Shown: in pieces, positions 1 through 40,188 of the stretch
Position numbering within the stretch: the first letter of the stretch is position 1
Layout: each line of letters begins with the position of its first letter
Origin: Nocardioides sp.
GTDB taxonomy: Bacteria; Actinomycetota; Actinomycetes; Propionibacteriales; Nocardioidaceae
Length of the DNA: 40,188 nt
NCBI GenBank assembly: GCA_031177735.1
Contig: JAPSKJ010000002.1
Span: 1-40,188 of the forward strand
Direction: 5' to 3'
Program-made: the position numbers and the translations under genes
The notes under the pieces: model-generated
What the model saw: only the letters and a program-made list of their open reading frames with translations
What the model was told of the DNA's origin: nothing
Databases searched by the model: none

Positions 1-2
1 GC

Positions 3-40
3 GGCCCCAACCGTCACCGTGCAGGGTGACAATCGGGGCC
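3..40 (+). terminator. Imperfect stem-loop downstream of hicB-like gene (across the circle junction)
   Basis: GGCCCC(3-8)/GGGGCC(35-40) and GTCACC(13-18)/GGTGAC(25-30) pair perfectly around a 4x4 internal loop and 6-nt loop; lies between hicB (ends 40018) and the ORF at 69. Confidence 0.45.
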
Positions 41-68
41 TTGATCCACTCGACAAGGGAGTGAACCC

Positions 69-536
69 ATGCGTAAGCCTATCCGCCTCCTCGCCGCCAT
101 CGTGGCGGCCGTTCTCGCCGTGAGCATCGTCGGCCCAGCGACCGCAGAGGACGAGTCGCCGGAGCCCGAACTCGTCCTTGAGTCGGCCGATACCGAGTTC
201 GACTTCGACTGCGTCTTCGGTCTCCGCAGCCGTGTCGTCGCCGTCGCGTCCTACGAGGGCGAGCACCGCTTCAAGTGGGAGTCGTCGTGGTCGATCTCGA
301 AGCGCCCCCTCGATCGTGGCGAGCGTCAGCGTGAGGGCTGCTCGGACCGTGAGCGCTACCGGCCGCTGGGCACCGCCGAGGAGGAGCGCGCGTTGTGGCA
401 GGCGGAGCGGTGGCACGTCCAGTGGGTCCGTCGCGTGTACGACGACCGCCTCGAGAGCAAGCAGCGGATCATCGACCGGAAGCAGGCGCGGATCGAGCGG
501 CTGCGGGAGCGGATCCGGGACCTGCGTCGGCGCTGA
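69..536 (+). CDS. Small secreted protein with signal peptide and C-terminal charged coiled-coil
   Basis: MRKPIRLLAAIVAAVLAVSIVGPATA signal peptide; Arg/Glu-rich C-terminal helix; 155 aa; start preceded by AAGGGAG. Confidence 0.7.
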   Translation: MRKPIRLLAAIVAAVLAVSIVGPATAEDESPEPELVLESADTEFDFDCVFGLRSRVVAVASYEGEHRFKWESSWSISKRPLDRGERQREGCSDRERYRPLGTAEEERALWQAERWHVQWVRRVYDDRLESKQRIIDRKQARIERLRERIRDLRRR

Positions 537-556
537 GGCGTACCCTAAACACAAGC

Positions 557-584
557 GCCCCGACGCTGGTCAGAGCGCCGGGGC
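557..584 (+). terminator. Stem-loop downstream of secreted-protein gene
   Basis: GCCCCG-a-CGCT-ggtcag-AGCG-c-CGGGGC. Confidence 0.45.
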
Positions 585-613
585 AGACGATCGGCTGATA
601 GGAGCCAACCGCC

Positions 614-775
614 ATGAGCAACGATAGCGAGCGAGGCGTCTGGGCCGCCTACTACTCCGACATGTCCGGCGTCCGGATCTTTGCCACCGAGATCGAGGCG
701 CTGCGCCACGCGGTCGAAAACACCATGTCGGTCAAGTTCTGGGAGTTCGGCACCGACCTTCGGGACGCCGCATGA
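614..775 (+). CDS. Hypothetical 53-aa protein
   Basis: MSNDSERGVWAAYYSDMSGVRIFATEIEALRHAVENTMSVKFWEFGTDLRDAA; upstream GATAGGAGCC RBS; ATGA overlap with next ORF. Confidence 0.65.
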   Translation: MSNDSERGVWAAYYSDMSGVRIFATEIEALRHAVENTMSVKFWEFGTDLRDAA

Positions 776-1173
776 CCACCACGACCACCCTCTCCTCCTG
801 GCTGCTCGACCAGATCGCGGCCGACGAGGAGGTGGCGCTGGAGGTGGCCGCCTGGCGCGTCCGCATAGGCGAAGACGTGGGCCAGCCCGTCGAGGGTGAG
901 GATCGGAGATTCTTCGCCGGCTACGACAGCGGCGGCCCAAGCGTGTCGGTCGGCGCAGAGCGCGTCCTCGACCTCTGCGCGGCCCACCGGCAGATCGTGG
1001 AGCTGCACGACGCCTACGACACGCCGCAGCAGATGACCTACGGCACGATCGTCGCTTGCGCGGAGTGCGGCTCGGTCGACGACTCCCCCGTCGCGTGGCC
1101 CTGCCCTACCCTCCGCGCCCTCGCGACCGCCTACGCCGACCGACCCGGATACCGCGAGGAGTGGCGGCCCTAG
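772..1173 (+). CDS. Conserved phage hypothetical protein (DUF6221-like)
   Basis: 133 aa with MTTTTTLSSWLLDQIAADEEVA...CAAHRQIVELHDAY...CAECGSVDDSPVAWPCPTLRALATAYADRPGYREEW, typical of small actinobacterial/phage proteins ending in CPTLRALAxxYADRPGY. Confidence 0.7.
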   Translation: MTTTTTLSSWLLDQIAADEEVALEVAAWRVRIGEDVGQPVEGEDRRFFAGYDSGGPSVSVGAERVLDLCAAHRQIVELHDAYDTPQQMTYGTIVACAECGSVDDSPVAWPCPTLRALATAYADRPGYREEWRP

Positions 1174-1182
1174 ACGCACGAA

Positions 1183-1219
1183 ACCGCCCCCGTCCGGCGC
1201 GTAGCCAGACGGGGGCGGT
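1183..1219. terminator. Strong bidirectional terminator hairpin between convergent genes
   Basis: ACCGCCCCCGTC(1183-1194)/GACGGGGGCGGT(1208-1219), perfect 12-bp stem, between + gene ending 1173 and - gene ending 1258. Confidence 0.75.
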
Positions 1220-1257
1220 CCGCACCCAACCCGAGCGGGGCGGTGCTCGGTGGTGCG

Positions 1258-1473
1258 TCAGGGTGCCGGCGTGTTCTTGCTGGCCGTGATGCCGAGGTAT
1301 GTCCATAGCACGGGCAGCACGGCGAGGCTGACGACGTACCACTCGGGCAGCCGGTCGATGTCGCGGCCGACGGCAGCGAAGTAGGCGCCGAGGACGGTGG
1401 CGACCCCGTTGAGCACCCACTGGATGACGTAGAGTACCTTGCGGACCTGGGGCAGGTTGTCGAGCGGGTTCAT
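1258..1473 (-). CDS. Putative holin (two TM helices)
   Basis: 71 aa MNPLDNLPQVRKVLYVIQWVLNGVATVLGAYFAAVGRDIDRLPEWYVVSLAVLPVLWTYLGITASKNTPAP; lysis cassette position. Confidence 0.65.
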   Translation of the reverse strand: MNPLDNLPQVRKVLYVIQWVLNGVATVLGAYFAAVGRDIDRLPEWYVVSLAVLPVLWTYLGITASKNTPAP

Positions 1474-2204
1474 CGGTTCTTCCTTCTCTTGGGCTTGATG
1501 GCGAAGTCGGCGACGACGAGGTTGTGGTCCGAGCCGGTCTCGTGCGACTCGTGGTGGAGGAACTGGATCCACGGCCGCGGCACCCACGCGATGTAGTCGA
1601 TCGTTCGGCGCCGATGGGTGCGCAGGATCCGGCCCGCGGCGTGGTTGATGCGCCACCCGGCCCGACGCAGGCCGCCGACCGTGGGGCTGCTCGGCTTGGC
1701 GTTGAAGTCGCCCAGCACCCACATCGCCCGACGCAGCCGCTTGTCGAGCAGTCGCAGCCGGTTCGTCATGTGGATCGCGACCCGACGACGGCGCGGCTTG
1801 CCCTGGGTGGCGACGTAGTGGACGGCGAAGATCCAGAACCGGCGGCGGGTCTCGAGGTGTTCGAACTTCCCGCCGATCGCCCACTTGGTGCGCATCACGT
1901 CCGGTCCGGCACCAGGGCCGACGTACTGCCGTTCGGCGAGCAGGTACCGCTTGACCTTGATCCGCCGCAACGTGAGCGGGTTCCATGCGAGCGGTGTCGC
2001 AGGCTGTCCTGGCTTCGACCCGGTGATGATGCGGTACCCGGCTGCACGTGCCTGGTCGATCATCTTGCCGTGCCCGTACTGGTCGGCAGCCTCGTTGAGC
2101 CCGAGCGCATCGAGCCCTTCCGCAGCCTCGGGCAGCCGCTTGGCAGCGCCGATGTTCCAGCAGCCTGGCCGGAAGATCGACCAGTCGCCCCTTGCCGGTC
2201 GCAC
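1470..2204 (-). CDS. Endonuclease/exonuclease/phosphatase (EEP) superfamily protein
   Basis: GDFNA motif, C-terminal GSDHNLVVADF, N-terminal CWNI; 244 aa; overlaps holin start. Confidence 0.75.
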   Translation of the reverse strand: MRPARGDWSIFRPGCWNIGAAKRLPEAAEGLDALGLNEAADQYGHGKMIDQARAAGYRIITGSKPGQPATPLAWNPLTLRRIKVKRYLLAERQYVGPGAGPDVMRTKWAIGGKFEHLETRRRFWIFAVHYVATQGKPRRRRVAIHMTNRLRLLDKRLRRAMWVLGDFNAKPSSPTVGGLRRAGWRINHAAGRILRTHRRRTIDYIAWVPRPWIQFLHHESHETGSDHNLVVADFAIKPKRRKNR

Positions 2205-2205
2205 G

Positions 2206-2961
2206 TCAGCCTCGCTCGGGCTTCTTGCCCTTGAGGGCCTGCCGCACGGTCTGGTCGACCTTATTCTGCTGCGGGTACAGGTCGGTCTCGAGCAGCTTCT
2301 TCACCACGGCGTCAGCGACGTCGGTCACCAGGGCGTCGCGGTCTTCCTTGGGCCAGTTCTTATAGGCGGGCATGTCGTCTTCTCCGATCGTCGGGATGAG
2401 GTCCGCGACCCGAGCGCGGAAGGTGTCCATGTCGAGGCCGCCCGGATCCCACTTGCCCGTGACGGACGTTTCGCGGTGTGCCCGGACGTGGCTCGCGGGC
2501 CAGCCGTAGTGGTCGCAGAGAGCGGCGCAGAGACGGGCGTATGCCTCGCCCTGGGTGATGGTGTTGCCGGCGGCGTCCTCACCCTTGGTTCCCCAGCCCT
2601 CGGAGCCGGTGTTCATCGCCTCGATGCCGACGTAGAGGTAGTTGGCGTCACCCGCGGGCATGGGGCCGGTCTTCTTCGCGGTGCCGCCGTGGTTGGCACG
2701 TCCGCCGGCGACGACGTACACGATGCCGCTGCGGGAGAGGGCGAGCTGGCAGAGCGGGGCGGGGAGGTCGGCGCGACCCTGATAGGCCATCCACTCCACG
2801 TAGTCGCGGCCGTCGGACTCGCCGCCCGTGTGGTGGCAGAGCACTCCGCGCGGGTTGAAGCCGCCTGAGGATGCCGGTCGGCCGCGCTTCTTCCAGCCGG
2901 GAAGTTCGACGACGCGCAACCCGGACTTGCGGGCTGCGGCGGCGAGGTCGTTGAGGGCCAC
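2206..2961 (-). CDS. Endolysin, N-acetylmuramoyl-L-alanine amidase (Amidase_2/PGRP type)
   Basis: GVLCHHTGGE, GRANHGG, YLYVGIEAMNTG, HVRAHRETSVTGKWDPGGLDM; GTG start at 2961 with AGGAGA upstream. Confidence 0.85.
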   Translation of the reverse strand: MALNDLAAAARKSGLRVVELPGWKKRGRPASSGGFNPRGVLCHHTGGESDGRDYVEWMAYQGRADLPAPLCQLALSRSGIVYVVAGGRANHGGTAKKTGPMPAGDANYLYVGIEAMNTGSEGWGTKGEDAAGNTITQGEAYARLCAALCDHYGWPASHVRAHRETSVTGKWDPGGLDMDTFRARVADLIPTIGEDDMPAYKNWPKEDRDALVTDVADAVVKKLLETDLYPQQNKVDQTVRQALKGKKPERG

Positions 2962-2969
2962 TGGTTCTC

Positions 2970-3608
2970 CTACGGTCGGCCGGTGATGGTGCAGGTGACG
3001 ACGGGCTCGGCGTTGACCTGGCAGCCGAGCGCTTGGAGAAGGCCGATCACCCACTCCTGGGTCGCGTAGGCACTGAGATCAGGCGTCTCGCCCGGGTCGC
3101 CCTTGGGGCCTTGCGGACCGGCGGGGCCGGCAGGCCCCGGGGGGCCTTGGGGTCCGGGCGGACCTTGTGGGCCAGTGGGACCGCGGGCGCCGTCGGACCC
3201 GTTCGCGCCGTCGCTGCCGCTGCGTCCGTCGACCCCGTCGAAGCCGCGCGGGCCCTGGGGGCCGACTGGACCCCGCGGACCCTGCGGCCCGGGCACGATC
3301 ACCGTGTCGCCACCCTTGTCGATCGACACGTCACCCGGATCCCCGCCCAGAGTGCGCACGTAGCGGGCGAGGGCACGTTGGCGCTGACGGAGCTCGCGGG
3401 TCTCCTCGCGCAGCCGTTCCGCGTCCTCGTGGAGTCCTCGCCGGTCAGCGATCGACTCCGCGTCACGCTGCTGCAGCTCGTCGTTCTCCTGAGACACCAC
3501 GACCGCGGTGCCGACAGCGAAGATGGCGACCACGGTGAACAGGACGATCAGCAGCCACTTGCCGACCTGCATCGCCCGATCGGACGGTCGGAACCTGAAC
3601 CGAGACAC
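2970..3608 (-). CDS. Membrane-anchored coiled-coil plus collagen-like (G-X-Y) protein
   Basis: N-terminal [23 protein letters not shown], coiled-coil, then [16 protein letters not shown]...[26 protein letters not shown]. Confidence 0.8.
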
Positions 3609-3615
3609 GACTACC

Positions 3616-3933
3616 TCACCCCTGCAGGATCGTCACGAGCAGACCGGCGACGCCCAGGAGCACAGTCACGGAGAGGGTGCCGAGCCACATGGTGTAGCCG
3701 CGGCGCTTCGTCTCGGCGTTCTCGAACTTCGCGTCGAGGGCGGCGATGTCGGTGCGGACATCGGCGACGTTGGCTTCTACGACCTGGCGTTCGGCGCTGT
3801 AGACGTCCTGGCGGACGTAGGTCTTGGCCGCTTCCACGCGGTCGCGGTCCATCCGGTCGAGCATCCGTTCCTGCCGCTCGACGATCTCGTCGAGGCGTCG
3901 GATGACTTCGCCCAACGTCGGGTCCTGTTGCAT
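3616..3933 (-). CDS. XhlA-like coiled-coil protein with C-terminal TM
   Basis: 105 aa: [21 protein letters not shown]... then [24 protein letters not shown] at the C-terminus. Confidence 0.6.
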
Positions 3934-4071
3934 CGCGTTGTCCCCATTCGCGATCGGGTCTGGCGCGTCGGCCGAGACTTGCGGTAATTCCTCCTGCAGC
4001 CCGTCGGCGCGGTGAGGTCGCGTCAGCGGGTCAGGGGCGGCCTGTCCCCAGGTCGCCCCGCCTGGGAGGGC

Positions 4072-4800
4072 TCAGGCGGTGTCGAGCGTGTATGGCGTCT
4101 CGGTGGCGCCGTCCCAGTAGGTGAGGATCGCGGGCACTTCACTTGTGCCGTTCCAGATGGTCAGCGCCATCCCGAACGACGGGCCGGCACCGTCTCCGGG
4201 CGCCCGTCCGATCCAGTCGGCGGCGCTGTCGGTGCCGAGAATGGTGTCCACCCAGTACGTGCCGACGGTCGGGTTGGCGTTGACGCTTCCCACCTCGACG
4301 CGGCTGGGGGAGACGGCGAAGTTGGTGTGCGTCTGCCAGCCGGAGTCCCACGCCGGAGTGTCGGACTCGATCGGGAACACGGCTGTGCGGGCGCGGCTGC
4401 CGGCGGTGTCGAGCTGCAACTCGACGCGGTAGGTGGTGTCGACTGCGATGGTGCCGTTCGCGGACTGGACGACGGTGGTGCCGCCGGTCCGCACAAGTCG
4501 CACCTGCCCAGGCGCCCCAGTGCCGGCGAACGCGAACTGTGCAACAACGGAGGTGCCGCCGACCTTGAACGCGGCGATGGCCTGCGCGGCGCTCGGCCAC
4601 GCGGCGGGGGTGTGGAGGTAGAAGCGGAGCGCGAGGGTGGCCTGTGCTGTGAAGTCCCAGCGGGCGACGGCGACCTGCAGGGCGCCCTGCTGGATGAGGA
4701 GGCCAGGGGTGGCCGGGTAGCCGACGGTGTTGTCGACCGTGACCGATGACCCGGCGGTGGTGGGAGCGGTGCCGTCGTTCCACTCGAACAGGGTCGCCAC
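4072..4800 (-). CDS. Minor tail protein, LamG/ConA-like
   Basis: beta-rich: RWDFTAQATLALRFYLHTPAAW...YRVELQLDTAGSRARTAVFPIESDTPAWDSGW...VEVGSVNANPTVGTYWVDTILG; GTG start 4800. Confidence 0.6.
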   Translation of the reverse strand: MATLFEWNDGTAPTTAGSSVTVDNTVGYPATPGLLIQQGALQVAVARWDFTAQATLALRFYLHTPAAWPSAAQAIAAFKVGGTSVVAQFAFAGTGAPGQVRLVRTGGTTVVQSANGTIAVDTTYRVELQLDTAGSRARTAVFPIESDTPAWDSGWQTHTNFAVSPSRVEVGSVNANPTVGTYWVDTILGTDSAADWIGRAPGDGAGPSFGMALTIWNGTSEVPAILTYWDGATETPYTLDTA

Positions 4801-4802
4801 GG

Positions 4803-6395
4803 TTACGCCTGGGGTCGTGCGATGAGGGTGCCGGCGGGCAGGTCGGTGGGCACCGGGTCCGCCGCACCGAGCACGATGGCGTCGGCCATCTCGAGGCCGT
4901 TGCGGATGAGGGTGCCGTCTTCCCAGCGGCGTCCCCACCGCTGCCGGCCGACGCCTGCGGGGAGGCGACGGTCGACGATCTCGAAGGCGTTGCCGCCGCC
5001 ACCTCCGGTGCCGGTGTAGTCGCCGGTCTCGACGATGGCGCGTGCGAGGGCGTCGGCATAGGCAGGGTAGGGGTTGCGGCCCCGCATGCCACCCCATTCG
5101 TTGAGCCAGGACCGCACGACACCGTTGATGGCGTTCTCGGCGATCGACTCGGTGGCGCTGGAGTCGAGGGTGCCGGTGAAGCTGGTCGACCACATGACCG
5201 CGGAGCCGTCGCGGGACTGGGCGACGGCGTCGCCGGGCTGCATGGCGGTGTCGGCGGTCGCGCCCTGCGCTGCGGTAGCGAAGTCGCTGGCGTTGGCGGC
5301 AGCCGCAGTCCCCAGGGTCGGGCGGCCCGTGAGGTCGCCGTATGCACCCGAGGTAGCAACAGGGGAGAGCGCGTTGGGCTGGACGGCCGTGTCCGCCTTC
5401 GCGCCCTGCGCTGCGGTGGCGAACGACGACGCGTCCGCGCTCGCGGCCGACCCCAGAGTGGGACGTCCCGACAGGTCCGTGTAGGCGCCGGTGGTGGCGA
5501 CGGTGGACAGGCTGCCCGGCTGGACGGCGGTGTCAGCCTTCGCTCCCTGCGCCGCGGTCGCAAATGCGGTGGTGTCTGAGCTCGCCGCGGTGCCGAGCGT
5601 CGGCCGCCCGGACAGGTCGGTGTAGGCGCCGGACGTTGCGACGGTTGAGAGGTCGCTGGGCTGGACGGCGCTGTCCGCTAGAGCACCCTGAGCAGCCGTA
5701 GCCGCACCGATGTCACCCGGTGTCGTGGGGATGGTCGGCTTGTTCGACAGGTCCGCGTAAGAACCCGAGGTGGCGACCGTGGAGAACGTCGGCTTCCCCG
5801 TGACCTCGGTCCACGAGGGGACGTAGGTGTCGGGCTTGGCGCCGACGTCGGTCGCGTCGAGCACGACAGCGCCCGCCTTGCCGTTGACCGACTGCACCTC
5901 ACCCTCACCGCCGCCGGGAAGGAACGGCTCGAGAGCTTCAGCCAGGGCCTCGCCGCCGACCGCACCCGTGATGCCGATGACCGACGTGACCGTGACAGCC
6001 GGCGCAACAACGGGGTCAGTGATCTCGCCGTCCGGCACAAGGTCGAGATCGATGTTGTCCTGGCCCACGAACACTTGGAACACCTTGCGGACCCGGCTAC
6101 GACGACCGTCGGGGAACTTGAGCGCCGCATCGAGGATGTACGCCCAACCCGTGATCGCCTGACCGGACGAGTCAACGAACCCGCCTTGGTCAACGAAAGG
6201 GACTTCCCCGGTGGCGACTCCGTCTGCGATGACCAAAGCGTCCGGCATGGGGAAAAGCGCGTCCCCGGTCACGCTCCACACGAGCACACGATCGGTCGCG
6301 ACGGTGGCGCCGAGGAGCGTGGCGTCAGACCCGAGAGAGGCGTGGACTCGGCCGTAGTTGACCGTGCATGTCTGGATGCCGGGAGGGAGGGCCAT
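4803..6395 (-). CDS. Tail fibre / receptor-binding protein with tandem repeats
   Basis: 530 aa with repeated VATSGAYTDLSGRPTLGTAAS...FATAAQGAKADTAVQPG modules. Confidence 0.8.
   Translation of the reverse strand: MALPPGIQTCTVNYGRVHASLGSDATLLGATVATDRVLVWSVTGDALFPMPDALVIADGVATGEVPFVDQGGFVDSSGQAITGWAYILDAALKFPDGRRSRVRKVFQVFVGQDNIDLDLVPDGEITDPVVAPAVTVTSVIGITGAVGGEALAEALEPFLPGGGEGEVQSVNGKAGAVVLDATDVGAKPDTYVPSWTEVTGKPTFSTVATSGSYADLSNKPTIPTTPGDIGAATAAQGALADSAVQPSDLSTVATSGAYTDLSGRPTLGTAASSDTTAFATAAQGAKADTAVQPGSLSTVATTGAYTDLSGRPTLGSAASADASSFATAAQGAKADTAVQPNALSPVATSGAYGDLTGRPTLGTAAAANASDFATAAQGATADTAMQPGDAVAQSRDGSAVMWSTSFTGTLDSSATESIAENAINGVVRSWLNEWGGMRGRNPYPAYADALARAIVETGDYTGTGGGGGNAFEIVDRRLPAGVGRQRWGRRWEDGTLIRNGLEMADAIVLGAADPVPTDLPAGTLIARPQA
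5235..5670 (-). repeat. Three roughly 141-bp (47-aa) tandem repeats inside tail fibre gene
   Basis: VQPxxLSxVATxGAYxDLxGRPTLGxAAxxxxxxFATAAQGAxADTA repeated three times (boundaries approximate). Confidence 0.75.
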
Positions 6396-6419
6396 GTGAT
6401 GTGTCTCCTCGGAAGCAGG

Positions 6420-7115
6420 TCAGGCGACGGTGGCGAGCCAGTCGGCCACCGACGGTGCGGCGACGTTGACGCCGGAGTGTCCGAGCGCACCGATGTCGAC
6501 GCGCAACGTCTGGGGTCGGGCCGCGACGAACGCCGTCGCGGTCGAGGGGTAGGCCAGTGGGTCGTTGCTCGACGTCCACAGCCCGATCGGCATGTCGGCG
6601 GGCAGCTCGTCGGCGAACAGCAGCGGGTTGTGGTCGCCGTACTGGGCGTCGCTGTACGCCGGCGGGTAGGCGGCGTCGAGGCTGGCCTTCGCGGGGTTCT
6701 CCGGCGGCGCGTTGAGGTCGACGACGGGGATGACCCCGGCGACGGCCTTGATGCGCTCAGGGAACCGAACGGCGTAGTTCATGGCGACCGCGTTGCCCAT
6801 GCTGGCCCCGACGAGCACGGCGCGACCGCCGACGCCCCACGCGGTGACGAGGTAGTCGAGCGCCTGGCCGACGCGGGTGATGCCGAGGTCGTTGCCCCAC
6901 GTGTTGAAGCCGAGGTCGGCGGCGATCACGGTGTACCGCTGAGCGAGGATCCGCATAGCCGAGCCGTATCCGAGGTGGTCGGCCAGCGCGGTCCCGTTGT
7001 TGCCGTGGCACCACACCAGCGGCGGCCGACGCAGGCGGGACGTGGTCTGCATGACGACGTCCCACTCGGCAGCGACATAGCGGGCCTCACCCGCGCTGCT
7101 GGACGTGGCGAGCAT
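6420..7115 (-). CDS. Alpha/beta hydrolase (serine esterase) in tail cluster
   Basis: WCHGNNG oxyanion motif, GASMG nucleophile elbow, late GHSG; ATG at 7115 overlaps upstream stop (ATGA). Confidence 0.8.
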   Translation of the reverse strand: MLATSSSAGEARYVAAEWDVVMQTTSRLRRPPLVWCHGNNGTALADHLGYGSAMRILAQRYTVIAADLGFNTWGNDLGITRVGQALDYLVTAWGVGGRAVLVGASMGNAVAMNYAVRFPERIKAVAGVIPVVDLNAPPENPAKASLDAAYPPAYSDAQYGDHNPLLFADELPADMPIGLWTSSNDPLAYPSTATAFVAARPQTLRVDIGALGHSGVNVAAPSVADWLATVA

Positions 7116-7918
7116 CAGCGAGCGACCGCCGTGAAGAACATCTTGGCGTTGGCTGCGGCTGCGAAGGTCATCGTGCCTGCAGCGCCTTGGAACGCCTGCA
7201 CGGTGTAGGTGGCGGACTGGCCGACGGCCAAGGTCTCGCGATGGCGAACGAACATGAACGGGCCGGCGTTGGTGACCGGAGAGAACTCCCGACCTTCCGC
7301 GACCTGCACCCCGTTCTTCCTGATCCGAGCGGCGACGAGCGTGTTCGCGACGGAGTGGTAGACGCTGTCGCAGAAGAAATCCACGTAGAGCGGCCGCCCT
7401 GTTCCGGTGACAGTGATCGACAGGCCGGGGATGTCGGCATTGGCGGAGGAGGTGAACGTGGTCTCGCGCTCGGCTGATCCGAGCTCGATTCCCGGCACGT
7501 TGTCCTCGAGCGCCTGCAGGACGAGGGTGTTGACGACCGTCGCGGCCTCGGAGACGTTGGCGACCGCATCGGTGTTGGCGACGTCGGACAGATCGCGGTT
7601 CGCGGTCAGCTCGAAGTACCCGCTCGACCACGTGCGCTTGACGCCCTGGTCGTCCTTGTAAGTGACAGTGACGTTGTAGCGCAGGTCGTTGGGGACGTTG
7701 ATGCCTGCGGAGTCGGTGGCGATAAGGTCGACGGAGAACGAGCCGTCGGCGTTGACGGTGAGCCGCGTCGGGTTGGGGAGCCGCACGTCGTTGTTGTCGA
7801 GGTCGACGAGCGCGAACCGGCCGAGGTTGGTGGAGACGACAGCGGAGACGATGCGGCGGGTGTCGGCCACTCCCGGCAGGTCGAGCAGCGTCCCAGTCAG
7901 CGTGTGCGTGGTGGTCAA
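7115..7918 (-). CDS. Minor tail / baseplate protein
   Basis: 267 aa, tail operon position; beta-rich MTTTHTLTGTLLDLPGVADTRRIVSAVVSTNLGRFALVD. Confidence 0.65.
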   Translation of the reverse strand: MTTTHTLTGTLLDLPGVADTRRIVSAVVSTNLGRFALVDLDNNDVRLPNPTRLTVNADGSFSVDLIATDSAGINVPNDLRYNVTVTYKDDQGVKRTWSSGYFELTANRDLSDVANTDAVANVSEAATVVNTLVLQALEDNVPGIELGSAERETTFTSSANADIPGLSITVTGTGRPLYVDFFCDSVYHSVANTLVAARIRKNGVQVAEGREFSPVTNAGPFMFVRHRETLAVGQSATYTVQAFQGAAGTMTFAAAANAKMFFTAVAR

Positions 7919-7929
7919 CGGTGGCTCCT

Positions 7930-9264
7930 CTACTGCTGGGCAGCGATCCAGTAGACGGTCGGGGTGGCCGTCGTGACGGTGGCGTTGATGTGCCGGACCG
8001 TGATGGTGGCCGCGGTGGTGGTGATGCTGGAGACGGCGACGTTGTAGAGGCTGTTCGACGCGATGCCAACGACGCTCGGCGCGGTGGTGAACACGCCGGC
8101 GGGGAACGAGATGTTCGCCGAGCCGTTGTCGGAGGCGGACACGGTGACGTCGACGGAGCCGGACAGCAGTCGCCCGTTGCGACTGGCGAGGGACTTGGCA
8201 GCCGCCGCCTGCTTGGATGCGCTGGCCGCGATCTGCTGGGCCTGCTCGAGCACCGACTCCTCATCCCGGGCGGCCATGCCACGCGGGTTGATCTGGATGG
8301 TGTCTTCCTCCCAGTCGTAGTCGGTGTCACCGATGACGACGTCGAGGTTGGAGGCGATGCCGCGGGGGTCGCGCACGCCGAGGAGCCGGACCGCGTCACC
8401 GGCCTTGATGAGCGCGAGGTTCGCGGGGATGTCGCCCTTGGTGGTGACCTGCCCGTTGGTGAGGGTGAGGCCGTTCGTCCAGCCGGAGCGGCCCTGCAGC
8501 TTCTCCCATTCGGCGCGGGCGATGTTGGTCGCCTTCGTGGAGGTCATGCGCCCGCGGTCGGTGACGTCCATCGTCTGCTCGACCCCGCCGACGACGGAGG
8601 ACGCCGGGTAGGAGGCGGTGGCGAGTCGGCCGCTGGTGGTGGAGACGTAGCGCACGAAGATCCGGTCGACGCGCTCGTCGTCAGCCTGCCCCAGTTCGCC
8701 GGAGCCGGGGACGACGTACCACTGAGGGTCAGTCTCGGTGGGGGCGTCGATGATGAGCCGGCGGTCGCGGTCGACTCGCCAGCCCGACAAGTTCTCCTCA
8801 GCCCACGCGTCGAGGATCGACTGGACGGTGTAGAGCCCGCCCTGGTCGTCGTCCTCGCCGACGGGGGTGGTGCCGAAGTTGCCGACCCGCGTCCACGACA
8901 GGACCCCGCGGGCGATGGCCGCGTCGACCGCCGTGTTGGGCTTCGTGGTGGCGAGCCCGGTCTCGGTCAGCGCCGGCGCGTTCTCGCCTTCTCGGCAGGC
9001 GCCGATAGCGACCATCTCGCCGGAATCCCAGTTGGGTTCGGTGAGCGTCCCGGCGAACACGCGAACAGGGCCGAGCATCACCTCGACGGGTGCGCCGTGG
9101 ACGATCGCCGGGTGCCGCTGTCCGGGCTTGAGGATGGCGGTCCACGACGCCTGCCAGTCGCCGTTCTCCCGCGTCTGGTGGTGCAGCCCGCCCCAATTGG
9201 GGAAGATCCCGGACAGCCAGAACCCCCCGACCCTGATCTCGGGTCGGGTAACGGTGCGCCGCAT
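7930..9264 (-). CDS. Minor tail protein (tail-associated/hub-like)
   Basis: 444 aa from [41 protein letters not shown]; downstream of distal tail gene with ATGA overlap. Confidence 0.65.
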   Translation of the reverse strand: MRRTVTRPEIRVGGFWLSGIFPNWGGLHHQTRENGDWQASWTAILKPGQRHPAIVHGAPVEVMLGPVRVFAGTLTEPNWDSGEMVAIGACREGENAPALTETGLATTKPNTAVDAAIARGVLSWTRVGNFGTTPVGEDDDQGGLYTVQSILDAWAEENLSGWRVDRDRRLIIDAPTETDPQWYVVPGSGELGQADDERVDRIFVRYVSTTSGRLATASYPASSVVGGVEQTMDVTDRGRMTSTKATNIARAEWEKLQGRSGWTNGLTLTNGQVTTKGDIPANLALIKAGDAVRLLGVRDPRGIASNLDVVIGDTDYDWEEDTIQINPRGMAARDEESVLEQAQQIAASASKQAAAAKSLASRNGRLLSGSVDVTVSASDNGSANISFPAGVFTTAPSVVGIASNSLYNVAVSSITTTAATITVRHINATVTTATPTVYWIAAQQ

Positions 9265-11018
9265 CAGTCGTCCTGGACGTGGGAGTGGTAGCGCGGGTAA
9301 AACTCGATCTCGGACTTGGCGGTCTCCGTACTGGTGCAGACGGTGAAGATCTGCATCTCGCCTGGGCTGAACCGGTGCGACCCGAACGATTCGCAGAACA
9401 GGTCGATGCACACGCCGTCGGAGCGGTTCGTCAACTTGCCGCCCCAGACGCTCGGGCGAGCCGCGCCGAGCTCGGGCGAGCGGATCTCGACCCAGGTCAG
9501 CGACTCGACGCCGTGGTATGGATTCTTGACCCACGTAAGAGCGCCGTCGTCGAGGCTGAACAGCCACACCTCGTCAACCGTGATGGACGCGGTTGCCGTT
9601 ACGAACTCCACTTTGACCCTCTGATCGCCCTCTACGTCGAGCGTCGGAAGCGTTACGGTGCCTAGGGGGATGATCTGGTAGCCGGACGTGGTGGAAAGTG
9701 ACGCCGACCCGGCCTGCTTCACGGAGAAGAACGACGCCCCACTGGCGGCGATACCGCCGACAGTCCACGGAAGGGTAGCCGCGGCAGTGACGTTCATCCG
9801 CGCAACCAGCGCGTAGGTTCCCCTGGTGAACACGTCCGCCGGGATCTCGAAATGCATGGGCGTACTCAGGTCGTTGCGCGCCCCTGACACCATCGCCGTG
9901 TCTGCCGTTACGGTGGCGCTCATGGTGCGGTAGGTCCGCATCGCAACCTGCCAAGCCGTGTTTCGGGACGTGTAAACGAGCACGTCGGCCCCCAGGGCGG
10001 ACGAGTCGTAGACGCGAATCGCCGCCTGGGTGGGCGCGGACCCGCCGACCGACGCCGTTCGACTCTGCTGGCGGCCCGCCGGGATGCTGCTGGTGCGGGC
10101 GACCTCGTGGACGCGGAGGAAGGCGGTCGCGCTGCCGCCGCTCGGGATCTCGATGTAGACCAGCAGATTCGTGAAGGTTCCGCCTCCGACAACCGGGGCG
10201 TAGTAGTAGTGGTCAACGGCGCCCGCGATTGAGGACGTCCTAGTCGCTGCGAGGGTCAGCGGATACTGGCCCGAAGTCGAGTGCGCTTCGTAGTAGGCGC
10301 TGTAGGTCCCCGCATGAGACGCCTGGACGGTGATACGGAGGTACGTGTCGCCGCCCATCGAGGCTGGAGTGGGGAAGTTTCGAGAGAGGGCGATCGCTGC
10401 GCTGCTGGCCTTCGTGCCCTGCCCGTAGACGTAGCCGCCCGTCGACCCCGAAGACGTCGCAGTGAGCCCCAGGAACGACGCCGTCCAGTTGGTGAACGAC
10501 GTACAGGCGTCGATGACCGTCACCGTCGCCGACCCGGACGACAGCGCCGGGACGACCGTCTTCTCCTCCGTCCGCGCGAACGGCAGGCAGGTGAGCGTCA
10601 GGAGGAAATAGCGGTTCTCCTGCAGCACCTCATCGTCGTCCCAGCCCTCGTAGTCGCGGTCGAGGCGGGCGTTCACCACGTCGAACACGGTCACCGCGGC
10701 GTTGTCCGTCGGCGGCGTCCACACCAGCGGCGACTTCTCCGTCGCCAGCACCTCAGCCATCAACGCAGCCTCGGCCGCCGCAATCGCGTCACCGTCGACA
10801 CCCGACAGTCGCAGTTTCATCGTGATCTCGCGGTTGTCCCACCGCTGCGTCACCGCCAGGGCGCCATCGGTGAGGAGCGACTGCACGATCTCCACGACCG
10901 GCTCCGGGTTGCCGAACGACGCCCCCTCCGCGACCGCCTCGATGAGCCAGCCAGCGTCCGTCGGCGTCTCCGACACGAAGTCGAGCGCCCCCCAGGTGAG
11001 ACCGTGCTGTTGCGTCAC
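9264..11018 (-). CDS. Minor tail protein (distal-tail-like)
   Basis: 584 aa immediately after tape measure; [32 protein letters not shown]. Confidence 0.65.
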
Positions 11019-14000
11019 TTCCGCGCCCCTCTGTTGCCGTTCCGCCCCGCGTTACCGGCGCCGCGCTTGCGGCTGTCACGGTCCCGCTTGTGGTTGTCGT
11101 TGTTGCGCCGATCCGCGGCCTTGATCGCCCGCTCGATGCGCTCCAGACGCGTCACCAGTGGCTTGATGTCGCGCCGCTCGTCCCGCAGCCGGTCCCCGTA
11201 GGCCGCTGTGCCCGCCAGCGTCCCCACGTCGCGCAGGACGCTGTTGCGCTGGTTGTAGAGCCGCGCGTACTCCGCCAGCTCCCGCCGTGACAGGTCTGCG
11301 AACGCCTGAGCGCCCGCGAGACCGCCCTGGGACAGCACCTCGGCCAGCGCCGGACCGTCGAGACCCTTGCGGCGCAGCGACTGGATCGCCTCGCGCATCT
11401 GCCGCGCCTCAGCGAGGTCGTTGCGCAGGGCCGCCGTCGCGGCGCCAGGCGAACCAGACGCGAACTCGCTCGACCACGGGTCAACCTCGCCGAACAGCTC
11501 GGACCGGATGCCGCTCTGCACGTCCGAGGACAGCGACTTCATGCTCTCGATGACCCGGTCGCGCTGCTCGCGCTCGCGCTGCAGCGCCTTCTCCGTCTCG
11601 CGGAGCTCGCGGTTCAGCCGCTTCAAGCCGCGGGCTGCGTCCGAGGCGTCACGATCGTCCCGGCCGCCACGGTTGTCGCGCGTGACCACCAGGCCGCCGT
11701 CGGCATAGCCGGGCAGGTCGCGCATCCCCGGCAGGAAGCCGTAGCGCGAACGGAGGAACGCAGCGTCGCGGCGGACGATCGGCTTCGGGAGCACCACCTC
11801 GTCACGGTGGACGACGCCGGCGACCTCGTTGCGACCACCCGGGCCGGTCCAGCCGCCGGACGCGAACCCGTCGCGAGGGCCGAGGTTGCTGGCGGTCTGC
11901 CGGCGGACGACGTTCACGAACACGGTCTCGTCGGCGATGCTCGAGAGTGCTCCCCTGGTCGACGCCGCGGCCTGCTGGGCGTTCGACTTGACGTCGATGC
12001 GGGGGGTGGCGGTGATGTTGCTGACCCACGCCAGGTCGTCGCCGGCGCCGCGGATCCTCGAGCGGCCCGTGTCGATCGGGCCGGTGTCGAACTTCGGCTG
12101 GATCCGCATGTTGTTGATCCGGTGGCCCTGCATCTGTACCGCCGCCAACGCGTGCTCGCCGGAGCGGACTGCGCCCCACAGGTTGTTGAACTCGCGGATC
12201 GTCTTCCGGCTGCCGTTCGCAAGCTGCTCGAACACCCGAGCCGCCTGCGGGCCGAGCCGGTCGAACACCTCCTGCAGCGCCGCTTCGTCCGCACCGCGGT
12301 TGAGCGCCACCCGCCAGTTCGACGCCATGTTCCGAGACGCCTCAGCCATGCGAGACATCTGGCGCATCAGCTTGTCGAGGCTCAGCGACGGCTTCTCGAT
12401 CGCATCGCCCAGGGTGTAGAACGCGTCCGCGGCCTCCTGCGCGGCCTCACGCCGCGCCCTGTACGCCTCGACCTTCATCACCTGTCGGTCGTGCTCGCGC
12501 AGGGCGACCTCGGCAGAGAGGGCGGCGGCCCTCTCCTCCACGAGTGCTTCCTCGATCACTTCGCGCTGCTTCTTCGCCTTGGTGAACGACGACTCGATGC
12601 CGAACCACTGTTCGCCCATCGCCTGCACCCAGTCGAAGCCCGCGGTCGGACTCGTCTGATCCTGCAGGAAATCCCAGAACCCAGTCGTCTGGACATTCTC
12701 GGAGAACCGCGCCATATCGTCACCGAGAGCCGCATACTCCGTGCGCATCGACTCGATGTCGCCGGACCGGATAGCGGCGTTGGACCGCTCGATCGAGTCG
12801 GCCACCCGCTCGTTCGCGGCCGAGAAGTCGAGGGCGAGACCGATACCGGCACCGACTGCCGCACCATACGGGTTGACCATCGATCCGATTAGGCCGAGCA
12901 TCGCCGTGTTCTGGATGCCGAGCGACTGGCCCGCCTCAGTGGTGGCGATTGCGAACGCGGCTGCACCAGCCGCACCTACGCCGGCAGTCTTGCCGAACGT
13001 CGCCATCGTCCCGCGGGTGCGAGCGGCTGCCTCGTTGAAGCGGCGCATCTCACGCTCAGACCGGGCGCCCGACGTGGCGGCGATCGTGCCCATCGTGCGC
13101 AGGTCGGGGATCAGGTTCCGCACCGACGTCCGCGTGGCGTTGAGACGCTGCGCGAGCGGGATGACGCCGCCAGTTGCGCCCGCTGCGCCCGCCGTCCCCG
13201 CACCGCCCGGCATCGCACCGCGGACGGCCGACGACGCCCCGATGAAGCCCGTCCGAGCCAGCAGGGCCGCGGTCATGCCGAGCGCCCGATTGAGGACCAT
13301 GAACGCCGCGGCCATCGCGAACAGCCGCGGACCCACCGGGGAGTCGGCGATCATCGAGATGCCCTCGGCGACCGCCTCGAGCGTCTTGAGCACTGGGCCG
13401 CCGAGAGGGGCGATGGCCTGCACGATGTCGAGGCCCGCCTGCGCGATCGCGACGAGGGTGTCCTGCACCTGCGCGCCGTTCTCGCGGATGTAGTCGACGA
13501 ACGCCTGGAAGCCCTCCGTCTGGGCCAGGCCACTCGCCCACTCGTCGAACCCGGACGCGACGCCCACAAGCCACGACGAGAAGTCGTCGTTGAGCGGGTC
13601 GAACGCCATCCACAGCTCGGCCATCGCGTGCGTGACCGACCCGATGACGCTCGAGACGTCGACCAGCGTCTCAGGGAGCTCGGTCGACAGGAACTCGAAG
13701 AACGGCCGCCAGCGGTCCGTCGTCAGCGACTCCGCGCCATCCGCGACCAAGGCGCCCCCGACCTCGGAGACACCCTTGATGATGTCCTCCACGCGCGGGG
13801 CGAGGCGGGTCAGGTGCTCCAGCGTCTCCGTCAGCCCCGGGAACCAACCCGCGGCAGCCGTGTCGCGCATCTCGGTGAGGACCGGCTGGAAGTCCTGGAA
13901 CGCCGCGACGAACGTGCGGGCCTCCGGCGCGAGACCACGCAGCGCCTCGCGGGCCTTCTCGAGGTTCTCCGTCGTCGGGTCCAGCTGGTAGGCGTCGATC

Positions 14001-14401
14001 GCCTGCACCGCGTCCGCGACTCCGTTGAGCGCGATCATTAGCGTCCCGCCGGCCATGCCCGCAGCGGCGAGCTGGTTGGCGAGACCCGTCACCGCAGGAA
14101 CGCCCACAGCCGCGACTGGGACCAGGCCGGGACCGAGCAGCGCGGCAGCTTCAGCGAGCAGCCGCAGCCGACCGGAGTAGCGGTCGATGTCCGCGCCGCC
14201 GCGAACTGCCGACGAGCTCAGACGGTCGATGTCGCCGCTCGACCCCGACAGGGAGCCCCGCAGCCGACTGCCGGACCCGTCGAGGTCGCTCAGCGCTCGG
14301 TCGAGCATTCCAGCGGCGGCAGCAGCCCGCGCCATGCCGGTGGTGAAACCTGCGTCCTCAAGACTCAGGCGCACACTCTCGCGACGAACGGCCACGGGCA
14401 C
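11015..14401 (-). CDS. Tape measure protein
   Basis: 1128 aa, longest gene; N-terminal [22 protein letters not shown], Gly/Ala-rich hydrophobic middle, follows tail chaperones. Confidence 0.9.
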
Positions 14402-14449
14402 CCCCTCGGTTCGCTAGCAAAGTGACGGAGGTCGGCTTACGCTCACGAC

Positions 14450-14773
14450 ATGGACGAGACCGAGGCACGGACCTCGACGCCGCCGGGCTGGTATCCCCAC
14501 CCGGTCGAGGCGCCCACCGTGCAGCGTTACTGGGACGGCTCGAGGTGGACGGACGACGTCGCGCCACTCGGTGCCGCGCCCCAGCCGCGGTCGAACGGTC
14601 TGAGCATCTGGACGATCGCCATCGGCGTCGCCCTCGGTGTGGTCGCGGTGATCGTCGGGCTCGTCGTCATCAACGGGTTCGCCGACGAGAACGAGACCGA
14701 CGACCTGATCGCGTGCGTCTCACGCAACAACGAGCTGCGCGAGCAGGGGGAGCCGACCTACCCCTGCGACTGA
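14450..14773 (+). CDS. DUF2510-domain single-pass membrane protein
   Basis: PPGWYPHPVEAPTVQRYWDGSRWTDDVAP (DUF2510-like) followed by TM IWTIAIGVALGVVAVIVGLVVIN; opposite strand to all flanking tail genes. Confidence 0.8.
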   Translation: MDETEARTSTPPGWYPHPVEAPTVQRYWDGSRWTDDVAPLGAAPQPRSNGLSIWTIAIGVALGVVAVIVGLVVINGFADENETDDLIACVSRNNELREQGEPTYPCD

Positions 14774-15854
14774 GGCTTGGGGCGCTTCCGGGCCCGGGCC
14801 CTTCGGCGCTCCATCTCGTCCTCGGTGAGCTGCTGAATGTAGACGTGACGACCGTCTGAACGACGCGGCTCGTCCGGGCGGTTCTTCAGTTCCTCTTCTT
14901 CCGCCTCGTCAGCCTCTCGGCGGATACGTTCCGCCAACTTCGCGCCCGCGCACGTCGGGCAGACCTCGGTGCGCGTGGTGAACCCGACGGACGGGTCCAT
15001 CGTCAGTGAGCGGTGGAAGCCGCACGAGCAGACGCCCGCATCGTGTTCGGCGAGCGCGGCCATCCAGTTCCACTCCTCGTCGTCCCACTCCGGCTCGCGG
15101 GTGACAACGGTCCAGCCGGTCAGGTTGCCGTCGGCGTCGAAGTGCTCGTGTCGCTCGGACGGCTCCCAACCAAGCAGTCGCTTCCGGCTGATGCCGAGCG
15201 ACCGCGCAAGGGTCAGGGTGTCGCGGGCGTCCCGGTCGTGGACGAGGAGTTCGACGAGGCTTTTGGGGCACGGGCACCCTCGCCTTCCTGCAGCGACAGG
15301 ACCAGCGTCACGATGTCCTTGACATCACCGGGCGCGGCGTTGTTGAGCAGGTACTGCCAGTCCTCCTCGGTGACCGGCTCGTCGTTCCACGACACGACGT
15401 AGCGGAACAGGTCGTCGGCGAGGGCCTGAGCGTTGCAGAACCCGTAAGCCAGCCGCTCGTCGAGCGGGTGGAGGATCGGGCGGCCGTTCTCGTCGCGGTC
15501 GGTCTCACGCGGCGGGTTCGCATCCACCCAGAGTCGCCACTCGCCCGCGGGGATCGCCTGCAACCGCAGCGTCCCCTCATGCTCGCGCATCTGCGCGTAC
15601 AGGGCCTCGAGCTCGGTGTCGATCTCCGCGACACGTGCGCGACGCGGGTCGCCGACGCGGGTCGGCTTGCCGTCCGTCTCGCCGTCGTCGCCCTGGACGC
15701 GGGAGCCGATCTGCATCAGCAGGTCGGCCTTTTCCGACGTCAGCTCCTGCACCTGCCCGACAAGCTCCTGCGCGAGGCACAACGTCTTCGTGCGGGTGGG
15801 GAGACGCTTCGCAGCGCCGGCGGCGGCACGCAGCTCGCCGAGGGACTTGCTCAT
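14758..15854 (-). CDS. Tail assembly chaperone -1 frameshift fusion product
   Basis: After CCCAAAA, -1 frame reads SLVELLVHDRDARDTLTLARSLGISRKRLLGWEPSERHEHFDADGNLTGWTVVTREPEWDDEEWNWMAALAEHDAGVCSCGFHRS... to stop at 14758. Confidence 0.8.
15213..15854 (-). CDS. Tail assembly chaperone (0-frame product)
   Basis: 213 aa between major tail and tape measure; MSKSLGELRAAAGAAKRLPTRTKTLCLAQELVGQV. Confidence 0.8.
   Translation of the reverse strand: MSKSLGELRAAAGAAKRLPTRTKTLCLAQELVGQVQELTSEKADLLMQIGSRVQGDDGETDGKPTRVGDPRRARVAEIDTELEALYAQMREHEGTLRLQAIPAGEWRLWVDANPPRETDRDENGRPILHPLDERLAYGFCNAQALADDLFRYVVSWNDEPVTEEDWQYLLNNAAPGDVKDIVTLVLSLQEGEGARAPKASSNSSSTTGTPATP
15261..15267 (-). promoter_or_regulatory. 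Programmed -1 ribosomal frameshift slippery heptamer CCCAAAA
   Basis: 0-frame ...GCC CCA AAA GCC...: canonical X_XXY_YYZ; joins two ORFs with chaperone-like C-terminal half. Confidence 0.8.
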
Positions 15855-15930
15855 TGGTTCTCCTGCCGAGTAGCCGAGTGAAGACCCCCGCCTCGCACTC
15901 GGCAGACGAGGCGGGGGCCGTCAGGGTTGG

Positions 15931-16452
15931 TCAGGCGACGATCTCGCCGTAGACCACGTCGGCGTTCGGGAAGAACATCTGCGAGATCTCGAACTCGGCG
16001 AAGTCGTCGTCGCCGGACTGGACGCGGTTCTGCCGGCCCAGGTAGCCCGTCCACGCCTCGTAGTGCTGGCCCACGGCGCCGGCGGTAGCGAACGCGACGC
16101 CCTTGCGGACCACGAGGATGCCGGTCGCGCCGTCGGTCAGCGCGGCCTTCGCCTCGTTGTCCGGGTCCGCGTCGTCGCCCTGCGGGTCGTAGACGTAGCG
16201 CAGGTCGAACGCGCTGATCTCGGTGCGGCCACGCTGCGGGAGCGTGATCGTGGTGCAGATCCGGTTCGGAGCCGAGCCGGTCGCCTCCGTGGCACCCGGG
16301 GTGAACGGACGCAGGAAGCACGACAGGTCGACGGACGAAGCGGCGTTCCACTCCGTCGCCAGGCTGATCGAGTCGAGGTCGGCCGCGGTGCTGATCCAGC
16401 GAACCGCCAGGTTCCCCAGGACCGGGGTCGCCTCCGGGAAGAAGGTGCTCAT
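15931..16452 (-). CDS. Major tail protein
   Basis: 173 aa directly upstream of chaperones; MSTFFPEATPVLGNLAVRWISTAADLDSISLATEWNAA. Confidence 0.75.
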   Translation of the reverse strand: MSTFFPEATPVLGNLAVRWISTAADLDSISLATEWNAASSVDLSCFLRPFTPGATEATGSAPNRICTTITLPQRGRTEISAFDLRYVYDPQGDDADPDNEAKAALTDGATGILVVRKGVAFATAGAVGQHYEAWTGYLGRQNRVQSGDDDFAEFEISQMFFPNADVVYGEIVA

Positions 16453-16456
16453 CGGG

Positions 16457-16711
16457 TCACTCCTTGTTGTCGGTGAGGGTGTTGTCGGCGGCACCCTCGT
16501 CGGGCGTGACCGCCTTCTTCTCGGCCGCCTTCTTGGCGACCGATGTCTTCGGCTTGACCGGGCGGCCGTTATCGCGGCGAGGCTTCACCGGGCGGCCGGT
16601 CGGGTCAGTGGCGTCGCCGTCGACCGTCTGCAGCTTGCGGCGATCGGCGAGGGCGCGGGAGACGGGTGCGACGATGCCGTTGTCGTGGCGCACGAGTACG
16701 AAGTCGGGCAT
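16457..16711 (-). CDS. Hypothetical small basic head-tail region protein
   Basis: 84 aa MPDFVLVRHDNGIVAPVSRALADRRKLQTVDGDATDPTGRPVKPRRDNGRPVKPKTSVAKKAAEKK. Confidence 0.65.
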   Translation of the reverse strand: MPDFVLVRHDNGIVAPVSRALADRRKLQTVDGDATDPTGRPVKPRRDNGRPVKPKTSVAKKAAEKKAVTPDEGAADNTLTDNKE

Positions 16712-16719
16712 GGCTCCTC

Positions 16720-17136
16720 CTAGAGCGCGTAGGTCCACACGGTCAGGCCGGCGAACCGACCCTCGTCGAGCTCGATCGCGGTGGTGGACTCGTGCTGCAC
16801 CGGGGTCGAGACGTAGTCGTCAACGGTCAGGCGGGCGCCGTCGAGCGCGTCGGTGATCTTCATCGCCGCCCACCGCGCCTCGTCGACCGTTCGTCCCACG
16901 TAGCGGGTCGTCACGCGCCAACCAGAGCGAGAGGCGAGGCCGACGTTGCGGCTGACCGGGGCGTAGCGGCGCTCGATGGTCAGCAGCACGTAGATCGGCG
17001 GCAGGCTGCCCGCGTTGCCGTCAGCGCCAGGGACGGTGCCGTAGTCGTAGATGCGACCCGCACCGACCGACGGTTCGAGTAGGGCGTCGAGGGCGTCGCG
17101 GTGCTTGCGCTCGTCGATCGCGGGGGCCGTGGTCAC
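16720..17136 (-). CDS. Tail terminator-like protein
   Basis: 138 aa, GTG start 17136, position between gp10-like and major tail genes. Confidence 0.6.
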   Translation of the reverse strand: MTTAPAIDERKHRDALDALLEPSVGAGRIYDYGTVPGADGNAGSLPPIYVLLTIERRYAPVSRNVGLASRSGWRVTTRYVGRTVDEARWAAMKITDALDGARLTVDDYVSTPVQHESTTAIELDEGRFAGLTVWTYAL

Positions 17137-17507
17137 CAGAACAGCCCGTCGATCATCTTGGACACGTCGCGGCCGAACGTCGGGCCGATCACGTCTGCGG
17201 ACTTCGCGAGGTCGAGGTGCGGAGGCTGATTGCGCGAGCCGTGTTCGAAGCTCATGCCACCCTGCGGACGACCAGCGTCGGGGCCGTACTCCGCCTCGAG
17301 CACGCCGCGCATCTCGACGGTGAACGCCTTGGGGTAGTGGACGCCGTGAGCGCCGGCGGTGCGACGCGCGTTGGACTGAGCGAGCCGGTTGCCCCTCGTG
17401 GCGGCACCGCGGACGACGCGGTTGCCCTCGCGGACCATCCGCACGGGGATCCCAGCCAGGTCGTTGGCGAGGTCGTCGATGTCGTGCTGCACCCGAACGC
17501 GCATCAC
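17133..17507 (-). CDS. HK97 gp10-like head-tail protein
   Basis: MMRVRVQHDIDDLANDLAGIPVRMVREGNRVVRGAATRGNRLAQSNAR; synteny. Confidence 0.65.
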   Translation of the reverse strand: MMRVRVQHDIDDLANDLAGIPVRMVREGNRVVRGAATRGNRLAQSNARRTAGAHGVHYPKAFTVEMRGVLEAEYGPDAGRPQGGMSFEHGSRNQPPHLDLAKSADVIGPTFGRDVSKMIDGLFW

Positions 17508-17638
17508 AACACCTCGCGGGCATGGGCCATGAGGTCGTCACCGGCCTCGGCGCTCAGTCCGCAAGAGCAGAAGGCGAGTGAGCCGTCGCCGACGTAGGTG
17601 GCGAACAGGTGCTCGCGCGGAGTTATGTCGGCGTTCAT
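17504..17638 (-). CDS. Hypothetical 44-aa protein
   Basis: Manual translation MNADITPREHLFATYVGDGSLAFCSCGLSAEAGDDLMAHAREVL; overlaps both neighbours at start/stop. Confidence 0.55.
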   Translation of the reverse strand: MNADITPREHLFATYVGDGSLAFCSCGLSAEAGDDLMAHAREVL

Positions 17639-17787
17639 CAGTCGAAGTCCGTCCAGTCGTGCGGCTCCCAAGTGGCGTCGAACTTCGCCAACTCGGCCGC
17701 GAGCAGGTGCGCGGATGCGGCGGCGCGGGCCATGCCCTTCGCGAAGCCGTCGTCGTCGCCGAAGACGAGGTGTACGCGCTCACGCAT
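17638..17787 (-). CDS. 49-aa protein resembling tape-measure N-terminus
   Basis: Manual translation MRERVHLVFGDDDGFAKGMARAAASAHLLAAELAKFDATWEPHDWTDFD; ATGA overlap with upstream gene stop. Confidence 0.6.
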   Translation of the reverse strand: MRERVHLVFGDDDGFAKGMARAAASAHLLAAELAKFDATWEPHDWTDFD

Positions 17788-18194
17788 CAAGCCCACTCCT
17801 CCGGTCGCGGCACCTCGACCACCGGGACGCGGCGGGCGGTGCGCTGGTCACCCTTGACGGCCTCGACGATGTGCAGTGTCGTCCCGGCCCATTCGCCGGC
17901 CGTGACCTCGATCAGGTCTCCGTCGGCAAGATCAGTCGTGTCATGCGGGAAGTCGGCGCGGCCCGTGGCTTCCTGGAACTCCACGCCGGCAATGTCGACG
18001 CGCTTCGTGGAGCCGCCGACGTAACGGAACGGGCCGGTGTAGACGTCCTCCCACTCCGGCACCTCAAGGCCGTTGTCCTCGTCCTGCACCATGCGGCCCG
18101 TCAGGCGACGCACGGTGGCGGTGGAAGTCATGCGAGCGCGGGCCTCGGCGCGGAGACCGGGCAGGACCGACTCGATGGCCTCCTGCAGGGTCAT
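17787..18194 (-). CDS. Head-tail connector-region protein (DUF6093-like)
   Basis: 135 aa MTLQEAIESVLPGLRAEARARMTSTATVRRLTG...EWEDVYTGPFRY. Confidence 0.65.
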   Translation of the reverse strand: MTLQEAIESVLPGLRAEARARMTSTATVRRLTGRMVQDEDNGLEVPEWEDVYTGPFRYVGGSTKRVDIAGVEFQEATGRADFPHDTTDLADGDLIEVTAGEWAGTTLHIVEAVKGDQRTARRVPVVEVPRPEEWA

Positions 18195-18682
18195 CAGAAC
18201 TCGTCGCCGCTCAGGACGCCGCCCTCGTACAGCGGGTACTCGTAGTTCGTGAGATCGGCGCCGCACGAGCAGTACGCGGCACCCATCAGCAGCGAGCACC
18301 ACGGCATGTGCGCAGAGCCGCTGCGGTGTGGACGGATGGAGAACGCTCGAGCCGAGGAGTCGGCGGGCGACAACAGCGCCCACCAGTCGTCGATGATCTC
18401 CACCCGGCCTCGCGATGAACGGTAGGTCTTCGACACCGAGCCGTCGTCGACCGACACCGCAACCTGCGTGGCGTCGTCGGGCCGCTTCACGTGCGCCGCG
18501 ACAGCCTGCCGCACCACATAGTCGAGCCGGTCCTGATCGAGATCCTGCAGATTGCCCAACCGCGCCGAGATCAGCATCAGCGCGTCCGAGATCCACTGCT
18601 CCCACTGGGCGTACTCGATCGAGTCCGCGGAGGGGGCGGCGCGGCCAAGCTCAACCGCGATGTCTTCCGGGGTCACAGCCAT
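18194..18682 (-). CDS. Head-tail connector protein (Gp15/Gp19-like)
   Basis: MAVTPEDIAVELGRAAPSADSIEYAQWEQWISDALMLISARLG; synteny after capsid. Confidence 0.65.
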   Translation of the reverse strand: MAVTPEDIAVELGRAAPSADSIEYAQWEQWISDALMLISARLGNLQDLDQDRLDYVVRQAVAAHVKRPDDATQVAVSVDDGSVSKTYRSSRGRVEIIDDWWALLSPADSSARAFSIRPHRSGSAHMPWCSLLMGAAYCSCGADLTNYEYPLYEGGVLSGDEF

Positions 18683-18700
18683 GACCGCACCGCCTCTCCG

Positions 18701-18862
18701 CTACTTGCTGGTCGTGCTAGATGACCTGCTGGACGCCGACTTCCGCGCCGGCGTCTTCTTCTCGGTCGGCTTCGTGAACCCGCGGCGGAGAAGGTCGTCG
18801 ACCTTCCCCGAGTCCACCGAAACCGAAGCGCCGTTCGGCGCCGTCAGCTTCGTCGTCGCCAT
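18701..18862 (-). CDS. Small hypothetical protein downstream of capsid
   Basis: 53 aa MATTKLTAPNGASVSVDSGKVDDLLRRGFTKPTEKKTPARKSASSRSSSTTSK. Confidence 0.65.
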   Translation of the reverse strand: MATTKLTAPNGASVSVDSGKVDDLLRRGFTKPTEKKTPARKSASSRSSSTTSK

Positions 18863-18867
18863 GACGA

Positions 18868-19767
18868 TCAGGCCGCGGCGTCGATGACCTTGGCGAAGGC
18901 GTCGAGGTCCGCGACACCCCAGCCGTAGACGACCTCCGCACGGAAGGCCACCTGGTTGTTGCGCTTCAGGTCGCCGCCGCCGTCCGGGTCGCCGTAGCGG
19001 ATGACCTCGAGGCCGATGGCCCGCTGGATGCCCCAGCGGATCGCCGAGAAGTCGCCCACGAAGCCGAGGACGTTGGTCGCCGCAGCAGCCACGCCGACCG
19101 CGCCCACCGTGCGGGACACCGACGCGCGGTGGCCCTCGAGGTCGGAAACCTCGGTGGAGTAGCGGAAGTCGGGGTAGAGCTTCTGCTGCGTGGTCGGGTT
19201 CCGGTAGGCGCCGAACTTGGCGGCGTAGACCGGGTCGAGCGCCACGTCGCGCGGCATGAAGCCGTCGGCCAGCACGAGGCCGTCCGCGGCGTCGAGGCTG
19301 ACGAAAGGCTCGTCGGTCGCGACGTACTCCACGGAGTTGGTGGTGTCGTCGAGGGTCTGGTCCATCGCCGCGACCTCGGCGCCACCCGTGGGGTTGATGC
19401 CGTGCATCACGCCGAAGTCGAGCGCCCGGGAGAGCGCCGGCTGGATCAGGTCGAGCACCTGCCGGACGACGCCGAGCTGGTGGTCCTCGTCGGCCCACAT
19501 GACCTCTTCCGTCCACCGGACGGTCTTGTGGAACTTGAACGGCGCAGTGGTGACGGTCGTCGGGACGATCGTCGAGCCACCCTTGTTCGCGCCCTCAGCG
19601 ACGTACTCGGCCTCGCCGATGTCGAAGGTCATGGACTCGCCCGTCCCGAACTTCATCGGGATCGAGTTGGACAGGGCGGCGACGGCGGAGCCGTACTGCA
19701 CCTTGCCCAGCCACGGGTCGAGGATCTGGTCGGGGAGGTTGAGATCCCCGGTGTCGAGAGTTGCCAT
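18868..19767 (-). CDS. Major capsid protein (HK97-fold)
   Basis: 299 aa; KFHKTVRWTEEVMWADEDHQLGVV, DPVYAAKFGAYRNP, FVGDFSAIRWGIQRAIGLEVIRYGDPDG. Confidence 0.85.
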   Translation of the reverse strand: MATLDTGDLNLPDQILDPWLGKVQYGSAVAALSNSIPMKFGTGESMTFDIGEAEYVAEGANKGGSTIVPTTVTTAPFKFHKTVRWTEEVMWADEDHQLGVVRQVLDLIQPALSRALDFGVMHGINPTGGAEVAAMDQTLDDTTNSVEYVATDEPFVSLDAADGLVLADGFMPRDVALDPVYAAKFGAYRNPTTQQKLYPDFRYSTEVSDLEGHRASVSRTVGAVGVAAAATNVLGFVGDFSAIRWGIQRAIGLEVIRYGDPDGGGDLKRNNQVAFRAEVVYGWGVADLDAFAKVIDAAA

Positions 19768-19788
19768 TGGTGTTCCCTCCTAGGAACG

Positions 19789-20256
19789 TCAGTCGGCGGC
19801 GGCGCGGCTGAACAGGTTCTTCGTGAACGTGCCCAGCTCGTCCGAGGCCGGCTTGGGGTTGTTGCCCTCGCGGGGCGAGACGTTGTTCTTTTGCTTGCGC
19901 TGCTCCTCGCGGTCGGCAAGGCGCTTGGCCTGGGCCGTGAGGGTGTCCTCGTCCGTTCCGAGAAGGAACAGTTCGGCGTCCTCGTCGGAAATGCCGTACT
20001 TGGCCTGCACGCGGCTGCGCAGAGCCGCGAGGTTGGCCCTCTGGATCTCCTGCTCGAGGGCCGCGATCCGCTCCTCTGCGGTGGCCTTCTCGCTCGCCTT
20101 CGCCTTGAGGTCGTCGTAGTCCGCGTACTTCTCCCGCTCGCGCTTCACGCGCTCGCGGACGATGCGGTCGACATCGGCCTGGGTGAACGTCTGATCCGGC
20201 TCGGGGGTCGGGTCGGACGTCGGCTCCGGGTTGGGGTTGGGCGTGGGGTCGGACAT
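19789..20256 (-). CDS. Scaffolding protein
   Basis: Pro-rich N-terminus, FTQADVDRIVRERVKREREKYADYDDLKAKA coiled-coil; precedes capsid. Confidence 0.85.
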   Translation of the reverse strand: MSDPTPNPNPEPTSDPTPEPDQTFTQADVDRIVRERVKREREKYADYDDLKAKASEKATAEERIAALEQEIQRANLAALRSRVQAKYGISDEDAELFLLGTDEDTLTAQAKRLADREEQRKQKNNVSPREGNNPKPASDELGTFTKNLFSRAAAD

Positions 20257-20337
20257 GCGCTGTCTCCGTAACCTCGTCAGGTACTGCTCCGGCGTTGAGC
20301 GCCGCCGTTGCGCTTCCCCCCGCGATGGGGTGGTCTG

Positions 20338-21039
20338 TTAGCCCGGTGCGTCCGGGTAGTGCTGGTTCAGGTAGGCCCGCAGACGCTCGTTGCGCGCCGC
20401 CTGGGCCGCCTCCGTCTTCGCGCGGCGGCTCGAGGCCACGTACTGCACGACCGACGCCTCAGGGCCGTGCGTGCCGCCGCGGAACTCTGGGCGAGCGGCA
20501 CAGTGGCAGTCGGTGTGGGCCGCGAAGATCGCCGTCTCCTTCGAGAACACGGCACCCTTGGCAGCGAGCATCAGACAGAACTTGCAGGCACTGGGCCGGG
20601 CGACGCGGCTCCAGCCGATCGCGTCCTCGTCCTGGCGGGTGTTGCCGACGATCGACTCGCGGAACCCGCGGGCGACTTCCTTCTCCGCCAGCCGCATCGT
20701 CTCGTCAACGAGCCGCTGCATCTGCTCCTCGATGTCAGCCTCGACGCTGCGCTGCAGCTTCGCGATCTCCCGCTCGATCCAGTCCGTTGACGGATCGCCG
20801 ATCACGTCGGGCACGTAGGCCGTCAAGGGTGCCGACTCCTCGCGGATCTCGTCGTACCACGCGACCGCCAGCAGGCCGGCGGCGTCGTAGTAGGGCGGCA
20901 CGATCAGCGGAAGCGTCTCCAAGAGCGAGTCCAGCGCCTGCGCGGAGGAAGCCGCCGCGGCCTGGGCTGCCAGATCCGCTGAGGCTGCAGCGGTAACGGC
21001 CGCAAGCTCTTCGCGGACAACCTCAGGCGACGTCGCCAC
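20338..21039 (-). CDS. MuF-like head morphogenesis protein
   Basis: PSACKFCLMLAAKGAVFSKETAIFAAHTDCHCAARPEF; between portal and scaffold. Confidence 0.8.
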   Translation of the reverse strand: MATSPEVVREELAAVTAAASADLAAQAAAASSAQALDSLLETLPLIVPPYYDAAGLLAVAWYDEIREESAPLTAYVPDVIGDPSTDWIEREIAKLQRSVEADIEEQMQRLVDETMRLAEKEVARGFRESIVGNTRQDEDAIGWSRVARPSACKFCLMLAAKGAVFSKETAIFAAHTDCHCAARPEFRGGTHGPEASVVQYVASSRRAKTEAAQAARNERLRAYLNQHYPDAPG

Positions 21040-22456
21040 CGCGACGCTCCTGCACCCGCGCCAACAGCGACCGAGCCTCAGCGCGGCGCCGCTCCGCCAT
21101 CGCCCGCTTGATCTGCGACGGAGACAGGCCCGCGAGCTCAAGCCCGACCTCGGTCTCAGCGAGCCACGGGAACTTGTCGATGACCTTCGAGCCCGCGTCG
21201 GCCGCAGCAGCGCGAGACACGTGCATCGGGTTGCGCCACACCGGCTGAACGTCGAGGTTCGCTGGCACGTCGCCGCCGTTGAGCATCCGCAGCGCCCGCG
21301 TCATCGTCGCCGACAGGTCCGGTGTCCATCCGTCCGTCGTCTGCTCCGCCTCGGCCACCAGGTCGTCCTTCGACACCTGCAGCGCTTCGGCCGACGTCGG
21401 GTTCGCGTCACCGATCAGGCCCAGCTCGCCGACAGGGATGCCGGTTTCGCCGGAGAACATCTGCGCCAGCATCCGCAGGTGCGCGTTCTGGGGCTCCGGC
21501 GACTGGCCGTGGAACTGCTTGATGTCAGCCCGCGCGAGCGCCGAACCACCCGTCGCCAGCTCCTCGTCGTCACCGATCGCCCAGATGGCGTCCCACGCGG
21601 CCTGCCACGTCGGCTTCGGCGACCCGTCAGCGTTGCGGAACGCCTCCTCGGTGGCGCCGAGAAGCGCGTAGCGGGGCATCGAGTACGCCTCGCCGTTGAC
21701 GTCGGCACGGATCATCGCGCCGAGCGCCTGCTCGTGCAGCGACATCACCGACCGCGAGATCCGCGACGAGCCGAACGGGCGGCCCAGGCGAGGCTTGTAG
21801 CGCAGCGGGTCGACAGGGAGGCCGTAGGGGTGGTCCCGGCGATCCTCAACCGTCCACGGACGGCCGTCACAGTCCATGACGATGTTCAGGCCCGGCAGGT
21901 ACATGGTCATCGCCGTGGGCTCGCCCTGGTCGTCGACCTCGTTGATCGACAGGAACGACCGCAAGGAGCGGAGGCGGGGATCCCAGATGCCTGTCGCGTT
22001 CGTCGCGTCGCGAGGCAGGATCAGCACCTCAGGTTCGCCCGCGGTCGTGTCGCCCTGGACCGTCACCAGCCATGACACCGCGTGGATCAGCGACGAGACC
22101 CCGGCCTGCGAGAGCTCCGAGCGCAGACGGTTGTCCCGCTCGAGTTCATCCAGCCCGAGTCGGGCGAGGTCGTGACCGTTGGCGTCGAAGAAGCCGTCGA
22201 GGTTGCAGCGGCGGTTTAGCTTGTCGACCGCGATGGCCGACCAGCCGAGAACGAATCGGCGTCGCTTGACCACGGCCGGCGCGTTCGACGACATCAGCGC
22301 CCGGGTCGCGTTCTTCATGTCGTAGAACGCCGACCGGATGTTGTTCCGAAGTCGCTTCGCGCGCCACTGAGCCAGCAGCTCGTCGAGGTCCGCCTGCTCG
22401 TCGTCAGTCAGGCCAGCGACCACGATGCGGCAGTCGAGAGGGGCAGCCACTACCAC
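21023..22456 (-). CDS. Portal protein (SPP1/Gp6-like)
   Basis: 477 aa; FGSSRISRSVMSLHEQALGAMIRADVNGEAYSMPRYALLGA, GETGIPVGELGLIGDANPTSAEALQVSKDDLV. Confidence 0.85.
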   Translation of the reverse strand: MVVAAPLDCRIVVAGLTDDEQADLDELLAQWRAKRLRNNIRSAFYDMKNATRALMSSNAPAVVKRRRFVLGWSAIAVDKLNRRCNLDGFFDANGHDLARLGLDELERDNRLRSELSQAGVSSLIHAVSWLVTVQGDTTAGEPEVLILPRDATNATGIWDPRLRSLRSFLSINEVDDQGEPTAMTMYLPGLNIVMDCDGRPWTVEDRRDHPYGLPVDPLRYKPRLGRPFGSSRISRSVMSLHEQALGAMIRADVNGEAYSMPRYALLGATEEAFRNADGSPKPTWQAAWDAIWAIGDDEELATGGSALARADIKQFHGQSPEPQNAHLRMLAQMFSGETGIPVGELGLIGDANPTSAEALQVSKDDLVAEAEQTTDGWTPDLSATMTRALRMLNGGDVPANLDVQPVWRNPMHVSRAAAADAGSKVIDKFPWLAETEVGLELAGLSPSQIKRAMAERRRAEARSLLARVQERRGGDVA

Positions 22457-23964
22457 GTCACCACCCTTCGACCGCGACCCGTGCGGGTCGGCTTCCTGAC
22501 GTTCTGGGACTGAGCGCGAGCGCCGATCAGCGCAAGCGTCGCGGCCTGGATCGGGGTGATGTCGGAGTCAGCGAGCTTGCGCGACCACACCCACATGCCC
22601 GTGTCGCCCAGAGCCCGCTTGCCAGCCGCGAGAGCCGCCGCGGTGAACTGAGGCTGCCCGATGTGGTGCAGCCAGCCCGTCACGATGCCGTCGAGGACGT
22701 TCGCGCAGCCGGCGCCGAGTTCCGCGACCTTGACCGGCGTCGCCTGGATGTTCGAGCCCTTGAAGAAGTAGCGGTCGTTGCGCTTCTCGAGCAGCGCGGC
22801 GACGGGGCCGGCGACGTCGACCACGACACTGCGAATCTTCGGGTTGTTCGCGGTGAGGTACTGCAGGTGCGGCACCAGCCACGCCGTCCCGCGGCCCCGC
22901 GTGTGCTGGTCGTCGTCGAGCTCGAAGTGCCAGCCCTCGTCCGCTCGCTGCCCAGCGATGGCGACCGACGCCCACGCGAGATCCGGGCCGACCTCGACGC
23001 CGAGAGCGATCCGGTCGACCGCGACCGACTCGGTGTCCTCGCAGTCCTGCCACGAAGGGGCCGGGAGGACGCCGGCGCCCAGCTTCGGATTCCAGATGCC
23101 GAGGGCTTCACGCCGCCACGAGTCGTCGTCGGGGATGTTCTCCCGCATCCGCAGCATCGACTCGACCGGAGTGCGCCGCGGGAACGACGGATTGGCTCGA
23201 GCCCACTGCTCACGGTCGTCGATGTCGGCGTCTGGATCGGCGGCCATCTCGACGTAGAACATGTCGCCCGCTTCGCCAGACAGAGCCCGCTCGCGCTTCG
23301 ACGCGAACGCCTCGCCGTTGTCCACCGGGCGCGGCGGGGTGCCGATGAAGAAGATGAGACCACCGTGCGGGTTCCGCGCCTGGTTCGTCGCAGGAACCAT
23401 GTCCTCGAGCGCCTTGATGTCGAGGATCTGCGCCTCATCGAACACGAGGATGTCGACCGCATCCATGCCGCGGCCGAACCCGTGCTCACGGGCGCCGAAC
23501 ATGATGATCGAGCTGTTGGCGAACCGGATCTCTTGCTCGCCGTTCGCGGTCCGGACCCCGCCGCCCGGTGGCATGAACGGCCGGACCTGCTTGCGCTTGA
23601 CCATGCCCTGCATCGAGCGGAACGTGTTCGTCGTCGTGCGACCGTGGTGCGACGTCCAGACAACACGCAGGCCGGGCAGCTCGATCGCAAGAGCGATGAG
23701 CAGGTTCCCGACCGTGTAGGTCTTGCCCACCTGGCGCGGGATGCTCCACACGACGCCGCCGACCGTCGCAGCGAACTTGCCGTCCTCTCGGCAGCCGAGC
23801 GCCACCGTCGCCGCGCCGTCCTGCCACGTGTCGAACTGGACCGACATCGCTGCCAGTCGCGGCCTGACCCGGTGATAGACCGACGTCGTGATCCCCTCAG
23901 GGATGACGAGATGCCGGGCGACCTCAGATAGCCGAGGAGTCGAAGCGGTCGTCGACATCGGCAC
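22450..23964 (-). CDS. Terminase large subunit
   Basis: Walker A-like IPRQVGKTY, Walker B VDILVFDEAQIL, coupling motif, C-terminal nuclease. Confidence 0.9.
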   Translation of the reverse strand: MPMSTTASTPRLSEVARHLVIPEGITTSVYHRVRPRLAAMSVQFDTWQDGAATVALGCREDGKFAATVGGVVWSIPRQVGKTYTVGNLLIALAIELPGLRVVWTSHHGRTTTNTFRSMQGMVKRKQVRPFMPPGGGVRTANGEQEIRFANSSIIMFGAREHGFGRGMDAVDILVFDEAQILDIKALEDMVPATNQARNPHGGLIFFIGTPPRPVDNGEAFASKRERALSGEAGDMFYVEMAADPDADIDDREQWARANPSFPRRTPVESMLRMRENIPDDDSWRREALGIWNPKLGAGVLPAPSWQDCEDTESVAVDRIALGVEVGPDLAWASVAIAGQRADEGWHFELDDDQHTRGRGTAWLVPHLQYLTANNPKIRSVVVDVAGPVAALLEKRNDRYFFKGSNIQATPVKVAELGAGCANVLDGIVTGWLHHIGQPQFTAAALAAGKRALGDTGMWVWSRKLADSDITPIQAATLALIGARAQSQNVRKPTRTGRGRRVVTW

Positions 23965-24217
23965 CAGGCTTGTGGTCCGCCTGCTTGGCGTCCTGGTCGG
24001 CCAGACGGATCAGGCGGTCGAGCTCGCGCAACTCCTTATACGCCGAAGCGATGGCGTTGGACGACACCTCGCCGGCGTCGAGCTTCTTCGCCAACGCCTT
24101 GCGCATCGCCGCGAGGAGGTCGCGGTTCGAGCCCTCGAGCGCCTCGGTGATGTTCTTCGGCTCTCGCTTGGCGCGTGCGCCCGGAGGTACCGCGGCGAGG
24201 TGGCCCTTAGCAGCCAT
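23924..24217 (-). CDS. Terminase small subunit-like
   Basis: 97 aa helical, upstream of TerL, strong RBS AGGAGGTGATCGCG. Confidence 0.65.
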   Translation of the reverse strand: MAAKGHLAAVPPGARAKREPKNITEALEGSNRDLLAAMRKALAKKLDAGEVSSNAIASAYKELRELDRLIRLADQDAKQADHKPGADVDDRFDSSAI

Positions 24218-24296
24218 CGCGATCACCTCCTGGGGTTTTTGGGTTCGCGGGGAGAGACGCTGACCTAGTCCCGCAGTCCTCTGGCAGGGCGGGGGG

Positions 24297-24312
24297 AGGG
24301 GGTGGACCCCCT
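24297..24312. other. Near-perfect palindrome AGGGGGT-GG-ACCCCCT between HNH and TerS genes
   Basis: 7-bp inverted repeat with GG spacer, immediately downstream of HNH gene. Confidence 0.6.
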
Positions 24313-24317
24313 GGTGG

Positions 24318-24599
24318 TCAGGGTCGCTGCAGGGTGATCGAGCGGCGGATGATGGGCGCCCATGCCCGGTCGCCCTTCTCGAGGTTGCAGCGGTGGTTGC
24401 AGGTGGGGCAGGGTTGGTGGTGTGCCGGCATGAGGTTGTCGGGGTCGTCGTCGCTGCCGCCGCGTGCGAGTGCGGTGACGTGGTCGACTGCATCGGCGCC
24501 GGGGTGTCCGCAGATGTGGCACACGTCGGACTTGGCGAGGATCATCCGGTTGCGCTTCTGCCGAGCGCCACCCGACATGCGCTTGTGGTACTGGCTCAC
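24318..24599 (-). CDS. HNH endonuclease
   Basis: CHICGHPGADAVDHVTALARGGSDDDPDNLMPAHHQPCPTCNH; adjacent to terminase. Confidence 0.9.
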   Translation of the reverse strand: MSQYHKRMSGGARQKRNRMILAKSDVCHICGHPGADAVDHVTALARGGSDDDPDNLMPAHHQPCPTCNHRCNLEKGDRAWAPIIRRSITLQRP

Positions 24600-24757
24600 T
24601 CGTCCTCCGCCATCATCGCAGCCACCGCGTCGGCCAGCGCCTTGACTGCCGTGACCCTGGCCTGGTCGAGCGCGTCGGGGTAGTCGTTGTCCACCTCGAC
24701 CTCGACGCTGGTCACTGACCCGTCGGACCACTGGTGGTGCAGCGCGACACTGGTCAC
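24596..24757 (-). CDS. Hypothetical protein
   Basis: 53 aa VTSVALHHQWSDGSVTSVEVEVDNDYPDALDQARVTAVKALADAVAAMMAEDE. Confidence 0.6.
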   Translation of the reverse strand: MTSVALHHQWSDGSVTSVEVEVDNDYPDALDQARVTAVKALADAVAAMMAEDE

Positions 24758-24942
24758 GCCGGCGCCTTCATCCAGTCCTCGAGCAGCGCGTCGATCCGTC
24801 GATGCCAGCGTGTCCACTCGGTCGGCTCGTCGTCGCTGAACTTCTCGACGATGTGCTGTGCTCGCTTGGCTGAGCGGTTGAGGTTGTCGATCGCCTCGGC
24901 CAGCTCGTGCCGCGTGGTGTCGTCGGTGACTCGGATGGTCAT
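24754..24942 (-). CDS. Hypothetical protein
   Basis: 62 aa MTIRVTDDTTRHELAEAIDNLNRSAKRAQHIVEKFSDDEPTEWTRWHRRIDALLEDW. Confidence 0.65.
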   Translation of the reverse strand: MTIRVTDDTTRHELAEAIDNLNRSAKRAQHIVEKFSDDEPTEWTRWHRRIDALLEDWMKAPA

Positions 24943-25069
24943 GGTCGCCCCCGTATCCGCCGGCCGGGTCTCCCTCCCGAACTGGCGCGCGCTGATCCCC
25001 GGTCGACGGCGGGGGTTCGCAGCCTCTCGTACCTGTCGGCCTGGCTGCCCGGCGTGTGACCCGAGAACG

Positions 25070-25104
25070 ACTCAGCCCCGGCCGATGGTGGCTCGGGGCT
25101 GAGT
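25070..25104. terminator. Hairpin terminator between early and late leftward blocks
   Basis: ACTCAGCCCCG(25070-25080)/CGGGGCTGAGT(25094-25104), perfect 11-bp stem. Confidence 0.7.
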
Positions 25105-25156
25105 TTGGGGATGCGGTCGCCCGCCTCCGGTATGCCTAAGGGTACAGCATGACGAC

Positions 25157-26020
25157 CTACACCGCGGGTCTCTGCCGTGTCGGCGTGGTCAGGTGCAGGC
25201 GCCAGATGCTCGGCCACCACACCCAGACCTCGTGCGTCACGGGGTCGCAGTACGCCTCGACCTCGCACTCTGCCAGCCATCGCCGGATGGTCCGCTCGCC
25301 GCGCCCTTGTGCCTTGAGTGTGCCGATGGCGTCGGACTGTCGGACCCACGTCTCGGCGCCTTTGCTGCGCAGCATCCGGGCGTGGGCGTTGCTGACCCCC
25401 TCAGCGTCGAAGCGGTGCTTGCACTTGGGGCAGCGCCACCAGTCGTCGGACCCGTCGGCGGCGTACCCGTACTTGCGAATGAGGCGCGGCGGGTTGTCTT
25501 CGCATTCGACGCGGTCGCACACGACGCGGGTGCGCTCGGCTCGGTTGCCGGCGTAGAGCACGTTCTCGATCCGCACTCGAGCTCGCCGGATGTCGGCGGC
25601 GAAGTCGTCCCAGTGCGGCTCGTTCTCCCACGCCCAGTCGAGTTGGTAGCGGATGAAGTTCGCTTCGGTTGCGACGGTGCGCTTGGCGTTGTCGTATTCG
25701 GCGCCGTGGTGCGCCCGCCACTGTTCGGACCAGAACGCGAGGGTCTGGAGCGGCGGCTCCCAGGTGTCGTCTTCGTCGTCGGCGTGGCTGACGTCGCGGC
25801 CGTGGTTGACTCGCGCGTCGTACTGGTGCTGCCACGCCTCGATGTTGGCGACGTCGGCGAGGGCGACCATCGCGAGGCCGCCGGGCATCACGGTCCCGTC
25901 GAGTCGAGCTGATGCCTTGTGCTCGGCCTGCTCGTCGAGGTGGTCGCACATGCTGACGATCTCGGTCAGGTCGCGGGCGACCTTGACGGTTGGGTGTACG
26001 TCGATCCGCTGCTCGGTCAT
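25157..26020 (-). CDS. DNA-binding protein with zinc-ribbon and HTH
   Basis: CDRVECEDNPPRL...WWRCPKCKHRFD zinc ribbon; C-terminal RQSDAIGTLKAQGRGERTIRRWLAECEVEAYCDPVTHEVWVWWPSI. Confidence 0.65.
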   Translation of the reverse strand: MTEQRIDVHPTVKVARDLTEIVSMCDHLDEQAEHKASARLDGTVMPGGLAMVALADVANIEAWQHQYDARVNHGRDVSHADDEDDTWEPPLQTLAFWSEQWRAHHGAEYDNAKRTVATEANFIRYQLDWAWENEPHWDDFAADIRRARVRIENVLYAGNRAERTRVVCDRVECEDNPPRLIRKYGYAADGSDDWWRCPKCKHRFDAEGVSNAHARMLRSKGAETWVRQSDAIGTLKAQGRGERTIRRWLAECEVEAYCDPVTHEVWVWWPSIWRLHLTTPTRQRPAV

Positions 26021-26376
26021 GCGTCCCCCTCGACCGGGCAACTGCATCCGTAGCAGCGCCCCTCGTTGTAGTCCTTGTGTCCCGAGTGGTCGTCGACCTT
26101 GCACTTCCAGCAGGTTCCGTCCGGCGCGATCTCGCCGTGCTTGCGTCGTTGTTCGGCGACCTGCTCGGCGGTGGTGGCGAGCATCTGTCGCAGGCGGGTC
26201 CGCTCGCCGTCGATGAGGTCGGCGCAGACGAACAGCTCGACGGCGATCTGCCGCAGCAGGGCGGGCACGTCTCCGCCGATGTGCAGCGTCGTCACGTCGT
26301 CGAGTCGGAGGGTCACTCCGAGGTCGCCTGCCTCGATCGGCGGGACCGTGTCGAGGTACACGCTGACGCTCGTCAC
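26017..26376 (-). CDS. Hypothetical Cys-rich protein
   Basis: 119 aa; C-terminal CWKCKVDDHSGHKDYNEGRCYGCSC. Confidence 0.65.
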   Translation of the reverse strand: MTSVSVYLDTVPPIEAGDLGVTLRLDDVTTLHIGGDVPALLRQIAVELFVCADLIDGERTRLRQMLATTAEQVAEQRRKHGEIAPDGTCWKCKVDDHSGHKDYNEGRCYGCSCPVEGDA

Positions 26377-26510
26377 CAGTCCTCGTTCCCTTCCGTGTGC
26401 CGGTCACTGACTTCGCTGCCGGCGTTGGATGCGTACACGTGCGTCTCGTGCGGGTCGTTGCGGACGCATTGGAGGCCGTCGGGCGCGTTCCAGAGTCGGT
26501 GGTCACACAT
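26373..26510 (-). CDS. Hypothetical small protein
   Basis: 45 aa MCDHRLWNAPDGLQCVRNDPHETHVYASNAGSEVSDRHTEGNEDW. Confidence 0.55.
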   Translation of the reverse strand: MCDHRLWNAPDGLQCVRNDPHETHVYASNAGSEVSDRHTEGNEDW

Positions 26511-26832
26511 TGCGGGCCTCCTCGCGGTTGGCACGCTCGCGGAGGAACGATGCCCACAGCTCGTCGGTCGGGGTCGACGACGGGCCGGCGTCCGCCGCTT
26601 CCCGCAGCGCCGCCGCCCTCTCGGCCGCAATGACCGGCGCCAGGGCAGCGGCGACGTAGTCGCGGAGCCAGTCAGAGGTCAGGATCGCGTCGGCCTGCCT
26701 CAGCGCCTCCTGCTTCGGGCCGCCGTACTGGTGCTCCCAGGCGACCCCATTCCAGTCCCATTCGTCGCTTGCCTCGTAGATCAGCCGAGCCAGCCCCTCG
26801 GTCAGCCTCGTCGGGTCGTTGTCGGTGGTCAT
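26503..26832 (-). CDS. Hypothetical protein
   Basis: 109 aa with MTTDNDPTRLTEGLARLIYEASDEWDWNG; start/stop overlaps. Confidence 0.65.
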   Translation of the reverse strand: MTTDNDPTRLTEGLARLIYEASDEWDWNGVAWEHQYGGPKQEALRQADAILTSDWLRDYVAAALAPVIAAERAAALREAADAGPSSTPTDELWASFLRERANREEARNV

Positions 26833-27257
26833 GGCTGCTCCTCGAGGTCGGGGTGGGTGGTCGCGGGACTCGGCAGGAGCTCGCGGAAGTTGGCCTGCTC
26901 GCCGGTCACGAGCTCGTATGCGGCCTCGGAGTCGATGACCTCGCCGTCACCGACCCGGCGGCGGGCCTCGAGCAGCCAGCGCCGCTCTTGCCCGTCGTCG
27001 AGTCCGGGCGGCGGGGTGAGCGGCGGGTGCTCGTCGATGCGCTTGGCCCGCAGCTTCCTGACGGCGGTACGGATCGCGGCCGGCATGAGCCACTCGGTGC
27101 TGCTGCGGTAGTGCTGGATCAGCGCGACCCGGCAGTCGTCGAAGCGCAGGTCGTCGAGCGCGGCTGCCCATGCCTTCGCGGCGTCGGGGTCGGGGCGGCG
27201 GTTGTCGTAGGCGGCTGCCATCGAGAGCAGCACCTGGGCCTCGGCGGGGCTCACCAC
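26829..27257 (-). CDS. Hypothetical phage protein (replisome-region)
   Basis: About 142 aa; VLLSMAAAYDNRRPDPDAAKAWAAALDDLRFDDCRVALIQHYRSSTEWLMPAAIRTAVRKLRAKRI, common phage family. Confidence 0.65.
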   Translation of the reverse strand: MVSPAEAQVLLSMAAAYDNRRPDPDAAKAWAAALDDLRFDDCRVALIQHYRSSTEWLMPAAIRTAVRKLRAKRIDEHPPLTPPPGLDDGQERRWLLEARRRVGDGEVIDSEAAYELVTGEQANFRELLPSPATTHPDLEEQP

Positions 27258-27376
27258 TCCCACCCTTCGAGCTGGTCCCAGTGCATCCCGTCGTGTCCGG
27301 GGGGCAGGCAGCAGACGGCTTCGGGGCCGTGGTCGCTGATCGGGGTGACGGCGTGGCACTCGTCGGCGGTGGTCAT
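27251..27376 (-). CDS. Hypothetical 41-aa protein
   Basis: Manual translation MTTADECHAVTPISDHGPEAVCCLPPGHDGMHWDQLEGWEW. Confidence 0.55.
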   Translation of the reverse strand: MTTADECHAVTPISDHGPEAVCCLPPGHDGMHWDQLEGWEW

Positions 27377-27570
27377 GCCGCCCCCTCGTGCGGCACACCC
27401 GTGAACGTGCATGGCTCGGGAAGGTCTTGGATGAGCGCCCTCCCGCAGTCAAGGCATCTCGCTCGACGCGCGGGGGCTCCAGTGAGCGCGTCCAGATACG
27501 TCATCGCTTGGTTGATCTCGTCGCCATGAATACAGCGGACGCGATCGTGTGGGCACCTGCGCAACCTCAT
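27373..27570 (-). CDS. Hypothetical zinc-finger-like protein
   Basis: 65 aa; CPHDRVRCIHGDEINQAMTYLDALTGAPARRARCLDCGRALIQDLP. Confidence 0.55.
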   Translation of the reverse strand: MRLRRCPHDRVRCIHGDEINQAMTYLDALTGAPARRARCLDCGRALIQDLPEPCTFTGVPHEGAA

Positions 27571-28406
27571 CGGTCGCCTCCGATCTGCGGGAACGGGATG
27601 GTCTGGCCCTGCTCCTCGTCGTGCAGCTGCTTGGCGAGGCGGAGGTGCTGCTGGACGCGGGACTCGGGCGCTGGTCTGGCTGGTCGCTCGTCGCGCCAGT
27701 GCTCGCCGTTCAGCCACGTCGCCGGGTGCTTGGTGAACTGCGGGTGCTTGCCCTCGCTCATCTGCCAGGTGATGTAGGCGGCTGCGGAGGCGATGAGCAG
27801 GTCGGGAGTGACGCCGGGCTTCTTGAGCGCGGATCGGTAGGCGCTCTCTGCCTTCTTGCGGCCGACCTTGTGTGAGTAGGTGTCCCAGAACTCGTCGAAT
27901 CGTTCGGGGGGCTCCGTCTTCGAGCCCTTTGGGCGAGAGTTCCTTTTCATCTCACCTTCACCATCACCTTCACCATCACCTTCACCATCAACGTGTGGCC
28001 CCATCGAGCCCACACCGTGACCACGTCGTGCACTCGTCGTGGACTCGTCGTGGCCCCCACGAGTTCCACGCTGAGAATCTGCCGGTGGTCGCTCGCAGCC
28101 GACCTTGTCGCAGGTCTGGAAGTACCGCTTGTCCGGCTTCTGGTGCTTGGTGAAGTTCGGGATGATGATCCACCCGTCGACACGCATGATCCGACCGTTC
28201 GCGGCCAGCTCGCGGAGCAGTTCGGCGGCGCTCACGTCGTCGCCGGGGAAGATCCGCATCTTGATCTGCTTGGGCTTGTCCTGCAGGTGGCCGTTGTCGC
28301 AGGCGTAGCTCCACAGGCCGATGAACAGGAGTCGAGCGGGGATGGAGAGGTCGACGATCGCCTCGTCGGTCCAGTAGTCGGGCTTCACGCCGCGGATCTT
28401 GGGCAT
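27567..28406 (-). CDS. DnaD-like / winged-helix replication initiation protein
   Basis: MPKIRGVKPDYWTDEAIVDLSIPARLLFIGLWSYACDNGHLQDKPKQIKMRIFPGDD (phage replisome organizer N-terminus) plus FDEFWDTYSHKVGRKKAESAYRSALKK C-terminus. Confidence 0.8.
   Translation of the reverse strand: MPKIRGVKPDYWTDEAIVDLSIPARLLFIGLWSYACDNGHLQDKPKQIKMRIFPGDDVSAAELLRELAANGRIMRVDGWIIIPNFTKHQKPDKRYFQTCDKVGCERPPADSQRGTRGGHDESTTSARRGHGVGSMGPHVDGEGDGEGDGEGEMKRNSRPKGSKTEPPERFDEFWDTYSHKVGRKKAESAYRSALKKPGVTPDLLIASAAAYITWQMSEGKHPQFTKHPATWLNGEHWRDERPARPAPESRVQQHLRLAKQLHDEEQGQTIPFPQIGGDR
27952..27987. repeat. Three perfect 12-bp tandem repeats TCACCTTCACCA within replication gene
   Basis: 27952-27963, 27964-27975, 27976-27987; encodes EGDGEGDGEGE linker. 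Confidence 0.85.
28032..28053. repeat. Two tandem ACTCGTCGTGG 11-mers within replication gene
   Basis: 28032-28042 and 28043-28053, followed by inverted CCACGAGT. Confidence 0.75.
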
Positions 28407-28407
28407 G

Positions 28408-29055
28408 TCAGGCGCCCACCTTCCCGCTGAACTGTCGCCACTTGTCCTCGCCGATCTCGCGCATGACGAGGCGGGAGTAGAGGTCGCTCATCCCGTTGCG
28501 CCGACACCACACCTCGAGCGCGTTCCGGTTGACCCCGAGCTCGTCACACGCGTCGCTGATCCGGCCGCGCTGTTCGTCGAGGTCGTGCAGGATCTCGGCC
28601 CGGGTGCGCTGCTGGTAGCCGACACCGCGGGGTTGCTCGGCGGGGTTGTCGATGTCGTCCCAAGCGAGCGGGGGTGCGTAGCCGTGTCGCCGCGCCCAGG
28701 TCCGGGCTCGCTTCGGCCCGATGCCGACGGGCACGGTCATCGAGAGCCGGTCGTAGACGTCGGCGATGCGGTCAGCGGTGGTCTTATACATCGTCGTGGC
28801 CCGCATGAGGTAGGTCAGTGCGCCGGCGTTGGTGTATCCGAGCTCGGCGGCGATCCGGTCGCGTCCCCAGCCGATCGCCTGGAGTGCTTGGATGCGGCGC
28901 TGGGAGCCGAGCGCGGGGACCTTGGGTGGCCGCAGTTGGCGTTCGATGTTGCGCCGGCGGTGAGCTTCCTTGCAGGCGTCACACGGGTGGCTGCCTGCGC
29001 GTCGGTGTGCCGTGTAGCCGCGTTCGGTCCCGTGCCTTGGGTCGTCAGCCTTCAC
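28408..29055 (-). CDS. Helix-turn-helix DNA-binding protein
   Basis: 215 aa; HPCDACKEAHRRRNIERQ, RIQALQAIGWGRDRIAAELGYTNAGALTYLM; GTG start 29055. Confidence 0.7.
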   Translation of the reverse strand: MKADDPRHGTERGYTAHRRAGSHPCDACKEAHRRRNIERQLRPPKVPALGSQRRIQALQAIGWGRDRIAAELGYTNAGALTYLMRATTMYKTTADRIADVYDRLSMTVPVGIGPKRARTWARRHGYAPPLAWDDIDNPAEQPRGVGYQQRTRAEILHDLDEQRGRISDACDELGVNRNALEVWCRRNGMSDLYSRLVMREIGEDKWRQFSGKVGA

Positions 29056-29306
29056 GCCGCCGCCCCCTTCATGCGCTGCCTTTCTGCCGGTGTCATCCCG
29101 CCCCAGATGCCGTGCGGTTCGTCGGTTCGGAGCGCGATCTCGAGGCACGCGGTCCGCACGGGGCATTCGGCGCAGATGGACTTGACGCGGGCGACGGCTT
29201 CTCGGTCTCCGGTGTCGACGAACCACGCTTCGGGGTCGCTGCGGTAGCAGACGGCGTCGGCGGTGCGGCGGAGGTCGTCTTCGTTGAGCGTGGGGAACGG
29301 GGTCAT
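29052..29306 (-). CDS. WhiB family transcriptional regulator
   Basis: CYRSDPEAWF...AVARVKSICAECPVRTACLEIALRTDEPHGIWGGMTPAERQRM: four Cys and GIWGG turn. Confidence 0.92.
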   Translation of the reverse strand: MTPFPTLNEDDLRRTADAVCYRSDPEAWFVDTGDREAVARVKSICAECPVRTACLEIALRTDEPHGIWGGMTPAERQRMKGAAA

Positions 29307-29323
29307 GCGTGGTGGCATCCGGG

Positions 29324-29653
29324 TCACAACGGCCACTCCTTCCACTTGCCAGCGGCCTCCCTCGTCACGACCCAGAGCCGCGTGGGGATGCCGGGGCCGC
29401 TGGTTGCGAGCAGCGGCAGGGCGTTGGTCTGTTCGGCGACGGCGACGAGTCGGTCGCGGTCGAGGGGGCTGAGGCGCTTGGACTTCGCGGTGCCGACCTG
29501 CACCCATGCGAGGCCGTAGAGCGGGTGGTACATGGCGAGGTCGGCGACACCCTTGGATCCGGCGGCGCGCATGATCTGGAACCAGCCCCGGTTGAACATC
29601 CACTTGGACACGCGGTGCTCTCGTGCGCGGCCGTTGCGGGCGTGATTGGTCAT
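29324..29653 (-). CDS. Hjc-like Holliday junction resolvase / PD-(D/E)XK nuclease
   Basis: GRAREHRVSKWMFNRGWFQIMRAAGSKGVADLAMYHPLYGLAWVQVGTAKSKRLSP. Confidence 0.7.
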   Translation of the reverse strand: MTNHARNGRAREHRVSKWMFNRGWFQIMRAAGSKGVADLAMYHPLYGLAWVQVGTAKSKRLSPLDRDRLVAVAEQTNALPLLATSGPGIPTRLWVVTREAAGKWKEWPL

Positions 29654-29799
29654 GCGGTCCCCGCAGTGCCGAGCCACTGCTCGCGCTCGATGAACGTGTC
29701 GGGGTCGTGGTCCGAAGCGGGGTCCATGTCTACGGCCGCACACTTGTCGCAGATCCAGAACTCCGCGGCGTACATACCGCACTCAACGCATTCGTTCAC
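29650..29799 (-). CDS. Hypothetical zinc-ribbon protein
   Basis: VNECVECGMYAAEFWICDKCAAVDMDP. Confidence 0.55.
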   Translation of the reverse strand: MNECVECGMYAAEFWICDKCAAVDMDPASDHDPDTFIEREQWLGTAGTA

Positions 29800-29936
29800 A
29801 CCTCCACCCCCACCATCTCCGCCAGGTCGGGCGCCTGTTCCCGCACGATCCGAGCCCACGCGGCCCACTGCTCGGGGCTGGCGTCGGGCTTGGCTTCGAG
29901 GGTGCGCTCCTGGGACCACATGTGACCGGCGCCCAT
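29796..29936 (-). CDS. Hypothetical 46-aa protein
   Basis: Manual translation MGAGHMWSQERTLEAKPDASPEQWAAWARIVREQAPDLAEMVGVEV. Confidence 0.5.
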   Translation of the reverse strand: MGAGHMWSQERTLEAKPDASPEQWAAWARIVREQAPDLAEMVGVEV

Positions 29937-30436
29937 CAGCTCTCACCGCCCGACAGCGCCTTGACCTCGGCCTCGATCTGGGCCTTGCGGTCGGGGTCGG
30001 CGGTCTTCCACTCGGCGCGCAGGTTGGCGATGCGCTCCTCGGTCGTCGGCTCGTTGCTCAACGGCTGCACGCGGAACGTCTGGGACTTGCCGCGCGAGAC
30101 GAGCAGTGGGATCGACCGCGGCTTGTCGATGTGGGACAGGTGACTGATCCTCGTGCCACCCACCTTGTCCTTGCCAAAAGTGACGTCGGGATCGCAGTAG
30201 AGGGTGACGCGCCGGCCGACGTACTGCGAGGCGTCGGTGCCCCAGCAGGCAGCGAGCACGCGGCGCATCGACTTCCCTGGTCGCCACACGCGCGGGAACT
30301 CGGCGAGGTGGATGTTGACGGGCTGCTCGTCGTTGCCCTTGCTGACCTTCGCGATGGTGAAGGTGCGCGGGCCGCCGACGAGGTCAACGGCGTCGAGCTG
30401 GTCGGAGTTGGGGGCGAGGGTGTCGCTGATGTCCAT
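29936..30436 (-). CDS. Conserved phage protein of recombination module (possible ssDNA-binding)
   Basis: 166 aa; GKSMRRVLAACWGTDASQYVGRRVTLYCDPDVTFGKDKVGGTRISHLSHIDKPRSIPLLVSRGKSQTFRVQPL; next to YqaJ. Confidence 0.55.
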   Translation of the reverse strand: MDISDTLAPNSDQLDAVDLVGGPRTFTIAKVSKGNDEQPVNIHLAEFPRVWRPGKSMRRVLAACWGTDASQYVGRRVTLYCDPDVTFGKDKVGGTRISHLSHIDKPRSIPLLVSRGKSQTFRVQPLSNEPTTEERIANLRAEWKTADPDRKAQIEAEVKALSGGES

Positions 30437-30702
30437 CACAGGTGTCCTTCGTCGTCTCGGACCGCGCGATAGGCACGGCAGTTGGTGCATTGGCAGGAAG
30501 GCGAGTCGCCACTTGGGCGCGCGTACTCGCGGGCGAACTGCCACACGGCGGAGGCACGGTCGTCGTCGGCGTCGAGGTGGTCAGCGAGTGCGGATAACTC
30601 AGCCCGGTCCTCGTCACAGATGTCGGAGTGCTGCAGGTGGAATCGGATCTGACTGGCGCCACGATTCGTGCCGAACTTGCTGAACTCAGTCTTGCGTGCC
30701 AC
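30436..30702 (-). CDS. Hypothetical protein
   Basis: 88 aa; CQCTNCRAYRAVRD. Confidence 0.65.
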   Translation of the reverse strand: MARKTEFSKFGTNRGASQIRFHLQHSDICDEDRAELSALADHLDADDDRASAVWQFAREYARPSGDSPSCQCTNCRAYRAVRDDEGHL

Positions 30703-30703
30703 G

Positions 30704-31375
30704 TCAGGCCACCTTCAGGTCGAAGTCGATGCGTTCGGTCATGGGCATGTCGGCGACTCGCTGCTTGTAGTCGGCGACGATCTGTGCGGCGTCCTTCTCG
30801 AACTGGACGCACGCGGCGGTGATGGCGTCGAACCACGCGGGGTCCGGCTCGACACGCTTGACGTATAGGGGCATGCCGCCGACGTAGGACACGTAGTCGA
30901 TCCACTTGCGGCCCGAGACCAGCAACCCCGCCTGCAACTGCGGCATGTAGAACGCCGGCACCTCGTCGGCCAGGATCGTCTTCACGTGCGTCTTGGCTCG
31001 CGGCGCCTTGATCTCGATTAGGCCGTGGTCGCCCACGAGGCCGTCGGGTGAGTAGCCAAGAGTCCAGTCGTCCTCGTCGCGGCGCATGAAGCCGACCTCG
31101 TCCACGTGGCCGTAGTTGTCGGCGTACACGGCGCGGGCGAACGGCTCGGACTCGACGCCGCGCCACATGTCCGACGTCATCGGTGTTTCCTCGGTCCAGC
31201 CGGTGATGCGTTCGGCGGCGAGGGTGGAGAGCAGGTTGCGGGACGTGTCGTTGTCGGCCACTCGTAGGGTCGGGGTCAGCAGTCGGCCGACGACGCTGGC
31301 GGTGACGATGCCGCGTCGAGCCTTGTGCCACTCCTCGGAGCCCTGTTCGAGCTCGGCCATGATGTGCAGGCTCAT
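30704..31375 (-). CDS. YqaJ-family (lambda-Exo-like) viral recombinase exonuclease
   Basis: QGSEEWHKARRGIVTASVVGRLL, GYSPDGLVGDHGLIEIKAPRAKTHVK, YMPQLQAGLLVSGRKWIDYVSYV. Confidence 0.9.
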   Translation of the reverse strand: MSLHIMAELEQGSEEWHKARRGIVTASVVGRLLTPTLRVADNDTSRNLLSTLAAERITGWTEETPMTSDMWRGVESEPFARAVYADNYGHVDEVGFMRRDEDDWTLGYSPDGLVGDHGLIEIKAPRAKTHVKTILADEVPAFYMPQLQAGLLVSGRKWIDYVSYVGGMPLYVKRVEPDPAWFDAITAACVQFEKDAAQIVADYKQRVADMPMTERIDFDLKVA

Positions 31376-31482
31376 TCGCCCATCTCCTCGTCGCATTCGG
31401 GGCAGATGACGACCTCGAACTCGAACTCGTCGTCCGCCAGCACGGTCCGCCAACAGATCTCGCAGGGCACGCGGATGCTCAT
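31372..31482 (-). CDS. 36-aa zinc-ribbon-like protein
   Basis: Manual translation MSIRVPCEICWRTVLADDEFEFEVVICPECDEEMGE. Confidence 0.55.
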   Translation of the reverse strand: MSIRVPCEICWRTVLADDEFEFEVVICPECDEEMGE

Positions 31483-31643
31483 CGGCCCCACACCTCCCGC
31501 GCCGCCGCCGCATCAGCCAGGTCGTCGAGGTCGTTGTCGCTCCACCCGATGACGCCACCCATCTGCGCCCACTCGATGCGGTCACGAGCGCCGGCGCAGG
31601 CTGGGCAGGTGTCGACGTCGCCCGTGCATCGGTGCGAGCTCAC
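31479..31643 (-). CDS. 54-aa hypothetical protein
   Basis: Manual translation VSSHRCTGDVDTCPACAGARDRIEWAQMGGVIGWSDNDLDDLADAAAAREVWGR. Confidence 0.55.
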   Translation of the reverse strand: MSSHRCTGDVDTCPACAGARDRIEWAQMGGVIGWSDNDLDDLADAAAAREVWGR

Positions 31644-32035
31644 CGTGCCCGCCTTTCGTCGATCCGCACGACCTTCGCCAGCGCCTCGTCATGCACCGGT
31701 GTCAGCTCGACGGGTGCGGTGACCTCGATGACGCCTTCGCGGTGGCCTGCGATGTGCGGCAGGCAGGTGTGGTGTTCGGCGTGGAGTTCGGCGCGTCCTT
31801 GTTCGGCGACGAGCATGATCTGCAGGTCGGAGTTCTGGCCGCGTTGCTTGCTGATGATCCGCATGTCTTTGCGGTGGCGTTCGTCGAGGCGGCGGATGGT
31901 GTCGCGGCACTCGTCGAGGTGACGGCCCTGCGTTTCGGCGAGGGTGCGGAAGTGACGGCAGTCGTTGGCGACGATCCACAACGGGTAGCCCATGACGAGG
32001 GCGACGAGGAGTGCAGTGGTGAGGATGGCGGTCAC
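31640..32035 (-). CDS. N-terminally membrane-anchored hypothetical protein
   Basis: MTAILTTALLVALVMGYPLWIVANDC then long helix. Confidence 0.6.
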   Translation of the reverse strand: MTAILTTALLVALVMGYPLWIVANDCRHFRTLAETQGRHLDECRDTIRRLDERHRKDMRIISKQRGQNSDLQIMLVAEQGRAELHAEHHTCLPHIAGHREGVIEVTAPVELTPVHDEALAKVVRIDERRAR

Positions 32036-32541
32036 TGGTCGGTCACCCCTTCGCTGAGGACGCGGACGACGTCGATGTCGGCGTAGTAGTGGCAGTAGTC
32101 CTCAGTGGCGCCGACGCCTGGGAGGTTGATCCGCCACGGCTTCACTCCGGCGGCCTTGTAACGAACCCACCTGTCACCCTTCGCGTCTTCCACCACGGCC
32201 CCGAGTCCCGTCGGCTCGGGCGGCTTCGGCGGCTCGACCAGCGAGCGGAGGGCGGCCTGCAGAGCAGCCACGTCACGAGCGGCCGACTTCGCGGTGAGGT
32301 TGCTGTACGGAGTTCCGCCTCCCTCGAGTCGGATGCGAGCAGCCAAGCGATCGAGCACCGGTCCGTCGTCCGGGTCGATCACGACGATGCGTCGGTAGTG
32401 GCACTGGTCCGGCGAGATGTCGCTCGGCCACCCGCCCGGCGCGGACCAGTAGTCAGGATCGCCCGTTGTGCGGACGACCATGAACTCGCGCCCCATCGCC
32501 GTGGCAACCGCCACGTCCCCCGGCCTCCACTCCCGCTTCAC
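32032..32541 (-). CDS. Hypothetical protein
   Basis: 169 aa from VKREWRPGDVAVATAMGREFMVVRT. Confidence 0.65.
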   Translation of the reverse strand: MKREWRPGDVAVATAMGREFMVVRTTGDPDYWSAPGGWPSDISPDQCHYRRIVVIDPDDGPVLDRLAARIRLEGGGTPYSNLTAKSAARDVAALQAALRSLVEPPKPPEPTGLGAVVEDAKGDRWVRYKAAGVKPWRINLPGVGATEDYCHYYADIDVVRVLSEGVTDQ

Positions 32542-32858
32542 GCCGCACCTCCGTCCGACACCGGCCACCACGAGACCCCCGGCCACTCGTGCGGGTCGTC
32601 GCCGATGGGTGGCAGCGCGTCACCGTGGATCTCGGCGATGCGGGCCTCGTGCTCGTTCTCACTGCCAGCGCAGTAGCCGACCCCGTGTGCCTTGGTTCGG
32701 CCGCATCCTTCGGTGGGGCAGGTGAACGGGTTGAGCATCATCGCGATCCGTTCGGCGGCGATGAGGGCAGCTTCGGCCATCGACTTCCCGTCGGCGAGCG
32801 CGTGAGACACCGCGTCGGCGATGGCGGGGGAGATCGAGGCGGGGACGATGGCGGTCAT
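32538..32858 (-). CDS. Hypothetical protein
   Basis: 106 aa MTAIVPASISPAIADAVSHALADGKSMAEAALIAAERIA... Confidence 0.6.
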   Translation of the reverse strand: MTAIVPASISPAIADAVSHALADGKSMAEAALIAAERIAMMLNPFTCPTEGCGRTKAHGVGYCAGSENEHEARIAEIHGDALPPIGDDPHEWPGVSWWPVSDGGAA

Positions 32859-33130
32859 GCCGACACCGATGCCTCGACGTCGATGACCTCCAACGTCACC
32901 ATGCCTCGCTCCAAGTCGCCCCATCCGTCTAGGCGGGAGGCGTCCTCTACGCCGTTGCGGAGCGCGTTGTCGGCGAGCATGTACAAGCCGTCGGCCACAG
33001 AGAGCGGAGAGCCGGACGCGTGTCGGTATGGGAACTCCTCATCCTCGACGCGCCTGATCCAGTCGGAGGGTGCTTGCGGGCTGACGTGAACCAACACGGT
33101 GGCCTCGCAGCGGATCTCGCGGGTTTCCAT
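32855..33130 (-). CDS. Hypothetical protein
   Basis: 91 aa METREIRCEATVLVHVSPQAPSDWIRRVED; RBS AAGGAGA. Confidence 0.65.
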   Translation of the reverse strand: METREIRCEATVLVHVSPQAPSDWIRRVEDEEFPYRHASGSPLSVADGLYMLADNALRNGVEDASRLDGWGDLERGMVTLEVIDVEASVSA

Positions 33131-33200
33131 CGGTACGATCTCCTTGTAGTTGTGGTGAGGGTCGGTGTGGCTTGGTCGCTGGCACCGGCCCTCGCTGTTG

Positions 33201-33290
33201 TCAGAGGCGCGGGTAGATCTGTGCGCCGAGGTAGACCGCCCAGGTGCCGATGACGAGGGCGATGAAGGCGGTCAGGCGGAGGTGGGTCAT
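33201..33290 (-). CDS. 29-aa single-TM micropeptide
   Basis: Manual translation MTHLRLTAFIALVIGTWAVYLGAQIYPRL; ATGA overlap with upstream stop. Confidence 0.45.
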   Translation of the reverse strand: MTHLRLTAFIALVIGTWAVYLGAQIYPRL

Positions 33291-33466
33291 CCCGACACCT
33301 CCGTCCCGCAGATCAGGCATTCACGGGTGTCGGACTCGGGGCGATCGAGCCAGTCGTGGGCACAGCGACTTGCGTCCTGTGCGCGGTAGTAGCCGTCGAA
33401 GTCACACGTCGGACAGGCGTCGTCGTTGTAGTGCGTGCAGGTCCGCGGATCGGCGTGCCAGCGCAT
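33287..33466 (-). CDS. Hypothetical Cys/His-rich protein
   Basis: Manual translation MRWHADPRTCTHYNDDACPTCDFDGYYRAQDASRCAHDWLDRPESDTRECLICGTEVSG. Confidence 0.55.
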   Translation of the reverse strand: MRWHADPRTCTHYNDDACPTCDFDGYYRAQDASRCAHDWLDRPESDTRECLICGTEVSG

Positions 33467-33972
33467 CAGGCGGCCCTCCGTCCGTACAGCACGGCGCCGT
33501 AGGGGTCGGCAGCGGCAAGGCGTTCGGCGGGCTCGGCGCCGACGCCACGGAAGGCGACGCAGATTGGCGTCCAGCCGAACTTCAGCGTTGAGCCGTCGGG
33601 GCGCTGGAACTCGACCTGCCCGACGTAGACAGCGTCAGCCGCCCCGTAGAGCAGATCCCGCCACCGCTGGCGGCTGGCAACCTGCGTCATCAGGCAGCCG
33701 GTCCGATGCGCTGCCCAGCGCTCGATCCACTGTTGCGCCGTCGAGTACGGCGGGTTGCACCACACGAGCCCTTCCCACGGCTGCACGAGCCCGTCGTCCT
33801 CGGCGGTGTAGTACCGCTTCGCCGGGACGTGCCACGGGCCACCGGGCGGCGCGGCGACGTCGAGGTCGAACTCCAAGCCCATCGCGTCGAACACCCAGCG
33901 CGGCGTGTAGCAGTCGTCCGAGGTGACCGCGATCGAGTCCGACGGGAGAGCGAACAGGTGCTCGGCGCTCAC
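33466..33972 (-). CDS. Phage DNA N-6-adenine methyltransferase (Dam family)
   Basis: TSDDCYTPRWVFDAMGLEFDLDVAAPPGG...GLVWCNPPYSTAQQWIERW; NPPY motif. Confidence 0.85.
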   Translation of the reverse strand: MSAEHLFALPSDSIAVTSDDCYTPRWVFDAMGLEFDLDVAAPPGGPWHVPAKRYYTAEDDGLVQPWEGLVWCNPPYSTAQQWIERWAAHRTGCLMTQVASRQRWRDLLYGAADAVYVGQVEFQRPDGSTLKFGWTPICVAFRGVGAEPAERLAAADPYGAVLYGRRAA

Positions 33973-34136
33973 CACACCCACCGCCCCACGACGACGCCCG
34001 CGTAGACCAGCGCCGCGTCGATCGGGACCGCCAGCAGCAGCCCGTTGACGATGCCGGCGAATGGTGCCCCGACGACGACCGGCTCGGGGCGCGTTGGAGC
34101 CGCGTCCACGGTCGCCGCCGGGGAGACGGGGGTCAC
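33969..34136 (-). CDS. 55-aa hydrophobic hypothetical protein
   Basis: Manual translation VTPVSPAATVDAAPTRPEPVVVGAPFAGIVNGLLLAVPIDAALVYAGVVVGRWVWW. Confidence 0.5.
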   Translation of the reverse strand: MTPVSPAATVDAAPTRPEPVVVGAPFAGIVNGLLLAVPIDAALVYAGVVVGRWVW

Positions 34137-34444
34137 TGGTCGCTCCCGAGGTAGGCGCGGGCGACGGCGTATGCCTTCGATACGGTGACGTCGAGGCCGT
34201 GCCTTTCGATGACCGTCGCGTCAGCCTCCAGCCAGTCCGCCACGGCGAGCGCGACGGCGGGGTGCCAGGAGGCGATATGGTCGGCGTCGTTCTGGAACAC
34301 GTGACAGTCCGCGAACACCGTCCCGTCCCCGTTGACCTGCCAGCCGTCCTTGCCGTAGCCGTCAACCACCCACGGACCCCGCGTCGCAGCCTCGGCCCGC
34401 TCCCGCATCAGCGACGCCGCCCGCCGCAACAGGTCCGCGCTCAT
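34133..34444 (-). CDS. Conserved phage hypothetical protein
   Basis: MSADLLRRAASLMRERAEAATRGPWVVDGYGKDGWQVNGDGTVFADCHVFQNDADHIASWHPAVALAVADWLEAD. Confidence 0.75.
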   Translation of the reverse strand: MSADLLRRAASLMRERAEAATRGPWVVDGYGKDGWQVNGDGTVFADCHVFQNDADHIASWHPAVALAVADWLEADATVIERHGLDVTVSKAYAVARAYLGSDQ

Positions 34445-34578
34445 CACGCCACCTCCGCGTCGACGTCGAAGCAGCCCTCGGGACGGTGCTCGATCAGGTG
34501 GCCGGCGGTGGGGAGCTGGACGGCGAAGGCTCCGAGGGGGAGGGTGGTGGTGCCGCAGTGGCAGACGGGGGTGGTCAT
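34444..34578 (-). CDS. 44-aa hypothetical protein
   Basis: Manual translation MTTPVCHCGTTTLPLGAFAVQLPTAGHLIEHRPEGCFDVDAEVA. Confidence 0.5.
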   Translation of the reverse strand: MTTPVCHCGTTTLPLGAFAVQLPTAGHLIEHRPEGCFDVDAEVA

Positions 34579-35060
34579 GCCGCACCGCCCTCGGGGTAGC
34601 GGACCAGGATCTCGTAGCCCGTGCCGTAGTAGCCATTGCCGTCCGAGCCGTCGAACTGCATGAGGTTGATGCGCTGGTCGTCGGCGAACACGAAGATCCG
34701 GTAGTAGCCGGTCCAGCAGTCCTCGGGAGCGTCCGGGTCGTCAGGGTCGAACGTCGGCTTCTCGTCGTCACCAGCGGGCCGGTAGTCGAAGTCGACCCGG
34801 GTGATGATGTTGTCCACGCCGTTCAGGACGCTCAGGTCGTAGCAGCCCGCCGAGCACGCGCAGCCGCCGTCGTGGCCGATCGCCTTGATGACCGTGCCGT
34901 CGTCGAGGAGCAGGTGCTCGTTGTCGACCTTGGTGACCTTTCGGCCCATCAACAGGGCCTCGATTTCGGTCTTGTCGTCCTGGTCGAAGGCGCGGACGTC
35001 GGGGTCGCGGTCCCCCCACGAGTAGGCGGTCGCTCGGATCGGCGTGAAGTTCTCAGTCAT
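34575..35060 (-). CDS. DUF7448-like conserved phage protein
   Basis: ALLMGRKVTKVDNEHLLLDDGTVIKAIGHDGGCACSAGCYDLSVLNGVDNIITRVDFDY. Confidence 0.7.
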   Translation of the reverse strand: MTENFTPIRATAYSWGDRDPDVRAFDQDDKTEIEALLMGRKVTKVDNEHLLLDDGTVIKAIGHDGGCACSAGCYDLSVLNGVDNIITRVDFDYRPAGDDEKPTFDPDDPDAPEDCWTGYYRIFVFADDQRINLMQFDGSDGNGYYGTGYEILVRYPEGGAA

Positions 35061-35446
35061 GCTGCAGCTCCGTTCGTGTAGGAGTTGGCGCCGACCCACC
35101 GGAAGATGCGGTGGCCGTGCGTGCCCTTGTCGGTGCTGACCTCGTCGCCGACCGGCCGGATCACGCCCTCGGACCGGAGCGCGTTGAACGTGGCTCCGAC
35201 GACACCGCCCTTCACGCCGTGAATCAGGCGGGCGTCGTTCGCGGAGAAGGGACGGCCGGTCGCAGCGAGCTGACGGATCGCCGCCTCGACCTTCTGCGCG
35301 TCGGTCGGGTGAGCCGACGTCGCCCGCGCCATGCCGACCGCCTTCGCAGCGAGACCGGCGCACGGACACAGGTCGGGGTGCTGGGTCTCGAGGTGGTAGC
35401 CGTGGGTGCAGCGGTCGGAGCGGGCGTCGAGGCCGAGGGTGGTCAT
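35057..35446 (-). CDS. Winged-HTH-like hypothetical protein
   Basis: AAIRQLAATGRPFSANDARLIHGVKGGVVGATFNALRSEGVIRPVG. Confidence 0.65.
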   Translation of the reverse strand: MTTLGLDARSDRCTHGYHLETQHPDLCPCAGLAAKAVGMARATSAHPTDAQKVEAAIRQLAATGRPFSANDARLIHGVKGGVVGATFNALRSEGVIRPVGDEVSTDKGTHGHRIFRWVGANSYTNGAAA

Positions 35447-35649
35447 CAGGACGCCCGCTTGGTCTTCTCGATGAAGGTGTCGAGGTCGCTGCGGTCGAAC
35501 AGCACCCGGTGGCCGATCTCGACCCGCGGGATCTTCCCGTTCTGGCCGCCCAGCTCCTTCATGGAGCGGAGGCTGATGCCGAGGTAGGCGGCGGCTCGGG
35601 AGTAGTCGAGCAGTCGGCGCTCGCTGCCCTCCGACGTCTGCTTGCTCAT
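35446..35649 (-). CDS. Excisionase / MerR-type HTH protein
   Basis: LLDYSRAAAYLGISLRSMKELGGQNGKIPRVEIGHRVLFDRSDLDTFIEKTK. Confidence 0.8.
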   Translation of the reverse strand: MSKQTSEGSERRLLDYSRAAAYLGISLRSMKELGGQNGKIPRVEIGHRVLFDRSDLDTFIEKTKRAS

Positions 35650-35948
35650 GCGACTAGTGCTCCTGTCTTGGTTCGGTTTGCGATTCGTCCCTGTTGAGTG
35701 GACACCTTGGGCACGAAAAGAAGCGAGAGAGGCATGTCGAGAGCCTCCGCGATGTTCTGCGCGAGTTGTGGCGAGCAGGTCTTTCGGCGCCCCGAGGTCA
35801 GGTGGCTGACCATTCCCTTCGAACAGCCGGCGTAGCGAGCCAGGCGGTCGAGTGAGAACCCTCGTCGCTCCATCGCGTCCACCAGTCCCTCGCGGTTTGC
35901 CAGCTCCATCCACGTGCCTCGCGGCCAACGCTTCCGGTTGCGGTTCAT
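35646..35948 (-). CDS. Cro-like HTH (XRE) regulator
   Basis: LVDAMERRGFSLDRLARYAGCSKGMVSHLTSGRRKTCSPQLAQNIAEALDMPLSLLF; first gene of leftward early operon. Confidence 0.85.
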   Translation of the reverse strand: MNRNRKRWPRGTWMELANREGLVDAMERRGFSLDRLARYAGCSKGMVSHLTSGRRKTCSPQLAQNIAEALDMPLSLLFVPKVSTQQGRIANRTKTGALVA

Positions 35949-35949
35949 C

Positions 35950-36194
35950 TGAAGTCCTCCGATCCTCACCCCTAGTAGACGGGGCTGTCAACAGTGCAAG
36001 GACATATTGACACGGTGCAGTAGACGCCTGTCAAGAAGTTACACGTGCGTAGTTATGCAGGTCAGGGCAGTAGCGGCATACTCGGTGCAACCACCTAGTA
36101 GACGATTTGACCCTCGACAGTGGCCGAACGCCGGTAGACGGTGACCCGATCGGGCCAGTTGCCGGCGCTAGCTCGGCCAGGAAGCGTGTTCCCC
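35950..36194. promoter_or_regulatory. Divergent immunity promoter/operator region
   Basis: GTAGACG at 35975-35981, 36020-36026, 36098-36104, 36134-36140; leftward TTGACA boxes at 35986-35991 and 36029-36034; rightward TTGACC at 36107-36112; AT-rich relative to surroundings. Confidence 0.7.
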
Positions 36195-36539
36195 GTGAGC
36201 AAGATCGGCGACCTGATCCAGGCCTACCAGGACCAGCACGGCACTTCTGACCGTGCGCTGGCGAGCCGGATCGGCGTCACCGCGACGCTCGTGGGGAAGT
36301 GGAAGCGCGGCACGTTCGTCGAGCTCCCGCGTAAGGACCGCATCGAGGCGCTGAGCGAACAGATCAACGTCTCCTACTCGGTCCTGCTGCTCGCCTTCCT
36401 CGACGACATCGGCTACCTGCGCGAGGAGAGTGATGGCGATGACCGAAACGCCGCCCCCATGAACATGTCGGACCGCTTCCGTATGGTCGCCGGCGAACAG
36501 GAGTTGCGGGTCGCCAAGCGGCCGAAGAAGCGTGAGTAG
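36195..36539 (+). CDS. HTH immunity repressor
   Basis: VSKIGDLIQAYQDQHGTSDRALASRIGVTATLVGKWKRGTFVELPRKDRIEALSEQINVSYSVLLLAFL. Confidence 0.8.
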   Translation: MSKIGDLIQAYQDQHGTSDRALASRIGVTATLVGKWKRGTFVELPRKDRIEALSEQINVSYSVLLLAFLDDIGYLREESDGDDRNAAPMNMSDRFRMVAGEQELRVAKRPKKRE

Positions 36540-36554
36540 ACATGGGGAGGTCGG

Positions 36555-37007
36555 ATGGCGTCGTTCTCACCGTGGCGCCTTCTACGGAACCTCTCCCACA
36601 TCGACCTGCACTTCACCGACGACGACGACATCCTCGATGGCGCGCACGCCTGGTACTATCACCGGCTGCGCGCCATCGTCATGGACAAGCGCCTCAGTCA
36701 AGTCGAGCGGCGCAGCGTCCTGGCGCACGAGTTGGGGCACGTCATCCGCGGAGACGTGCCGTGCGGGGATGATGTGCTGGACTGTCGGCAGGAGTCGGTG
36801 GTCGACCAGTGGGCCGCCCGGAAGCTCATCACGCTTGACGCGCTCGTGGATGCGCTGCGGTGGTCCGACGACCCTCACGAGGTGGCCGACTGCCTGTGGG
36901 TGACAGTTGACCTCCTCGAGGTCCGACTGCGGCATCTGCACCCTTCGGAGCGGGCGTGGATCAGGAGACAACTAGACCGGTCGACCGATCCGGGACCTTG
37001 GCCCTAA
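36555..37007 (+). CDS. ImmA/IrrE-family metallopeptidase
   Basis: RRSVLAHELGHVIRGDVPCGD...RQESVVDQWAARKLI: HExxH-type zinc motif, adjacent to repressor. Confidence 0.88.
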   Translation: MASFSPWRLLRNLSHIDLHFTDDDDILDGAHAWYYHRLRAIVMDKRLSQVERRSVLAHELGHVIRGDVPCGDDVLDCRQESVVDQWAARKLITLDALVDALRWSDDPHEVADCLWVTVDLLEVRLRHLHPSERAWIRRQLDRSTDPGPWP

Positions 37008-37125
37008 CTATCCACCTGGGTTATCAGTTAAGTAAATGCCTAGCGTCTCGTCGGCGCAAGGTTCCCCACCTAGCCATAGGCCTGGCCCGGACGAGGCGGA
37101 GCCACCCCTGCCCCCGGGAGACAAC

Positions 37126-37377
37126 ATGGAAGACAAGCCCGTATCAGTGACCATAGTCGGCGCGGCGTTCCTCTGGATCGCCGGACTCGTCCTAGCGGCC
37201 GTCTACAGCATCCACGGCTACCGCGGCACCGACGTTTGGGCCTTCATTGCCGTCGCGGCTGGCGCGACGCTCACGATCCGGCACTTCCTGATTCGGCTCG
37301 CGTGCGTGCTGCTCGAGCGGGAGCGCAACGCGTTCCTGCTCGGCCAGGACGTACAGCGCCTGCGATCAACACGCTAG
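37126..37377 (+). CDS. Two-TM membrane protein, possible superinfection-exclusion factor
   Basis: 83 aa MEDKPVSVTIVGAAFLWIAGLVLAAVYSIHGYRGTDVWAFIAVAAGATLTIRHFLIRLACVLLERERN. Confidence 0.6.
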   Translation: MEDKPVSVTIVGAAFLWIAGLVLAAVYSIHGYRGTDVWAFIAVAAGATLTIRHFLIRLACVLLERERNAFLLGQDVQRLRSTR

Positions 37378-38570
37378 GCCCAGCGGCCACCGCGGTCGAG
37401 CTTCTGAACGGCGTCCACAAGCATCTTGTCGGCGGCGTGCTGGTAGCGCATCGTCACGCTGATCTGGGAGTGGCCGAGGATCGCCATGGCGACCCTGATG
37501 TCGACCCCCTCGGCGACCATGAGCGTCCCAGCCGAGTGCCGAGCGTCGTGGAGCCGGTAGTGCCTCACCCCTGCCTGTTGCAGCAGCTTGCGCCAGCGCC
37601 CGGCGTCGACAGAGGGGTCGATCGGACGGCCGTCCTCGAGCGTGAAGACGAGTCCGGAGTCGGTCCAGAACGAGCCTGCGGCCAGACGTCTCTCGTTCTG
37701 CGCCTTCCGGTGCGCCTTGAGGTTGTCGAGCAGCGATGGCGGTAGCGGGATGTCGCGGCGGCTCTTGCTGCTCTTGGGTGTGCCGAACACAATGCCCCGG
37801 CCGGTGACGCGCATGAGGGTCTGCCGGATGCGGATGATGCCCGCGTCAAGGTCGACGTCCTCCCAGCGCAAGCCCAGTGCCTCGCCTTGCCGCAGGCCGA
37901 GGGCGAGGGCCACGTTCCACCTGGCGGCGTTCCACTGCCCGCGGCAGGCGTCGAGGATCCGGTCGACCTCGACCTCGCTCATCACGTCGAGTTCGCGCTC
38001 CACCCGAGCCGGCGCCTTCATGGCGTCGCGGCCGGCGGGATTGGCGCGCAGCTTCTTGCGGCGCACGGCCTCGGACAGTGCCGCAGACAGGATGCGGTGA
38101 GTCTGGTGGATGGTGTTGGCTGACAAGGGAGTGGGCTCAGCCTTGGTCGGGTTGCCTTCGTCGCGGAGCCGGTCCCAGGCGTCTTCGATGTGCTCGGGCG
38201 TGAGCCTGTCGAGCCGATGGTGGCCGAGCAGCGGGATGATGTAGTGGTTGACCTTCGCGCTGTATCCAGCGAGCGTGTAGGGCTTGGCGTGCCGAGGGAG
38301 CACGCGCTTGTACCAGTAGTTCATCCACTGCTCGACGGTCATCGCCTTGCCGTCAGCGGGGAGCTCGTCCGCCGCGACCTGCTGAGCGAGGTCCCGCAGC
38401 TTCGTTGCCGCGGCGCTGCGCGTGGCTGCTGACACCTTGCGTCGCACTGGTCGGCCATCGCGGCGGTCCACGATGAGAGCGCCGATCCACTTGCCGCGGG
38501 AGGCGTCGAAGTAGACCGAGCCGTCGCCGTCGGAGCGGCGCTTGCGTGAATCCTTGGGCCTCTCAGCCAT
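37374..38570 (-). CDS. Tyrosine integrase
   Basis: ALGLRQGEALGLRWEDVD, HDARHSAGTLMVAEGVDIRVAMAILGHSQISVTMRYQHA (R-H-R-H-Y). Confidence 0.95.
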   Translation of the reverse strand: MAERPKDSRKRRSDGDGSVYFDASRGKWIGALIVDRRDGRPVRRKVSAATRSAAATKLRDLAQQVAADELPADGKAMTVEQWMNYWYKRVLPRHAKPYTLAGYSAKVNHYIIPLLGHHRLDRLTPEHIEDAWDRLRDEGNPTKAEPTPLSANTIHQTHRILSAALSEAVRRKKLRANPAGRDAMKAPARVERELDVMSEVEVDRILDACRGQWNAARWNVALALGLRQGEALGLRWEDVDLDAGIIRIRQTLMRVTGRGIVFGTPKSSKSRRDIPLPPSLLDNLKAHRKAQNERRLAAGSFWTDSGLVFTLEDGRPIDPSVDAGRWRKLLQQAGVRHYRLHDARHSAGTLMVAEGVDIRVAMAILGHSQISVTMRYQHAADKMLVDAVQKLDRGGRWA

Positions 38571-38647
38571 CCGCTGCTCCCGACCTCACGGGGCGCTCGG
38601 AGGACGGCCCCTCTAGTGCCTCAGTCTACCGAGGATCGGCCGCGGGC

Positions 38648-38876
38648 TGGGAGCATCGCTGGGAGCAACGGGTGGCCTTCTCGGTGCCTCGCCATGCACT
38701 GTTTGGCAGCGTGACTGAGCGTGAATGCATCCTGGCGTCGCCCTATCGCCCCCCCTTTCGCAGGACTCATAATCCTTGGGTCGTGGGTTCGAGCCCCACC
38801 CGCCCTACCGGGTTTACCTGCGAAGATAGCCGCGCGTCGATGAATCAAGCGGCCCGATGGGAGCAGCGTGGGAGCA
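38648..38876. other. attP: attP region: tRNA 3'-half core with flanking arm-type repeats
   Basis: Core 38762-38809 AGGACTCATAATCCTTGGGTCGTGGGTTCGAGCCCCACCCGCCCTACC (CAT anticodon loop, perfect GTGGG-TTCGAGC-CCCAC T-arm); TGGGAGCA at 38648, 38660, 38858, 38869. Confidence 0.8.
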
Positions 38877-38917
38877 ACGCTCATCGGCCTGTCGGACCGG
38901 CGTGCCACCCTTCCCGC

Positions 38918-39151
38918 ATGACTCTGAGCGAGCGGGAGCAGGCGATATTGGAGCTCGAGCGCGGTTGGTTCAAGTACGCCGGCGCCAAGGAGACTGCGAT
39001 CCACGAGCGGTTCGGGTGGACGGCGACCCGCTACTACCAGGCGTTGAATGCGGTGATCGACCGACCGGAGGCGCTGGCTCATGATCCCCTGACGGTCAAA
39101 CGTCTCCGCCGAGTTCGTGATCTGCGCCGCACCCGTCGTCGGGCAGTGTGA
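38918..39151 (+). CDS. DUF3263 family protein
   Basis: MTLSEREQAILELERGWFKYAGAKETAIHERFGWTATRYYQALNAVIDRPEALAHDPLTVKRLRRVRDLRRTRRR. Confidence 0.85.
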   Translation: MTLSEREQAILELERGWFKYAGAKETAIHERFGWTATRYYQALNAVIDRPEALAHDPLTVKRLRRVRDLRRTRRRAV

Positions 39152-39360
39152 TGGCGGACCCACGGCCAGGGCACGTCTGGGTCCATGGCGGCGACCAACC
39201 CTTCGCCGGCCTGGTGCTCCATTGGCGACGGGCGGGGCAGTCATGGGAGGCGTTGACGACTTACGCGGATGCAGAGGGCATCGTGATCACGCAGTGGCTC
39301 CCTCAGGCGCAGCTCGAGCCGGTGCCGGGGTCGCCGTACACGGGCTCGCAGTATGGGTGA
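39148..39360 (+). CDS. Hypothetical 70-aa protein
   Basis: MMADPRPGHVWVHGGDQPFAGLVLHWRRAGQSWEALTTYADAEGIVITQWLPQAQLEPV; ATG overlaps upstream stop. Confidence 0.65.
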   Translation: MMADPRPGHVWVHGGDQPFAGLVLHWRRAGQSWEALTTYADAEGIVITQWLPQAQLEPVPGSPYTGSQYG

Positions 39361-39389
39361 GTCGATAGGTTTGCCTGCTGGTTTGTCTA

Positions 39390-39427
39390 GTGTGCCCTTG
39401 ACTTGACCGTCAAGTGTGCCCTAGACT
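39390..39427 (+). promoter_or_regulatory. Palindromic operator/promoter for hicAB-like operon
   Basis: ACTTGAC-C-GTCAAGT (39401-39415); direct repeats AGTGTGCCCTtGACT / AGTGTGCCCTaGACT; TTGACT-N18-TAGACT ending about 7 nt before the ATG. Confidence 0.65.
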
Positions 39428-39434
39428 ACTCTTC

Positions 39435-39647
39435 ATGAGGACGCGGGAAGTCATCAAGAAGATCAAGGCCGAGGCGAAGGCCAAGGGTGTCACTTGGGAG
39501 TTCGTCCGGGCGGGCGCCAACCACGACGTCTACAGCCTCGGCGGCACGATCATCCCGATCCCGCGCCACACTGAAATGGGCAACAACATGGCTCGCGTGA
39601 TCTGGAAAGAGTGCGAGGGCCAACTCGGAGAGGGGTGGTGGCGGTGA
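39435..39647 (+). CDS. hicA: HicA-like toxin (mRNA interferase fold)
   Basis: MRTREVIKKIKAEAKAKGVTWEFVRAGANHDVYSLGGTIIPIPRHTEMGNNMARVIWKECEGQL; 70 aa, NHD catalytic-His context. Confidence 0.75.
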   Translation: MRTREVIKKIKAEAKAKGVTWEFVRAGANHDVYSLGGTIIPIPRHTEMGNNMARVIWKECEGQLGEGWWR

Positions 39648-40018
39648 GGCGGTACGCCGTGGAGGTCGAGCGCGACGGCCGATTCTGGCTGGTCCGCGTG
39701 CCCGAAATCGACCGCGCCACGCAGGCCCGACACCTGCGGGAGGTGGAAACCATGACTCGCGACCTCATCTCGATCATGGAAGACGTCGCCCCGGATTCGT
39801 TCGAGCTCGACGTGCGACTCCGGCTCCCGGAAGCCGTACAGCGCCACCTTGAGGAGTCGAAGCGACTTCGGGATGCAGCGGCGGAAGCGAACCGGAGATC
39901 GGCAGAGGAGGCTCGAGCGGCTGCCCACGACCTCGTTGCCTTGGGCCTCCCGATGCGCGACGTAGGTGCCGCGCTTGGCGTCTCACACCAGCGCGCACAC
40001 CAGCTCGTGAACTCCTGA
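39644..40018 (+). CDS. hicB: HicB-like antitoxin with C-terminal HTH
   Basis: RRYAVEVERDGRFWLVRVPEIDRATQARHLREVETMTRDLISIM...HDLVALGLPMRDVGAALGVSHQRAHQLVNS; GTGA overlap with hicA. Confidence 0.75.
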   Translation: MRRYAVEVERDGRFWLVRVPEIDRATQARHLREVETMTRDLISIMEDVAPDSFELDVRLRLPEAVQRHLEESKRLRDAAAEANRRSAEEARAAAHDLVALGLPMRDVGAALGVSHQRAHQLVNS

Positions 40019-40061
40019 CAGGAACCCGGAATCGGCCGGCTCGCTCTGAACTCAAACGAAA

Positions 40062-40188
40062 GCGGCCCCAACCGTCACCGTGCAGGGTGACAATCGGGGC
40101 CTTGATCCACTCGACAAGGGAGTGAACCCATGCGTAAGCCTATCCGCCTCCTCGCCGCCATCGTGGCGGCCGTTCTCGCCGTGAGCAT
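40062..40188. repeat. Exact 127-bp terminal duplication of bases 1-127 (circular assembly overlap)
   Basis: Identical sequence gcggccccaaccgtcacc...gttctcgccgtgagcat at both ends. Confidence 0.97.

What the first reader, a model, noticed from the sequence alone, without database searches (positions are those of the whole stretch)
14450..14773. DUF2510 membrane-protein gene inserted antisense between tail chaperones and tape measure
All genes from 24.2 kb to 1.26 kb run leftward except this one. It fills exactly the gap between the tape-measure start (14401) and the chaperone stop (14758, overlapping by 16 bp). The GWYPxP...RYWDGxxWTD motif plus TM is host-like (actinobacterial membrane proteins). 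An antisense moron in the most conserved synteny block of siphoviruses suggests independent expression in the lysogen, e.g. lysogenic conversion or exclusion.
Basis: partly seen in the sequence, partly recalled or inferred. Interest (0 to 1): 0.6.

Follow-up and report, generated by a model that had tools for sequence, protein, structure and literature searches.

The report
Swappable antisense membrane gene beside tape-measure
In this phage of Nocardioides-type soil bacteria, a small membrane-protein gene with its own promoter sits backwards inside the tail genes; relatives carry unrelated membrane-protein or lipoprotein genes in exactly the same spot, which looks like an exchangeable 'keep other phages out' cassette tied to the protein that guides phage DNA into the cell.

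Summary
Confirmed and extended. Window 14450-14773 (+) is a real gene: Pfam DUF2510 (42.8 bits) plus one transmembrane helix, and the only rightward gene called between 1.2 and 24.3 kb. In 59 related tape-measure (TMP) loci from Nocardioidaceae genomes and viral contigs, the chaperone-TMP gap is usually closed. In 14 loci, window included (12 distinct genes, 8 unrelated families), it holds an antisense gene starting 30-77 bp before TMP. All encode a TM protein or lipoprotein; three are DUF2510, from two genera. All have a leaderless-type -10 box (TANNNT at -12 to -14), absent from 258 sense genes. In four Pimelobacter simplex phages, chaperones, slot gene and TMP residues 1-833 vary together inside 91-99% identical flanks; two of them share one strain with different slot genes. 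HK97 carries its superinfection-exclusion gene gp15 at the same place, and published HK97 gp15 and TP-J34 Ltp exclusion is escaped through tail-tube/tape-measure changes. Best reading: an independently transcribed moron, an exclusion gene inherited with its TMP allele. Autonomous gene at an exchangeable slot: strongly supported. Exclusion: inferred, not shown. The window is a circular phage contig, not an integrated copy.

The parts
14450..14773 (+). Slot gene: 107-aa DUF2510 + 1 TM protein with a short tail holding two cysteines, antisense to the late operon
   Evidence: ORF, PF10708 42.8 bits, TM 56-74, only + gene in 1.2-24.3 kb
14483..14584 (+). DUF2510 domain (GWYPHP...RYWDGSRWTDD)
   Evidence: PF10708 search of the genome, 44.4 bits
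14615..14671 (+). Transmembrane helix (residues about 56-74)
   Evidence: Hydropathy; helix 53-76 in a low-confidence AlphaFold2 model, mean pLDDT 69
14438..14443 (+). Leaderless-type -10 box TACGCT, first T 12 nt before the ATG
   Evidence: same geometry at all slot genes, 0 of 258 sense genes
14396..14449 (.). Divergent spacer between TMP start (14395 or 14401, leftward) and slot-gene start (rightward)
11015..14401 (-). Tape measure protein gene (1128 aa; likelier start 14395)
   Evidence: Position after the chaperones and homology to TMP-position genes of prophages; weak tblastn to annotated TMPs
14758..15063 (-). Downstream tail-assembly chaperone frame (T-like); stop overlaps the slot gene by 16 bp
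   Evidence: Syntenic homologue in L018, L019, L020
15213..15854 (-). Tail-assembly chaperone (G-like)
   Evidence: Homologues in prophages
15931..16494 (-). Tail tube protein
   Evidence: PF25595 Phage_TTP_16, 77.7 bits
36141..37007 (+). HTH (repressor-like) and M78/IrrE-like peptidase genes of the lysogeny region
   Evidence: HTH_3 just below cut-off (22.9 against 23 bits), Peptidase_M78
37374..38570 (-). Tyrosine integrase: the phage is temperate
   Evidence: PF00589 95.2 bits

Best explanation
The gene is an autonomous moron in a dedicated, exchangeable slot between the tail-assembly chaperones and the tape measure gene of Nocardioidaceae temperate siphophages. It is read from its own leaderless promoter, most likely in the lysogen, against the silent late operon. 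Its product sits in the host membrane: DUF2510 domain inside, one TM helix, short acidic tail with two cysteines outside. There it most likely blocks entry of superinfecting phages by interfering with the step in which the incoming tape measure protein helps carry DNA across the membrane (superinfection exclusion). Unrelated membrane or lipoprotein genes in the same slot of relatives would be alternative exclusion proteins, inherited together with their TMP allele. Shown: gene, slot, orientation, membrane type, promoter signature, family turnover, linkage to the TMP allele. Inferred: lysogenic timing, topology, exclusion, TMP as target.
For: Real DUF2510-TM gene. Scan of 59 TMP loci: 15 antisense TANNNT-led ORFs of at least 50 aa within 1.5 kb, 14 of them at -30 to -77 of the TMP start and all 14 with TM or lipobox; one sense-strand hit. 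Small sense genes nearby: 7 of 127 with TM/lipobox; window small genes: 8 of 35. TANNNT: 0 of 258 sense genes at -25 to -6; 14 of 18384 of all ATG/GTG at -12; it is the actinobacterial leaderless signal (PMC3160421). Slot gained, lost or swapped repeatedly: at least 5 changes forced by supported branches of the TMP tree. P. simplex phages: slot gene, chaperones and TMP 1-833 co-vary between 91-99% identical flanks; two slot types share one strain. HK97 gp15 lies between chaperone and TMP; HK97 hybrids with HK022 tail tube and TMP genes escape gp15, and Ltp exclusion is overcome by TMP changes (PMC10883804). DUF2510 genes of Babsiella, Mycofy1 and ThulaThula follow the integrase on the repressor strand.
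Against: No expression or infection data. No slot protein resembles a known exclusion or defence protein (PADLOC, PHROGs, PDB, fold). HK97 gp15 is on the same strand as the late genes, not antisense. Chaperones co-vary with the TMP too, so the linkage can be hitch-hiking with a tail-length module; it rests on two alleles in four phages. The slot-family/TMP-similarity association is weak (permutation p 0.03). Membrane localisation fits several other functions.
Confidence: 0.55

Rival explanations
1. Autonomous lysogenic-conversion gene that changes host envelope or fitness, with no role in excluding phages; the slot is merely a tolerated insertion point in the tail operon.
For: DUF2510 membrane proteins are common chromosomal genes of unknown role, two of them standing alone with the same DUF2510-TM-Cys tail build (L021, L022). 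Unrelated families share the slot, as expected of a neutral landing site.
Against: A neutral landing site would also collect soluble proteins; all 14 occupied loci encode membrane or lipid-anchored ones. Slot and TMP alleles are linked.
Confidence: 0.25
2. Abortive-infection membrane effector (RexB / Butters gp31 / Sbash gp31 type) that depolarises the cell after entry.
For: Multi-TM prophage proteins are proposed to do this in actinobacteriophages (PMC6426596, PMC7542560).
Against: Those systems are pairs with a cytoplasmic partner; the slot holds one gene. Lipoproteins and single-TM DUF2510 proteins do not look like four-pass channels.
Confidence: 0.1
3. The element is mainly regulatory: rightward transcription silences chaperone/TMP expression and the protein is incidental.
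For: The transcript would run convergent into the chaperone genes, with 3' overlaps of 16, 15 and 18 bp in window, L018 and L023.
Against: Coding frames keep phage-like codon usage; the L018/L040 lipoprotein pair has dN 0.019 against dS 0.105; the DUF2510 motif is kept across genera; all products are membrane proteins.
Confidence: 0.05
4. The ORF is spurious or a degenerate insertion.
For: It is short and antisense to a densely coding region.
Against: DUF2510 score far above cut-off, codon bias, promoter signature, and conservation of gene class and position in relatives.
Confidence: 0.01

Closest known systems
HK97 gp15 moron (superinfection exclusion), Escherichia phage HK97
   Same: Lies between the tail chaperone frames and the tape measure gene; predicted inner-membrane protein that blocks DNA injection; HK97 hybrids with HK022 tail tube and TMP genes escape it (PMC10883804)
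   Different: Same strand as the late operon with a downstream terminator; enterobacterial; here the gene is antisense with a leaderless promoter and the slot holds many unrelated families, three of them DUF2510 genes
TP-J34 Ltp superinfection-exclusion lipoprotein (Streptococcus thermophilus)
   Same: Prophage lipoprotein that blocks DNA entry; TMP identified as target (Bebeacua 2013, cited in PMC3952083; PMC10883804). Two slot families here are lipoproteins
   Different: The lipoprotein tested has no PDB relative by sequence
DUF2510 membrane proteins of mycobacteriophages (Babsiella gp32, Mycofy1 gp35, ThulaThula gp33; cf. phrog_21924)
   Same: DUF2510 plus TM, prophage-side strand, next to the integrase
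   Different: In the integration module, not in the tail operon; function unknown
SNIPE (DUF4041 membrane nuclease)
   Same: Membrane-bound defence that acts at genome injection and associates with the TMP (PMC13190303)
   Different: Multi-domain nuclease; slot proteins are 68-153 aa with no Pfam nuclease domain
Butters gp30/31 and Sbash gp30/31 prophage defence
   Same: Actinophage prophage-expressed small membrane proteins
   Different: Two-gene abortive-infection type, in the variable central region

Membership tests
Phage moron | Extra gene between genes that are adjacent in relatives | tested here: met
   In many relatives the chaperone stop lies 0-75 bp from the TMP start; occupied gaps that could be measured are 292-536 bp
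Phage moron | Own promoter | tested here: met
   TANNNT at -12 to -14 of all slot genes, 0 of 258 sense genes; sequence signature only
Phage moron | Own terminator | not tested
   No terminator scan was run; the slot gene overlaps the chaperone 3' end
Phage moron | Expressed from the prophage | not testable with these tools
   Needs RNA-seq
DUF2510 (PF10708) | Score above curated cut-off | tested here: met
   42.8 bits against 24
Superinfection exclusion protein | Membrane- or surface-attached | tested here: met
   TM or lipobox in all slot products by simple hydropathy and pattern tests
Superinfection exclusion protein | Blocks infection when expressed | not testable with these tools
   Infection assay needed
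Superinfection exclusion protein | Escape through TMP/tail changes | tested here: inconclusive
   Only linkage: slot, chaperones and TMP 1-833 co-vary in four P. simplex phages
HK97 gp15 family | Sequence homology to gp15 | not tested
   No direct comparison made; same place, claimed only as works-like
RexAB/Butters/Sbash-type abortive infection | Paired cytoplasmic sensor gene | tested here: not met
   Single gene in the slot in every occupied locus
Known defence systems (PADLOC) | Profile match | tested here: not met
   No convincing match; best E 0.044 for the window protein, none for the other seven tested

The most novel reading that the evidence does not exclude
The slot and the tape measure form a co-inherited self/non-self pair: each TMP allele travels with a small membrane protein that excludes phages bearing that TMP type. 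Swapping the cassette would change a phage's exclusion group, which would explain how two prophages with 92-97% identical tail flanks but different slot genes and TMP alleles live in one P. simplex strain.
Probability: 0.35. Interest if true: 0.75.

Novelty: new variant of a known kind. Interest (0 to 1): 0.6.

Why it matters
It turns an isolated odd gene into a predictable site: a promoter-marked slot beside the tape measure where small unrelated membrane proteins can be found by position alone. That gives a ready panel of candidate exclusion proteins in a little-studied phage group, a possible first role for a DUF2510 protein, and a direct test of how phages recognise rivals through the tape measure, parallel to HK97 gp15 across a very large evolutionary distance.

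Tried and rejected
Close relatives of the protein, tail tube or chaperone by single-sequence scans of IMG/VR: none. PADLOC and PDB by sequence: no informative match; PHROGs: phrog_21924, unknown function. The AlphaFold2 model is low confidence (pLDDT 69) and Foldseek found nothing. Literature: no paper in the library with both DUF2510 and phage, and none found describing an antisense slot at this place. Holin role considered and rejected: antisense to the late operon with its own promoter signature; an amidase gene lies elsewhere (2.2-3.0 kb). My first gene call missed L044's slot gene and miscalled the L103 and L040 starts; the unbiased scan found them. L143-L145 gaps were first read separately; L144 has no slot gene.

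Full report
Observation. The finding is right in its particulars. 14450-14773 (+) encodes 107 aa with a DUF2510 domain at residues 12-45 (42.8 bits, cut-off 24) and one strong TM segment. A codon-usage gene call on both strands puts no other rightward gene between 1200 and 24300. The gene starts 48-54 bp from the divergent tape-measure start and overlaps the chaperone stop by 16 bp. The contig carries an exact 127-bp terminal repeat, so it is a closed circular phage genome of about 40.06 kb binned with a MAG. It has an integrase, an HTH gene and an M78 peptidase gene and is therefore taken as temperate. The host is taken as Nocardioides-like because TMP relatives lie in Nocardioides and Pimelobacter genomes; the bin itself is not proof.

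The slot in relatives. I built an alignment of the TMP N-terminus and searched the genus, order, family, genome contigs and viral contigs. In most relatives the chaperone stop lies 0-75 bp from the TMP start. Where the gap is open it holds an antisense gene: DUF2510 + 1 TM (window), DUF2510 + 2 TM (N. kribbensis, L023), DUF2510 + 2 TM (another genus of the family, L113/L156), two unrelated lipoproteins (L018/L040; L083), a 3-TM protein (L019/L041), a 2-TM family (L044, L087), a second 2-TM family (L154, L155), a protein with a long hydrophobic stretch (L082) and a protein with at least 3 TM (L103). By BLAST, after merging the near-identical pairs L018/L040 and L019/L041, these are 12 distinct genes in 8 families.

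Promoter. Each slot gene has TANNNT with its first T 12 nt before the start codon (13 in L156; 14 in L019/L041 and L044). That is the reported leaderless-gene signal of Actinobacteria (PMC3160421). None of 258 sense genes in the loci of the first census has TANNNT at -25 to -6. A scan of the 1.5 kb before TMP in 59 loci, for TANNNT + 12-14 + ATG/GTG + at least 50 aa, gave 15 antisense hits. Fourteen start at -30 to -77 of TMP and all have a TM segment or lipobox; the fifteenth (L148) lies far upstream, has no TM and looks spurious. The sense strand gave one hit. Some of the 59 loci are near-copies of one another, so loci are not all independent. For comparison, small sense genes nearby have TM/lipobox in 7 of 127 cases, and the window's own small genes in 8 of 35. 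The TM and lipobox tests are simple hydropathy and pattern tests.

Turnover and linkage. On a TMP tree the occupied state needs at least 5 changes on supported branches. In four P. simplex phages, tail tube and distal tail genes are 91-99% identical whatever the slot gene. Chaperones (79-86%), slot (about 46%, unrelated) and TMP 1-833 (about 76% falling to about 48%) differ between slot types and are 92-99% identical within a type. Two of the four, with different slot genes, lie in one genome (P. simplex ATCC 6946), both close to contig ends; two other viral contigs show the same slot-TMP pairings. Sharing of a slot family is only weakly associated with TMP similarity over all occupied loci (p 0.03).

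Mechanism. HK97 carries gp15 at the same location. A published account says that gp15 and Ltp block DNA injection, that Ltp is overcome by TMP changes and that HK97 hybrids with HK022 tail tube and TMP genes escape gp15 (PMC10883804). SNIPE shows a membrane protein meeting the TMP at injection (PMC13190303). DUF2510 membrane genes of three mycobacteriophages sit behind the integrase on the repressor strand, consistent with prophage expression. I therefore favour lysogen-expressed superinfection exclusion aimed at the TMP-dependent step: 0.55 for the whole statement, about 0.9 for an autonomous gene at an exchangeable slot. Lysogenic conversion without exclusion is the main rival.

Novelty. A moron next to the tape measure is known from HK97. 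I found no description of an antisense, leaderless-promoter slot with turnover of unrelated membrane families, nor of this arrangement in Nocardioidaceae phages, within the papers that could be searched; most subscription papers are not held. Hence: new variant of a known kind.

Noticed in passing
window 1-127 and 40062-40188: Exact 127-bp terminal direct repeat: the contig is a closed circular phage genome rather than an integrated prophage; 127 is a common assembler k-mer length.
   Followed up: partly
L018 and L019 (Pimelobacter simplex ATCC 6946): Two related prophages in one strain with near-identical tail flanks but different chaperone-slot-TMP cassettes; a third TMP locus of another clade (L101) has no slot gene.
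   Followed up: yes
L018:15112-16097 against L019: The central part of the TMP (about residues 500-833) is unalignable between alleles whose downstream flanks are about 93% identical.
   Followed up: partly
L021:9885-10172 (-), L022:9455-9751 (-): Stand-alone genes with the same build as the window protein (DUF2510, one TM, short tail with two cysteines); L022's lies near a recombinase-like ORF.
   Followed up: no
window 39435-40018 (+): Two adjacent small genes that look by eye like a HicA/HicB toxin-antitoxin pair; no Pfam match.
   Followed up: partly
window 2970-3608 (-): Protein with an N-terminal TM segment and collagen triple-helix repeats (PF01391) next to the amidase gene.
   Followed up: no
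window 37126-37377 (+): Small TM protein gene between the M78 peptidase and integrase genes, a second candidate prophage-expressed membrane protein.
   Followed up: no
L128 (Mycofy1) 3989-5124: A DUF2510 membrane gene directly followed by a gene annotated lipoprotein LpqJ, which also has TANNNT at -12.
   Followed up: partly
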